55,760 nucleotides of DNA from Acidobacteriota bacterium (GTDB lineage: Bacteria; Acidobacteriota; Terriglobia; 2-12-FULL-54-10), in assembly GCA_009691245.1 (NCBI GenBank), contig SHUM01000019.1, positions 1 to 55,760 on the forward strand, read 5' to 3'. Below the pieces are notes generated by a model that searched no databases, was not told the DNA's origin, and worked only from the letters and a program-made list of their open reading frames with translations. The translations under genes and the position numbers were made by a program. Shown piece after piece: positions 1 to 55,760 of the stretch (within the stretch, counting starts at the first letter, position 1; the number at the start of each line of letters is the position of its first letter).

Positions 1-70
1 GGGAGCGGGGGGTTGAGACTGGTCTTGCCAGCCGGGACGAACCCCCGCTCCCTGACGGTCGCGGCTCTGT
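1..70. repeat. Inverted repeat, family A, cut by window edge
   Basis: The first eleven bases (GGGAGCGGGGG) pair with CCCCCGCTCCC near 42-52, and the right arm continues as TGACGGTCGCGGCTCTGT to position 70. The same arm sequence recurs at 4850-4937, 18997-19077, 28181-28261, 33341-33428 and 45845-45930, with a half copy at 12865-12889. The outer part of the left arm lies outside the window. It sits just downstream of the ferredoxin stop codon, so it could act as a transcript end. Confidence 0.7.
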
Positions 71-83
71 TTATAGGAATAAT

Positions 84-449
84 TTAGGGTAGGGTTAGGC
101 CGAGCGACTTCTCTACCTGATCGGTGGGCATCATGTCGATGGCGTCCCAGGGGCAGCCATCCAGGAACGTGCCGTCCGGGCCTTTAGAGGTGCACAGCTT
201 GCAGCCGATGCACAGGAACGGGTCCACCACGATGCGGCCGAACGGACCATCGGTCTCCGGCACCCAATACATGCACTCGGCAACAGGACAGTAGGCAACG
301 CAGACGGGAGAGCCTGCGCAGCCCGTGCAACTTTCGTTGATAATGGCCAGTATTTTTGGCTTCTTCTTGCGCGGCGCGGTAGTCCCCGAGGACATCGGGT
401 ACATCTTTTCAACTGATCGGTCGGCGGACTGTATCTCAGTGGTAGCCAT
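84..449 (-). CDS. Dicluster [4Fe-4S] ferredoxin
   Basis: A 121-residue soluble electron carrier. Two cysteine sets are visible: C41-x2-C44-x5-C50-x3-C54-P and C80-x2-C83-x2-C86-x12-C99-P. This is the bacterial 2[4Fe-4S] ferredoxin pattern with widened spacing in each half; C59 is an extra cysteine. The 35-residue N-terminal extension carries a Lys-rich stretch (RKKKPK) before the fold. An in-frame TTG lies two codons upstream, but the ATG is preferred. No clear Shine-Dalgarno sequence is visible, and no oxidoreductase partner is adjacent, so the redox partner is unknown. The wide insert in the second motif resembles the ferredoxin-like subunits of larger complexes, but a stand-alone role is equally possible. 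Confidence 0.8.
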   Translation of the reverse strand: MATTEIQSADRSVEKMYPMSSGTTAPRKKKPKILAIINESCTGCAGSPVCVAYCPVAECMYWVPETDGPFGRIVVDPFLCIGCKLCTSKGPDGTFLDGCPWDAIDMMPTDQVEKSLGLTLP

Positions 450-526
450 AAGCAAATAATTATGCTATAGGTTCGTGGTGATTCTCAAGAGGTTGTGCGC
501 AAAGAAATTTACCCGCCACGTTGTTA

Positions 527-1039
527 TCAGGCGTATTGACAGGAAAGGTCCGATGTATCGATGCGAACGCGCAGGGCAGCTCTCCGTTTCCTGATGGATG
601 GGAATGCCTCCACCACGCCCTTCTGCTCGTTATTCAACTCCGGGTCGAGCACGATGGTAATCATTCGGATCAGGCGATCACTTTGCTCGCCCACGGGATC
701 GTCGCCATTCTCCCACTTGGAGAGAGTGGAGGGGTCCACATGGATGAGGCGGGAGAACTCCACGCCGGTCTTGCCCAGCCTCTTCCGCAGATAGCGGACC
801 TCCGTGCCGTTCAGCCGCATCGGCTTCTTGACGACGCCGAGCGCCAGCGACCGCAGCAGCCCCTGCAAATTCGATAGGATGGGGGAGTCCCCGCAGCTCT
901 TGCAGCGGATCACCTTTATACCCATGAGCATCACGTTCTTCATGCCGCACTCCGCGAATGGATAGTCGGCATGGACCACGGGCGCTTCTTTCCCGCAATC
1001 GGGACACATCTCCCGGTTTTTCTTAGTAACTTCCAACAT
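527..1039 (-). CDS. MqsA/YgiT-type antitoxin (zinc finger plus HTH)
   Basis: A 170-residue protein. The N-terminal zinc-binding part has CPDC (12-15) and CKSC (46-49), the YgiT-type arrangement. It is followed by an Xre-like helix-turn-helix at about 75-120 containing EVRYLRKRLGKTGVEFSRLI and TLSKWENG. That is the architecture of MqsA-family antitoxins, which bind the toxin and repress their own promoter. The ATG is chosen because GGGAG lies 6 bases upstream; the open frame continues upstream but only as overlap with the toxin gene. The C-terminal 35 residues are basic. It is the second gene of a toxin-first operon, with a likely promoter and operator at 1385-1425. Confidence 0.8.
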   Translation of the reverse strand: MLEVTKKNREMCPDCGKEAPVVHADYPFAECGMKNVMLMGIKVIRCKSCGDSPILSNLQGLLRSLALGVVKKPMRLNGTEVRYLRKRLGKTGVEFSRLIHVDPSTLSKWENGDDPVGEQSDRLIRMITIVLDPELNNEQKGVVEAFPSIRKRRAALRVRIDTSDLSCQYA

Positions 1040-1329
1040 TGTCTTCTCCCGGCTACCGTTCCGATCAAGGGGACGGTTCCGTAATTCACCGAGAACACGG
1101 TGATCAAGAAGCCACGCTCGGTGGTTCGGAAACAGAAAACTATAGCAACCCACGGGCCACTGGCAATCCTGCCTTCAATGCGATATTTCCAAGCGCCGGT
1201 TTTGATATCCGGCTCAGGCTGCGACAAAATCGAGCCAGACTTCCGTACCACATAAACATCATCGAGGATGATGTCATCATCCGCCATCGCTTTTCTGGCG
1301 TGCGGGCTGACGACGATCTCGCCGTCCAC
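940..1329 (-). CDS. DUF4258-type toxin, ends probably altered
   Basis: The core from VVSPHARKAMADDD through WKYRIEGR to GPWVAIVFCF and GFLITVF is typical of DUF4258 proteins, small RNase-like toxins paired with MqsA-type antitoxins. Two things are odd. First, the conserved N-terminus (LIRHCVVDGE) extends upstream of the first usual start (GTG at 1329) with no ATG, GTG or TTG before the stop at 1381-1383; a CTG at 1347 lies 9 bases after AGGAAG and may be the real start. Second, after the last core strand the frame runs on into the antitoxin gene for 100 bases of unrelated sequence, while another frame has TGA at 1086-1088, the expected end. A point change at the start and a small indel near the end would explain both. 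The toxin may be inactive. Confidence 0.6.
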   Translation of the reverse strand: MDGEIVVSPHARKAMADDDIILDDVYVVRKSGSILSQPEPDIKTGAWKYRIEGRIASGPWVAIVFCFRTTERGFLITVFSVNYGTVPLIGTVAGRRQCWKLLRKTGRCVPIAGKKRPWSMPTIHSRSAA

Positions 1330-1384
1330 GACACAGTGGCGGATCAGGTCCGTATGCTTCCTGCTTACTGAGACATTGAATCAT

Positions 1385-1396
1385 GCCAATATTGGC
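1385..1396. promoter_or_regulatory. Candidate operator, perfect 12-bp palindrome
   Basis: GCCAATATTGGC is a perfect palindrome placed over the predicted transcription start of the toxin-antitoxin operon. A second inverted pair, ATTGG and CCAAT (1391-1395 and 1403-1407), overlaps it and covers the -10 region. MqsA-type antitoxins usually repress their own operon through such a palindrome; the link here is inferred from position. Confidence 0.45.
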
Positions 1397-1425
1397 AATT
1401 TACCAATTTAACGGGTGGTTGTCAA
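1397..1425 (-). promoter_or_regulatory. Sigma70-like promoter of the TA operon
   Basis: Read on the minus strand there is TTGACA (1425-1420), a 17-base spacer, then TAAATT (1402-1397). This is a perfect -35 box with optimal spacing and a fair -10 box. Transcription would start near 1390, inside the palindrome, and run into the DUF4258 gene. Confidence 0.55.
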
Positions 1426-1495
1426 GAGCACAGCGGAGAGAGGATGAAAAGTGAACCGGGGAGAGGAGCGCACTCTTCCAGCCACCTGTCGTCAC

Positions 1496-2152
1496 TTACT
1501 GATTGTCCATCTCGCGCTCGATCTGGCTGCGATATTTTTCCATCAGTTCCGGTGGCAGTTCCGGTGGCAGTTCCGGCGTGGCTGCAATCTCGCCCATGCT
1601 TCCGGCCGCCATTTCATCCATGTTTCCGGCAACGGCGGGCTTGCGCTTGAGGCGCATCAAAGCAAAACCCACGGCCATTGCGCCCAGCCCCAGCACCAGA
1701 AACGGCATCAGCCAGGCCAGGAACGCAAAGCCCACGCGGGGGGGCTCGGGCAGCACCTTGGGGCCATATTGCTCGACAAAGCCGGCCAGGATCACTTCCT
1801 CGCTCTTGCCCTGCGCCATGCCTTCTTTGATGGTCCGGCGGATGTAGGTGGCCGAGGAGCAATCCAGGTGATTGCACGACAGGACAATGTAGCTGCAACT
1901 ACCGCACTGGCACAGCAGCTTATTGGAGATGCGCCGGAACTCGGCGACATTCTCGACCGGCTCCACCGAACTCATGGAACTCTGCGGTGGACTCTGCGGA
2001 GAAGACTGCGCGTACAGGGCCTTCGGCCAGCCACACAGCGCTGAGGTCAGTATGGCCGCAGAGCCGATGCCCAGCACCGCCAGCCGCGCACTCTTGCCCG
2101 CCCGCGACGGCAAATTTTTATGCGGCGACGGCATCGTGCTCCTTGTTTTCAC
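1496..2152 (-). CDS. ccmH: Cytochrome c maturation protein CcmH
   Basis: A 218-residue membrane-anchored thiol protein that reduces or holds apocytochrome c for haem attachment on the outer face of the membrane. It has an N-terminal hydrophobic segment (about 24-48), then the periplasmic helical CcmH domain with C81-Q-C83-G-S-C86, the position of the family LRCxxC motif, followed by two more cysteines (C93, C98). A second membrane segment is at 142-166. The C-terminal tail contains PELPPELPPEL, encoded by a 12-bp tandem repeat at 1547-1576. It is a one-domain form without the TPR half of enterobacterial CcmH. It overlaps the end of ccmF by 35 bases (17 if the second ATG at 2134 is used), implying coupled translation. 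Confidence 0.88.
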   Translation of the reverse strand: MKTRSTMPSPHKNLPSRAGKSARLAVLGIGSAAILTSALCGWPKALYAQSSPQSPPQSSMSSVEPVENVAEFRRISNKLLCQCGSCSYIVLSCNHLDCSSATYIRRTIKEGMAQGKSEEVILAGFVEQYGPKVLPEPPRVGFAFLAWLMPFLVLGLGAMAVGFALMRLKRKPAVAGNMDEMAAGSMGEIAATPELPPELPPELMEKYRSQIEREMDNQ

Positions 2153-4154
2153 CGGCTTCGGGATCAGTTGGTTTACGTTGCACGGCCACCAGACCGGGCT
2201 TGGAGGGCACCAGACAAACGACTGTGCCGAAAATCAGGATGAGCCCGCCGAGCCAGATCCAGTTCACCAGCGGATTGCGATGCACAGCCACCACAGCCTT
2301 CTGATTGGTGTCATTCATGCCGGAGAAGATCACGTAGAGGTCCTCATTCATGCGCGGGCGGATAGCCGCCTCGGTAGTCGCCTGGCGGCTGGTCTTGTAG
2401 AAGCGTCTCTCCGGCCTCAGCGTGTCCACTACTACGCCGCCGCGCCACATGGCCAGCTCGACGTGCTGCGAGGCATAGTTGGCATTGTCGCTCTCCACCA
2501 CCTGCTTCAGTTCGAACTCATAAGGCCCCAGCGCCAGACGTTCGCCGACGCCCAACTCCTGCTCCTTCTCCGTGTCAAACGCGGTGCCGGTGATGCCCAG
2601 GAAGATCAGCACCATGCCAAAGTGGACGATGTATCCGCCGTAGCGGCGGGTGTTGCGCATGGTGAGAATGTAGGCCGCTTGCATGGTGGAGACGCCGCTC
2701 TTCTCGCCAATCACCATTGAGCCGCGGGCGAACTCCATGATGATGGTTACCGTAACAAACGCGCAGAGTATAAACGACACCAGCGGATAAAATTCACGCA
2801 CGCCCGCCACGAACAGGGCGGCGCCCACGGCGAGTCCGAGGATTGCAGGGACCAGAAAGTTCTTTTTCAGGCTGGATATTGAGGTCTTGCGCCAGGCAAA
2901 CAGCGGGCCCAGTCCGGTCAGCGCCAGCAGCAACAGCCCGATGGGGACATTTACTTTATTGAAGAACGGCGCGCCCACGCTGATCTTGGTCCCCTGCACG
3001 GCTTCCGTAATCACCGGGAACAGCGTGCCCCACAGCACGGCGAAGCAGGAGGCCAGCAGCAGGAGATTATTGAACAGGAAACTCGATTCGCGCGAGACCA
3101 GCGAATCCAGCTGCTGCGCGCTGCGCAGATAATCGAGCCGGTCCATCAGGAGCCAGCCGGAGATGAGCATGCTCACGCCGAGGAAGCCGACGAAGTACGG
3201 GCCGATGGCTGATTGGGCGAAAGCGTGCACGGAGCTGACTACGCCGCTGCGCGTCAGAAATGTCCCGAAGATGCAGAGGTAAAAAGTTACGAAGATCAGG
3301 ACCATGTTCCAGACCTTCATCATGCCGCGCTTCTCCTGCATCATGACAGAATGCAGAAACGCGGTGCCCGTCAGCCAGGGCATGAAGGACGCGTTCTCAA
3401 CCGGGTCCCAACCCCAGTAGCCGCCCCAACCCAGCACGGCATAGGCCCAGCGACCGCCCAGAATAATGCCGACCGCGAGAAACAGCCATGCGGTCATGGT
3501 CCAGCGGCGCGTGGTCTCAATCCATTTTTCGCCAGCCTGCTGCGCGATCAGAGTGGCCATGGCGAAGGCGAAGGGAACGGAAAATCCGATGTAGCCGAGA
3601 TAGATCATCGGCGGATGAATGGCCATCGCTGGATACTGCAACAGCGGATTCAGCCCCTGCCCGTCGAGAGGACCCTGGACCATCATCTGGCCATTATGAT
3701 TCATCGCCATTTGTTGAAAGGGGTGCGCGATGAAGACGTTTAACACCAAAAAGAAAAGTTGCACGATGGACAGAATGGCGACTACGTAAGGCATCAACTG
3801 ACGATGCTGCTTGCGATTGAGCCACACGGCAATGGCGACGTACCCGGAGAGAATCCAGCTCCAGAACAGGAGTGAGCCTTCCTGGCCCGACCACAGCGCG
3901 GTGAGTTTATAGAACCACGGTAACGTGCGGTTACTGTGCGCGGCGACACTCATCAGCGTGAAATCATCGGAGAACAGCTTGTACCAGAGAACGCCCACCG
4001 CCACGCTGACCAGCACGCAGGTGGAGAGCGTCGCGCGATACGCGCTGATCTGCAGCCGCTCACGGCCTTTCACGATGCCGATGACCGACGCCGCCAAGGT
4101 GTACAACACCAGCACAAAAGCCAGATAAAGAGCGAAGCTCCCGAGAGTAATCAT
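2118..4154 (-). CDS. ccmF: Haem lyase subunit CcmF
   Basis: A 678-residue polytopic membrane protein of the CcmF/CcsA haem-handling superfamily. It takes haem from holo-CcmE and, with CcmH, ligates it to CxxCH apocytochromes. The tryptophan-rich WWD segment GGYWGWDPVENASFMPWL is clear at about residues 240-257. The conserved stretches WSGQEGSLLFW and HPPMIYLGYIGFSVPFAFA are present, as is the late TRNTRRYGGYIVHFGMVL region carrying a conserved histidine. Length is near the family norm of about 650. It lies 40 bases downstream of ccmE and overlaps ccmH. GGCAGG a few bases before the ATG can serve as ribosome binding site. Confidence 0.95.
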   Translation of the reverse strand: MITLGSFALYLAFVLVLYTLAASVIGIVKGRERLQISAYRATLSTCVLVSVAVGVLWYKLFSDDFTLMSVAAHSNRTLPWFYKLTALWSGQEGSLLFWSWILSGYVAIAVWLNRKQHRQLMPYVVAILSIVQLFFLVLNVFIAHPFQQMAMNHNGQMMVQGPLDGQGLNPLLQYPAMAIHPPMIYLGYIGFSVPFAFAMATLIAQQAGEKWIETTRRWTMTAWLFLAVGIILGGRWAYAVLGWGGYWGWDPVENASFMPWLTGTAFLHSVMMQEKRGMMKVWNMVLIFVTFYLCIFGTFLTRSGVVSSVHAFAQSAIGPYFVGFLGVSMLISGWLLMDRLDYLRSAQQLDSLVSRESSFLFNNLLLLASCFAVLWGTLFPVITEAVQGTKISVGAPFFNKVNVPIGLLLLALTGLGPLFAWRKTSISSLKKNFLVPAILGLAVGAALFVAGVREFYPLVSFILCAFVTVTIIMEFARGSMVIGEKSGVSTMQAAYILTMRNTRRYGGYIVHFGMVLIFLGITGTAFDTEKEQELGVGERLALGPYEFELKQVVESDNANYASQHVELAMWRGGVVVDTLRPERRFYKTSRQATTEAAIRPRMNEDLYVIFSGMNDTNQKAVVAVHRNPLVNWIWLGGLILIFGTVVCLVPSKPGLVAVQRKPTDPEAGENKEHDAVAA

Positions 4155-4194
4155 GGGCCTGCCAATTTGGAAAAATTAGAGATTAGTTCCCGCG

Positions 4195-4728
4195 CTATTT
4201 CGAGTAACCGCCGGAGTAGCCAGCGGGATATCCGCCATTGTATTTAACGGCATCGCTCATGCTCGTTGGCGCGCCAGCGGGCGGCACGTATTCGCCGGGC
4301 GCGATGCCCGAAGCCTTGCGCTGTGCGGCGACAGCTTCATATTTTGAAGGACACTTGGCCTGCACGGCCTCGGCGTGAAAAGTCCCGTCGGGCTGATAGC
4401 GTCCGTCGGCGATGGCTTCCGCGCCATCGGCCAGCGTGTCGGGAAGAGGCTCGCTGCCGGTGTAGACAATCTTGAGCATCTTGCCGCCCTGCTCGATCTG
4501 GAAGTTCACGCGACCGTCGTCGCGCAGGATCGACCCAGCGGTTACATCGCCCGCGACGCGCAGGCGGCGCTCCTGCAACTGTTGACTATCCACCAACTCC
4601 GAGACGGTAACGTAATACGTCTTGCTTTCCTGAATGCCGCTGTAGGCCAGCCACGCCACCGTGGTCAGAATCACGGCGATGCCCGCCGCGAATCGCCAGT
4701 TTTTGCGACCAGAACGCACAGAACTCAT
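4195..4728 (-). CDS. ccmE: Haem chaperone CcmE, cysteine (CxxxY) variant
   Basis: A 177-residue protein with an N-terminal membrane anchor (about 13-31) and a CcmE OB-fold domain (VRVAG-like strand LRVAGDVTAGSIL, then VNFQIEQGGKMLKIVYTG and PLPDTLADGAEAIADGRY). In most CcmE proteins haem is bound covalently by a histidine in HxxxY. Here the aligned motif is C126-P-S-K-Y130, so the histidine is replaced by cysteine while the tyrosine is kept. CxxxY forms are known from archaea and Desulfovibrio, where they were reported with Ccm sets lacking CcmH and CcmG. Here ccmH is two genes downstream. The tail ends in YNGGYPAGYSGGYSK, a Gly/Tyr repeat. AGGAGG precedes the ATG. Confidence 0.9.
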   Translation of the reverse strand: MSSVRSGRKNWRFAAGIAVILTTVAWLAYSGIQESKTYYVTVSELVDSQQLQERRLRVAGDVTAGSILRDDGRVNFQIEQGGKMLKIVYTGSEPLPDTLADGAEAIADGRYQPDGTFHAEAVQAKCPSKYEAVAAQRKASGIAPGEYVPPAGAPTSMSDAVKYNGGYPAGYSGGYSK

Positions 4729-4849
4729 ATTTCCTCCTGCCGCCGCGGGATAGCCGACATCGAACGCTGGCCATCCCTCCGCACCGCTGCCACCTATACG
4801 GTCATTCTAGCACCGATTCTAGCGCATTGTTACTGATGCTAGAACCGAG

Positions 4850-4937
4850 ACAGAGCCGCGACCGTAAGGGAGTGGTCACGTTCAACGGTCACTGATGATC
4901 GTCAAACTTGATCGCTCCCTGCCGGTCGCGGCTCTGT
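4850..4937. repeat. Inverted repeat, family A
   Basis: Left arm ACAGAGCCGCGACCGTAAGG and right arm CTCCCTGCCGGTCGCGGCTC plus TGT form an imperfect stem around a central GTCACGTTCAACGGTCACTGA-like loop region. It lies in the gap between the peroxiredoxin stop and the ccmE start, so a transcript crossing it would carry a strong hairpin that may separate the two units. Confidence 0.8.
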
Positions 4938-4975
4938 TACCCCATTGCGCAAAACGGTCCAATGCGAGGACTGAA

Positions 4976-5635
4976 TTACTTGGGCTGATCGACCAGGCGC
5001 AGATACGGCCTGAGCGTCTTGAAGCCCTGTGGATACAGTTTCTTGGCCTCTTCGTCAGAGACCGCCATGGTGATGATGACTTCCCCGCCCGGCTTCCAGT
5101 TCACCGGCGTGGCCACTTTGTGCTTCATGGTGAGCTGGATGGAATCCAGCACGCGCAGAATCTCGTCGAAGTTGCGGCCCGTGGCCATCGGGTAGCTGAT
5201 CATCAGCTTGATCTTCTTGTCCGGTCCGATAACAAAGACCGTGCGCACCGTGGCGTTGTCGGCGGGCGTGCGGCCCTCCGAGGTGTTGCCGGCCTCTTCA
5301 GGCAACATATTGTATAGCTTGGCCGCCTTCAGCTCCGGGTCGCCGATCATGGGATAGTTCACCTTGTGCCCCTGGGTCGCTTCGATGTCGGCGGACCACT
5401 TGCCGTGGCTGGCGACCGGGTCCACGCTCAACCCAATGATCTTGCAGTTACGCTTCTTGAACTCCGGCTCAAGGCCGGCCATGTAGCCCAGCTCCGTGGT
5501 GCAGACGGGCGTGAAATCCTTCGGGTGCGAAAACAGAATGGCCCAGCCATCTCCGATCCATTGATGGAAGTCGATGGTGCCTTGCGTGGTCTCCGCCGTA
5601 AAATTAGGCGCTTCCGAATTGATGCGTAATGACAT
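4976..5635 (-). CDS. 1-Cys peroxiredoxin (Prx6 type)
   Basis: A 219-residue AhpC/TSA family peroxidase that reduces peroxides with one peroxidatic cysteine. The active site reads FSHPKDFTPVCTTELG with C45 as the peroxidatic residue and T42 as the conserved threonine; the Prx6-type histidine is at 37. The C-terminal extension with AEEAK-type helix and KTLRPYLRLVDQPK matches the Prx6 subgroup dimer arm. AGGAG sits 7 bases before the ATG. It lies inside the ccm gene run, between ccmE and the glycosyltransferase, but is separated from ccmE by an inverted repeat. A link between haem export and peroxide defence is plausible but unproven. Confidence 0.92.
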   Translation of the reverse strand: MSLRINSEAPNFTAETTQGTIDFHQWIGDGWAILFSHPKDFTPVCTTELGYMAGLEPEFKKRNCKIIGLSVDPVASHGKWSADIEATQGHKVNYPMIGDPELKAAKLYNMLPEEAGNTSEGRTPADNATVRTVFVIGPDKKIKLMISYPMATGRNFDEILRVLDSIQLTMKHKVATPVNWKPGGEVIITMAVSDEEAKKLYPQGFKTLRPYLRLVDQPK

Positions 5636-5755
5636 TGCTCTCCTCCAAAAATAAGCGCTGCCCGGCAGTCTGCCGGATATTCCGCCAACTTTGAAAATAT
5701 TTACTTGGCCAGCGCATTATACACCGAACTGCCTATACGGCAGATTGCAATCAAA

Positions 5756-7390
5756 TTATTTCGCAACCTCATCCCGCAACCGCCGTTGCTCAATGGACCG
5801 CGCCAGATTGGCCTGAGCCTTCCGCAGCTCCGGGTTGAGTTGCAAGGCCCGCCGCGCGGCCAGAATGGCCTCGTCCCACATCTCCAAATCCACATGAGCA
5901 ACGGCAAGCTGGTCGTAGGCTTCCGCGTAACCCGGGTTAAGTTGCAGCGCCCTCTGACAGGCTGCAATGGAATCCTGGTATCTCCAGTTCTGCTCATAGC
6001 GCCAGCACAGAGTCAGATAATTCTCCGCTGTCGGCGCACGCTTCACCGTCTTCTCGGCGGCGAACAAGTCGGCACGATCCAGTATCAGCTTGACCGAGAG
6101 GTCGCCCACCCCGTCCCACACAAAAATCCTGTTGAATCTCTTGGCATCGCTGGCTGCGGCAAGGCCCACGGCCACGATGAGAATGGCGGCGAGTATCTTG
6201 CGTGGCAGATCGTTGAGCCGGGCCCAGCCGAGCGAGGCGACATACCAGAACCCTACGCCGGCGATCAAATAAAACGGCCCGAATAGGACGCTCACATAAC
6301 GCAGATTGAGCCAGTTGGGAAGGAGCATCGGCAGGGCCAGAAAGCCGAGGCTGAAAATTGCCATCCCGCGGATGACGGGCCAGTCGGCGGGATCGTCTGC
6401 ACCTGCGGCGGGCATCCAGCCCGGCTTCCAGCGCGAGACAAGCAAAACCGCCAAACCAACTGCGCACAGCACGCCAGCCATCGGGCTAATCACATAAAAT
6501 GCCCGCAGCAGGAATGTGCCGGGGCCGGATTGATACTCCAAAGCATAGGTGTTGGCGACGTGCGCGCCGCGCCAGTTGAGTACGGTCTCCACCAAAACAG
6601 AGAAGCCCCCAATCGCATATGCCAACCACGCCAGGATCGCCGCTGTTCCTACCAGACCACCCACCATCAGCGTGAGTCCGTTGCGGTATTCCTTGCGCTG
6701 GACCAGCATCACCCACAGCACCCAGATCGCGCACAGGGCGAAGATGACAGAGCCGAACTCCTTGACGACAATCCCCACGCATCCGAGCAACACGAAGACC
6801 CAGTGCCATACGCGTTGCTGCCAGATTCTTTGCTGCATGTCGCGTTGCTGCGTGCCGTGTGTGATTTCGCTAGCTACATAAACCAGCGAGAGGCCGAGGA
6901 AGCCCACCAGCGCGTCGGTCCAGGCGCGCCGCGCCAACTCCTGCTCGGCCGGCGAGACGATGAAAAATAGCAATGCGAAGAGAGTAGCCCAGGGCGGGAA
7001 GAAGCGAATGCCGATCAGCGTGAGCATCAGCAGCGAGCCGATGCTCGCCGCGCAGGAAAGAATCGCACCGGCGCTCGCGTCGGTCTTGCCGGTGATGCGC
7101 ATGGTGGCGGCGAGCAGCCATAGATAGCCCGCGCGCGTCGGAGGCCCTGCCAGCCGCGCCGCCGGATCACTTTGATACTCCGCCGCGATGCTCCGCAATC
7201 CGGCGCTGCCCTCATTCACTAATCGGTTCGCCTGAAGAGTGTAGTTGGTCTCGTCCGGACTCCGCCCCGTGGGAATCTCCAGATTCCTCACGCGCATCCC
7301 CATGCCAAAGTACAGCAGGAATGCAACCGCAACGCATCCGAGCCGCGTCCGCAGCAATGAAGAATCAAATAGGGAAGAATCGAAAATCAT
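5756..7390 (-). CDS. GT39-like membrane glycosyltransferase with C-terminal TPRs
   Basis: A 544-residue protein with about ten hydrophobic segments, followed by a soluble C-terminal part. The first periplasmic loop carries GRSPDETNYT, where the acidic pair is the expected position of the catalytic Asp/Glu of GT-C fold mannosyltransferases (ArnT/PMT group). The last 100 residues hold two or three TPR units (YQDSIAACQRALQLNPGYAEA, then MWDEAILAARRALQLNPELR). Such enzymes transfer sugars from polyprenyl-phosphate to protein or lipid outside the cytoplasm; the substrate cannot be told. It separates ccmB from the other ccm genes. The ATG lacks a good Shine-Dalgarno sequence. Confidence 0.72.
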   Translation of the reverse strand: MIFDSSLFDSSLLRTRLGCVAVAFLLYFGMGMRVRNLEIPTGRSPDETNYTLQANRLVNEGSAGLRSIAAEYQSDPAARLAGPPTRAGYLWLLAATMRITGKTDASAGAILSCAASIGSLLMLTLIGIRFFPPWATLFALLFFIVSPAEQELARRAWTDALVGFLGLSLVYVASEITHGTQQRDMQQRIWQQRVWHWVFVLLGCVGIVVKEFGSVIFALCAIWVLWVMLVQRKEYRNGLTLMVGGLVGTAAILAWLAYAIGGFSVLVETVLNWRGAHVANTYALEYQSGPGTFLLRAFYVISPMAGVLCAVGLAVLLVSRWKPGWMPAAGADDPADWPVIRGMAIFSLGFLALPMLLPNWLNLRYVSVLFGPFYLIAGVGFWYVASLGWARLNDLPRKILAAILIVAVGLAAASDAKRFNRIFVWDGVGDLSVKLILDRADLFAAEKTVKRAPTAENYLTLCWRYEQNWRYQDSIAACQRALQLNPGYAEAYDQLAVAHVDLEMWDEAILAARRALQLNPELRKAQANLARSIEQRRLRDEVAK

Positions 7391-7460
7391 CGTCGTAGCA
7401 TATCAGGGTTTCCGCAGTACCACACCGCAGCATTTGGTGGGGATCGGGACAACGAGGCGA

Positions 7461-8213
7461 TCACTCTTCCAGCAGGTGGTCGAAGAGCATCAGTGATAGC
7501 ACCGTGAAGATGATGTTGAAGCCCAGGCAGATTTCGAGCCACGTGCCGGGAGTGACCAGCGGGTCATTGTTGAGCAGCACCGCCGTGGTGGCTTCCACCA
7601 GCGAGAGGATCAGCGGTATCTCGATGGGGAACAGCAGCACGGGCAGCATCATCTCGCGCAGTCGCACGCTGGTCGAGATGGCGGCAAAGGTGGTGCCCAC
7701 CGCCGCGAGCCCCCAGCTTCCCAGCAGCACGATGCCCACCAGCGTGAACAGCTTGTCGTCGAGGCGCACGTTATAGAAGACCGCGAACAGTGGGAGCAGC
7801 AGCAGATTTAGCAGGCCGAGAAAAAGTAAGTTGCTGAAAAGTTTTCCCAGATAGACCGCCGCGGGCGGGATGGGTGCCATGCGCAGCGCCAGCAGGCAGT
7901 CGTTGGGCACTTCGCGGGAGAAGGTCCGGCTCAGCGCCAGCATGCCGGAGAACGTGTAGGCCAGCCACAGCAGGCCGCCGGACATCTCGCGCGCCATCGC
8001 CGAGGTAGGCTCAAAGGCCATGCTAAAAATGACGATCACCAGCAGCGAGAAGACCGCCGCCGCATTGAACACTTCCTTGGTGCGAAACTCCGAGCGCAGA
8101 TCCTTCAGGAAAATGGTGGTGGCGGCGGCGAAGAATGAGACGCCGGGCCGCGCGTCTGCAACGAACGAGGCCGGTTCGGCCGAGGTGCCTGCGGATTTTG
8201 CGGAGGGTGCCAT
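7461..8213 (-). CDS. ccmB: Haem exporter membrane subunit CcmB
   Basis: A 250-residue protein with six predicted membrane segments. It matches CcmB: FLKDLRSEFRTKEVFNAAAVFSLLV near the start, then GLLWLAYTFSGMLALSRTFSREVPNDCLLALRMAP, GKLFSNLLF, and LREMMLPVLLFPIEIPLILS. CcmB with the ATPase CcmA and with CcmC forms the ABC complex that releases holo-CcmE. The CcmA gene normally sits next to it; here the upstream neighbour is a transaldolase gene and no ATPase is in the window. The N-terminal 25 residues are longer than usual, and a later start is possible. Confidence 0.9.
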   Translation of the reverse strand: MAPSAKSAGTSAEPASFVADARPGVSFFAAATTIFLKDLRSEFRTKEVFNAAAVFSLLVIVIFSMAFEPTSAMAREMSGGLLWLAYTFSGMLALSRTFSREVPNDCLLALRMAPIPPAAVYLGKLFSNLLFLGLLNLLLLPLFAVFYNVRLDDKLFTLVGIVLLGSWGLAAVGTTFAAISTSVRLREMMLPVLLFPIEIPLILSLVEATTAVLLNNDPLVTPGTWLEICLGFNIIFTVLSLMLFDHLLEE

Positions 8214-8264
8214 TAGCTTGATTCCACAGTCGCGATATCCTCAGTTTTTGCTCATCCAATCGTC

Positions 8265-8345
8265 GTCATTCCGAGCACAGCGAGGAACCTGCTTTACGTT
8301 GCGGTAAGAGCCAAAAAACAGGTTCCTCGCTGCGCTCGGAATGAC
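8265..8345. repeat. Inverted repeat, family B
   Basis: Arms GTCATTCCGAGC-CAGCGAGG (left) and its complement on the right (ending CTCGGAATGAC at 8345) pair over about 27 bases with one mismatch. The loop is AT-richer. It lies between the transaldolase stop and the ccmB start. A degenerate copy lies at 50149-50244. No coding capacity; a MITE or REP-type element is the best guess. Confidence 0.8.
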
Positions 8346-8382
8346 CACGATTTTATTTTTCGGCAAACATAACTACACAGCT

Positions 8383-9450
8383 TCAGCGGCGCGCCGCCAG
8401 CGAACCCAGCGCGGCGCGCTTCTCGCCAATCAATTTCAACAAACCCTTGTGCGGGTCGGCGAACTTGGCGACGCCTTCGCGCATAAGAACTTCTTCCAAC
8501 TTGGCCAGGTCCAACGCGCCGTCAATTTCGCGCAGCACCGCATCGGCGGGCATTTGATCGACCGCGCGGGTAATCGTCCGCCCGCTTGATTCCACGGCCT
8601 CGTTGGTCGCCGGGGGATTGGTCTCGATGTCCGAACCGGCCAGCGCCGCGACGTACTTCGCCGGATCGTCCTCCGGCTTCTTCGTGCCGGTGCTGGCGAA
8701 AATGATCTCCTGCTTTAGCGGCAGCTTCTCGGCGGCCCAGAAATCCTGATTCTCGCGCCACATGCGTTTAGCCAGCACGATACCCACCTGCCCCTGTGCA
8801 GCAGCGGAAAGTTGCGAGACATGTTTCTCGGTGTAGACATCCACGCGGCTGACGAAGACGCTGTAGACGGATTTGAACACGGAGAAGTTCGCACGTTTTT
8901 GCGCTCCGCGCCAGACCGCCTCGCGTGCCATTCGATATTGGCGCGGCGTGAAGATCAGCGTTACGTTCAGCGTGATCCCGTGCGCGGCAAGCGCCTCCAG
9001 CGAGTCGATGCCCGCCGGCGTTGCAGGGACTTTGATCATGCGATTGGCATGTCCCGCGCACCACTGCTTACCTAACTCCATATACCGGCGCACGCGCTCG
9101 GCGTGCGGCAGGTTCAGCGTGGTGTCTTCAATCAGCGGATCGAGTTCGAAGCTGACGTAGCCGTCATCACCGTGGGTGGACTGATGCACGGAAAGAAAAA
9201 TCTCCTGCGCCTGGCGCACCAGCATATCGGTCAACTGCCAGGCGATGGCCTCGTCGTCGAACCCCTGCCCGGCGAGCCGTGCCAGATCCGCGTCGTAGCG
9301 GCCGGACTTCAAAATGTCGGAGACGATTATGGGGTTGGACGTGGCACCCGTCGCGCCGCGGTCGCGGTTGACGCGCAGGAAATCCGGGTCAATGCTATCC
9401 AGCCAAACCTTCGTTCCCGATTCCACCAGACTGCGCAAACCTTGGGCCAT
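8383..9450 (-). CDS. tal: Transaldolase
   Basis: A 355-residue cytosolic enzyme of the non-oxidative pentose phosphate pathway. It moves a dihydroxyacetone unit from sedoheptulose 7-phosphate to glyceraldehyde 3-phosphate. The catalytic lysine is in [19 protein letters not shown]. The N-terminal signature GATSNPII and the later [21 protein letters not shown] segment place it in the longer TalAB-like bacterial group that is often fused to or paired with phosphoglucose isomerase. Here the matching PGI-type protein is a separate gene at 29896-31683. A GTG two codons upstream is possible, but GGAG lies 6 bases before the chosen ATG. Confidence 0.93.
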
Positions 9451-9766
9451 AAGCACTCCGCGTAGTGTCGATAATTACCGCTTCCCGGACATCAGTATAT
9501 CAGTTAACTATACGTGCAAACCCAACACCGCATGAGCGTACCCAACACCACCCCGAGCGGTTACGGCAGGGAACAAATCCCACTAAGTGGGGACTAACTA
9601 ATCAGAACAGCCAGCGCTGGTCAGAACAGGTCGAATCGGCTGACGGGATTTTCGACCGATCCCTCAGATGGCAACTTGAGATGTGCAGGACGGTGGACCA
9701 CGGCTTCTATTGGCCGGTGGCGGTCCACTTAGCCGGACACGCTGAGATGCACTCAGGAGGGAACCC
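9451..9766. other. Divergent intergenic region, tal / TonB-like gene
   Basis: About 315 bases without a supported gene, between divergent genes, so it must hold both promoters. Three short hairpins are visible: CCCACT/AGTGGG near 9568-9584, GGTCGAA/TTCGACC near 9629-9656, and GTGGACC/GGTCCAC near 9692-9728. AGGAGGG at 9755-9761 is a strong ribosome binding site for the TonB-like gene. I see no convincing -35/-10 pair and no riboswitch that I recognise. Confidence 0.5.
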
Positions 9767-10528
9767 ATGTTAGAACAGAGCCAATTGGAACTAAGTACCC
9801 GCAAGGGGAAGCAGAAATCGATCAGCTTGCTGGCCGGGTTTGCGATTCAAGGATTGGGACTGGCAGGGCTTTTATTGATGTCGCTTATGTTTACCGAGGT
9901 CGCACCGCGCCTGCGCTACGCCACGTTCCTGGTCGGCCCGCCCCCTGGCCCGCGCCGAACGCCGCAGACGGATACACGTCCACGGACGGAGAGGAAAATA
10001 CCTGCTCGCTTTGTCCCTAAAACCGATGGGCTGCAAGCGCCGACGGTGATTCCAGACAGGATCGCAATGGTGAATGACCCTGCGCCTCCGCAATGGGATG
10101 AAATGACAGGCAGCGACAGGAATCTATTTGTTGATGGCAGCACAGGCACAGATAGCGATACTTTTCTCAATTTTCGCGTTGATCACACGCCCGCCCAACC
10201 ACCACCTCCCCAGCCCATTCCTGTAGATGTGGCGCAGGAACCCATGAGGATTGGCGGCAGCGTCGCGGCGGCCAAACTCATCCATCAAGCCAAACCTATC
10301 TACCCGAGGCTCGCTATCCAGGTGCACATACAGGGTGTCGTCAAGTTGGAGGCCATCATCAACGAAGCTGGGACAATTGACGATCTGCGCGTGCTGAGCG
10401 GCCATCCGTTGCTCATTCAGGCCGCGCTGGACGCCGTCGCGCAATGGCGGTATCAGGCGACGCTGCTTAATGGACACCCCGTCCCGGTTATTACCACGGT
10501 GGAGGTGAACTTCCGGCTGGGCGGCTAA
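9767..10528 (+). CDS. TonB-family energy-transducing protein
   Basis: A 253-residue protein with one N-terminal membrane anchor (about 22-44), a Pro/Arg-rich periplasmic linker (PPPGPRRTPQTDTRPR, later PAQPPPPQPIPVD) and a C-terminal TonB domain from about 175. The domain shows KPIYPRLAIQVHIQGVVKLE, a GTIDDLRVLSGHPLLIQAALDAV helix and a QWRYQATLLNGHPVPVITTV strand. It would couple the inner-membrane proton gradient to outer-membrane receptors through ExbB/ExbD, none of which is nearby. AGGAGGG stands 5 bases before the ATG. No TonB-dependent receptor is in the window, so the partner is unknown. Confidence 0.85.
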   Translation: MLEQSQLELSTRKGKQKSISLLAGFAIQGLGLAGLLLMSLMFTEVAPRLRYATFLVGPPPGPRRTPQTDTRPRTERKIPARFVPKTDGLQAPTVIPDRIAMVNDPAPPQWDEMTGSDRNLFVDGSTGTDSDTFLNFRVDHTPAQPPPPQPIPVDVAQEPMRIGGSVAAAKLIHQAKPIYPRLAIQVHIQGVVKLEAIINEAGTIDDLRVLSGHPLLIQAALDAVAQWRYQATLLNGHPVPVITTVEVNFRLGG

Positions 10529-10681
10529 CACAGAAGCTTGCCGCGCTCTGCAATGTACCGTCGGCTTCCAGCCAGCCCCAAGGGCCGCCAAGATGGTGGC
10601 GCTACGCCAAACTGTAGCTCTACCGGCTGCCGGCGCTGCTTGACGCCGCTCCCTTGCACCGCCTAAACTCATTGCTGACAC

Positions 10682-10758
10682 GCGCCTGTAGCTCAGCTGG
10701 ATAGAGCGCTAGCCTCCGAAGCTAGAGGTCGCAGGTTCGAACCCTGCCAGGCGCACCA
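10682..10758 (+). tRNA. tRNA-Arg (anticodon CCG)
   Basis: A full cloverleaf can be folded. The acceptor stem GCGCCTG pairs with CAGGCGC, the D arm is GCTC-AGCTGGATA-GAGC, the anticodon arm CTAGC-CTCCGAA-GCTAG gives anticodon CCG, the variable loop is AGGTC, and the T arm is GCAGG-TTCGAAC-CCTGC. The discriminator A is followed by an encoded CCA. It reads CGG arginine codons. A terminator follows 13 bases later. Confidence 0.97.
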
Positions 10759-10771
10759 TCCATTTCTGAGG

Positions 10772-10802
10772 GGGTTAAGGATCGCATCCTTAGCCCTTTT
10801 TT
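10772..10802 (+). terminator. Rho-independent terminator after tRNA-Arg
   Basis: GGGTTAAGGAT and ATCCTTAGCCC form an 11-bp stem (one G-T pair) with a CGC loop, directly followed by six T residues. It ends the tRNA transcript. Confidence 0.9.
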
Positions 10803-10947
10803 CATTGTGGGAACAAGCGGCGAAGTTGAATCCCGGCGCGGATTGCGGGGCACGCTTCCTGCCATCTCACGAAATTCGAGAACCGAAAAGACAATCACGG
10901 ACGCTTTCTTGGAATAGATTTCGGTCTACTCAGGTCCCGTCCAGTAG

Positions 10948-10986
10948 GACCAGCACGCCGCAGGCATTTGACCAGCACGCCGCAGG
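10948..10986 (+). repeat. 17-bp direct repeat upstream of atp genes
   Basis: GACCAGCACGCCGCAGG occurs twice, at 10948-10964 and 10970-10986, with a 22-bp period. The second copy lies within the possible atp promoter. The period is about two helical turns, so paired binding of a regulator is conceivable, or it may be a simple duplication. Confidence 0.7.
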
Positions 10987-10997
10987 TATGATATTTT
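10968..10997 (+). promoter_or_regulatory. Possible promoter of the atp operon
   Basis: TTGACC, 18 bases, then TATTTT gives a fair sigma70-like pair about 70 bases ahead of the first atp gene. A TATGAT hexamer also sits at 10987-10992 but lacks a matching -35 box. This is a weak call made on hexamers alone. Confidence 0.3.
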
Positions 10998-11067
10998 TTA
11001 GAGTTTGCCAACCCCTGTTTTTTCTCAACTGTCGGGGTAATTCTAATGATCGGGTGGAAGGGATCGC

Positions 11068-11553
11068 ATGGATTTGGTAGGCGCGCTTAAAGACTTGTTC
11101 ATCAGCGCGGTCCCCACCTTCATGCTGGTGTGGATTCTCTACGCCTATGTGTCCCAGGTTTTCTACCGTCCCATGCGCAAGGCACTGGATGACCGCCACT
11201 CCGCCACCACGGGGCTACGCAAGAAGGCTGACGAGCAGATCGCCTTGGTGGAGAAAAAGACATCTGATTACGAGGATGCTCTGCGCGCGAACCGCGGCGA
11301 GTTGGCTCGCCATCAGGAAGAGCAGCGCACCGCCGCAATGAAGCAGCGTGCCACCATCATTCAGTTGGCTCGCGACAGCGCTCAGCAAAAAATGACGCGT
11401 GCGCGCGCCGAAATCGTTCAGGAGACTGCGGAAGCCAAGAAGTCTCTGGAGCGCCAAAGCGAGGAGATGGCCCTCTGGATCACCAACGCGGTGCTAAATC
11501 CCCCGTCTTCCTTCTCCGGCAACCGCTTGACCGCGAAAGGCGGGACGTCATAA
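11068..11553 (+). CDS. atpF: ATP synthase F0 subunit b' (short b-type)
   Basis: A 161-residue peripheral stalk subunit: one N-terminal membrane segment (SAVPTFMLVWILYAYVSQVF) and a long charged helical domain likely to form a coiled coil with the second b-type subunit. The early motif FYRPMRKALDDRHSA matches b/b' proteins just after the membrane segment. AAGGGA is 5 bases before the ATG. Its stop overlaps the start of the next gene as TAATG, so the two b-type subunits are probably made in fixed ratio. The last 20 residues (PPSSFSGNRLTAKGGTS) are not helical. Confidence 0.85.
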   Translation: MDLVGALKDLFISAVPTFMLVWILYAYVSQVFYRPMRKALDDRHSATTGLRKKADEQIALVEKKTSDYEDALRANRGELARHQEEQRTAAMKQRATIIQLARDSAQQKMTRARAEIVQETAEAKKSLERQSEEMALWITNAVLNPPSSFSGNRLTAKGGTS

Positions 11554-12311
11554 TGCGGCTCCCAGTGATTCTCGTCTTCTGGATATTCTCTCTGGCTGCG
11601 TTCATCGGAACCGCCAGCGCGCATGAGTTGAGCGCCTCCCACACGCATGACGCGCCAGCGCAACCAGCCTTCTCCCTGTTCACCGCGCCGCTAATGGCTC
11701 AGGAGCATCCTCCTTCCGGGGAAGCAGCCACGGAGCACCCCGCCGCCGCGAGCGAACATGCCGCGGAAGGTGAACATGCGGGCGGCGAAGAGCATAGCCT
11801 GTTCGCGGAAGTTTCCCACTACCTCAATTTTGCGGTTCTCGCCGGCCTAATCATTTACGGCATCAAGAAGGGGCTGATCCCGTTCCTGAATGAACGCGCG
11901 CGGTTGATCCGCGAAGACATGCTGCGCTCCTCGGAGGCCATCGAACAATCCAACCTCCGTCTGAAGGCCATGGAAGAGCGCATGGGTAATCTCGACCGCG
12001 AACTGGCGAAAATGAAGCAGTCGGGTATGGAAGAAGCGCGCCTGGAACGAGCTCGCATCGAGAAGGAAGCCGAAACCGAAGCGACCAAGATCCTGGCCAA
12101 CGCCAGCATGGAGATGGAATCCGCGGTGAAGGCCGCTCGCCAGGAATTACAGGGCTTCGCCTCAGAGCTTGCGCTCAATGTGGCTGAGAGGAAGATCAAG
12201 GAATCCCTCACTCCGCAATCCGAGAAGCTGATCCTAAATTCGTTCATCGACCGGCTGGCTGGTTCCTCGACTAGCACCAATGACGCCGGTGATGGCGGGA
12301 GGAAGAATTAG
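11553..12311 (+). CDS. atpF: ATP synthase F0 subunit b with signal-peptide-like N-terminus
   Basis: A 252-residue second b-type subunit. Residues 1-23 look like a cleavable signal peptide (MRLPVILVF ... TASA-HE). They are followed by a His/Glu-rich extracytoplasmic stretch (51-81: EHPPSG, TEHPAAASEHAAEGEHAG). The usual b-subunit membrane segment comes next (89-104, NFAVLAGLIIYGIKKG), and then the stalk helix rich in Glu/Lys/Arg. Normal b subunits start directly with the membrane helix at about 160 residues; this one is some 80 longer. Such extended forms are seen in Acidobacteriota and some Deltaproteobacteria-like groups, as far as I recall. It overlaps the preceding gene by one base and is followed after 3 bases by the delta gene. 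Confidence 0.85.
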   Translation: MRLPVILVFWIFSLAAFIGTASAHELSASHTHDAPAQPAFSLFTAPLMAQEHPPSGEAATEHPAAASEHAAEGEHAGGEEHSLFAEVSHYLNFAVLAGLIIYGIKKGLIPFLNERARLIREDMLRSSEAIEQSNLRLKAMEERMGNLDRELAKMKQSGMEEARLERARIEKEAETEATKILANASMEMESAVKAARQELQGFASELALNVAERKIKESLTPQSEKLILNSFIDRLAGSSTSTNDAGDGGRKN

Positions 12312-12314
12312 ACA

Positions 12315-12863
12315 ATGCCTTCCGCAGCAGCATTTCGCTACGCGCGCGCACTGGTGGATGTGGTAACCACTCCCGGAGCCGCCGATCCCAAGAAAATAAC
12401 GGCCGAGCTGAAACAGTTTGAGACGCTGATGAGCGACAACGCCGAGCTGCGTATTTTGTGCGCCACGCCAGCCATCGCATCCTCCAGCAAGCACGCCGTG
12501 ATTGATCAGATCGCCTCGGCGGCAGGTCTCTCTCAAACCACCCGGAACTTTATCAAAGTGGTTCTGGACCGCGACCGCATCAGCATCCTGCCCGAAGTGA
12601 TCGAAGGCTTTGAGACGCTGCTCAACGAGCGGCTGGGCATCGCCGTCGCGGAGATCACTTCGGCCCGCGCTTTGGATGACACCGAGAAAACGAACTTACA
12701 AAGCGCCCTGAAAGCACGCACCGGCAGGCAAGTGCAGGTTACCTATTCGCAGGATTCGAGCCTGATTGCGGGTGTTGTTGCGCGCATCGGCAGCACGGTA
12801 TATGACGGCTCAGTACGCGGCCAGCTTGACCGCCTTCGCGCGGAGTTGGCCGGGCGGGCCTAG
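12315..12863 (+). CDS. atpH: ATP synthase F1 subunit delta
   Basis: A 182-residue protein linking the peripheral stalk to the top of F1. It matches the OSCP/delta family: AFRYARALVDVV at the start, SKHAVIDQIASAAGLSQTTRNFIKVVLDRDRISILPEVIEGFETLLNE in the middle, and the C-terminal VTYSQDSSLIAGVVARIGSTVYDGSVRGQLDRL strand-helix motif. GGGAGGAAG lies shortly before the ATG. The gap to atpA contains half of a family A repeat. Confidence 0.92.
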   Translation: MPSAAAFRYARALVDVVTTPGAADPKKITAELKQFETLMSDNAELRILCATPAIASSSKHAVIDQIASAAGLSQTTRNFIKVVLDRDRISILPEVIEGFETLLNERLGIAVAEITSARALDDTEKTNLQSALKARTGRQVQVTYSQDSSLIAGVVARIGSTVYDGSVRGQLDRLRAELAGRA

Positions 12864-12864
12864 T

Positions 12865-12889
12865 GCAGAGCCGCAACCGCCAGGGAGCG
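12865..12889 (+). repeat. Half copy of family A repeat between atpH and atpA
   Basis: GCAGAGCCGCAACCGCCAGG followed by GAGCG is the left arm of the family A repeat and starts one base after the atpH stop codon. No right arm follows, so no stable hairpin is expected and read-through to atpA is not blocked. It may be a decayed full copy. Confidence 0.7.
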
Positions 12890-12932
12890 AACCGGCTTCA
12901 AGATCAGGAACTATAGTTAGGAGTATCTACGC

Positions 12933-14468
<1,536 letters not shown>

Positions 14469-14585
14469 CGATCCGCGCGAACAGTGCCGCGCGCGTCAGC
14501 AAGCGGGCCAATGGAACGACCAGGCAACTTTTGTAAACCGCTGGATTTTTGGAAACTGCTCGAAAGGTGATCGGAACAAAACGCG

Positions 14586-15485
14586 ATGCCCAGTTTGATT
14601 GACATGCGTCGGCGCATCCGCTCGGTGCGCAACACGCAGCAGATCACCAAAGCCATGAAGATGATCTCGGCGGCGCGTCTGCGCAAGGCGCAAGAGCGCG
14701 CTTTCAACGCGCGTCCCTACGCCGGACTGCTGCGTGAAGTGCTGGCGAGCCTCGCCGGACGTTCCGAGAACATCCAGCATCCGCTGCTGACCGAACGCCC
14801 GCAGGAACGCATCACCGTCCTGGTGCTCACTGGGGACCGCGGGCTGTGCGGCGGATTCAACACCAATATCCTGCGCGCCACCGAGCGCTTTCTCGCCGAG
14901 CACTTCGATAAACAGATTGAAGTGATCCCCATTGGGCGCAAAGGCCGCGACTATCTGAAGCGGCGCGTGAACGTCGTGCAGGAATACACCGGCATCTACG
15001 CGAAGCTCGCTTACAGCGACGCCAAGACCATCGCCAGCCAGTTGATCTCCGCGTACTCGGAAGGCACGACCGACGGCGTATACATAATCTACAACGAGTT
15101 CAAGAGTGTCATCTCTCAAAAACTGACCGTGACGCAATTGCTGCCCCTAAAGACCCTCCAACCAGACGCCGGAGCAGTGTCCGAACAATCTGCGCAATCT
15201 GCGACCCAAGCCACAGATAGTTCTGGTACCACTGACTACCTCTACGAACAGCCGCCGCAGGAACTGCTCGCCACCCTGCTGCCACGCAATGTGGAAGTGC
15301 AAATTTTCGGTTCGCTGCTGGAGTCCAACGCCGCCGAGCACGCCGCGCGCATGACCGCCATGGACGCGGCCACCTCCGCCGCCGGCGACATGATCGAAAG
15401 CCTCACCCTGACCATGAACCGCATCCGCCAGGCCGCCATCACCAAGGAAATCATCGAGATCGTCAGCGGCGCCGCCGCGATCTAA
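14586..15485 (+). CDS. atpG: ATP synthase F1 subunit gamma
   Basis: A 299-residue rotor shaft subunit. The N-terminal helix MRRRIRSVRNTQQITKAMKMISAARLRKAQ and the C-terminal helix AARMTAMDAATSAAGDMIESLTLTMNRIRQAAITKEIIEIVSGAAAI are diagnostic, and TGDRGLCGGFNTNI is present. A Ser/Gln/Thr-rich insert (about 195-225, SEQSAQSATQATDSSGTTD) lies in the Rossmann-like domain. In most bacteria atpD and atpC follow directly; here the next gene is on the other strand, so beta and epsilon must be encoded elsewhere. Confidence 0.97.
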   Translation: MPSLIDMRRRIRSVRNTQQITKAMKMISAARLRKAQERAFNARPYAGLLREVLASLAGRSENIQHPLLTERPQERITVLVLTGDRGLCGGFNTNILRATERFLAEHFDKQIEVIPIGRKGRDYLKRRVNVVQEYTGIYAKLAYSDAKTIASQLISAYSEGTTDGVYIIYNEFKSVISQKLTVTQLLPLKTLQPDAGAVSEQSAQSATQATDSSGTTDYLYEQPPQELLATLLPRNVEVQIFGSLLESNAAEHAARMTAMDAATSAAGDMIESLTLTMNRIRQAAITKEIIEIVSGAAAI

Positions 15486-15516
15486 AACACGGGCATTAGG
15501 GATTGGGTGTTGGGGA

Positions 15517-15906
15517 TTAGGGGAAATGCGTTTCTAGTCGGGCCAAGGACTTTGCCAGGACCGTTATCAGGCGATTAAGCATCTTCCCGATCACTTCGAT
15601 TTCTCCACCTATTAGATCGAATTGCTCTGCTCGTATGTCCCCAAGTTCTTTCGCCACGATTAAGTGCGTTTCCAATTCATAAAGTGATCCCCGCGCAATC
15701 CGGAGGAACTAGGTATATTCCTTTCGGCTGCCTCGCCCCCATCCCTCCGCAACATTTGCCGGAACTGAGGTGGCTGCCCGCTATGTTTGGCTAGTCAGTC
15801 CGTAACGCTTTTCTGGGTTGTAGCAGCGCGTGAGTTCATAAATTTCTTTCACCAGCACAATTGATCGCTTCCACACATCCAATTCCTTGTAACTGCTAAT
15901 CGCCAT
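15517..15906 (-). pseudogene. Four-helix-bundle (S23-type) protein, two in-frame TAG codons
   Basis: A single frame of 129 codons starts at an ATG with AGGAG upstream and begins MAISSYKELDVWKRSIVLVK. It matches the small four-helix-bundle family related to 23S rRNA intervening-sequence proteins. The frame holds two TAG codons, at 15783-15781 (codon 42) and 15711-15709 (codon 66). Between and after them the family sequence is intact: RAATSVPANVAEGWGRGS, then FLRIARGSLYELETHLIVAK and so on to a TAA. The second TAG sits where glutamine (CAG) is usual. No indel is needed. It is most simply a recent pseudogene, although sequencing error or read-through is possible. It fills the gap after atpG. Confidence 0.8.
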
Positions 15907-15948
15907 TCGACCGTCTCCTTTCCGCCCCTAACCCCCAACCCCCCAAAC

Positions 15949-16725
15949 CTAACCCCCAAGAAACTCTCGCAACTCCACCTCGCTCACCACGCCTTCGCGG
16001 ATCAAACGCCAGGCAGGCGTGGTCAGGTCAATGGTGGTGGCGGTGGGGACGGCGGCATAGGGGTAGGGCGAGGCGGGAGCGGGGAGCGGGGACAGGGTGG
16101 GTGTGTCGATGATGAGGGAGTCGGAGAGTTGCACGCTCTCGACGCGCGGCGCCGATTCGGAGGTCTCGGCTTCAAAGATCAGCGAGACGGAGTCGCCGAG
16201 CGCGAGACTGGTTTCGGCAGCGGTCCCGCAGGTGGAGTGGCCGGAGATGTTGGCGCTGGTGGCGATCAGCGGCGTGCCCATCTCGGCGAGCAGCGCCGCG
16301 GCGATGGCGCTCTTCGGCTGGCGCAGGCTCAACCGGCGCGTGTTGCCCGTGGCCTTCAGCGGCACCGTGCCGCCCGCCTCGACAATCATGCTGAGCGGCC
16401 CCGGCCAATAGCGGTGCGCCAGCAGATAGAAGATGGACGGCAGATGCTGCGCCATCTCCGCCGCCTGATCGATGGAGGCGACAAACATGGGCAGTGAGCG
16501 GTCGTGCGGGCGGCTCTTGGCGCGATAGACGCGGCTGACGGCGGACAGGTTGAAGGGGTCAGCGATCAGGCAGTAAAGCGTGTCGGTGGGGATGGCGATG
16601 ATCTCGCCGCGACGGATGCGTGCGGCGGCCATTGCAATTTTATCGGGCTCGGGCGCTTCGCCCGGGCGGGGCCACCGAATGGGAATGATCTCAGCCAAGC
16701 GCAGCACCTCGCATTTCAACAGCAC
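15949..16725 (-). CDS. Threonylcarbamoyl-AMP synthase (Sua5/YrdC/TsaC)
   Basis: A 258-residue YrdC-domain enzyme that makes threonylcarbamoyl-adenylate for the t6A37 modification of tRNAs reading ANN codons. Motifs seen: GEIIAIPTDTLYCLIADPFN, YRAKSRPHDRSLPMFV, HRYWPGPLSMIVEA, RRLSLRQP and GTPLIATSANISG. After PRVES the expected TTIDLT strand is delayed by about 35 residues rich in Pro/Ala (TPTLSPLPAPASPYPYA), an insert not normal for the family. The annotated start is a GTG; LAEIIPIRWP a few codons later is near the usual beginning, so the true start may be further in. Confidence 0.88.
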   Translation of the reverse strand: MLLKCEVLRLAEIIPIRWPRPGEAPEPDKIAMAAARIRRGEIIAIPTDTLYCLIADPFNLSAVSRVYRAKSRPHDRSLPMFVASIDQAAEMAQHLPSIFYLLAHRYWPGPLSMIVEAGGTVPLKATGNTRRLSLRQPKSAIAAALLAEMGTPLIATSANISGHSTCGTAAETSLALGDSVSLIFEAETSESAPRVESVQLSDSLIIDTPTLSPLPAPASPYPYAAVPTATTIDLTTPAWRLIREGVVSEVELREFLGG

Positions 16726-16782
16726 GCGAGGTTATCACGCAGCACGAAGACGCGTCAACGGAAGGCGGATTCGGGTAGTAGG

Positions 16783-17112
16783 CTACTTTGAATCTCTGTT
16801 TTCAAAATGAAAGAGAGGGATTAGTCCGTGCCCTCTCTCCAGGCTTTGCAACTTTGCATCTCGGTGGTCACTGTCAATCTTGAACGTGCTGCTTTTGACA
16901 GCAGCTTTCTCCTTCTCCAAGTCCGAGATTTCCATGAAGTAAAGTATCGAGTTTCCGTCCTCGCTAAGAAAGCACGCTTCCGTTATGACACCTTCATTCT
17001 TGAGAGCTTGGATGACCTCTTCGGAGCGATTTTCTAGTTGCTCGCACCAGTCTAGCCAAATCTGCTTCTTGTCCGGCTGGAACTTCATTTGGACTAATCG
17101 CACGTTCGACAT
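16783..17112 (-). CDS. DUF6176-family protein
   Basis: A 109-residue soluble protein. It resembles the DUF6176 family in its pattern: VRLVQMKFQPDKKQIWLDWCEQL, SEEVIQALKNEGVITEACFL and SILYFMEISDLEKEKAAVKSS. These are small dimeric alpha-beta barrel-like proteins of unknown function. AAGGAG stands 7 bases before the ATG. The base composition is lower in GC than its neighbours, which may point to later acquisition. No functional link with Sua5 or the amidohydrolase is evident. Confidence 0.7.
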   Translation of the reverse strand: MSNVRLVQMKFQPDKKQIWLDWCEQLENRSEEVIQALKNEGVITEACFLSEDGNSILYFMEISDLEKEKAAVKSSTFKIDSDHRDAKLQSLERGHGLIPLFHFENRDSK

Positions 17113-17211
17113 TAGTTCACTCCTTTACGCTGCTCTTTCTTCTCTCCGCTCTTCGTATTCTTCCCAAAGAGCAACGAGGTCTGATACTTCCCACAGCTTA
17201 GGTTTTCGACT

Positions 17212-18315
17212 CTACACTGACAGCCGCAAGAGTTTCGCAGCGGTTTCCCCCAGTATGGCGCGCTTGTCGGCGTCGCTTAAGGACGGCGTGCTCAGGATGT
17301 GGTCCACCGATTCGCTGGTCCAGCCGAACGGATGGTCGGTGCCCATCACGATCTGACTCGCGCCCGCTTCGGCGACAAGATGGCGCAGTTGCTCGGCGGT
17401 GAAGACGAGCGAGTCGTAGTAAATCTGCTTGAGGTAGGCGCTGGGCGGCTGCTTCACGGGCTTGCAGGCGTCGGGCGCTTGCGTGAAGCAGCGGTCGGCG
17501 CGCGCGGCAAATGACGGCAGATACCCGCCACCGTGCGCAGCGCAAATCTTCACGCCGGGATGGCGGTCGAGCACGCCATCGAAGATCAGATGCGCCAGCG
17601 CCGTGGTGGTATCCAGCGGATTCCCAATCACGTTGGGCAGATTGCCGTTGCCGCGGAAGCGCGCCGCGCCCTCGGCGAAATTCTGCGGATGAATAAAGAC
17701 CAGCGCGCCGAGTTCATCGGCCTTGGCCCAGAACGGTCGCAGGCGCGCCGAGGAAAGCTCTTCGCCGTTCACGCTGGTTCCAATCAGACAGCCGCGCATC
17801 CCCTGCTGCCGCATGGCGCGCTCCAATTGCTCGGCGGCGAGATAGGGGAATTGCAATGCCACGGAGGCCAGCGCGACGAAGCGGTCCGGGTGGGCAGCGA
17901 CCAGTTGGAAAAGTTTTTCGTTCTGGATGCGGATCAGCTCGGCCACGGCATCGCGCGGCGCGCCGTACCAAAACGCCGTGATGCTGACGGCCTCGACATC
18001 AATGCCCTGCACGTCCATCACGCGCAGCCGGTCATTCACGTTGTGAATATTCAGCGCCGCACCGCGCACACCGGAGAGCGTGGTGCGCAGCGTCTCGCCC
18101 ACCTCGTAATCCTTCACCGGCTCCCAGGCCTCGGGAACATGCGCGTGGCAGTGCAGATCGATGGTGCGCACCCGGCGTCCGCCGACCATCACCTCGCGGC
18201 GGCGCACTGCCGGCGCGGACGAGTGGGCCGGCGCCTGCGCGAATGCGCAACCCGCGAAATAAAGTCCGGCCACGGACGTGGCTGAGTCGCGGAGGAATTT
18301 TCTGCGAGTGGACAT
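17212..18315 (-). CDS. Tat-exported amidohydrolase (amidohydrolase 2 family)
   Basis: A 367-residue TIM-barrel metal-dependent hydrolase or decarboxylase. The N-terminus MSTRRKFLRDSATSVAGLYF is a twin-arginine signal (RRKFL), ending near AFAQ. The first metal motif is TIDLHCHAHVPE. A later histidine is in ICAAHGGGYLPSF, and the last acidic metal ligand is in MGTDHPFGW. This spacing resembles the ACMSD/gamma-resorcylate decarboxylase subgroup, so a non-hydrolytic decarboxylation is possible; the substrate is not evident. Its ATG lies one base after the stop of the preceding helical gene, indicating translational coupling. Confidence 0.85.
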   Translation of the reverse strand: MSTRRKFLRDSATSVAGLYFAGCAFAQAPAHSSAPAVRRREVMVGGRRVRTIDLHCHAHVPEAWEPVKDYEVGETLRTTLSGVRGAALNIHNVNDRLRVMDVQGIDVEAVSITAFWYGAPRDAVAELIRIQNEKLFQLVAAHPDRFVALASVALQFPYLAAEQLERAMRQQGMRGCLIGTSVNGEELSSARLRPFWAKADELGALVFIHPQNFAEGAARFRGNGNLPNVIGNPLDTTTALAHLIFDGVLDRHPGVKICAAHGGGYLPSFAARADRCFTQAPDACKPVKQPPSAYLKQIYYDSLVFTAEQLRHLVAEAGASQIVMGTDHPFGWTSESVDHILSTPSLSDADKRAILGETAAKLLRLSV

Positions 18316-18316
18316 G

Positions 18317-18853
18317 CTATCCGCCGAACTCGGCGATCTGGCCGCCGCGTGTGATCAACTCGCTGGCTTCCTGTTGCGAAGCCTTCTGCGTGGGCATGTG
18401 TTGCGCGGGCGGCGGGACGACGCGCCCGGGCAGCATCTTGCCGGATTCCAGTTGGGCCAGGAAACCCTTGGCCGTCCAGTAGATGAAGCTCTGGAAGAAC
18501 TCCGCCGTGGCGCGCACCAGTTCGGCGTCGGCGGCGAACGCGGCGGTCGCCGGATATTTCCAGAGGTGCTTCTCCTCGAGCAGCACCGCCAGCACCACTT
18601 GGCCCAGCAGGATGCCCTCGGCGAAGCGCTTCTGGCCCAGATCGGTCCCAGCTTTCTGGATCGCCGCCGCATCACGCTCGATGAGCCAATCGAGCAGATT
18701 CATATAGACGGCCCCGCCGCGCCGAAACAGTTCTTCGTCGCTCAGGCGGTGATAGTGACTGGTGCCGGGATTAGCGCGTAACTCGCCGAAGATGCTCTCG
18801 ATCAGCTGGCGCAGTTAGCTGTGAACAATCTGGGTAAAGGCGGCATTGCTCAT
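18317..18853 (-). pseudogene. Helical-bundle (RsbRD_N-like) gene with in-frame TAA at codon 13
   Basis: An ATG at 18853 with AAGGAG 4 bases upstream opens a frame MSNAAFTQIVHS, then TAA (18817-18815), then continues without shift as LRQLIESIFGELRANPGTSHYHRLSDEEL and on to a TAG at 18317. The part after the stop has no ATG until codon 51 (18703), leaving a 128-residue open frame. The sequence is helical, with ERDAAAIQKAGTDLGQKRFA and LEEKHLWKYP, reminiscent of RsbRD N-terminal domains that appear in kinase and sigma regulators; that match is weak. The nonsense codon probably ends production of the full protein, although the downstream amidohydrolase remains coupled to its end. Confidence 0.65.
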
Positions 18854-18996
18854 AAGGTTCTCCTTGGTCCGGAACTGCCGAAGTCAGGAAGCCCACTATA
18901 CTCGCCGGAGTTGGTTCTGACAATGCTTAAAGTGGGTTTAAAGTGGGCTTAAAGTAGGTAAGGTCCGAAAGTTTTTCCATCGATGCGGAGGAGTGA

Positions 18997-19077
18997 ACAG
19001 AGTCGCGACCGGGAGGGAGTGGTCCGGCGAGCGCATCGAGTGAAGGAAGAACCGCTCCCTTCCGGTCGCGGCTCTGT
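18997..19077. repeat. Inverted repeat, family A
   Basis: Left arm ACAGAGTCGCGACCGGGAGG and right arm CTCCCTTCCGGTCGCGGCTC-TGT form an imperfect stem. It lies between the mogA stop and the start of the helical gene, both on the minus strand. Just beside it (about 18918-18958) is a small AT-richer stretch with AAAGTGGG/AAAGTAGG direct repeats. Confidence 0.8.
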
Positions 19078-19105
19078 CACGGCTCACGGCATGGGAAGAG
19101 CAGGC

Positions 19106-19663
19106 CTATCGGCTGGCGGCTTCGGTATGCTCGGTGCGGCCTTGCAACAAATCAACGGCGTGCGGCAGCAGAGCAATGATTGCGCGCAGCGACTCGGCGG
19201 CGCCCTTAGGGCTGCCCGGCAGATTGATGATCAACGCATTGCCGGCGACGCCCGCCACAGCACGCGAAAGTGCGGCGCGCGGCTCCGACTTCGCGCCTTC
19301 GCGGCGCATCTGCTCGGCCAGGCCAGGAATCTCACGGGTGATGACTTTCAAAGTAGCCTCCGGCGTAACATCGCGGGCGGAGATGCCGGTGCCGCCGGTG
19401 GTGAAGATCGCTTCAAAACCTTTATTGCTCAACTCGCGCAGCGTGGCGGCGATCACCGCCATGTCGTCGGCCACCACGCGCGTGTGGGCCACGCTCCAGC
19501 CATTCGCCTGGAGCAATTCGGCGACGGCGGCACCGGAACCGTCGCGCTTCTTTCCTTGAAACACGGAATCACTGACAGTGATGACGGCGGCGCGCAACTT
19601 TTTATCAACCACGGGTGTGGCGGATGGCGAACTAACAGGTAGCGATACGGCGGGCTGAGCCAT
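19106..19663 (-). CDS. Molybdopterin adenylyltransferase (MogA/MoaB type)
   Basis: A 185-residue enzyme that adenylylates molybdopterin before metal insertion. Motifs: [64 protein letters not shown] and [18 protein letters not shown], all typical of the MogA/MoaB fold. The start with GAGGAACCC just upstream is preferred over an ATG 11 codons earlier. It follows the receiver-DUF4388 gene on the same strand and belongs with moaC and moeA upstream. MogA and MoaB cannot be separated by eye. Confidence 0.92.
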
Positions 19664-19757
19664 GGGTTCCTCATGGTTTAAAAGGTCGTGGGCCATTGTC
19701 TTTCAGATGCCGAACGGATATCGATTTAACAATTTCTGGAGAAATGCACTTGCTTGC

Positions 19758-20495
19758 TTAACGGTTGGCTTCATCCACCAGCCGCAGCGCCTCCATCAGA
19801 AGGCCCTGTGTCGTTTTCGTGGTAGTTTTCATTTCGGACTTCGAATTAAAGTCGATTTCAAACGTCGCGTCCTGCCAGCCGGCCGCGGCATAGACCGCTT
19901 CATCGCCGGTGATGGCGCCCAACTCAGCATGATTGAGCTGGCCATCCTGAAAGTACATGCGGCAGCTTTCCTGACGGCTCTCGTTGTCGCGAGCCAGGGT
20001 AAGAGAGCAATTCTTCTGACCTTGCTCAAGCGACTGAAACAGGTCAATGAGGTTCATCTCTGAGAGTCGCCCGCCTATGACTCCTTCCTTGGACGCTTGC
20101 CTCTGCATCTTGTCAAGCGCGGCGCGGTCGAGAATCTTCTTGGCGCGCTGCGCCAGCTCCTTCACATAAAACGGCTTGGAAACAAACTCCTCCACCATCT
20201 CGGCATAGGGCTTCAGATGCTCTTCAATATCCGGTTTGCTAGCCAGCAGGATAAATGGCACTGAACTGGTATCCACCGTGGACTTCAGAGCCTGGACCAA
20301 TTGCGCTCCATCCATCTCCGGCATGCGGTAATCGCAGATGATCAGGTCGGGCGGCGACTTCAGGCAGTGAGCCAGCGCGGTGGTCGAGTCCGTGAAGGAG
20401 GCTATTTCCGCGTAGATATCCACGCCACGGCGCAAAACATCCAGAATGACGGGATTGTCATCAATGAGCACCACGGATACCTTCGCTTTGGACAT
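19758..20495 (-). CDS. Receiver-DUF4388 (PATAN) response regulator
   Basis: A 245-residue two-domain protein. The N-terminal CheY-like receiver (1-120) has the acidic pair D12-D13 in VVLIDDNP, phospho-acceptor D55 in LIICDYRMPEMDG, and the conserved lysine in EEFVSKPFYVKEL. The C-terminal DUF4388/PATAN domain (about 140-235) shows GGRLSEMNLIDLFQSLEQGQKNCSL and RMYFQDGQLNHAELGAITGDEAVY. DUF4388 proteins carry signals by protein contact in gliding and surface behaviour systems. It starts one base after the moaC stop (TAA-C-ATG), so it is co-translated with Moco genes although it has no known role in that pathway. No partner kinase is near. Confidence 0.88.
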   Translation of the reverse strand: MSKAKVSVVLIDDNPVILDVLRRGVDIYAEIASFTDSTTALAHCLKSPPDLIICDYRMPEMDGAQLVQALKSTVDTSSVPFILLASKPDIEEHLKPYAEMVEEFVSKPFYVKELAQRAKKILDRAALDKMQRQASKEGVIGGRLSEMNLIDLFQSLEQGQKNCSLTLARDNESRQESCRMYFQDGQLNHAELGAITGDEAVYAAAGWQDATFEIDFNSKSEMKTTTKTTQGLLMEALRLVDEANR

Positions 20496-20496
20496 G

Positions 20497-21066
20497 TTAT
20501 CTGGTGGCCTTCTTCAGCTTGCCTGCCCCGGACGACGGAGGTCTACGGAAGACTCCACTCTTGCCTCCGGATTTTTCCAACAAGCAAATATCGGTAATTG
20601 TGATGGACTTGTCAACGGCCTTGCACATGTCGTACAACGTCAGCGCCGCCACGCTCACTGCCGTGAGTGCTTCCATCTCCACGCCCGTGGGCGCTTCAGT
20701 GGCCGCAGTCGCCTCGATGCGCACCCCGGTTGGCTTGCCCTTTCGCACGACGCGCACTTGCACGTCCACATGCGTCAGCGGCAGCGGATGGCAGAGCGGG
20801 ATCAGTGCGGAAGTCTGCTTGGCCGCGGCAATACCGGCGATGCGCGCGATCTCCAGGGGATTGCCCTTGGGGTTGCGCGGCAATTGCCGAAGCACCACCG
20901 CCGACATCTGCACAAACCCTTGCGCGCGTGCACGGCGCGCCGTGGACTGCTTGCCGGAGACGTCCACCATACGCACGGATCCCTCGGCATCAAAGTGAGA
21001 GAGTACTGGAGATTTATCTATCTTTCGCAACGCTATCCTCTGCCCCACGTATTTTAATGCACTCAT
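20497..21066 (-). CDS. moaC: Cyclic pyranopterin monophosphate synthase MoaC
   Basis: A 189-residue enzyme that converts the MoaA product to cyclic pyranopterin monophosphate in Moco synthesis. Family marks: LSHFDAEGSVRMVDVSGK, ARIAGIAAAKQTSALIPLCHPLPL (active-site His region), GVEMEALTAVSVAALTLYDMCKAVDK and ITDICLLEKSGGKSG. A 25-residue N-terminal extension precedes the usual start. The ATG is chosen over a GTG one codon upstream; it lies four bases from the moeA stop. The C-terminal tail after GKSG adds a short basic stretch. Confidence 0.95.
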   Translation of the reverse strand: MSALKYVGQRIALRKIDKSPVLSHFDAEGSVRMVDVSGKQSTARRARAQGFVQMSAVVLRQLPRNPKGNPLEIARIAGIAAAKQTSALIPLCHPLPLTHVDVQVRVVRKGKPTGVRIEATAATEAPTGVEMEALTAVSVAALTLYDMCKAVDKSITITDICLLEKSGGKSGVFRRPPSSGAGKLKKATR

Positions 21067-21072
21067 CACTCG

Positions 21073-22284
21073 TCAATGCCTCATCATCACCGAAACCCAC
21101 TCGCCGGCCTTCAGTTCGCCCACTTCCTCCGGGATGGCCAGGAAACAGTTAGCGCGGGTTAGGCTGACCACATCACCGGAACCTTTCCATTCTACCGGAC
21201 TCACCTCCGGTTCGTAGTAGTTCCCTTCAAGTATTGCAGGGAGAAATCCCGCGAGCCCAGCTTTGCGTCGCAGGTCGCGGGTCATCCGCGCGCGCGTAAA
21301 GATGAGCGGAGCGGTCATTTCGCCAGCCAGCAGCGCCAGCGCGGGGCGGACGAAAAGCTCAAACGTCACCATCGTGGAAAGCGGATTGCCCGGCAAGCCG
21401 AAGATGAATGTCCTGCCCACTCTGCCGAAAACCAGCGGGCGACCGGGCTGGATATACACACCGTCAAAATAGAATTCCGCGCCGAGCTGCGCGAGTACCG
21501 GCTCGACCAGATCAAACTTGCCTGCCGAGACGCCGCCGCTCAACAAAAGCACGTCGTGCTCACAACCCCGCTCAATCATTTCGCGCAGGCGATCTTCGCG
21601 ATCTTCCGCAATGCCCAGCGGCACAGGGATGCCGCCCGCCGCCTGGGTCTGCGCTTGCAACGAATAGCTGTTGCTGTTGCGAATCTCAAAGGGGCCGGGC
21701 GCGACATCCAGTTCGACGATCTCATCACCGGTGGGAAGAATCGCCACCGTCGGAGGTTTATATACGCTGATCTCCCGCAATCCCACAGCCGCGATCATGG
21801 CGATCTCGGCGTAACCGAGGCGGCGACCGGGAGTGAGGAGCGCCTCGCCGCGACGCGCTTCACTGCCCTGCGCAACGATATTTTCTCCAACGACCACCGC
21901 CATGTTGATCAACACATGATCTCCAGCGGCACTGGTCTTCTCGACCATCACCACTGCGTTCGCTCCAGCAGGCAAGGGAGCGCCGGTCATGATCTCGACG
22001 CAATCGCCTGCGCCAACCGCACCATCAAATGAAACGCCCGCGCGAGCCTGCCCCATCAGGCGCAGTCGAGCCTGGATCGCCGATACATCGGCGGCGCGGA
22101 CAGCGTAGCCATCGCGAGTGGATCGCGGAAATGGAGGAAGGTCGCGGTCAGCGGAAACTGCCTGGGCCAGCACGCGAGTGCGAGCATCCTGCAAGGGAAT
22201 CAATTCAGTCTGGAGGGAGAGCTTGGAGCTGCGGACGCGCTCCATGACGAGTTCGCGCGCGGCTTGAAATTTCATGACAGCCAT
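21073..22284 (-). CDS. moeA: Molybdopterin molybdenumtransferase MoeA
   Basis: A 403-residue enzyme that inserts molybdate into adenylylated molybdopterin. It has the MoeA domain order: RDLPPFPRSTRDGYAVRAADV, IMTGAPLPAGANAVVMVE, the MogA-like domain with LPTGDEIVELD, NSNSYSLQAQTQAAGGIPV and LLSGGVSAGKFDLVEPVL, and FIFGLPGNPLSTMVTFELFVRP, then the C-terminal beta-barrel. It is the first gene of the minus-strand set moeA, moaC, receiver-DUF4388 and mogA, with four-base and one-base gaps. MoaA, MoaD and MoaE are not in the window. Confidence 0.95.
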   Translation of the reverse strand: MAVMKFQAARELVMERVRSSKLSLQTELIPLQDARTRVLAQAVSADRDLPPFPRSTRDGYAVRAADVSAIQARLRLMGQARAGVSFDGAVGAGDCVEIMTGAPLPAGANAVVMVEKTSAAGDHVLINMAVVVGENIVAQGSEARRGEALLTPGRRLGYAEIAMIAAVGLREISVYKPPTVAILPTGDEIVELDVAPGPFEIRNSNSYSLQAQTQAAGGIPVPLGIAEDREDRLREMIERGCEHDVLLLSGGVSAGKFDLVEPVLAQLGAEFYFDGVYIQPGRPLVFGRVGRTFIFGLPGNPLSTMVTFELFVRPALALLAGEMTAPLIFTRARMTRDLRRKAGLAGFLPAILEGNYYEPEVSPVEWKGSGDVVSLTRANCFLAIPEEVGELKAGEWVSVMMRH

Positions 22285-22313
22285 GTGGGGCTTCAGTCCA
22301 ACAGAGCCGCGCC

Positions 22314-23684
<1,371 letters not shown>

Positions 23685-23819
23685 TCACGCCCGTTACAAC
23701 ATATAAAAGCCACAACACAAAACGCCACACGAATGCACTTTATTGGCACATCCGCGTGGTCTATTTCGGTATGGTCGTGCGAATGCGCGGAAGAAATTCA
23801 TCCGCGATTCATGGAAACT

Positions 23820-24146
23820 TTACAGGTTCTGCTTGATCAGACTCTCGATCGCTTCGCGGCCCTGCGCGCCGACGATCTGTCCGCGCACCTGGCCGTCCTT
23901 GAATAGCAGCAGCGTCGGAATGCTACGGATGCCATATTGGCCCGGCACCGCCTGATTCTCATCCACGTTCATCTTGGCTACCACGGCTTTGCCGATGTAG
24001 TCTCCCGCGATCGCCTCCACGGTGGGCGCGATCATGCGGCAGGGGCCGCACCAGGCCGCCCAGAAATCCACCAGAACAGGCTGGGAAGATTTCAGCACAT
24101 CCGCGTCAAAACTTTGATCCGTTACGTTCAGAATATTGCCAGCCAT
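23820..24146 (-). CDS. trxA: Thioredoxin
   Basis: A 108-residue cytosolic disulfide reductant. The active site is [16 protein letters not shown], and the cis-proline motif is [15 protein letters not shown]. The length and lack of signal peptide fit ordinary TrxA. AGGAGG sits upstream of the ATG, which is preferred over an upstream in-frame start. It stands alone between purA and glgA. Confidence 0.95.
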
Positions 24147-24318
24147 GGCCAAATGCCTCCTCGGAATTACCTTACGGGTCCTCACTGGAGCTTCCGTACT
24201 CCGGCAGGTCCACGCACTAAACCGATTGGATGCCCAGAGTAAAACGTTTGATGCAAATAACTATTGTACCGCAGAATTAGCTTGATGAATTAGCTCGATG
24301 ATACGGGCCTTCCCCGTT

Positions 24319-24361
24319 GTCATCCCCGTTGTCATCCCGCTCGTCGCTCGGGATGACGACA
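24319..24361. repeat. Short inverted repeat, TCATCCCG type
   Basis: GTTGTCATCCC occurs twice in direct orientation (about 24307 and 24319), and the second copy pairs with GGGATGACGAC to form a stem GTCATCCCG/CGGGATGAC around CTCGTCGCT. It lies shortly after the glgA stop codon, where it could act as a transcript end, although no T tract follows. Confidence 0.6.
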
Positions 24362-24372
24362 GCGAGTCGTGC

Positions 24373-25848
24373 TCACATCTCGCGGTAAAGCGTTTCATAG
24401 GCCTCCGCTGAGCGTGCCCAGGAGAAGTCTTTTTTCATGCCGTTCAACATGATCTGCTTCCACCCTTCGGGATTTCGAAACAGAGACAGGGCGCGCCGCA
24501 CCGCCTCCAGCATGGCTGTGCCGGTGTATTTGGTAAAGCGGAACCCGGTGCCCTCGCCAGTCGCAGGGTCATAGTCCTCCACCGTGTCCGAGAGGCCGCC
24601 AATGTCCCGTACCACAGGCACTGTGCCGTAGCGCAGGCTGTAAATCTGATTCAGTCCGCACGGCTCGTAGTGCGACGGCATGAGGAACATGTCCGCACCG
24701 GCCTCCACCTTATGCGCCAGCGCGTCGTCATAGCGAATGCGAACTCCGACGCGGTCAGGATAGTCGCGCGCCAGAGTGCGGAACAACTCTTCGTACTCTG
24801 GCTCGCCCGTGCCGAGTACGGCCAGCCGCAGATTTTCCTTCATCAACAACGGAGCCACTTCCGCGATCAGGTCCGCGCCTTTTTGCCGCGTCAGCCTGGA
24901 AACGATGCCAATCAGCGGAGCATGGACATCGGTCTCCGGAAATTCGAACTCGCGCAACAAATCACGTTTGCACTCGGCCTTGCCCGAAAGATTCTTCGCT
25001 CCATATTTAGCGGCGATGAGCCGGTCGCGGGCCGGGTCCCACTCCTTGTAATCCGCACCGTTCAGGATTCCATGCAACTGGCCCGCGCGCGCGGCAAGTA
25101 CGCCGTCGAGGCCACAGCCGAACTCCGGCGTCTGAATCTCGCTGGCGTATGTCGGGCTGACCGTGCTGATGGAGTCAGCATAGATCAGCGCGCCCTTCAG
25201 AAAACTCACGCCCCCAAAGAACTCCAACCCATCGATGCGGAACAAGTCCAGGCTCAGTCCGGCGCGCAGCAACGCATCGGGCGGAAACAATCCCTGATAG
25301 GCGAGATTGTGAATGGTCAGCAGAGTCCGCGTATGGGACAACTCGGGGTCGTCCACGTAGTCCGTGCGCAACAGCACGGGGACGAGTCCCGCCTGCCAGT
25401 CGTGGCAATGAATCACATCGGCGGGAAAGATCGACTTGGCCACCTCCAGCACCGCGCGCGAAAACAGGCTGAAGCGCTCTGGATTGTCGGGGTAATCCTT
25501 GCCGCCTGCTCCCACATAGAGTGATTCGCGGTCAAAATATGGCGGATAATCGACGAATATCCAGCGCACCGAGCCGCTCTTCAGTGCGCGTCGCGGAGCC
25601 TCCAGTATACGGAGAGAATGCTGATGCGAACCCAGCGTGACGGTTACGCCCGAAGCCAGCTCCCTGAATTTTTCGCTTGGCGTTGACCGGTGTCGCGGCA
25701 GCACCACGGCAACTTCCACGCCGCGCGCAGCCAGCGCTTGAGGCAGCGCGCCGATCACGTCGGCCAGCCCGCCCGTCTTCGAAAACGGCACGCCCTCGGA
25801 GGCGGCGAAGAGCACGCGTAGCGGCGCGCCGGAATTGGGTCTGACCAT
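24373..25848 (-). CDS. glgA: Glycogen synthase (ADP-glucose type)
   Basis: A 491-residue GT5 glucosyltransferase that extends alpha-1,4-glucan from ADP-glucose. The N-terminal sugar-nucleotide motif is VPFSKTGGLADVIGALPQAL. HCHDWQAGLVPVLL, TIHNLAYQG, IVSRLTRQKGADL and the C-terminal MPSHYEPCGLNQIYSLRYGTVPVVRDIGGLSDTV follow. The chosen ATG has GAGAGGG upstream; the frame is open a further 29 codons. No other glycogen gene is adjacent. Confidence 0.95.
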   Translation of the reverse strand: MVRPNSGAPLRVLFAASEGVPFSKTGGLADVIGALPQALAARGVEVAVVLPRHRSTPSEKFRELASGVTVTLGSHQHSLRILEAPRRALKSGSVRWIFVDYPPYFDRESLYVGAGGKDYPDNPERFSLFSRAVLEVAKSIFPADVIHCHDWQAGLVPVLLRTDYVDDPELSHTRTLLTIHNLAYQGLFPPDALLRAGLSLDLFRIDGLEFFGGVSFLKGALIYADSISTVSPTYASEIQTPEFGCGLDGVLAARAGQLHGILNGADYKEWDPARDRLIAAKYGAKNLSGKAECKRDLLREFEFPETDVHAPLIGIVSRLTRQKGADLIAEVAPLLMKENLRLAVLGTGEPEYEELFRTLARDYPDRVGVRIRYDDALAHKVEAGADMFLMPSHYEPCGLNQIYSLRYGTVPVVRDIGGLSDTVEDYDPATGEGTGFRFTKYTGTAMLEAVRRALSLFRNPEGWKQIMLNGMKKDFSWARSAEAYETLYREM

Positions 25849-26143
25849 CGTACCCTCTCGCATCAACCTGGGCCTGCGACTTAATGCCTGCCTAAATGGC
25901 CACAGTACTGAACGCTCTTGCGCACTGTCAAGCATTGGGCGCGGCGGGAATTACCGAGGACAACAGATTTCGCCCATGCTGTGCCTCGTGCTATTATTTT
26001 CTTCCGCACGAAACTATTGGCAGCCCTCATAGCGCGCCCCGATCTTACGCAATATAGCCCAGGGTGCTACAGCAACCTTCGTGTGGTTGGTTCATCCGGC
26101 GTTGATTCACCATGCAGTGCAATCCTAACTGAGAGGTAATACC
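25849..26143. other. Divergent intergenic region, glgA / tkt
   Basis: About 295 bases between divergent starts. GAGAGG lies 7 bases before the GTG of transketolase. I see no repeat, no hairpin with a T tract and no promoter pair that I would defend. A weak TTGATT-17-CTAACT pair near 26102-26130 is not convincing. Confidence 0.4.
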
Positions 26144-28180
26144 GTGTCAGAAAAGGTAGCAATGGCCGCAGCCCTCAGCACTGAGCAAGACCGGCTCGAC
26201 GAGCTTTCCATCAACACCATCCGCATGCTCGCCGTGGATGCCGTCGAGAAGGCCAAGTCCGGCCACCCCGGCATGCCCATGGGTGCGGCGGCGATGGCCT
26301 ACGTGCTGTGGACCCGCTTCCTGCGCCACAATCCCGCGAACCCCAAATGGGCCGACCGCGACCGCTTCGTGCTCTCCGCCGGACACGGCTCGATGCTGCT
26401 CTACGCGCTGCTGCATCTCACCGGCTACGATCTGCCGCTCGAGGAAATCAAGAATTTCCGACAATGGGGCAGTCGCACTCCGGGGCATCCTGAGCACGGC
26501 GTAGTGCCCGGGGTGGAGGCCACCACCGGCCCACTGGGACAGGGTTTCGCCAACGGTGTGGGCATGGCCATGACGGAGCGATTCCTCGCCAGTCACTTCA
26601 ACCGGCCCGGCCACGTCATCGTGGATCACTTCACCTACGCTATCGTCAGCGACGGCGACATCATGGAGGGTGTCGCGTCGGAGGCCGCATCACTGGCCGG
26701 ACATCTCGGCCTCGGAAAATTGATTTATTTATACGATGACAACCACATCACCATTGACGGCGAGACCTCGCTGTCGTTTTCCGAAGACGTCGGCATGCGC
26801 TTTCAAGCTTACGGCTGGCATGTACAAAAAGTGGATGGCAATGACTTACAGGCGGTCAATCAAGCAATCTCGCAGGCGCGCGCGGAGACCCGCAAGCCCT
26901 CACTGATTCAGGCGCGCACACACATTGGTTTTGGTAGTCCGAACAAGCAGGACAAGTCAGCGGCACACGGCAGTGCGCTCGGCGCGGATGAAATCAAGTT
27001 GACCAAAGCCGCGCTGGGCTGGCCTGTCGAGCCGACCTTCCACATTCCATCTGACGCGTTGCAAAACTTCCGTCAGGCCGGCGGGCGTGCTGCTGCGCAG
27101 GAGCAAGGTTGGAACGAGCGATTTGCGGCATATGCATCCGCACATCCGGAGTTGGCGCGCGAGTGGGCGCAGTGGCAGACGGGTGAGTTGCCTGAGGGTT
27201 GGAAAACTTCCCTGCCTCAGTTCAAGGCAGCTGACGGCGCTATGGCCACTCGAGTGGCCTCCGGCAAAGTCATCAACGCGCTCTCCGCGGCGATCCCGAA
27301 TCTGATGGGCGGCTCGGCGGATCTGGCTGGGTCGAATGAAACCAACATCAAAGGCGCGGCGGATTTTAACGCCAATGCGCCGGGGCGCGTATTGCGCTTC
27401 GGCATCCGCGAGCATGGCATGGGCGGCGTTTTGAATGGCATGGCGCTGCATGGCGGCGTTCACTGTTTTGGCGCAACCTTCCTGGTCTTCTCCGATTACA
27501 TGCGCGCGTCCATGCGCGTCGCCGCGCTGACGGAGCTACCGGTGATTTACGTCTTCACGCATGACAGCATCGCGGTGGGCGAAGACGGCCCCACGCATCA
27601 GCCCATCGAGCATTTAGCCGCGCTGCGCGCCATACCCAACCTGCTGGTGATCCGCCCCGCCGATGCCACCGAGACGTCCGCCGCGTGGCGCATCGCGCTC
27701 GAACACAAACATGGCCCAGTGGCGCTTGCCTTGACGCGGCAGAATCTACCGACCATCGACCGCGAGAAATCTCCCTCCGCCGACATGTTGGAAAAGGGCG
27801 CGTATACGCTGCTGGACGCCGAGACGGGACCGCTGCGGCTGATCCTGCTGGCGACCGGCTCGGAAGTCAGTCTAGCTGTGGATGCCCGGAAGAAACTGGA
27901 AGCGCAGGGCATCGGTACTCGCGTGGTGAGTATGCCCTGTTGGGAACTGTTCCTCGAACAACCGTTATCGTATCGCGAAGAAGTGCTGCCGCAGGCGGTG
28001 CGTGCGCGGCTGGCGATTGAAACTGGCTCTTCGTTTGGCTGGCGCGAGTTTGTGGGCGATGCCGGCGACACGCTTTGCATCAATCACTATGGAGCGTCCG
28101 CCCCCGCGGCTGTGGTACTGGAAAAGTTCGGCTTCACCGTGGACAACGTGGTGGCCCGCGCGACCGCGTTGCTGAAGTAA
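26144..28180 (+). CDS. tkt: Transketolase
   Basis: A 678-residue thiamine-diphosphate enzyme of the pentose phosphate pathway. The ThDP/Mg motif is [95 protein letters not shown] and [20 protein letters not shown] are typical. GTG start with GAGAGG upstream. The stop codon abuts a family A repeat with no gap. It begins a plus-strand run of carbon metabolism genes. Confidence 0.97.
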
Positions 28181-28261
28181 ACAGAGCCGCGACCGTTAGG
28201 GAGCGGTGGTTGGCGTTCACTGCGGAAACCAACCACCGCTCCCTAACGGACGCGGCTCTGT
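28181..28261. repeat. Inverted repeat, family A (near-perfect)
   Basis: Left arm ACAGAGCCGCGACCGTTAGG and the right arm ending ACGGACGCGGCTCTGT pair over about 33 bases, including GAGCGGTGGTTGG with CCAACCACCGCTC, around a small loop. It begins directly after the TAA of tkt. It is the best preserved copy in the window. Confidence 0.88.
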
Positions 28262-28341
28262 GACCTCATTCCTGGCCTGCCAATTCTTGATAAGATGGAC
28301 TCTTGCAGTCGTCTGTACATTTTTCTCAATGGGAGCGAGTC

Positions 28342-28797
28342 ATGCGTGTTGTCGTCGGATCGGATCATGCCGGCTTTGAATTGAAAGCGCCGGTGGTGGA
28401 TTACTTGAAGAGTCTGGGGCACACGCCGATTGATGTGGGCACGCACTCGACCGACGCGGTGGACTATCCCGATAGCGCGCGCGGGGTGGCCGAAAAGCTA
28501 CGGGCCAAGGAAGCGGACCTGGGCATCATGATCTGCGGCAGCGGCGTGGGCGGGTCGATTGCGGCCAACAAGTTTCCCGGCGTGCGCGCGGCCGTCTGCC
28601 ACGACATGTTCTCCGCGCATCAGGGCGTGGAAGATGATGACATGAACGTGCTGTGCCTCGGCTCGCGCGTCATCGGTCGCAACCTGGCGATGGACATCGT
28701 GAAAACCTTCCTGGGCGCAAAGTATTCCGGCCTGGATCGGCACCAGCGGCGGCTCGACAAAGTTAACGCGATTGAAAAGGAATTCGGCAAACCTTAG
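28342..28797 (+). CDS. rpiB: Ribose-5-phosphate isomerase B
   Basis: A 151-residue RpiB/LacAB-family enzyme interconverting ribose 5-phosphate and ribulose 5-phosphate. GSDHAGFELK at the start and GIMICGSGVGGSIAANKFPGVRAAVCHD, with the active-site cysteine, identify it. NVLCLGSRVIG and the C-terminal HQRRLDKVNAIEKEF are also normal. The ATG follows GGGAGCGAGT; an upstream in-frame start would add 13 unrelated residues. It follows transketolase and ends 5 bases before the next gene. Confidence 0.94.
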   Translation: MRVVVGSDHAGFELKAPVVDYLKSLGHTPIDVGTHSTDAVDYPDSARGVAEKLRAKEADLGIMICGSGVGGSIAANKFPGVRAAVCHDMFSAHQGVEDDDMNVLCLGSRVIGRNLAMDIVKTFLGAKYSGLDRHQRRLDKVNAIEKEFGKP

Positions 28798-28802
28798 TCC
28801 TC

Positions 28803-29795
28803 ATGCAATTCATCCCCTACGAGCAACTCAACGACACTCCGAATATCATCGTGGACGGCGCGGCCTACGAGGGTACGCTGCTCACGCTATCGCATTGGCC
28901 GCATTCGGGAACTCCGCGCGAGTTGCTGCGAGACACCTCCGCGGAAACGGCTTTCGCCTACCTGGATGCGCCTCAGTTTCACGTCGCAGCCGAAGCGGTC
29001 TCGAACAATCATTTTGACGAAGATGGGCTGATCGGCATTTTTGCGCTGGTCCATCCGTCCGTAGCCCAGAAGTATCGCGAGTTGCTGATTGACGCGGCTT
29101 CGGCGGGCGACTTCGGCGTTTACAGACATCGCGACGCCGCGCGCATCGCCTTCACCATCGCCACCTATGGCGACTCGATGGCGTCGCCCTTGGCGCTCGA
29201 TCTGTTCGAGCTGCCCTATCCGCAGATGGCCGCCAATCTCTACCGCCGTCTGCTCGATCTGTTGCCGCGTCTGCTGACAAACATTGCGGATTTCGAGAGC
29301 CTGTGGCGGGATGAAGACAACCGTCTGACGGGGAGCGAAGAGCTGCTCGACCAAGGCGAGATTCGCATTGAGGAGAACCCCGCGCTCGACCTTGCCGTGG
29401 TGCATATTCCGGAGGGACTGCCGGAGACTACCGTGCATCGATTCGCACAAAGGACGCTGGCCGACTGCCACCCCTACGCGCTGAACAGCCGCACCGGGTG
29501 TTCGCGCATGTTGCTGGTGCGGGGACGACACGTGGAGTTTCATTATCGCTATGAGTCCTGGGTGCAGTTGGCATCACGGCGCCCGCCAGCGCGCGTTGAT
29601 CTGTCGCCGCTGACCGCGGAACTGAATCAGATGGAAACATCCGGCGGGCAGTGGACATTCGAAGGCGTGGAAGCAATCACGCCGAAGCTGCGGCTCGAAG
29701 GCAGCCCCGCGACTTCGCTGGCGCCCGACGCGATTCGAGCCGCGTTGGAAAGTCATCTTGCCACTGGGGCCGCTGCGTGGAATCCATACGATTGA
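28803..29795 (+). CDS. DUF6687-like protein, DHH-type candidate
   Basis: A 330-residue protein of unknown function. It begins FIPYEQLNDTPNIIVDGAAYEGTLLTLSHWP, and VSNNHFDEDGLIGIFALVHP follows, the pattern I associate with the DUF6687 family. The asparagine/histidine/aspartate cluster NNHFDEDG and the early IIVDGA are reminiscent of DHH phosphoesterases, so a phosphatase role is possible but not shown. The second half (about 200-330) is less conserved. It starts 5 bases after rpiB and is probably co-transcribed. Confidence 0.6.
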   Translation: MQFIPYEQLNDTPNIIVDGAAYEGTLLTLSHWPHSGTPRELLRDTSAETAFAYLDAPQFHVAAEAVSNNHFDEDGLIGIFALVHPSVAQKYRELLIDAASAGDFGVYRHRDAARIAFTIATYGDSMASPLALDLFELPYPQMAANLYRRLLDLLPRLLTNIADFESLWRDEDNRLTGSEELLDQGEIRIEENPALDLAVVHIPEGLPETTVHRFAQRTLADCHPYALNSRTGCSRMLLVRGRHVEFHYRYESWVQLASRRPPARVDLSPLTAELNQMETSGGQWTFEGVEAITPKLRLEGSPATSLAPDAIRAALESHLATGAAAWNPYD

Positions 29796-29895
29796 TTCAG
29801 CCTTCTGATGGAACGCATATTTCCGTGGCCATTCTTCGGCCAATTCCGTCATAATCCTTCCTGGCGTTAGCACCTTTTTAATCCGTGAGCTTGCG

Positions 29896-31683
29896 ATGAA
29901 AACAAGACCATCCCGCACATCGAGTATCGCCCGAAAGGACAGTTTTCCCGGAATGCACTGGGCGGCGCTCGGACCGTACGCATCCGCCGTGGCAGCCCGT
30001 CTGAAGGAGATGAGAGCGACAAGGTTCGCGCAGCGGTTTTGGGCGAAAGACTGCGGCTTGTGGAGTACAGACGCGAAGGCCGCGGGCGTGGTCGCCAATC
30101 GACTAGGCTGGCTGAGCGTGCTGGAGTCGATGCGCGACGATGCGGGCCTGATCCGCGCCATCAGCACCGAGTCCCGTACGGTGGGCTTCACCCACGCGCT
30201 GCTGTTGGGCATGGGCGGCAGCTCGCTCTGCCCCGAGGTGTTGCGACAGACGTTTGGACCTCAGCCGGGATATCCTGACATGGCCGTGCTGGACAGCACC
30301 GATCCGCAGGCCGTGCTGAACGCGGCGGCACGCGCGCCCATCGAGAAGACCCTCTTCCTGGTCTCCACCAAATCCGGATCAACCATTGAGACCTCCAGCT
30401 TCTTTGCATATTTCTACGGGCAGTTGGAGAAGAAAGTAGGAGCGTCCGCGGGCAGAAATTTTGTGGCAATCACCGACCCCGGCTCGCCGTTAATCGCCCT
30501 GGCAGCGGAGAAGGGTTTCCGGCGCGTGTATCAGAATCCTGCGGACATCGGCGGTCGCTACTCGGCCCTCTCCTATTTTGGATTGGTCCCCGCCGCATTG
30601 ATGGGCATCGACATCAACCGGCTTTTGGCCCGCGCCATGTCGCTGTTGCCCTACGGACCGGGTGCGATTAGCGAAGACAACCCGGCGATTCAACTGGGCG
30701 CAATCCTCGGCGAACTGGGACTGCAGGGCCGAAATAAAGTCACGCTGGCACTCTCCCCCGAGATCGCTTCGTTTGGCTGCTGGGCGGAGCAACTGGTCGC
30801 CGAGAGTACCGGCAAGCAGAGCCGCGGACTATTCCCGGTGGATGGAGAGCCGCTGCCTGCGCCGAAGGACTGCGAAGACGACCGCGTGTTCGTCCAGATG
30901 AGTTTGGCGGGCGTCGAACGCAGCGATGCGGATCGCCAATTACGCGCGCTCGAAAAAGCCGGGCATCCCGTCGTTCGCATCATGCTGAGGAATAAGCTGG
31001 ACATCGGTCGCGAGTTCTTGCGCTGGGAAATTGCCACGGCGGTGGCGTCGTCCATCTTGGGCGTGAATGCGTTCGACGAACCGAACGTCAGTGAAAGCAA
31101 GGCCAACACCGGACGACTGCTCAAGGCACTGGCAAGCAAGCGTCTCCCGCCCCGCAAAGCGGTTCTGCGCGCATCCGGCGTGAGCGTCTACGGGAATATG
31201 CCAACCACTGTTGCCAAGAGCCGGGAGCCAAAAATAACAATGCGGGATGTGATCGCCAGTCAACTGAGGCGCGGGCAAGCCGGAGGGTACTTGGCGATAT
31301 TGGCATATCTGACGCCATCACCTGCAACCGACCATCTGCTGCAACGGCTACGCATCACGCTGCGTGGCGCGCTGGGCGTGGCCAGCTCCGTCGGTTACGG
31401 CCCGCGCTATCTACACTCCACCGGGCAGTATCACAAGGGAGGCCCGGCGAGCGGATGCTTCTTGCTGATAACGGTTAAGAGCAAGAAGAAAGTGGCCATT
31501 CCTGGCCAGCCCTATGGGTTTGAAACGTTGATCGAGGCGCAGGCACTTGGCGATCTGGAGGCCATCGAGAGCCGCGGTCTACCCGCCTTGCACTTTGAGC
31601 TTTCCGCCGGGGATACCTCCCATGGACTGCGCGCGTTGTGCCAGTGGGCCACTCGGGCATTCTCGAGAAAGTCCCGCGTATAA
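29896..31683 (+). CDS. pgi: Glucose-6-phosphate isomerase (Tal-Pgi C-domain type)
   Basis: A 595-residue SIS-fold enzyme that interconverts glucose 6-phosphate and fructose 6-phosphate. LLLGMGGSSLCPEVLRQTFG, FLVSTKSGSTIETSSFFAYF, RYSALSYFGLVPAALMGID and the late GPRYLHSTGQYHKGGP segment fit the isomerase type that in several bacteria is fused behind transaldolase. Here it stands alone, while the matching transaldolase is 20 kb away on the other strand. Without the fusion the protein is longer than classical short PGI because of the extra C-terminal domain (about 440-595). Confidence 0.87.
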   Translation: MKTRPSRTSSIARKDSFPGMHWAALGPYASAVAARLKEMRATRFAQRFWAKDCGLWSTDAKAAGVVANRLGWLSVLESMRDDAGLIRAISTESRTVGFTHALLLGMGGSSLCPEVLRQTFGPQPGYPDMAVLDSTDPQAVLNAAARAPIEKTLFLVSTKSGSTIETSSFFAYFYGQLEKKVGASAGRNFVAITDPGSPLIALAAEKGFRRVYQNPADIGGRYSALSYFGLVPAALMGIDINRLLARAMSLLPYGPGAISEDNPAIQLGAILGELGLQGRNKVTLALSPEIASFGCWAEQLVAESTGKQSRGLFPVDGEPLPAPKDCEDDRVFVQMSLAGVERSDADRQLRALEKAGHPVVRIMLRNKLDIGREFLRWEIATAVASSILGVNAFDEPNVSESKANTGRLLKALASKRLPPRKAVLRASGVSVYGNMPTTVAKSREPKITMRDVIASQLRRGQAGGYLAILAYLTPSPATDHLLQRLRITLRGALGVASSVGYGPRYLHSTGQYHKGGPASGCFLLITVKSKKKVAIPGQPYGFETLIEAQALGDLEAIESRGLPALHFELSAGDTSHGLRALCQWATRAFSRKSRV

Positions 31684-31962
31684 TCCAACACAAAATAGTT
31701 GACCGCAGTCGCCACTCACTACATTTTTGTCGCCAACTCCCCCAGTTCACCTATTTTTTGTCCGTTGCTAGATAGGGCAAACTTTACAACCTCCCGGCGT
31801 GGAGTTAGGATAATTGTGAGCAGCCAAAAAACAGATGGAGAGAAATCGAGTCCGAGCAGCCGTTCCAAGACCTTGAAGGCCTGACTGGAATTGGTGATGG
31901 CGTGCTTGAGGTGCGCCTGTCGGATAATCGGCGAGGACGACGCAGAGATGATGGAGACCGCG

Positions 31963-33258
31963 ATGACTAATACCAAGACCGCAACGCTCAGCGTTGGCGG
32001 CAAGACACTGGAGATGCCGCTGATCACCGGCACCGAGCAGGAGACTGCGATCGACATCGCGGCGCTGCGCAAGGAAACCGGATGCATTACCATGGACCAC
32101 GGATTCATGAACACCGGGTCCTGCACCAGCGCCATCACTTTCCTCGACGGCGAACAGGGCGTACTGCGCTATCGTGGAATACCCATTGAGCAGCTCGCCG
32201 AAAAGTCCAACTTCATCGAAGTGTCGTACCTGCTCATCTACGGCAAGCTGCCCTCGCGGACCGAGCTGGATGCCTTCAGCCACGCGGTTACTCATCACTC
32301 GATGATCCACGAGGACATGAAGCGTTTCTTCGACGGCTACCCCTCGACCGCGCATCCCATGGCGATTCTGTCTGCGATGGTCTGCTCGCTTTCCAGCTAT
32401 TATCCGGAGGCGCTCGAAAAACTCTCCGAAGATCAGTTGCGCATGACCTTCATCCGCTTGCTCGGCAAGATGCCCACGATTGCCGCGTTTTCTTACAAGA
32501 AGTCCATGGGGCAGCCGTTCATGCATCCACAGAACACGCTGAGTTATTGCGAAAACTTCATGCACATGCTGTTCGCCGTGCCGGCGGAAAAACATGACGT
32601 CGACCCAGATGTGGCCCGGGCGCTGGATCTGCTGCTGATCCTGCACGCCGACCATGAACAGAACTGCTCCACCTCCACCGTGCGTCTGGTGGGCAGCAGC
32701 CAGGCGAATGTTTTCGCGTCCATCTCGGCGGGCATCTGCGCGCTGTGGGGAAGGCTGCACGGCGGGGCCAATCAGGAAGTGATGGAGATGCTGGAGCTGA
32801 TCCGTGACGATGGCGGCAACGTCGACAAGTACGTCGCCATGGCCAAGGACAAGAAGTCCGACTTCAGGCTGATGGGCTTCGGTCATCGCGTCTACAAAAA
32901 CTTTGACCCGCGCGCAAAGATCATCAAGGTCGCCTGCGACAAGGTGCTCGATAAGATGGGTGTGCACGATCCACTGCTGGACATCGCCAAAAAACTGGAA
33001 GAGCATGCGCTGAAGGATGACTACTTCAAGAGCCACAACCTCTATCCCAACGTGGATTTCTACAGTGGCATCATCTACAAGGCCCTGCGCATTCCGACCA
33101 ATATGTTTACAGTGATGTTCGCGCTGGGGCGGCTCCCTGGCTGGATCGCCAACTGGAAGGAAATGATGGAAGCGACACAGACCAAGATTGGACGCCCGCG
33201 TCAGATATACACTGGGCCAACCACTCGCGATTACGTGCCGATGGAGAAAAGGGGATAG
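31963..33258 (+). CDS. gltA: Citrate synthase
   Basis: A 431-residue type II citrate synthase that condenses oxaloacetate and acetyl-CoA at the entry to the TCA cycle. HADHEQNCSTSTVRLVGSS carries one active-site histidine, and MGFGHRVYKNFDPRAKI the other; the catalytic aspartate is in NVDFYSGIIYKALRIP. The N-terminal strand TATLSVGGKTLEMPLITGTE matches this group. The ATG with GGAG 6 bases upstream gives the usual length; the open frame begins 24 codons earlier. A terminator follows 30 bases after the stop. Confidence 0.96.
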   Translation: MTNTKTATLSVGGKTLEMPLITGTEQETAIDIAALRKETGCITMDHGFMNTGSCTSAITFLDGEQGVLRYRGIPIEQLAEKSNFIEVSYLLIYGKLPSRTELDAFSHAVTHHSMIHEDMKRFFDGYPSTAHPMAILSAMVCSLSSYYPEALEKLSEDQLRMTFIRLLGKMPTIAAFSYKKSMGQPFMHPQNTLSYCENFMHMLFAVPAEKHDVDPDVARALDLLLILHADHEQNCSTSTVRLVGSSQANVFASISAGICALWGRLHGGANQEVMEMLELIRDDGGNVDKYVAMAKDKKSDFRLMGFGHRVYKNFDPRAKIIKVACDKVLDKMGVHDPLLDIAKKLEEHALKDDYFKSHNLYPNVDFYSGIIYKALRIPTNMFTVMFALGRLPGWIANWKEMMEATQTKIGRPRQIYTGPTTRDYVPMEKRG

Positions 33259-33280
33259 GCGGCGAAAACTCTAAAAGCAA

Positions 33281-33325
33281 AAACAAAGAATCCCAGACGG
33301 GTCTGCTCCGTTTGGGATTTTGTAT
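33281..33325 (+). terminator. Terminator after citrate synthase
   Basis: AATCCCA-G-ACGG pairs with CCGT-T-TGGGATT around a short loop, followed by TTGTATTTTG. It is positioned just after the gltA stop and ends the plus-strand block. Confidence 0.75.
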
Positions 33326-33340
33326 TTTGGGTGGATTTGA

Positions 33341-33428
33341 TCAGAGCCCCGACCGCCAGGGAGGGGGCACGGCTGCCGATTATCGCTGACCGACGAACGT
33401 ACCCCCTCCCTGGCGGTCGGGGCTCTGA
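33341..33428. repeat. Inverted repeat, family A (variant)
   Basis: Left arm TCAGAGCCCCGACCGCCAGG and right arm CTGGCGGTCGGGGCTCTGA are exact complements over more than 20 bases, with GGGGGCAC/GTACCCCC continuing the stem. Compensating changes from the other copies (GCCGCG to GCCCCG on both arms) suggest that the stem is maintained. It lies between the convergent gltA and RND pump genes. Confidence 0.85.
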
Positions 33429-33437
33429 TCCGGAAAG

Positions 33438-36400
33438 CTAGTCGCCATGAGCGGGTGAAACCGATTCGCTGCCGGGACGCATGGCCAAGCCAGAGCGGGC
33501 GTGGCGGCGCTCCAGGCGCTCTTCGGCGATGGCGTAGAGAGTAGGAACAAAGAGCAGCGTAATGGCAGTGGATGTTAGCAGGCCGCCGATCACCACGCGA
33601 GCCATGGGCGCCTGCACTTCGCCTCCTTCGCCAATCCCGAAGGCCATGGGCAATAGGCCTAATATCGTGGCGGAAGTGGTCATCAAAATGGGGCGCAGGC
33701 GCGTGCGGCCGGCCTTGGTTACCGCGTCGAAGACGGAGAGCCCGTCACGACGGCGCAGAACGTTCGAGTAATCCACCAGCAGGATGGCGTTGCTCACGGC
33801 GATGCCCGCCAGCATAATCACACCCAAGAAGGCTTGAATCGAGAACGTGGTCCCGGTGATGAGCAATGTAACGGCCACGCCCACCGCTGCCAGCGGAATG
33901 GAAAACAGTATGATCAGCGGGTCGCGCCAGGACTCATACTGCGCAGCCATCACCATGTAAACCAGAATGATCGCCAACAGCAGTGCAAACACCAGTTGGC
34001 GGAATGACTTCTGCTGCTCCTCATACTCGCCGCCATAGAGGATGGCGTAACCGGAAGGCAATTGTGCCTTCAACGGATCGACGCGCGCCTGAATGTCGCG
34101 CATCACCGAGCCGAGGTCGCGGCCGATGAAGGCGGCCTGAACGGAGATCACGCGCTCGCGGTCATCGCGCTCAATGGAGACCGGGCCTTCCGTCCGCCGC
34201 TTGGTAATCAAGCTGCCGATGGGCACGGTGCCGCCGAGCGGCGTGCTCATGGGGATCAGGTCCACGCTTTCGAGCGCGGTGCGATCGCCTTCCTGCAGGC
34301 GCACCACGATGTTGTACTCATGCCCTCCCTCGCGATAGAGGCCCGCCTGGCGACCCGCCACGGCCGTCTCCAGCACTTCGCCGAGGGCGCTGACGTTCAA
34401 TCCGAACAGCGCAGCCTTCACGCGGTCGGGACGGATCAGCATCTCCGGCATTCCCTCTGACCTGCTCACGCGAACCGTGGTGATGCCCTGCACTTTTTGG
34501 ACTTCCTCTTGCACCCGGCGCGCCAAGTCATTGGAACTGTCGATGTCAAAACCGCGAATCGAGACCGAGGCGCGTTCACCACCCTGCCCGCCGCCGCCCA
34601 TGCCCGGCATCATCATGCCGCCCGACGAGTTGGAGCGGACCCGCACGCCCGGCTCCACGTTCAGAGCATCGTTCAGAACTGCGGCGATCTCCTGCGAAGA
34701 GCGCTGGCGCAGTTCGCGATCGACAAGGCGGACTTGAATCTGGGCTCCGTGCGCGCCGCCACCGCCACCGGGGCCGAATCCTCCACCACCCCCGCCGATC
34801 TGGACCACCAGGTTCTGCAACTCAGGCACTTCGCGGCGCACAATCGCTTCCATGCGCTGGACAACCTCGTCGGTAGAGGCGAGGTTGGTGCCCGTGGCCA
34901 ATTCCAAATTGACGTTCACCTGTCCCTCGTCGGTCTGCGGCGAAAGCTCCACGCCGATATAAGGGACGAAAAAGACAGTGACCACGATGCTGGCCAGCGC
35001 GCCAAAGATCACCGTCTTGCGGTGCCTCAAGGCCCAGCCCAGTACACTCTGGTAGCGCGCATCCAGCGCTTCCAGCGCGCCGCCGACGGTCTCCGCCAGC
35101 CGGTGCAATACGGGATGCGTCTCCGCCGAGGGCGTTTCGGTGCGCAGATACTTTGAGCACAGCACGGGGATCAGCGTCAGCGCAACGATCAGCGAGCAGA
35201 ACAGCGCGAAGGCTACGGTGTAGGCGAGCTGCGAGAAGATCACGCTGGTGATGCCGCTCATAAAGGCGATGGGCACGAAGACAATGATGGTGGTCAGCGT
35301 CGCGGCGATGATGGCGGTGGAGACCTCTTCCGTCCCGGAGATGGCGGCTTCGACGCGCGACTTGCCCGCCTCGCGATGCCTGAAGACGTTTTCCAGCACC
35401 ACGATGGCGTCATCCACCAGGCGGCCTACCCCCAGCGCGAGACCGCCCAGCGTCACCGTGTTCAGCGTGAAGCCGGAGAAATAGAGCAGCGCGAAGGTGG
35501 CAATCAGCGAAATGGGAATCGACAGCGAGACGATCAGCGTGCTGCGAATATTGTGCAGGAACAACAGCAATATCAAAATTGCCAGCGATCCGCCGATGAG
35601 CGCATGTTCTTTTACCGTGGAGATGGAACGTTCGATGAAACGCGACGAATCATTCAACGTCTCCACGCGAATCTGCGGGAAGTCCCGATTGATGCGCTCG
35701 GCTTCGGCGCGAATTCCGCGAGCCACCTCCACGGTGTTGGCGCCGGACTGCTTCTGGACGTTGACGCGCACTCCGGGTTTGCCGTTAACGCGCACCAGTT
35801 GCTGCAAATCCTCGGTGCCATCGTCCACGACGGCCACGTCGCGCAGATAGACGGGCACCCCGCCGCGGATGGTCAGAACCGAATTACGGATCTGGCCGAG
35901 GTCCTGGAACTGGCCCTGCGTGCGCAGCGTCAGATCAAAGCGGCCTTCCTCGACATTGCCCGCCGGTCGATTGGAATTTTCCGCGCGAATCAGGTTGACC
36001 ACTTGATTAACAGAAATGTTCAGCGCGCGCAGCTTTTCGAGCGCGAGATTCACGTGAATCTCGCGGCGTAAACCGCCCTGCACCTGTATCTGCCCAACGC
36101 CCGGAACGCGCTCCAGCCGGTATTGAATCTGGTCCTCGGTGAACTGGCGTAGTTCCCGCGGGTCCATGTCGCCGGAGACGGCGAGGAAGATAATCGGGAA
36201 CTGATTGCTGTCGAACTTCAGTACCTGCGGCGCATCCACACCGTCGGGAAGCTGGTTGCGGACACGATCAAGGCGGGTGCGAATCTCGTTGGCGGCCTCG
36301 TCGAGATTGGTTCCCCAGGCAAAGCCCACGTTGACGCGACTATTGCTGTCGTTGGAATTGGAGGTTACTTCCTCGACGCCGGGCGCCGAGCCCACGGCGT

Positions 36401-36605
36401 TCTCAATGCGCCGCGTGATCAGTTGCTCGACCTCTTCCGGCGCCGCGCCTTCGTAGCGGGTGTTGACCGAGATGCGCGGCATCTCGATATCGGGCATCAA
36501 ATCAATGGGCAGGTTGACGAAGGAGATTCCGCCGAGCAGGATGGCCACGGCGCAGGCGATATACACCGAGACGGAACGTCGGATGGCTAGCTCGGGAAGA
36601 CTCAT
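33438..36605 (-). CDS. RND efflux transporter, inner-membrane pump (HAE1 type)
   Basis: A 1055-residue proton-driven exporter with the AcrB plan: a membrane helix at the start, a large periplasmic loop, six helices, a second loop and six helices. GRLVDDAIVVLENVFRHREAG in TM4 keeps the aspartate pair of the proton relay. The TM10 region reads MLAGIAVSNAILLVDYSN, where AcrB has the relay lysine; here the matching residue is serine, as in several HAE1 branches. A glycine-rich stretch in the second loop (GGGGGGFGPGGGGGAHG) and another (MMMPGMGGGGQGG) are unusual. Its ATG overlaps the adaptor stop by four bases. Drug specificity cannot be read. Confidence 0.94.
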   Translation of the reverse strand: MSLPELAIRRSVSVYIACAVAILLGGISFVNLPIDLMPDIEMPRISVNTRYEGAAPEEVEQLITRRIENAVGSAPGVEEVTSNSNDSNSRVNVGFAWGTNLDEAANEIRTRLDRVRNQLPDGVDAPQVLKFDSNQFPIIFLAVSGDMDPRELRQFTEDQIQYRLERVPGVGQIQVQGGLRREIHVNLALEKLRALNISVNQVVNLIRAENSNRPAGNVEEGRFDLTLRTQGQFQDLGQIRNSVLTIRGGVPVYLRDVAVVDDGTEDLQQLVRVNGKPGVRVNVQKQSGANTVEVARGIRAEAERINRDFPQIRVETLNDSSRFIERSISTVKEHALIGGSLAILILLLFLHNIRSTLIVSLSIPISLIATFALLYFSGFTLNTVTLGGLALGVGRLVDDAIVVLENVFRHREAGKSRVEAAISGTEEVSTAIIAATLTTIIVFVPIAFMSGITSVIFSQLAYTVAFALFCSLIVALTLIPVLCSKYLRTETPSAETHPVLHRLAETVGGALEALDARYQSVLGWALRHRKTVIFGALASIVVTVFFVPYIGVELSPQTDEGQVNVNLELATGTNLASTDEVVQRMEAIVRREVPELQNLVVQIGGGGGGFGPGGGGGAHGAQIQVRLVDRELRQRSSQEIAAVLNDALNVEPGVRVRSNSSGGMMMPGMGGGGQGGERASVSIRGFDIDSSNDLARRVQEEVQKVQGITTVRVSRSEGMPEMLIRPDRVKAALFGLNVSALGEVLETAVAGRQAGLYREGGHEYNIVVRLQEGDRTALESVDLIPMSTPLGGTVPIGSLITKRRTEGPVSIERDDRERVISVQAAFIGRDLGSVMRDIQARVDPLKAQLPSGYAILYGGEYEEQQKSFRQLVFALLLAIILVYMVMAAQYESWRDPLIILFSIPLAAVGVAVTLLITGTTFSIQAFLGVIMLAGIAVSNAILLVDYSNVLRRRDGLSVFDAVTKAGRTRLRPILMTTSATILGLLPMAFGIGEGGEVQAPMARVVIGGLLTSTAITLLFVPTLYAIAEERLERRHARSGLAMRPGSESVSPAHGD

Positions 36606-37954
36606 GATCGCGCTCCCGGACGAGTGCTGCGTGCTGGGTTGCCTTCGCGAACGCCCGCTCCTGGCCGGGCGGTGGTCTCATCATTTACCACTGGTTCGTC
36701 CGCCCCGGACTGCACTTCCACGGGTGCCCCGTCCTGTAAACCTTGCGTGCCCCGGGTAATAATCTTCAACCCCAAGGTCAATCCGGAAATGACCTCCACA
36801 CCGTTGTCCGTGGTGATGCCCGTTTCAATGGGCCGGAAACGCGCACGGCCATCTTCCAGTACATTCACTCCGGGCTGGTCCCCGCGCATGACGATCGCCT
36901 CGCGCGGAATCAGCAGCGCGGTACGATTCCCGCCCATCTCCATCTGGATGCGCGCGGACATCTCGGCCTTCAATTGGCCATCTGGATTGGGAATCTCCAC
37001 CTGCACGGAGCCGCTGCGCGTGGCCGGATCGAGGATGGGCGAGATGCGCGCCACGCGGCCCTCGATGGTGCGGCCCTGCAAGGCGTCCATGGATACCAAC
37101 GCGCGGTTGCCCACGCGCAGCCCGGTGAGATGTTCCTCGGGAACACGCACTTCAGTAACCATTGACGAAAGCCGTAAGACGCCGACGATGGGATTATTGG
37201 GATTGACCAGCGCACCGGGAGAAACGTGCCGAGTGGCGACCCAGCCCGTTAGCGGAGAGAGCACCTGAGTCTGCTGACGACGAATGCGCAGCTCGTTGAG
37301 GTCGGCCTGCGCCTGGCGAATCTGCGCATCGGCCAGCGTTACCTGAGTTTGCACCACGCGCGCGCGCGTCTGAGTGGTCTCCATCGACTGGCGCGAGAGC
37401 AGTCCTTCGGTTTGCAACTGCTGCGCGCGCCGATCATCAGCCTGCGCGTTCTCCAACTCGGCCAGGCGCTGCGCCCTGGTGGCCTCTGCTACAGCAAGCG
37501 TCGCTTCGGCCCGCAGCACCTGTTGGGCCAACTCGTCTCCTTCCAGTTCCGCGATCAACTGACCCTCGCGCACCGGGTCGCCCACATCGACAAGGACACG
37601 TTGCACCTTGCCGGTAATCTTGGGAACCACCTCCACCGACTCCTTGGCTTTCAGCGAACCAGTGAGGGATATTTGCTCACGAATGGAACCCTCAGTGACT
37701 ACCGCAGTGTCGACCAGCGTGGGCCGGCTCATGAATCCACGGTTGCCACCCTGGCCGCCTTGGCCCATTCCCTGTCCGCCTCCACCATTTCCGTCGCGTC
37801 CTGAAGATCCAGCATCGCTTGGCGGACTGCCGTTAGGCGGATGCGCCTGCACAGCGGTCAGATCGCGCTTAATGAAATAGCGCACGGAAAATACGCTGAC
37901 CACCGGCACCACCACCAGCGCGAATATCAACAATAACTTTGCTCGTTTACTCAT
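36602..37954 (-). CDS. RND efflux periplasmic adaptor (MFP)
   Basis: A 450-residue membrane-fusion protein joining the pump to an outer-membrane channel. It has an N-terminal anchor (KLLLIFALVVVPVVSVF), a Gly-rich linker (NGGGGQGMGQGGQGGNRG), a lipoyl half-motif VEVVPKITGKVQRVLVDVGDPV, a long alpha-hairpin (about 130-220) and a second lipoyl half SPLTGWVATRHVSPGALVNP. Beta-barrel strands follow. The start is chosen at MSKRAK; the frame is open 36 codons upstream. No outer-membrane channel gene follows the pump. The first gene of the two-gene unit. Confidence 0.92.
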   Translation of the reverse strand: MSKRAKLLLIFALVVVPVVSVFSVRYFIKRDLTAVQAHPPNGSPPSDAGSSGRDGNGGGGQGMGQGGQGGNRGFMSRPTLVDTAVVTEGSIREQISLTGSLKAKESVEVVPKITGKVQRVLVDVGDPVREGQLIAELEGDELAQQVLRAEATLAVAEATRAQRLAELENAQADDRRAQQLQTEGLLSRQSMETTQTRARVVQTQVTLADAQIRQAQADLNELRIRRQQTQVLSPLTGWVATRHVSPGALVNPNNPIVGVLRLSSMVTEVRVPEEHLTGLRVGNRALVSMDALQGRTIEGRVARISPILDPATRSGSVQVEIPNPDGQLKAEMSARIQMEMGGNRTALLIPREAIVMRGDQPGVNVLEDGRARFRPIETGITTDNGVEVISGLTLGLKIITRGTQGLQDGAPVEVQSGADEPVVNDETTARPGAGVREGNPARSTRPGARS

Positions 37955-38232
37955 TTCCTGCAATTCCGCCTTCGCGTTTTTCACGCCGATACGAATGGCT
38001 ATACGTTGTAATGAATTAAGGGATTTCCCCGAACTTTCAGAATACCAGACTCTTGCATTCATTAGACGGGCTTCCCCCCTGATAAGGTTGCCGCAAAAAC
38101 CTGCTTGAATCGGGCACAGAGACTGTGCGATTGTATTTGTCCGGCCCTGCGCACCCGTGTTCGTGTAGGATTGCCAGTCCGCAGGCTTAGTGAACCCGGA
38201 AATTAAGTGATGGGACCTCCAAGTTCATATCT

Positions 38233-39393
38233 ATGAGAGATGCCGTGTTGCTGTTTCCCGAGCTCGAGCGCAAGACGCCTGAACCACGTTCCACCGGCGT
38301 ATGCCCGTCGCAGAAAATCGAGGAGTTCATCGCTTCGGAGATGATCCGGTCTGCGCAGCCCATCGTCCCCAAGCAGATTCAGCCGGCCAGTTTAGACCTG
38401 CGTCTGGGCCCAGTCGCTTACCGCGTGCAGGCCAGCTTCCTGCCTGGAAAGAATTCCACGGTCGCGGAAAAGATCCGCACGTTGGGCATGGGCGAGATTG
38501 ACCTGACTCGCGGCGCGGTCTTCGAGAAGCGCTGCGTCTATATCGTCACGCTCATGGAGGAATGGTTTCTGCCGGAGGATTGTGCAGGCAAGACCAATCC
38601 CAAAAGCACTACCGGGCGGCTCGATATCTTTACACGATTAATAACGGATTATGGAACAGAGTTCGAGCGCGTGCCTCCCGGCTATCGCGGCAAGCTCTAC
38701 GCGGAGGTGGTTCCGCGCACCTTCAGCGTGCGCTTGCAGGCTGGCATGAGTTTGAACCAGGTGAGATTTATTCGCGGCAATCCGGCGCCTCTCACAAAGG
38801 ACTTCGAGTTGGGTAAGCTGCATGAGGAAGACCCGCTGGCCTTCACGCCAGATAATCTTCCCGCGGACTCGCCGCGGCTGATTTCCATTGACCTTGCCGG
38901 GTTTGGGCCGGAACCGCAGGGCAAGGACGCTATCGTCGGATACAAAGCCAAGGACCACGCGCCGCTGGTGGATCTTTCACTCGTCGATCACTACAATCCG
39001 TCCGAGTTTTGGGAGCCCATCCACGCAACGCCGCGAATCATCCTGAACCCGGATGACTTCTACATTCTGGTGTCCAAGGAAAAAGTGCGGGTGCCGCCGG
39101 AGCTGGCGGCGGAGATGGTGGCGTTCGATCCGTCGATGGGCGAGTTCCGCATCCATTACGCGGGATTCTTCGATCCCGGATTCGGACACGACCTCCACGA
39201 AGGCCGCGGCACACGAGCGGTATTAGAAGTTCGCTCACACGAAGTTCCCTTCGTGCTGGATGACGGGCAGGTCGTCGCGCGACTCGAATACGAACGCCTC
39301 ACCGAGACTCCGTACAAAATCTACGGGCCCAAGATCGGCTCGTCCTACCAGTCCCAGGGCCTCTCTCTCAGCAAACAATTCAAGCGCTGGTAA
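38233..39393 (+). CDS. dcd: 2'-deoxycytidine 5'-triphosphate deaminase, two-domain form
   Basis: A 386-residue protein with two dUTPase-like folds, matching the long Dcd family found in alphaproteobacteria and others rather than the 190-residue E. coli type. The first domain shows QIQPASLDLRLG and a CAGKTNPKSTTGRLDIFTRLITDYG core, with RVPPGYRGKLYAEVVPRTFSV. The second repeats the plan with GEFRIHYAGFFDPGFGH and TRAVLEVRSHEVPFVLDDGQVVARLEYERL. It makes dUTP from dCTP for thymidylate supply. It is divergent from the RND genes. Confidence 0.87.
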   Translation: MRDAVLLFPELERKTPEPRSTGVCPSQKIEEFIASEMIRSAQPIVPKQIQPASLDLRLGPVAYRVQASFLPGKNSTVAEKIRTLGMGEIDLTRGAVFEKRCVYIVTLMEEWFLPEDCAGKTNPKSTTGRLDIFTRLITDYGTEFERVPPGYRGKLYAEVVPRTFSVRLQAGMSLNQVRFIRGNPAPLTKDFELGKLHEEDPLAFTPDNLPADSPRLISIDLAGFGPEPQGKDAIVGYKAKDHAPLVDLSLVDHYNPSEFWEPIHATPRIILNPDDFYILVSKEKVRVPPELAAEMVAFDPSMGEFRIHYAGFFDPGFGHDLHEGRGTRAVLEVRSHEVPFVLDDGQVVARLEYERLTETPYKIYGPKIGSSYQSQGLSLSKQFKRW

Positions 39394-39415
39394 GCCCACG
39401 CGATTCTCTGAAACC

Positions 39416-39607
39416 CTATTTTTTCTTGTCGGAGTTCAGCACGCCGGCTTTGGCGAAGTCGGTGGTGGCAACTTCAACGAAAGCAATCGTCACGTTGTCC
39501 GGTTGCGTGCCCATCTCCTGAACGATGGTTTCCGTGATGCGCTCAGCGACCTTGCGCTTCTGGTCCGTCGTGCGACCCGTGAGCATAGTGATCTGAATGT
39601 GTGGCAT
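39416..39607 (-). CDS. 4-oxalocrotonate tautomerase-like enzyme
   Basis: A 63-residue tautomerase-superfamily protein. After Met removal Pro1 is the catalytic base (MPHIQITMLTGRTTDQKR), and the helix QKRKVAERITETIVQEMG and strand NVTIAFVEVATTDFAKAG complete the small beta-alpha-beta unit. GGAGGAAG lies 3 bases before the ATG; the frame upstream of that is not supported. Substrate unknown. It converges with dcd, the two stops being 22 bases apart. Confidence 0.88.
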   Translation of the reverse strand: MPHIQITMLTGRTTDQKRKVAERITETIVQEMGTQPDNVTIAFVEVATTDFAKAGVLNSDKKK

Positions 39608-40046
39608 TAACTTCCTCCAAGAAGTTATGAAAGCGTCCAAGCGGCGCGAGTTGCCAAATATCTGACCATCGTCTTGGCAATCTCGCAAATAGCCCATCAA
39701 TTTAGCATAGTCCTGTCCAAAAAGTTGATTTAATCAACAAACTTTATTTTGTATTTAGGGCTTTACTATTTTCAATGGGTATGCAAGAGTGTATTCAACG
39801 GAGGATGTACTTCTTCTCCAAAGACGGTTTCAGAGGAGACTTTGGACAACTCGGAGGGGTTGAAGGACATCCAACAAATAACCACACATACTGACTAGAC
39901 TTGACCAAAAGCCATCCGCCCCGGATGGCGCGTCCATAGGGCCGAGAAAGCTAATCCAACCCACCCAAAGGGTTAGCGGACTCGGCCCGTTTTTTTGATA
40001 CGGGCAGTTCTCCACGGAATCGGCTGAACGGCTATACTCAAAGCAT
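39608..40046. other. Intergenic region with hairpins and small ORF
   Basis: About 440 bases of lower GC than the rest, between the tautomerase start (minus) and the receiver-like gene (plus). It contains the perfect inverted repeat GTTGATT/AATCAAC near 39724-39738, a possible 39-codon frame on the plus strand from ATG 39775 (ending in FGQLGGVEGHPTNNHTY) without clear support, a hairpin GCCATCCG/CGGATGGC at 39911-39928, and the terminator below. A small RNA or a leader is possible, and no known riboswitch is recognised. Confidence 0.45.
39939..39997 (+). terminator. Long hairpin with T tract
   Basis: GGGCCGAG (39939-39946) pairs with CTCGGCCC (39981-39988), and an inner GCTAA pairs with TTAGC. 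A run of eight T follows at 39990. It can terminate any plus-strand transcript from the preceding region, including the possible small ORF, but no gene on that strand clearly needs it. It could also be the end of a non-coding RNA. Confidence 0.7.
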
Positions 40047-40466
40047 ATGGACTGCATCGACACCAATATCGCCATGAAGTCTCCGGATGCCGCCAGCCAG
40101 CCGTGGCGTGTGATCGCGGCGGTAGCCGACTTGATGTTTACGGCCAAGATATTAGCGGCGGCGAAGCAGGCTGGTTGCCCTGTGCAGTTCATCCAGCACG
40201 AAGAAAAACTGATCAGCGCGGTGCCCGGCAGTTCGTGTCTGGTGATCGTCGATCTGAATCATCTGACGCTCGATGGTGTCCGCCTCATCTCACGCTTGAA
40301 GGCGGAGCCAGCCACGGCGAGCATTCCGGTGCTGGGCTATCTCTCCCACACGCAGATTGACCTCAAACGCGCCGCCGAGCAGGCCGGCTGCGATCTGGTG
40401 CTGCCGCGCTCCGTGTTTTCGCAAAACATCCACGAAATTCTCCGCCGCCAATCCTGCCACCTGTAA
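40047..40466 (+). CDS. Degenerate receiver-domain protein
   Basis: A 139-residue single-domain protein with the alternating strand-helix pattern of a CheY fold. D69 in SCLVIVDLNHLTLDG is at the phospho-acceptor position, followed by ISRLKAEPATASIPVLGYLS and AAEQAGCDLVLPRSVFSQNI. The acidic pair near the N-terminus is reduced to one aspartate (VIAAVADLMF), and the conserved lysine is replaced by arginine (PRS). Phosphorylation by the normal route is doubtful. The start is uncertain; an in-frame ATG nine codons later is equally good. Its function and partners are unknown. Confidence 0.6.
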   Translation: MDCIDTNIAMKSPDAASQPWRVIAAVADLMFTAKILAAAKQAGCPVQFIQHEEKLISAVPGSSCLVIVDLNHLTLDGVRLISRLKAEPATASIPVLGYLSHTQIDLKRAAEQAGCDLVLPRSVFSQNIHEILRRQSCHL

Positions 40467-40489
40467 ATGCATTGGTAATCGACGCCGTG

Positions 40490-40580
40490 GTAGCCACGGC
40501 ACGATTTTTGTGCCGTGGGCTTTTCGTCCCGGCGTACACCCTCGCCAAATCCCACGGCACCAACTGCGTGCCGTGGCTAC
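40490..40580. repeat. Nested inverted repeat, family C
   Basis: Outer arms GTAGCCACGGCAC (40490-40502) and GTGCCGTGGCTAC (40568-40580) enclose inner arms GTGCCGTGGG (40510-40519) and CCCACGGCAC (40551-40560). Each outer arm can also pair with its inner neighbour, so two separate hairpins or one long cruciform can form. The right outer arm contains the stop codon of the CobA-HemD gene (TAG at 40579-40577), and the left lies just after the receiver-like gene. Confidence 0.85.
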
Positions 40581-42181
40581 GCAGACACCGCACTTTGGAA
40601 GTGATCGAGGATGGCGCGCACCAGCGCGGGCACGGTGTGCTCGGCGGGCTCCATGGAGACGGCAAGGCCATGGTCGCGCAACGTCTGGCTGGTGATGGGG
40701 CCGATGGAGGCGATCTTCACACTGTCGAGATGCCGCCGCAGTTCGGCCTCGGGCAGCAGCTTGAAGAGATTATTCACGGCGGAGGAACTCGTGAACACCG
40801 CCAGCGTGGGCGCGTGCCGCTCGAAGATCACTTGAGCGCGCTGCGCCGAATCTTGCGGCAGCACTGAGCGATAGGCCTCCACCACATCCACACGTGCGCC
40901 GCGTGCGCGCAGTGCATCGGGCAGGACATCTCGCGCCACTCGCGCTCGGGGCATCAAAATGCGCTTGCCCTTCAATGGAACTCGTGCGAAGGACTTCACC
41001 ACGCCCTCTGCGACATACTCGTTCGGCACCTTGTCCACCTGCAGATGAAGCGTGCGCAACTCGTCCGCCGTGGCCGGGCCGATGGCGCACAGCTTCGCTC
41101 CAGTCAGCGCGCGGATATCCTGCCCTGCCTGCGCCAGTCGCTTCATGAACTGGCGCACGCCATTGGCGCTGGTGAAGACGAGCCAATCGTACTGCTTGAT
41201 TTTCTTGAGCGCGCCATCCAGCCCCGACCAATCTTCAGGGTCTTCTATGGCGATGGTGGGCAGTTCCAGAGTTTCGGCACCCAGGGCGCGCAGCGGTTGC
41301 ACCAGCTCGGCTGCCTGATTTCGCGGCCGTGTAATCAGAATCCGCTGGCCGAACAGCGGCTGCTTCTCGAACCACTGCAGCGTCTCCCTCATGCGCACCA
41401 CATCGCCGACAACGGTCAGCGCGGGAGGCTTCAATCCCGCCGCGTGAACTAGCTCGACGATGGTGGCCAGCGTGCCGGTGACTACCTGCTGCTCACCGCG
41501 CGTGCCCCAGCGAATCACGGCAACCGGTGTCGAAAACGAGCGGCCCGCGCGGATCAGATTTTCAGCGATCTGAGGAAGCGTCTTGACGCCCATGAAGAAC
41601 ACCAGCGTCGATGCCCCGTGCGCAATCTTCTCCCAATCAAGATGCGAGGCTTCTTCCTTCTCCGGGTCTTCGTGCCCGGTGAGGAAAAGTACGCTGGAGG
41701 CCAGTTGGCGATGCGTGAGCGGTATACCCGCATAGGCCGGCACGGCGTAGCCCGCGCTCACGCCGGGAACAATCTCGAAGGGGATGCCCGCGCGAGCCAC
41801 GAACTCAGCCTCTTCCCCGCCGCGACCAAAGATAAACGGGTCGCCCCCTTTCATCCGGCACACGACTTTGCCTTCGCGAGCCTTGGTCACCAGAAGCGAG
41901 TTGATCTCCGCCTGCTTCATGCGGTCATCGGCGTGCATGCCGACGTAGATGACCTCGGCATCGGGACGCGCCCACAGCAGCAGCTCTGGATTAGCCAGAT
42001 AATCGTGGATGATGACGTCGGCGCGGCACAAGATTTCGTGACCCTTGAGCGTCAGCAGACCGGGATCTCCCGGCCCCGCTCCAACCAGATACACCTTTGC
42101 CGCCAGAGACACCTTCGCCGCCAGGTGCACCTTCGCCGGTGGATACATCTTCGCCGGTAGTCTCGCTGCATCACGCTTCAT
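40577..42181 (-). CDS. Fused uroporphyrinogen-III C-methyltransferase / synthase (CobA-HemD)
   Basis: A 534-residue bifunctional protein of tetrapyrrole synthesis. The methyltransferase half starts at KVYLVGAGPGDPGLLTLKGHEIL and contains RMKGGDPFIFGRGGEEAEFV and AYAGIPLTHR, leading to precorrin-2 for sirohaem or cobalamin. The second half (about 275-534) is HemD, with GQRILITRPRNQAAELVQPLRALGAE and a FTSSSAVNNLFKLL motif. The first 30 residues are near-repeats of AAKVxL (PPAKVHLAAKVSLAAKVYL), from an imperfect DNA repeat around 42096-42160. The functional start could be at the last of these. The stop lies inside repeat C. Confidence 0.92.
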   Translation of the reverse strand: MKRDAARLPAKMYPPAKVHLAAKVSLAAKVYLVGAGPGDPGLLTLKGHEILCRADVIIHDYLANPELLLWARPDAEVIYVGMHADDRMKQAEINSLLVTKAREGKVVCRMKGGDPFIFGRGGEEAEFVARAGIPFEIVPGVSAGYAVPAYAGIPLTHRQLASSVLFLTGHEDPEKEEASHLDWEKIAHGASTLVFFMGVKTLPQIAENLIRAGRSFSTPVAVIRWGTRGEQQVVTGTLATIVELVHAAGLKPPALTVVGDVVRMRETLQWFEKQPLFGQRILITRPRNQAAELVQPLRALGAETLELPTIAIEDPEDWSGLDGALKKIKQYDWLVFTSANGVRQFMKRLAQAGQDIRALTGAKLCAIGPATADELRTLHLQVDKVPNEYVAEGVVKSFARVPLKGKRILMPRARVARDVLPDALRARGARVDVVEAYRSVLPQDSAQRAQVIFERHAPTLAVFTSSSAVNNLFKLLPEAELRRHLDSVKIASIGPITSQTLRDHGLAVSMEPAEHTVPALVRAILDHFQSAVSA

Positions 42182-42223
42182 AGTGCGATCTTACAACGAA
42201 GGTTTACTGAATTGTAATTGGGG

Positions 42224-42946
42224 TTAGAGCTTTGCCGCGTCTGATCCAGCGACTTCAATCCGACCTGGCAGAACTGTGAGGCTGTCAATGGAGTATGGCA
42301 GGGAAAACGGCTCATCCAGTTTAACGCTGGGAAAGCGCGGCGTCATGAAAATGCTCATCAATGCATCGATCAAAATCTGTGGCACGGGATAGCCATTCAA
42401 GGTAACCGCTTCGAGCTTGAACTCACCCTGCCCATTGGTGCCGGAGAGCTGGCCTTCCACCCGGAGAGCGTGCTGCCCGAACAGCAGGTATTGCCATACC
42501 AGCGGGACGGGCGTCGGCGCAGACTGTTTCAGCAAATCAAAGTCCAGTTGCGCGGTCCCTAAGACACGGCCGCTCTGAAACTCCACTTCGACGGCGGAGA
42601 CCCCATTCGGGTATGCACCGGCCAGGTCCAGCGCGAGTAAAGAGTTTGATTCCTGTTGAGACACATGGATGCGATCAGGAGAGACCGTCATCGATTCTAT
42701 ATTTCCCGGAATCCCCGGCTTTTGAAACGCTCCGCCCTGAATGCTCTTCAGCTTAGCGCGAGCAGAGTTGGCAGCCTCACGCGTTACACCATCGGCCGCC
42801 ATCAGCGCCGGAACATACAGGGCCAGCAGCATCGCAGCTTGCAGAATCCGGAGCAGCCGCAGGAGGGGAGCCGGCCTTGCGGGCGGTGTGCCCTGACCAT
42901 CATAAGCAAGCCGGCGGTTCATATCGTGAGTCATCATGTCATTCAC
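42224..42946 (-). CDS. Exported protein of unknown function, AsmA neighbour
   Basis: A 240-residue protein not assigned to a family. A hydrophobic segment at about 31-51 (LLRILQAAMLLALYVPALMAA) can be a signal peptide or anchor after a positively charged start. The rest is beta-rich with segments such as LLALDLAGAYPNGVSAVEVEFQSGRVLG and GQGEFKLEAVTLNGYPVPQILIDALMSIF. The C-terminal PFSLPYSIDSLTVLPGRIEVAG resembles the ends of lipid-binding DUF2993/LmeA-type proteins, but this is only a resemblance. It follows the AsmA gene by about 30 bases, which suggests a shared envelope role. Confidence 0.6.
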   Translation of the reverse strand: MNDMMTHDMNRRLAYDGQGTPPARPAPLLRLLRILQAAMLLALYVPALMAADGVTREAANSARAKLKSIQGGAFQKPGIPGNIESMTVSPDRIHVSQQESNSLLALDLAGAYPNGVSAVEVEFQSGRVLGTAQLDFDLLKQSAPTPVPLVWQYLLFGQHALRVEGQLSGTNGQGEFKLEAVTLNGYPVPQILIDALMSIFMTPRFPSVKLDEPFSLPYSIDSLTVLPGRIEVAGSDAAKL

Positions 42947-42977
42947 CTCAGTGGTTCAGCAGGCTAGGGCGAATTAC

Positions 42978-45872
42978 CTAACGGGTTTGTAGCGATGCAT
43001 TGCGATTCACTGGAATGGCCTCGACCAGCCGGAGATCGGAGAGTGCCCCGACCCACTGCTGCGCCAGCCCCTCTTTCCGGCCCTCGCTCAAACTCTCGAC
43101 CGTAAGATTGACGGCATGGTCAAAACCGATCGTGCCCGTGGCTCGGTACACATCGGCGACGCGCCGAACAGCGTCTCGGGACGCCGCTGTGGCCGCAAAT
43201 TCATTGATCTGAACTGACTGTTTGGCAATCTGGAAACTCGCTTTGAACTCCGCGAATTCAGCGGCCGCAGGCAATGCTTTGGCATCGGGAACAGGAGCGG
43301 GAGCAGTGGCGACAACGGAAACCGCGGATGGGGAAACCGCGGATGGGCCGCGTTGCAACGGCCAACGGCGCACCGTGATTTCCTTTCCACTCAACTCACC
43401 GGCCCCCTGCAACTCCCGCTGTACCTGCTCCCAGTTGTCACCTGAACCCTTCAACAACAGCTCTCCATTGAGATGACCGGCGAACTGTCCGCGCCATTCC
43501 GGAAAACGATCCGCTAACGCCTCGGCATTCACTCGCTGAAACTTCGTCGACAAATCAATTGCGAAGGGCGCATCGGACAGGCGAAACACCCCTTCGCCCT
43601 GCACTTCGCCGTCGGCAAGGCCTGCGCGAACCTGGCTCAGCGTTAGCGCGCCACCATCCCACTTCGCGCTTCCCGTTGCGTTCGTGAATTCCAGGCCGGC
43701 ATAGAGTATCCGTGCCGCTTTGAGTTTTCCTACGGCCGCCAGCGGCGGGAATGCGCGATGACTCACCGGTTTATTCCTGTTGAATAATGCGGAGAGCCAT
43801 GAACGCTCACTGGCTGGCAACGGCTTCGCGGCTGAATCAAGATGCAACTCATCCGTCTCCAGATTGAAGGTGATCGCAATGGGCGGAAGTGGGACGGGTT
43901 CGGAGAGCGAGACTGGAGCGGGCAATGAAAGGGTTGCGACGCCGCGTAAAGCAGTATCCCCGATTTTTCCAGCAAGTGAACGCATCTGCATGGTCCGGTT
44001 ACGGAACTGCACTCGCGCCGAGGTCAACTCCAGCGGAACTTCCAGCCGGGATACGCGCATCTGCGCGCCGTCTATATCAGCGCGTCCAGTTAACTTCACG
44101 GATGAATCGGCGGCATAGTTGATCTCCAGATTCAGCGCGGCGGAACCAGCCGTCATCGACAACCATGCGGCGCTCGGCTCGCCACGCAACTCACTTCTAA
44201 ACAGGGGAGCCCAGTGCAGCAGTTCGGTTAGGGCAATCTGATTGCCTCGCAGCGCAATGCTGCGAACCGGATCGAACAGGTTGCCGCGCGCGACGATCCG
44301 CAGCGGCCCTCCGGCGCCGAAATCCGCCGTCGCGGGGCCAGCCTCGAACTTTCCCTTCCCAAATCGTATAGGCACGGATCCCATGCGCACACGGGCGACG
44401 GGAGAAGCAGCGTCTTTCTCCGTTCCTGGCGCAGACGGCATCGCCACACTATCGGCGATGAGCCGCTGAAATTCCGCGTGCTCGATCAGCAGTTCCCCGC
44501 TCCACGTTTCGGGCAGCCCATGCATCTCGATACTGCCGCCAAGCATTCCCTTGATCTGTAAACTCGGGTCCAGCCCCAGGGAGAACTGTTCGGCGAGGGC
44601 GCTCAGCGCGGTCAGGGAGAGGTCGTTGAGCTGGGCGTCCAGCCGCAACAGTGGAATGGTGGAAAGCTGCTCGATCCGTCCTTCCACGCGAATCCGTCCC
44701 GCCTTCCGCGCACCGCCCTTTAGCGGCCCGCCGGAAATGGGGCCGGAAATGGGGAACGAAAGGTTCACAACCTGGAATGCGTCCTGCTGGAGATCGAGGA
44801 TGCCGGAAAATTCAGCGGGAATCTCTGTGGGCGTATGACGAGGTATCTTGTCCCAGCTATGCAGATCACTCATAACGGCACGGCCCATCACGCGCAGCAG
44901 CGAAGTAGTTCCTGCGACTTCGCCGGATACGTTGAGCGATCCGTGTACGCCCTGCTCCGATCCCGCCAGGACGCCGGCGACTTCGCCGAGCAACGCATCT
45001 TCGACGCGCCAACTCAGCTTCATGGGCACGCCCGCAGCCGTCAATCCAGCGCCCGCGAATGGACCAATTTGCCCTTCACCGCGAACAAGAAACGCGGGCA
45101 TTTGAGCGAAGGTGGAGCGGCTGGGAGTTGCCGAGAATTCAACCACCCAAGGCTCATTCGGTTTACGCGGGGCTCGCAAATCAAGATCCAGAGCGCCCAG
45201 GTACAGCGTCTTCTTGCGATTGTCCAACTTGATGTTCCAGCGGCCATCTACAATTCGGATATCAGGATAATTGGAGGAGTAATCAGGAATGCCGGGATCC
45301 GCGGCGTTCCCTTCGCCAACACCGGAGGCCGTCGCGTGCGCACCCGCCAGTGTGGAGAAATTCCATATCCCTCCATTCTCTGTGGCGGCACGAACCAGAT
45401 TGATGCTGGGCCGGACCAGCGTGATGCGGGAAAACTCGAAGCGACGACGCCAGATGGAGCGAACGGCCAGCCGCGCCTCCACCACTTCGATGCGGGCCAC
45501 CGGCTCGATCCCGAAGCGCGGATCGTCTGCAATCTCCACATTCTCGACTTCAAAGCCCAGTCCCAGGCTCACACCGGAATCCAATCCACCAACCAAATGC
45601 GGATGCACGTCGCCGACGCGCACCGGGCGACCCAGACTGATTGAGAGCGCGGCGGCAATTTCGTCCTGCAAATAATTCAGGCGCACCAGAATGGGAAGCA
45701 GCCATCCGGCCAGCAATAGCCCCACCACAAGGCCCACGACGCGACGCTTGAAGAAACGCCGATGCGGCCCCGGAGTAGCTAACTCCGGGGAGCCCGACCG
45801 CTCGATTTGTTCCTGATTTGTCACAAGAATCTCGTTTTCAAATCCGCGCCGCGACCGAAAGAGAGCGGTCAC
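42978..45872 (-). CDS. AsmA-family envelope protein
   Basis: A protein of up to 964 residues with a single N-terminal membrane segment (VVGLVVGLLLAGWLLPILV) and a long periplasmic region. Near the start LGRPVRVGDVHPHLVGG, FEVENVEIADDPRFG and RFEFSRITLVRPSINLVR are typical of AsmA/TamB/YhdP-like lipid transfer proteins. The C-terminal part (about 790-930: GLADGEVQGEGVFRLSD, FPEWRGQFAGHLNGELLLKG) has the AsmA_2 pattern. The first usable start is a GTG within the right side of a family A repeat; a later GTG at 45824 (LVTNQEQ) may be the real one. It follows signal peptidase I. Confidence 0.82.
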   Translation of the reverse strand: MTALFRSRRGFENEILVTNQEQIERSGSPELATPGPHRRFFKRRVVGLVVGLLLAGWLLPILVRLNYLQDEIAAALSISLGRPVRVGDVHPHLVGGLDSGVSLGLGFEVENVEIADDPRFGIEPVARIEVVEARLAVRSIWRRRFEFSRITLVRPSINLVRAATENGGIWNFSTLAGAHATASGVGEGNAADPGIPDYSSNYPDIRIVDGRWNIKLDNRKKTLYLGALDLDLRAPRKPNEPWVVEFSATPSRSTFAQMPAFLVRGEGQIGPFAGAGLTAAGVPMKLSWRVEDALLGEVAGVLAGSEQGVHGSLNVSGEVAGTTSLLRVMGRAVMSDLHSWDKIPRHTPTEIPAEFSGILDLQQDAFQVVNLSFPISGPISGGPLKGGARKAGRIRVEGRIEQLSTIPLLRLDAQLNDLSLTALSALAEQFSLGLDPSLQIKGMLGGSIEMHGLPETWSGELLIEHAEFQRLIADSVAMPSAPGTEKDAASPVARVRMGSVPIRFGKGKFEAGPATADFGAGGPLRIVARGNLFDPVRSIALRGNQIALTELLHWAPLFRSELRGEPSAAWLSMTAGSAALNLEINYAADSSVKLTGRADIDGAQMRVSRLEVPLELTSARVQFRNRTMQMRSLAGKIGDTALRGVATLSLPAPVSLSEPVPLPPIAITFNLETDELHLDSAAKPLPASERSWLSALFNRNKPVSHRAFPPLAAVGKLKAARILYAGLEFTNATGSAKWDGGALTLSQVRAGLADGEVQGEGVFRLSDAPFAIDLSTKFQRVNAEALADRFPEWRGQFAGHLNGELLLKGSGDNWEQVQRELQGAGELSGKEITVRRWPLQRGPSAVSPSAVSVVATAPAPVPDAKALPAAAEFAEFKASFQIAKQSVQINEFAATAASRDAVRRVADVYRATGTIGFDHAVNLTVESLSEGRKEGLAQQWVGALSDLRLVEAIPVNRNASLQTR

Positions 45873-45930
45873 TTTGAATGGTCACAGAGAGTCGGCGAAG
45901 GTTACCGCGCCCTTCGGTCACGGCTCTATC
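45845..45930. repeat. Inverted repeat, family A, overlapping AsmA start
   Basis: GCGCCGCGACCGAAAGAGAG on the left and CGCGCCCTTCGGTCACGGCTCT on the right (first 20 bases CGCGCCCTTCGGTCACGGCT) pair imperfectly. The left arm lies within the annotated first codons of the AsmA gene and the right arm ends just before the signal peptidase stop, so this copy sits exactly on the junction of two genes. Confidence 0.7.
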
Positions 45931-45937
45931 AGATCAA

Positions 45938-46792
45938 CTAACGAATGATATGGAACATGCGGGCCCAGCGCGTCTTTTGCGGGAAGTTCAATAGCACATG
46001 GACCACGCGCGTCAGATAATTCCCCGCTCCCGACTCGCGATACTCCTCGCTGGTGGACTCAAACGACCAATAAAGGATCAGTGGTTTGCCAACTATATTC
46101 TCGCGCGGCACAAACCCCCAGTAGCGGCTATCCGAACTCATGTCGCGATTGTCGCCCATGGCGAAGTACTTGCCTTCGGGCACCACGATCTCTCTGTCCT
46201 TAACGTAGTTGCGATACTCGTTCATCCAATCGGGAAATCCGGCGCCGGAGATGAAGTCGGGGAAGCTGTCGCGGAAATTGTTGTAGTCGTCGCTCTTGTG
46301 CACAGCGAAATCCTGCATCAACCTCTCGCCATTGCGGTAGACCTCTTTGTTCTCCAGCCGAATGCGGTCGCCCGGAATACCAATGACTCGCTTGACGAAA
46401 TAGGTAGTGGGGTCCAGCGGATAGCGGAACACGATGATCTGATCGCGCTCCACGTCCACGTAGGGCAGCAGCCAACTCCACATCCCGCCGGGACCGTAGC
46501 CTACCTTGTCCACCATCAGGTGGTCGCCGATTAAGAGCGAATTCTCCATCGAGGACGATGGAATCTTGAACGCTTGAATCAGAAACGTCGTCCCGAACAG
46601 CGCCAGGATCACCGTTACCACCAGCGATTCCAGGTACTCGCGCGCCGTGGACTTTCCTTCGCCATCGGGACCATGGGATGAAGCTGGTTCCGCCTGAACA
46701 GCATCCTGCTGCGGCTCCGTGTTCGCTATTTCGTTCTCATGTTCCTGATCGTTCGCCACTTGGTTACTCCGCCTCAGCGCAACTTTTTTCAC
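45938..46792 (-). CDS. lepB: Signal peptidase I
   Basis: A 284-residue membrane serine protease that removes signal peptides. Membrane anchor at about 56-74 (SLVVTVILALFGTTFLIQA). The nucleophile is Ser81 in PSSSMENSLLIGD, and the general base is Lys134 in YFVKRVIGIPGDRI. The late box GDNRDMSSDSRYWGFVPREN is complete. One anchor only, with a long, charged N-terminal cytoplasmic part (1-50). It overlaps rnc by 29 bases, the classic rnc-lepB pairing. Confidence 0.96.
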   Translation of the reverse strand: MKKVALRRSNQVANDQEHENEIANTEPQQDAVQAEPASSHGPDGEGKSTAREYLESLVVTVILALFGTTFLIQAFKIPSSSMENSLLIGDHLMVDKVGYGPGGMWSWLLPYVDVERDQIIVFRYPLDPTTYFVKRVIGIPGDRIRLENKEVYRNGERLMQDFAVHKSDDYNNFRDSFPDFISGAGFPDWMNEYRNYVKDREIVVPEGKYFAMGDNRDMSSDSRYWGFVPRENIVGKPLILYWSFESTSEEYRESGAGNYLTRVVHVLLNFPQKTRWARMFHIIR

Positions 46793-47501
46793 TCTGCCGC
46801 ACTTTGCCGAGCGCGATGCGCGCGGCAGCCTGTTGCGCAGCCTTCTTTGTTTCGCCCTCGGCCACAGCCGCGGCCTCGCCCTGAATCAACACCTGCACCG
46901 TGAAGATTTTGCGATGCTCGGGACCACTCTCTTTCACCACCACATAACGAGGTGCGGTGAGTTTGCGTTCCTGCAGCGCCTCCTGCAACTCTGTTTTATA
47001 GTCTGTGGCTGGCAGGGCTTCGCCGTCAACCGGTTCCAGCACCAACCGCTTCACAAACTCACGCGCCGGCTCCAACCCGCCATCCAGATAGACCGCCGCC
47101 AGCAGCGCCTCCATGGCATCGGCGAGCAAAGCTTTTTTGCCCCGCCCCCCGGCGCGCTCCTCGCCTCGACCGAGCCGCAGATACGCACCCAAGCCCAATC
47201 GCTCGGCCGCCTGATACAGATGCGCCTCGCTCACCAGCCGCGAGCGGCGCTTCGAAAGATCGCCCTCGCCTTCCAGCGGATGCCTCTGGATCAGGGTCTC
47301 GCTGACCAGTAACGCCAGCACCGAGTCGCCCAAATACTCCAACAACTCATTGGATGCGTGGCGCGGCCCTCCAGTTTGCCCCGTAAGATGGGAGCGATGC
47401 GTGAGCGCCTTCTCGATCAACCCGCGCTGCGCAAAACAGTAGCCGAGTCTCGCTTCCAACTCCGAGATGTCGCCCGGAGCGGACTGATGATGATGTCCCA
47501 T
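46764..47501 (-). CDS. rnc: Ribonuclease III
   Basis: A 245-residue dsRNA endonuclease for rRNA and mRNA processing. The signature ASNELLEYLGDSVLALLVSE carries the metal-binding acidic residues, and KALLADAMEALLAAVYLDGG is the second acidic patch. A C-terminal dsRBD (about 165-235) has DYKTELQEALQERKLTAPRY and GETKKAAQQAAARIAL. Start at MGHHHQSAPG; a GTG two codons earlier is also possible. Its 3' end overlaps lepB. Confidence 0.95.
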   Translation of the reverse strand: MGHHHQSAPGDISELEARLGYCFAQRGLIEKALTHRSHLTGQTGGPRHASNELLEYLGDSVLALLVSETLIQRHPLEGEGDLSKRRSRLVSEAHLYQAAERLGLGAYLRLGRGEERAGGRGKKALLADAMEALLAAVYLDGGLEPAREFVKRLVLEPVDGEALPATDYKTELQEALQERKLTAPRYVVVKESGPEHRKIFTVQVLIQGEAAAVAEGETKKAAQQAAARIALGKVRQSEKSCAEAE

Positions 47502-47541
47502 GCTCACTGATCTGTTGTCGTCCACTCTGAAGTTAATGGCA

Positions 47542-48558
47542 CTACGGCAACGGTATCGTTGCCGCTGGCGGCACTGGTTCGACGTTCTGCCCGCCCTCAC
47601 TTATATTATCGCCGCCCGCTGCGCCGGAAGAGGTATCGGAAACCGGCCCGCGTGACTTTTCCACCATCGCCACCGCCTCGGCCACCAGATCGCGCGGCGC
47701 GCCGCCGGCCGTGCGCGACTTCACGCCGCCCGCCACAGCAGCCTTCTGCAATGCGTCAATCGACTCGCCGTACTTCTTCAAGAATGAATAGGTCAGCCCC
47801 AACCGATAGAGCGTCAGCGCATCGGGCTTCTCGATCAACTGCAACGCCGCGGCATACTCCGTCTCGGCGGCGGCGTAGTCCTCGCGCATCATGGCCGTCA
47901 ATCCCAGCGCCAGCCGCGCCGAGGACTCCGCATCATTGCGCGTCTGCTGCCACTGCGGCGGCGTTACGCGCGCCGGACGCACCGCCTTCGCCACCACCTC
48001 AATAATCTTGCGCGCGTGCTGCTCGGCCTCTTCCAGCCTGTCGTGGAAATCCGGGTCGTCGCGGCCCACGCTATCCGGCAACGATTGCGCCAGCGTCAGT
48101 AGCGCCTGCATATTTTCGGGATTCTCCGCCAGCGTCAGCTCGGCGTAAGTCAGCATGCGCCCCAGATCGTTCTTGCGCCGGTAGGCCTCCGTGGCGGCCT
48201 GATAGGCAAACTGCTTCATCTCGGATTGGGGATACTGAAGCAGAAAATCCTCCACCAGCCGGATGCGCTCGTCGGCGCGTTGCTCCTTGACGAACTTCTC
48301 GTATGCGGCAGTTTCCTCCGGCGACTTGGCTTGCGGCGAGGGCGCAGGCGGCGCGCGGCGCACCGGCGCGGGCGCGGGCGGTATGGCCTCGGCGGGAATC
48401 TCGTCCATCGAAGGAATGCCCAGCGAGTAGCGCGGCGCCTGCTGCGCGATAAGCAGTGGGGTTTGCAGCAACGCCATGCAGGCCGCCGCGATCATGCAAA
48501 CGAAATACACGATGTGGAAAATGTTCATGACTTCCAGGGCTTTGATGACCGCTCTCAT
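47542..48558 (-). CDS. Exported TPR protein
   Basis: A 338-residue protein. An N-terminal hydrophobic segment (IFHIVYFVCMIAAACMALL) is followed by a Pro/Ala-rich stretch (PAEAIPPAPAPVRRAPPAP) and then helical repeats: IRLVEDFLLQYPQSEMKQFA, DLGRMLTYAELTLAENPENM and YAAAETEYAAALQLIEKPDA. These are TPR-like and suggest a scaffold outside the cytoplasm, attached to the membrane. Its ATG overlaps the stop of the gene upstream by four bases, and it ends 40 bases before rnc. No specific role can be named. Confidence 0.72.
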   Translation of the reverse strand: MRAVIKALEVMNIFHIVYFVCMIAAACMALLQTPLLIAQQAPRYSLGIPSMDEIPAEAIPPAPAPVRRAPPAPSPQAKSPEETAAYEKFVKEQRADERIRLVEDFLLQYPQSEMKQFAYQAATEAYRRKNDLGRMLTYAELTLAENPENMQALLTLAQSLPDSVGRDDPDFHDRLEEAEQHARKIIEVVAKAVRPARVTPPQWQQTRNDAESSARLALGLTAMMREDYAAAETEYAAALQLIEKPDALTLYRLGLTYSFLKKYGESIDALQKAAVAGGVKSRTAGGAPRDLVAEAVAMVEKSRGPVSDTSSGAAGGDNISEGGQNVEPVPPAATIPLP

Positions 48559-50153
48559 TGCGCAGGGACCGGCACGTTGGCCCCATCGCCGCCTAATGGT
48601 GTGCGGACGCGCGCGGGCGCTTCCTCCGCGTCGTTAGGAGCAGACGCCGGCTTGGGATTCGTGAACGGCGTCTTCAATCCCTTTTCCGCGGCCTCGCGCG
48701 TGTCGGGCGAAACGTCGCCGGAGCCGAGCGCGGCTTCGTACTCGGCCTCGGCCTGCTTGCGCTGGCCGTCGGCGTCGTAGAGACGCCCGAGATAGATGTG
48801 CGCCCAAGCCCTCATGCGCGGGTCCGAGGCCCGCCGCGCCGTCTCCGCGAAGTATCCCGCGGCCTGCTCGGGCTGCTTCTGTTGACTGGCCACCAGCGCC
48901 AGCCCATAAAGGAATCGCGGCTGCGCGCCGTACAACTCCATCAGCGAATTGAAGCCCGCGCGCGCCGCGTCATACTCGCCGCGCGCCATCGCCAACTCGG
49001 CTTCACGCGCCATCTGCTCAAGCGGCGACCAACGCGCCTCGGCCCGCCCGCGCGTCGCCGCCGGACGGAAGCGCACCTCGGCCAGCCGCTTCTGTTCCTT
49101 ATCGAGCTGCATCCCGTCCACAAATTCCGGGAAGTAGAGATTGAAGGCCACCTGCTGATGCTCAAAGACCTGCAACGCTTCGTAGAAATACGCCGTGAGC
49201 ACGAAGCCTTCTTCAACGGCATCCTGCGCCAGCGCCAGCCGCTCGCGGTCCGTGAGCTTCGCGCGACGGGCCTGAATGGCGCGGATCAGCGACTCGGTCA
49301 GCAGCAGATCGAAGCTGCTCTTGAACATCGGGTCCAGCGCGGGCGCGCGCGCCGCGATGCGTCCCAGCGGAGCCTTCGACTGCACGATGTTGGGGAACTT
49401 GCCGACGTAGGGGTCGAGAATGTAGTGCAGCCAAGCGTGCTCGATGTCGTCCTGCGGCAGACTCACCGACGGCCCGGCGATGAGGTAGTAGCCGTCGCCA
49501 TAATTGCGCGACTCGGTCTGCCCGGGCGCGGCCAGCGGGTTCAGCATCAGCGAAAACTTGCGCCCCAGGAACGTCCCGCTCTCGACGCCCAAGTACCCGT
49601 TGGTCTCCTGAATCACCTTCGCGAGCAGCACCTGATAGCGCTCCGAATCCTGCTGCATCGCCGGCAGATACTTCACCCACAGCGACGACACATCGGCCTG
49701 CTCGTAGAACGCCGAGATCAGGTGCGGCAACTCCTGAAGATCGACCACGTCGGCCGGCAGATTGGCGGGACTGTAAAGAATCTCAAACTTCGGCGGAGGC
49801 CCGATCAGCAGCGCGAAGGAAACATAGCGGCTCAGGTCGCGCGCCGGATCAGCCAGCCGGTGCGCCTTGTAAAACTCGCGCAGCGCAGGCAGGCTCGGAT
49901 ACTGCTTGCCCTTCAACTCCTCGCGCACCGCCGCCCGCACGGGCGACAACTCCGGCCGCTCCATCCCCGAGTCATACCCCGCCGCGTTCAGTGCCGCCAT
50001 CACCGCAAACAAAGTAAGGTCCGGCTCCGCCACAATCTCCTGCCGCGACGTCATCGGCGCAGACCCCTGCGCCCGCGCGGACGGCACGATGCCCGCCAGT
50101 GTCGTCACTATCAATAGTGCCAGCGCCACCATCAGAGCCACTTTAGGTGTCAT
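48555..50153 (-). CDS. Exported protein with C-terminal TPRs, start at repeat B
   Basis: A 532-residue protein beginning MTPKVALMVALALLIVTTLAG with a clear signal peptide to about residue 29 (SARAQ). A middle domain (40-330) includes LPQDDIEHAWLHYILDPYVGKFP, reminiscent of a peptidase-like fold, although HExxH is absent. The last 150 residues form TPRs (MARGEYDAARAGFNSLMELYG, PEQAAGYFAETARRA, GRLYDADGQRKQAEAEYEAAL). The frame is open 83 codons upstream, but that part is repeat B sequence and other non-family DNA, so the ATG at the repeat edge is preferred; no Shine-Dalgarno sequence is seen, and an ATG at 50132 is an alternative. Confidence 0.65.
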   Translation of the reverse strand: MTPKVALMVALALLIVTTLAGIVPSARAQGSAPMTSRQEIVAEPDLTLFAVMAALNAAGYDSGMERPELSPVRAAVREELKGKQYPSLPALREFYKAHRLADPARDLSRYVSFALLIGPPPKFEILYSPANLPADVVDLQELPHLISAFYEQADVSSLWVKYLPAMQQDSERYQVLLAKVIQETNGYLGVESGTFLGRKFSLMLNPLAAPGQTESRNYGDGYYLIAGPSVSLPQDDIEHAWLHYILDPYVGKFPNIVQSKAPLGRIAARAPALDPMFKSSFDLLLTESLIRAIQARRAKLTDRERLALAQDAVEEGFVLTAYFYEALQVFEHQQVAFNLYFPEFVDGMQLDKEQKRLAEVRFRPAATRGRAEARWSPLEQMAREAELAMARGEYDAARAGFNSLMELYGAQPRFLYGLALVASQQKQPEQAAGYFAETARRASDPRMRAWAHIYLGRLYDADGQRKQAEAEYEAALGSGDVSPDTREAAEKGLKTPFTNPKPASAPNDAEEAPARVRTPLGGDGANVPVPAQ

Positions 50154-50244
50154 TCCGAGCGCAGCGAGGAACCTGCTTTTCCGATCGCAATGACGACCAA
50201 GCAGATTCCTCAGTCCGGCAAAAAACACCGGACTTCGGAATGAC
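50149..50244. repeat. Inverted repeat, family B (degenerate)
   Basis: Left arm GTCATTCCGAGCGCAGCGAG matches 8265 onward; the right arm is degraded and carries an inner hairpin TCCGG/CCGGA near 50213-50233. The outer left edge includes the ATG taken as the start of the neighbouring gene, so the element supplies its start codon or at least the bases before it. Confidence 0.75.
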
Positions 50245-50552
50245 AACTCCATGGGTTTTTTCAACAAGCCGCTAGCCATCCCCATCGCCCACATTTCCAA
50301 GGAATTCGCCGTTCCGCCGACCGCACTGCAACCTAGCTCAAGTCTAGGGGAATCACCCCGCCCCGTCAACGCCACTATGGGATAGGAGATAGGGGCTTCC
50401 AAAAGTGCACCCCCCTAGCCTTGGACACTGGTGGGATCTTCTATTCCCAGCTCCTGATTTCCTCGCGGGGAGAGAAAGAAAAAAAGGAATATCTGAAGGG
50501 AGGCTAGGGGGGGAGTATAATTCAGGCAACAAAGTGAAACTCGGAGGTCTAC
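50245..50552. other. Divergent intergenic region
   Basis: About 300 bases after repeat B. It shows purine-rich runs (GAGAGAAAGAAAAAAAGGAA and GAAGGGAGGCTAGGGGGGG) around 50465-50515 and AACTCGGAGG as ribosome binding site for the plus-strand gene. No gene, repeat or defendable promoter is seen. Confidence 0.4.
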
Positions 50553-51575
50553 ATGCGAAAATCCATTTTCGTGTTTTTGTTGGCGCTGATAACCATTCTT
50601 TTTGTCCCGGCTGGGAACGCGGCTGGCGGATGTGCTGAAGTGCAACTGAAAGTAGACTCGATTCGGACCACCGCGAATTATTCGGGCCCGAATGCAAGCT
50701 CATGGGCGGATGTTCAGGAGCGTTTAGGCGAGCCGAGTCAAATTGAAACTGTTCAGACAGTTACGATTCTTCAATATGCGTTCTCCGGCTGCTCAGTCCG
50801 ATTCACGGTTAATTCCGAAGGCAAGATATCGTCAAAGGGCGTTAAGATTGGTGCTGCGGCAGTCTCCTCCAATCCTACTGTTACGCAAAAGACTACGCCA
50901 GAAGCGAATTCACAGAACTCCAATGATCTTGCAAATGCGATTCGATCCCTGCAATCCATGTTAAAGGATTTGCAGGCGCAGATAAGCACACTGGAGAAAC
51001 TAACTAATAATTTGGTAGCCGCGAATCCTCCACCAAACCAAGTTGAGGACCCTGGTGCCCTCCAATTCCTGCAGATGCTGCGATCTGGCGTAACGAGTGA
51101 TACAGTAGCCACAACGCCTAGTCCCGCTGTTCATCTCACACCGGCAACAATAGCACCCCCCGCAACCTCTCAAGCATCAACTGCTCCGAAACCTTCAACG
51201 ACTTCCACTCAAGCGTCCCCGGCAATTCCTGCGACTGGTTGTGCGGAAAACGGCAGTTGCTATGGTGATATCAGCCCAGCTACAGGTAGACCGAAAACTG
51301 TTTTTGTTGACGGCTATACCCGAAAAGATGGCACATACTTCCGGGGCCATGTTCGCAGCGCTCAGGCGGAAATGAAAGCACTGTTCGCCGCAAATCCGAA
51401 TCTGGATTTCACGCGGATGCGCGTCATCCATCCTCTTATGGGCGACAACAACATACCGGAGCTGCTGAAATTCATCGCCTCACACGAGCAGCGCCATCAG
51501 AATCAGCTTCGCGACATCCTGAAGCTCGCCACATTTCCCACGACGATGGCGGCCGACATGCCTGCCGCAACCTAA
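50553..51575 (+). CDS. Exported chimeric protein ending in a DinB-like fragment
   Basis: A 340-residue protein with a signal peptide (1-23). A beta-rich part (24-105) includes SWADVQERLGEPSQIE, a SmpA/OmlA-like or outer-membrane lipoprotein-type pattern. A coiled-coil helix (125-156, LANAIRSLQSMLKDLQAQIS) and a Thr/Pro/Ala-rich linker (182-228) follow. At 252-269 VDGYTRKDGTYFRGHVRS is the GYxRKDGTYVxxHxRS motif common in short secreted proteins. From 270 to 330 it changes to AEMKALFAANPNLDFTRMRV, IHPLMGDNNIPELLKFIASHEQRHQNQLRDIL, the C-terminal third of DinB-family enzymes, with its histidines but without the first two thirds. The lower GC compared with neighbours also marks it. Function unknown. 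Confidence 0.7.
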   Translation: MRKSIFVFLLALITILFVPAGNAAGGCAEVQLKVDSIRTTANYSGPNASSWADVQERLGEPSQIETVQTVTILQYAFSGCSVRFTVNSEGKISSKGVKIGAAAVSSNPTVTQKTTPEANSQNSNDLANAIRSLQSMLKDLQAQISTLEKLTNNLVAANPPPNQVEDPGALQFLQMLRSGVTSDTVATTPSPAVHLTPATIAPPATSQASTAPKPSTTSTQASPAIPATGCAENGSCYGDISPATGRPKTVFVDGYTRKDGTYFRGHVRSAQAEMKALFAANPNLDFTRMRVIHPLMGDNNIPELLKFIASHEQRHQNQLRDILKLATFPTTMAADMPAAT

Positions 51576-51596
51576 AACGGAATTCCCGCTCACACT

Positions 51597-53081
51597 ATGG
51601 ACTCCTCTGCTTCAATCGTGTGGTTTCGTCAGGATCTGCGCCTGGATGACAATCCCGCACTGACCGCCGCAGCCAGGCAAGGCCCGGTGATACCGGTGTT
51701 CCTTTACCCAGGGGAAGAAGAAAACAGCTGGGCGCCGGGTCCGACAAGCCAATGGTGGCTGAACAAGTCTCTGCATTGCCTCGACGATGAGTTGCGGCGG
51801 CTGGGCTCACGTCTCGTGATCTGCCGTGGTCCTGCCCTGTCAGCACTAATGGAGATATGTTCTTCTCTGGGCGTCCGGCGGATTTTCTGTAACCGCCGCT
51901 ATGAGCCCTTGGCCGCCGATCAAGATCAGCAGACAAAACGGTCGCTTGCTGATGCGGGCATTGGCCTCGAGTTTTTCAACTCCACACTCTTGTTTGACCC
52001 CGATGCGGTGCTCAATCAAGCAGGTGAGCCGTACAAAGTTTTCACATCCTACTGGAACCGCTGCCTCCAGCTTCCGCAATCCGCCGAAACAAGCGCCGAA
52101 CCGGCAGTTCTTCAGTCGCCTCGCCGCTGGCCGGAATCAATTGCTCTAACGGATTTTACTCCGCAGCTGGAACAGGCGTGGGCAGACGGTCTGGACCACT
52201 GCTGGCAGCCAGGCGAGGCAAATACACACAAGATGCTTGAGCAATTTCTTCATCGGTCCATCGAAAGCTACATCACCAACCGGGATCTGCCAGGCCTAGC
52301 TGGCACGTCGCGCCTCTCGCCCCACTTGCACTTTGGTGAGATTAGCCCGCGGCGCATCTGGAACGCTGTGCGGCAGGTTACGCAGAGTCCCGCGCAACGG
52401 GATACAGGCTTACTGCAATCCGCGGAAGCACTTCTGCGCCAGCTCATCTGGCGTGAATTCGCTTACTACATTCTTCATCACTTTCCTCTGTCTGCCGAGC
52501 AACCCTCGCACCATGAGTTCAGGAAATTTCCCTGGCGCAAGGACGAACGTTCGCTACGAGCTTGGCAGAATGGTCTGACTGGCTATCCCATGGTTGATGC
52601 CGGCATGCGGGAACTGCTGTACACCGGATGGATGCACAACCGCGTGCGCATGATTGTGGCCAGTTTTCTCACCAAGCATCTGCTGATTTCCTGGCAGACT
52701 GGCGCGCGGTGGTTCTGGGAGCGGCTGGTGGATGCAGACTTGGCGAACAATACTTTTGGCTGGCAATGGGCCGCAGGCTGCGGGCATGATGCCGCGCCCT
52801 ATTTCCGCATTTTCAATCCCGTCATTCAGGGCCAGAAGTTCGACCCGCAGGGGACCTATGTCCGGCGGTGGATTCCCGAACTCGCCGGAGTGCCCGACAA
52901 GTGGATCCATCAGCCATGGGTAGTTCCGGGCACAGTGCTGGAGTCAGCCGGTGTAAAGCTGGGCAGAGATTACCCGCGACCGATCGTGGACCACACAGAG
53001 GCCCGTGCGCGCGCGCTCAGCGCACTTGCGTTTGTTCAAGAGATGAGGGCATCCCGGCAGGTGAAAAAAAAGAATGCATAA
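51597..53081 (+). CDS. phrB: Deoxyribodipyrimidine photolyase
   Basis: A 494-residue class I cryptochrome/photolyase that repairs cyclobutane pyrimidine dimers with light. N-terminal antenna domain IVWFRQDLRLDDNPALTAA; the C-terminal FAD domain has LSPHLHFGEISPRRIWNAV, REFAYYILHHFP, and MVDAGMRELLYTGWMHNRVRMIVASFL. WFWERLVDADLANNTFGWQWAAGCGHDAAPYFRIFNP is the canonical signature. The tryptophan electron-transfer residues are in this region. It overlaps the next gene by 8 bases, so the two are expressed together. Confidence 0.97.
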   Translation: MDSSASIVWFRQDLRLDDNPALTAAARQGPVIPVFLYPGEEENSWAPGPTSQWWLNKSLHCLDDELRRLGSRLVICRGPALSALMEICSSLGVRRIFCNRRYEPLAADQDQQTKRSLADAGIGLEFFNSTLLFDPDAVLNQAGEPYKVFTSYWNRCLQLPQSAETSAEPAVLQSPRRWPESIALTDFTPQLEQAWADGLDHCWQPGEANTHKMLEQFLHRSIESYITNRDLPGLAGTSRLSPHLHFGEISPRRIWNAVRQVTQSPAQRDTGLLQSAEALLRQLIWREFAYYILHHFPLSAEQPSHHEFRKFPWRKDERSLRAWQNGLTGYPMVDAGMRELLYTGWMHNRVRMIVASFLTKHLLISWQTGARWFWERLVDADLANNTFGWQWAAGCGHDAAPYFRIFNPVIQGQKFDPQGTYVRRWIPELAGVPDKWIHQPWVVPGTVLESAGVKLGRDYPRPIVDHTEARARALSALAFVQEMRASRQVKKKNA

Positions 53082-54525
53082 ACCGGAACAGCGGATCCTG
53101 CTAACGGGAGCTACGGGGTATGTCGGAGGCCGACTGCTGGCGCAACTGGAGCGGAGCGGCCAGCCAGTGCGGTGCCTGGCACGGCAGCCGGAATTTCTGC
53201 GCCCGCGCGTGGCCAGCACGACACAGGTTGTGAGAGGCGATGTTACCGATCGGCAATCGCTGCTGGCAGCCATGCAGGGCGTGGATACGGCTTACTATCT
53301 GATCCACTCCATGGCGGCCAATGGGGATTTTGAAGAGCGCGACCGCGAGGCCGCACGCAACTTTGGTTCGGCTGCCCGGGCCGCCGGCGTGCGGAGAATT
53401 GTGTACCTCGGCGGATTGGGCAGCGGCAGCAATCTCTCGCCACACCTGGCCAGCCGCCAGGAGGTCGGCAGGATTCTTCGCGAATCGAGCGTGGCAACCA
53501 TCGAGTTCCGCGCCTCGATCGTCATCGGCTCCGGGAGCCTGTCGTTTGAGATGATTCGCGCACTGGTGGACCGGCTGCCCTTCATGATCATTCCCAAATG
53601 GGTGCGCGTACAGGCGCAGCCCATTGCGATTGAAGACGTCATTGCCTACCTGATTGCCGCCCTCGATTACCCGGCCGGGGAAAGCAGGATTTTCGAGATC
53701 GGCGGGGCGGATGTGGCCTCCTATCAGGACATCATGAAGGAGTACGCACGTCAGCGTGGACTGCGCCGCTTTTTCGTTCCCGTCCCGGTGCTAACACCGA
53801 GGCTTTCCAGCTTATGGCTGGGACTGGTAACGCCCCTTTATGCCCGCGTGGGGCGCAAGCTGGTGGATAGCTTGCGCAATGAAACCGTGGTACGCGACCA
53901 AACGGCATCCGCCGTTTTGGGCATTGCTCCGCGTGGCTTGCGGGAAGCCATTGAGCGGGCGCTGACCAATGAAGATAAGGAGTTCGCCGCAACGCGCTGG
54001 TCAGACGCGCGGAGTTCGCAAGGCAAAGTGAAACACTGGGGCGGCACTCGGTTTGGCTCGCGGCTGGTGGACACCCGCACGGCTTATGTGGAGCGGACTC
54101 CTGCCCAGGCATTCCAGCCAATCCGGCGGATCGGCGGCAAGACGGGATGGTACTACGGCAACTGGATGTGGAGGGTACGCGGCTGGCTGGACCTACTTTT
54201 CGGCGGGGCTGGCATGCGGCGCGGCCGGCGCGATACGGAAACGATGCGGCCCGGCGACACGGTGGACTTTTGGCGCGTGGAAGCATTCGAGCCGGATCAC
54301 TTCTTGCGGCTGTCCGCTGAGATGAAAATACCGGGTCGCGCTTGGTTGCAGTTCGAAGTCGATGCGGCAGATGAAGGCTCCACCATCTGTCAGACCGCAA
54401 TCTTCGACCCGGCTGGCGTGCTAGGCCTGCTCTACTGGTACTCGCTGTACCCAATTCACGAAATTCTGTTTGCCGGTATGTTGCGCAGAATCGCCCGCGA
54501 GGCATGCAATGCCAGAGAAGTCTGA
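53074..54525 (+). CDS. SDR-type NAD(P)-binding protein with DUF2867 domain
   Basis: A 483-residue two-part protein. The N-terminal part (1-300) is an atypical short-chain dehydrogenase with the nucleotide motif LLTGATGYVGGRLLAQL and the NmrA-like core VRGDVTDRQSLLAAMQGVDTAYYLIHSM, RRIVYLGGLGSG. The C-terminal part (330-470) is DUF2867, with WYYGNWMWRVRGWLDLLFGG, PGDTVDFWRVEAFEPDHFLRL and ILFAGMLRRIA. The family is common next to photolyases and carotenoid genes, which fits here. The product is unknown. Confidence 0.9.
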   Translation: MHKPEQRILLTGATGYVGGRLLAQLERSGQPVRCLARQPEFLRPRVASTTQVVRGDVTDRQSLLAAMQGVDTAYYLIHSMAANGDFEERDREAARNFGSAARAAGVRRIVYLGGLGSGSNLSPHLASRQEVGRILRESSVATIEFRASIVIGSGSLSFEMIRALVDRLPFMIIPKWVRVQAQPIAIEDVIAYLIAALDYPAGESRIFEIGGADVASYQDIMKEYARQRGLRRFFVPVPVLTPRLSSLWLGLVTPLYARVGRKLVDSLRNETVVRDQTASAVLGIAPRGLREAIERALTNEDKEFAATRWSDARSSQGKVKHWGGTRFGSRLVDTRTAYVERTPAQAFQPIRRIGGKTGWYYGNWMWRVRGWLDLLFGGAGMRRGRRDTETMRPGDTVDFWRVEAFEPDHFLRLSAEMKIPGRAWLQFEVDAADEGSTICQTAIFDPAGVLGLLYWYSLYPIHEILFAGMLRRIAREACNAREV

Positions 54526-54574
54526 ACAAGACTGTGTTCCCATGCTGCGCAGCATCAGAGGTGGAGTTCCAAGT

Positions 54575-55468
54575 ATGAATCCAATTGATCCTGTGTTTCG
54601 CGCATTTCAGCACGCTCTGCTCGCGGCGTTTGCACTGGCTTGGGCACCGGCTTTGCTGGAGGCGCATCAGCCGCGCATCGTAAGCGAATCACGGACCATG
54701 GTGAGCGATCCTGAGATTTCCAAAGCCTTCTATGCCAAGCTATCCGGCAGCCCGCATGTGTACCAAATCAGCTCAGAGAAGCCATTTGAGCTTTACGTCA
54801 ACGTGCTGGTTCCGGACATCCACGGACAGCAAAAAGATGTATCGGCGGCAGTTTTCCGGCTGGGCAAAACCGCGGAATCTATAGCCGAGCTGGATGGGAA
54901 GACCTTCGCGTGGAAGCGGTATTGGGAGGAATTTGGCCGAGACTGGTACTGGATGGGGCCGGAATTCAAGCGGCGCATTGCTGCCGGAACGTACGAAATT
55001 CGCGTGGAGAGCGTGACCAACGACAGCAAATATGCGCTGGCCATCGGGGAGATTGAAGCATTTAACGGCAAGGAGGGCATGAATGCACTCAGACTGATAC
55101 CCCGGCTGAAGCGTGATTTCTTCGCAACCTCTCCGGTTGGATTTCTGCTTTCTCCGTTTGGTTACGGCTATGTCCTGGTCATGTATGCAATGGCCTTTGC
55201 AGCGGGATTCCTGCTTCGCATGGTGTACCGCAAGTTGGCGGGAGCAGAAACTCGCGCGAAAGTCCGAAACATTGCCGGCCGCGACCGGGCGGTGCGGCTG
55301 GCCGTCGCGGCAGCACTGCTGGCTTGGGCAATCACAACCACGTGGAGTCCCATCCTGCTCTTCCTTTCCGGTTGGGCGCTGTTTTCAGCAGCCTTCGGCT
55401 GGTGCGGCATCTTTGCCGCTCTCGGTAAGACGGCGTGCAGACCGCATGACTCGACCCCTCCGCTGTAG
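54575..55468 (+). CDS. Exported protein with DUF2892 C-terminal domain
   Basis: A 297-residue protein, ATG with GGTGGAG upstream. A signal peptide or anchor is at 12-30 (LLAAFALAWAPALLEAH). The periplasmic part (30-180) is a beta-sandwich-like domain: YQISSEKPFELYVNVLVPDI, WYWMGPEFKRRIAAGTYEIRV. A membrane segment (about 195-215, GYVLVMYAMAFAAGFLL) and then the DUF2892/YgaP-type pair of membrane helices with VRLAVAAALLAWAITTTW and FGWCGIFAALGKTAC follow. The combination of a secreted sandwich with DUF2892 is unusual. An ORF start 35 codons earlier overlaps the previous gene and is not preferred. Confidence 0.68.
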   Translation: MNPIDPVFRAFQHALLAAFALAWAPALLEAHQPRIVSESRTMVSDPEISKAFYAKLSGSPHVYQISSEKPFELYVNVLVPDIHGQQKDVSAAVFRLGKTAESIAELDGKTFAWKRYWEEFGRDWYWMGPEFKRRIAAGTYEIRVESVTNDSKYALAIGEIEAFNGKEGMNALRLIPRLKRDFFATSPVGFLLSPFGYGYVLVMYAMAFAAGFLLRMVYRKLAGAETRAKVRNIAGRDRAVRLAVAAALLAWAITTTWSPILLFLSGWALFSAAFGWCGIFAALGKTACRPHDSTPPL

Positions 55469-55471
55469 GCG

Positions 55472-55760
55472 CTACAAGTCCGTGACCGGTTTGTCGTAGC
55501 CGGTCATTTCCAGGTAGCCCACGCCCGATATAGGCTGGCTCGCAATGGTTCCCTGGTAATCCACTGCGCCTTCCCAGTAGTTCGGCGAGAATTCGAAACG
55601 GCTGACGATTTCCTGGGCCGGCAGCAGCGAAGAAGCATTCAAGGAGAGATTCAATGCAGGAACCAGAATCTGCCAGCGCAAGGGATAACGTGCCCCGGTT
55701 GCCGGACTCGTCCAGACTCCGGATGGAACCAGCTCGAACTCCCCGGCGGTGAAGTGGCGT
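55472..55760 (-). CDS. CrtC/lipocalin-like protein, 3' end only
   Basis: The last 95 codons of a minus-strand gene running out of the window. The reading frame shows RHFTAGEFELVPSGVWTSPA, then RYPLRWQILVPALNLSL and NYWEGAVDYQGTIASQPISG, VGYLEMTGYDKP. This is the C-terminal pattern of the lipocalin-like carotenoid 1,2-hydratase (CrtC)/AttH family, with the YWEGAV and GYLEMTGY marks. The function may be carotenoid hydration, but many members have other roles. It converges with the preceding gene, with stops 3 bases apart. Confidence 0.8.
   Translation of the reverse strand, partial: RHFTAGEFELVPSGVWTSPATGARYPLRWQILVPALNLSLNASSLLPAQEIVSRFEFSPNYWEGAVDYQGTIASQPISGVGYLEMTGYDKPVTDL

Follow-up and report, generated by a model that had tools for sequence, protein, structure and literature searches.

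A cysteine-type CcmE and a five-cysteine CcmH among the cytochrome c maturation genes of an Acidobacteriota bacterium

The haem chaperone CcmE of an Acidobacteriota bacterium (GTDB lineage Bacteria; Acidobacteriota; Terriglobia; 2-12-FULL-54-10) raises the question of whether a protein that carries cysteine at the haem-binding position can belong to a Ccm set that also has CcmH, and what kind of CcmH this is. The window is the whole stretch of DNA that was analysed, 55,760 nucleotides of contig SHUM01000019.1 (assembly GCA_009691245.1). In an initial annotation made from the letters alone, HxxxY of CcmE was read as replaced by CPSKY (C126, Y130), and a one-domain CcmH with CQCGSC was placed directly beside CcmF. 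CxxxY proteins were described there as belonging to Ccm sets without CcmH and CcmG, and either a third combination of parts or a wider distribution of the CxxxY form was proposed. The features are collected in Table 1.

Table 1. Cytochrome c maturation genes of the genome, neighbouring features and fusion loci of other genomes
Feature	Contig or locus	Positions	Strand	Remarks
ccmH, one-domain five-cysteine variant	window	1496-2152	-	PF03918, 53.5 bits (cut-off 25)
ccmF, synthase subunit	window	2118-4154	-	PF16327 and PF01578
ccmE, Cys-type haem chaperone	window	4195-4728	-	ATG start, 177 aa, PF03100
peroxiredoxin gene	window	4976-5635	-	AhpC-TSA and 1-cysPrx_C domains; between ccmE and the detached ccmB
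ccmB	window	7461-8213	-	PF03379, 113.6 bits; TIGR01190 below cut-off
gene X	C46 (L122)	7590-8756	-	own genome; directly upstream of ccmA
CcmF-CcmH fusion loci	L079, L086, L059, L300, L305, L093, L276, L302
CcmF-CcmH fusion loci (rest)	L289, L299, L287, L073, L109, L291, L107, L274

The open reading frame of CcmE matches the Pfam model PF03100 with 84.4 bits (cut-off 24.6) and covers profile positions 2-98 of 99. Its motif KCPSKY corresponds to K125-C126-P-S-K-Y130, and the codons in the window are TGT for C126 (4351-4353) and TAT for Y130 (4339-4341). The profile aligns C126 with the haem-binding His of E. coli CcmE (8ce8, 1sr3: AKHDENY) and with the Cys of D. vulgaris CcmE (2kct: TKCP); C126 and Y130 are the counterparts of E. 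coli H130 and Y134 (HDENY). The protein has the haem-binding residue (H or C) followed by Tyr at +4 that marks members of the family. K125, C126, and Y130 are invariant across an alignment of 22 CcmE proteins that are 26-41% identical to the window CcmE. The replacement of HxxxY is thus confirmed by the profile alignment, the codons, and this invariance. A displaced haem histidine elsewhere in the protein is ruled out, since C126 occupies the aligned haem position. A sequencing error is a very unlikely source of C126 because the nearest relative, which is 84% identical, also carries KCPSKY.

The genes ccmE, ccmF, and ccmH follow each other directly on one strand. The annotation of a one-domain CcmH with CQCGSC beside CcmF is borne out by its PF03918 match and by a 35-bp overlap of ccmF and ccmH, which lie in the same direction. 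In an alignment of 147 CcmF proteins, the window CcmF retains all four haem-ligand His (H187, H275, H317, H518) and the WWD stretch. Between ccmE and ccmB lie two genes, one for the peroxiredoxin and one for a membrane protein that contains TPRs. Profile searches of the genome located ccmA and ccmC together on another contig (C46) of the same assembly. CcmA scores over the TIGR01189 cut-off and CcmB over its Pfam cut-off, and both CcmB and CcmC are below the NCBIfam cut-offs. CcmC retains WGxxWxWDxRLT and two His in contexts that resemble the known P-His. No System II was found in this genome, in which the ResB profile matches only the C-terminus of CcmF. A weak CcmC-like match on contig C33 was rejected as a System II part; its neighbours are hemA- and hemC-like, and it is probably a HemX-like protein. 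The Ccm genes of the window, together with ccmA and ccmC, appear to be the sole cytochrome c maturation machine of the genome. No CcmG was found among the genes of the window Ccm cluster. Several TlpA/ResA-like redoxins, none of them above the dsbE cut-off, are encoded elsewhere in the genome, and given these, the CcmG function may sit outside the cluster.

The cluster is scattered in this lineage: the window has E-F-H and, some 2.7 kb upstream, a solitary ccmB, and X-ccmA-ccmC is on C46; two relatives (L133 and L134) also have ccmB upstream of ccmE. The peroxiredoxin gene adjoins the Ccm genes, and any role of its product in haem handling is speculative.

The residues and the gene set, which were observed directly, can be compared with several known systems. 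As in System I* of D. desulfuricans (Allen 2006, Goddard 2010; PMC3601427), the Cys of CxxxY replaces the haem-binding His, CcmA, B, C, and F are present, System II is lacking, and the cluster is without CcmG. The difference lies in CcmH: it is missing from the original 2006 description of System I* and from Desulfovibrio, whereas here a PF03918 CcmH with five cysteines adjoins CcmF. Neither CcmG nor CcmH is needed for the D. desulfuricans system to function in E. coli (PMC3601427). The archaeal CcmABCEF of Methanosarcina acetivorans (PMC9084895) is likewise a streamlined set with a Cys-type CcmE, but it has no CcmH and its CcmF is split. Classical System I (E. coli; Methylophaga plasmid, L318) shares the CcmE domain, the CcmF ligands and WWD, the CcmC motifs, and the three-helix CcmH family. 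It differs in the haem His in place of Cys, the LRCxxCQ form of CcmH, the presence of DsbE/CcmG and CcmI, and the order A-B-C-D-E-F-G-H-I. The window very probably encodes the periplasmic half of the known Cys-type pathway, System I*, comprising ccmE-ccmF-ccmH and the detached ccmB, with CcmH and CcmF acting as the synthase.

In the Cys-type pathway, CcmABC would present haem at the outer face of the membrane, where C126 of CcmE would capture it covalently at a vinyl group. A thioether is suggested by analogy with the CcmE proteins of D. desulfuricans and M. acetivorans, and Y130 is the likely axial iron ligand. At its WWD/P-His site, CcmF would receive the haem, which it would then attach to apocytochrome c. 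In association with CcmF, CcmH would bind the apocytochrome and keep its CXXCH reduced, and its five conserved cysteines may perform the thiol exchange that elsewhere needs both CcmH and CcmG. For haem attachment, for the chemistry of the bond, and for the role of the extra CcmH cysteines, we infer from homologues. No biochemistry of an acidobacterial Cys-type Ccm member was found in the literature searched. Covalent haem has been reported for D. desulfuricans CcmE (PMC3601427). The CcmE of M. acetivorans is haem-stained; its C120A variant carries no haem, and both C120A and C120H fail to restore cytochrome c (PMC9084895). The covalent bond is not certain because D. vulgaris CcmE has been reported to hold ferric haem non-covalently (cited in PMC3884852). 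A CcmE that holds haem non-covalently via C126 and hands it on without a thioether would agree with that report; the covalent haem of D. desulfuricans and the haem staining in M. acetivorans argue against it, and it is regarded as improbable here.

The frequency of the pairing was determined in a phylum sample of 297 Acidobacteriota genomes, of which 186 have CcmE and 146 have CcmH. For 111 of the CcmE genomes, representing 52 of 59 families, the motif was taken directly from the sequence. There were no mixed families, and extension by family gave 159 Cys-type and 20 His-type genomes (179 typed), with 7 genomes left unread. This survey of Cys versus His against CcmH, which the initial annotation had suggested, found CcmH in 121 of the 159 Cys-type genomes (76%) and in all 20 of the His type. 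The pairing of Cys-CcmE with CcmH is routine in Acidobacteriota, a result that the initial annotation had named as one that would speak against its reading, and a third combination of parts is not supported. Nor is the pairing new. In a 2011 review (PMC3601427), CcmH is reported for approximately one third of the bacteria that have a Cys-CcmE, so that the absence of CcmH is not characteristic of CxxxY sets, and CPSKY is the commonest Cys motif, occurring in delta-proteobacteria, Chloroflexi, and Firmicutes. The simplification that a Cys-CcmE means no CcmH is corrected by the present counts, and the review had dropped it already. Among the first 110 loci, CPSKY was read in 68, CASKY in 17, CPTKY in 3, and CPSRY in 1, the remainder being HxxxY, and at least 527 KC[PA]SKY loci were confirmed in a scan across GTDB genomes. 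The proposal that CxxxY proteins occur more widely than had been described therefore stands as regards its extent in these two samples; wide occurrence as such, and the CPSKY motif, had been published. Beyond Acidobacteriota, the coverage consisted of one other phylum sample and plasmids. A record titled "Acidimicrobiia bacterium" (VFZK01000133; L201 / G298) was rejected as evidence for a second phylum; its phylum sample yielded the same acidobacterial genomes, and its title is probably wrong.

Overall, the observation is sound and concerns a known system, the less expected part being the five-cysteine CcmH that replaces the textbook form. What the initial annotation overlooked is that Cys-CcmE has beside it a CcmH which, judged by its residues, is of a different kind. 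Its cysteines follow the pattern C81-x-C83-G-x-C86...C93...C98 (LLCQCGSC...CNHLDC), and all five are invariant in 43 aligned homologues, which are 22-85% (mostly 22-38%) identical to the window CcmH and all still CcmH by profile. The window protein matches 2hl7 and 2kw0 by sequence. With Foldseek, the best matches of its predicted fold are again the CcmH structures 2hl7 (prob 1.00, TMt 0.70) and 2kw0, with a modest E-value of 0.015 and a matched part that is a domain of only about 80 residues. The three-helix PF03918 domain with a membrane anchor that defines classical CcmH is present; the redox motif LRCxxC(Q) is not, and the five-cysteine pattern takes the same place in the sequence. No relevant description of a cysteine-rich CcmH variant was found in the literature searched.

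The type of CcmH tracks the type of CcmE without exception in the sample, a linkage that was observed directly and that includes the CcmF types. Where both proteins were read, LRCxxCQ is absent beside Cys-CcmE in all 133 genomes or loci and present beside His-CcmE in 10 of 10, although these cases are not independent, many being closely related to the window. The CxCxxC...C pattern is present in 122 of the 133, and the others have APCC or a two-cysteine form. The gene order is E-F-H-(X)-A-B-C in the Cys type and A-B-C-E-F-H in the His type. The cluster includes a CcmG-like redoxin (a thioredoxin-like gene) at 12 of 13 His-type loci versus 3 of 170 Cys-type loci. In Acidobacteriota, the haem-binding residue of CcmE thus predicts the CcmH type, the gene order, and whether the cluster has a CcmG-like gene. 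This rule offers a natural comparison for how a chaperone with a chemically stable cysteine-haem bond can still hand its haem on, and for which cysteines reduce the apocytochrome when the cluster is without CcmG. The strict link of Cys-CcmE to five-cysteine CcmH appears to be new as far as the literature searched goes. A third combination, in which a classical System I with CcmH had acquired a Cys-type CcmE, would account for CPSKY in CcmE and for a PF03918 protein next to CcmF. It is hardly credible, however: the window CcmH is not of the LRCxxCQ form, the window CcmF groups with other Cys-type CcmF, all three proteins (CcmE, CcmF, and CcmH) are members of the Cys-type package, and the arrangement is the usual one in the phylum and of a kind published in 2011 (PMC3601427).

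On a tree of 63 CcmF proteins, the His and Cys types are parted by a single change. The link between CcmE and CcmH therefore reflects one deep split that has been kept intact, that is, two ancient packages, and says little about the cause. Independent evolution of the link by repeated convergence is not supported by this tree. In 16 Cys-type loci (Table 1), CcmF and CcmH form one open frame of 816-975 codons; these are apparent natural fusions, and one frame for both proteins supports a joint CcmF-CcmH synthase.

Another component of the Cys-type clusters is gene X, which is located between ccmH and ccmA and occurs in these clusters only. Its product has a signal-like N-terminus and a membrane helix, often a carboxypeptidase-regulatory-like segment, and sometimes a C-terminal coiled stretch, and X proteins mostly match no Pfam model. 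The gene was found in 62 of the 297 genomes, all 62 with CcmE and none of the His type; the chance of drawing all 62 from among the 186 CcmE genomes is about 2e-15 when kinship is ignored. Gene X is undescribed as far as the literature searched goes.

The Bacillus group is better known for System II. Cys-type Ccm genes are also present on large plasmids of Cytobacillus and Metabacillus (L222, L319). The clusters of Cytobacillus firmus NZ_CP107028 and Metabacillus NZ_CP088246 resemble that of the window in their KCPSKY CcmE, CcmF, CcmH, X, and CcmA-B-C, in the Cys-type order. The link between the Bacillus and acidobacterial X proteins was drawn from one direct match at 2e-8 and iterative searches. 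These clusters differ in a CcmH with only two spaced cysteines (PPGC...YC) and in a TlpA gene within the cluster.

Two readings of the five CcmH cysteines can be weighed. They may act as a thiol relay complete in itself, in place of the CcmG-CcmH pair, and Cys-type clusters would then need no CcmG. The invariance of the cysteines in the 43 homologues and the uneven distribution of thioredoxin-like genes between His-type and Cys-type clusters point in this direction. The relay is nevertheless somewhat doubtful, since this genome has genes for TlpA/ResA-like proteins at other places, the two plasmid clusters that retain TlpA have a CcmH with fewer cysteines, and the single His/Cys split on the CcmF tree provides one contrast. 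Alternatively, the cysteines could bind a metal such as zinc or form structural disulfides, with no thiol exchange. Their spacing, C-x-C-G-(x)-C-x6-C-x4-C, often with CNH or CNM, seems to resemble small metal sites; the pattern, however, stands where classical CcmH carries its redox motif, and the predicted fold matches CcmH, which makes this reading rather unlikely.

As a tentative proposal, the Cys-type Ccm may be a separate co-adapted package. It would combine Cys-CcmE with a separate CcmF lineage, with a five-cysteine CcmH that does the thiol work of CcmG, and with X as a membrane-anchored partner, and its parts would remain unmixed with those of the His-type package even within one phylum.

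A second CcmH-like form, with APCC in place of the CxxC motif, was observed in Cys-type genomes (L271, L277, L278, L279, L280, L285, L293, L265, L216, L298), and several of these genes lie on a contig other than that of ccmE.
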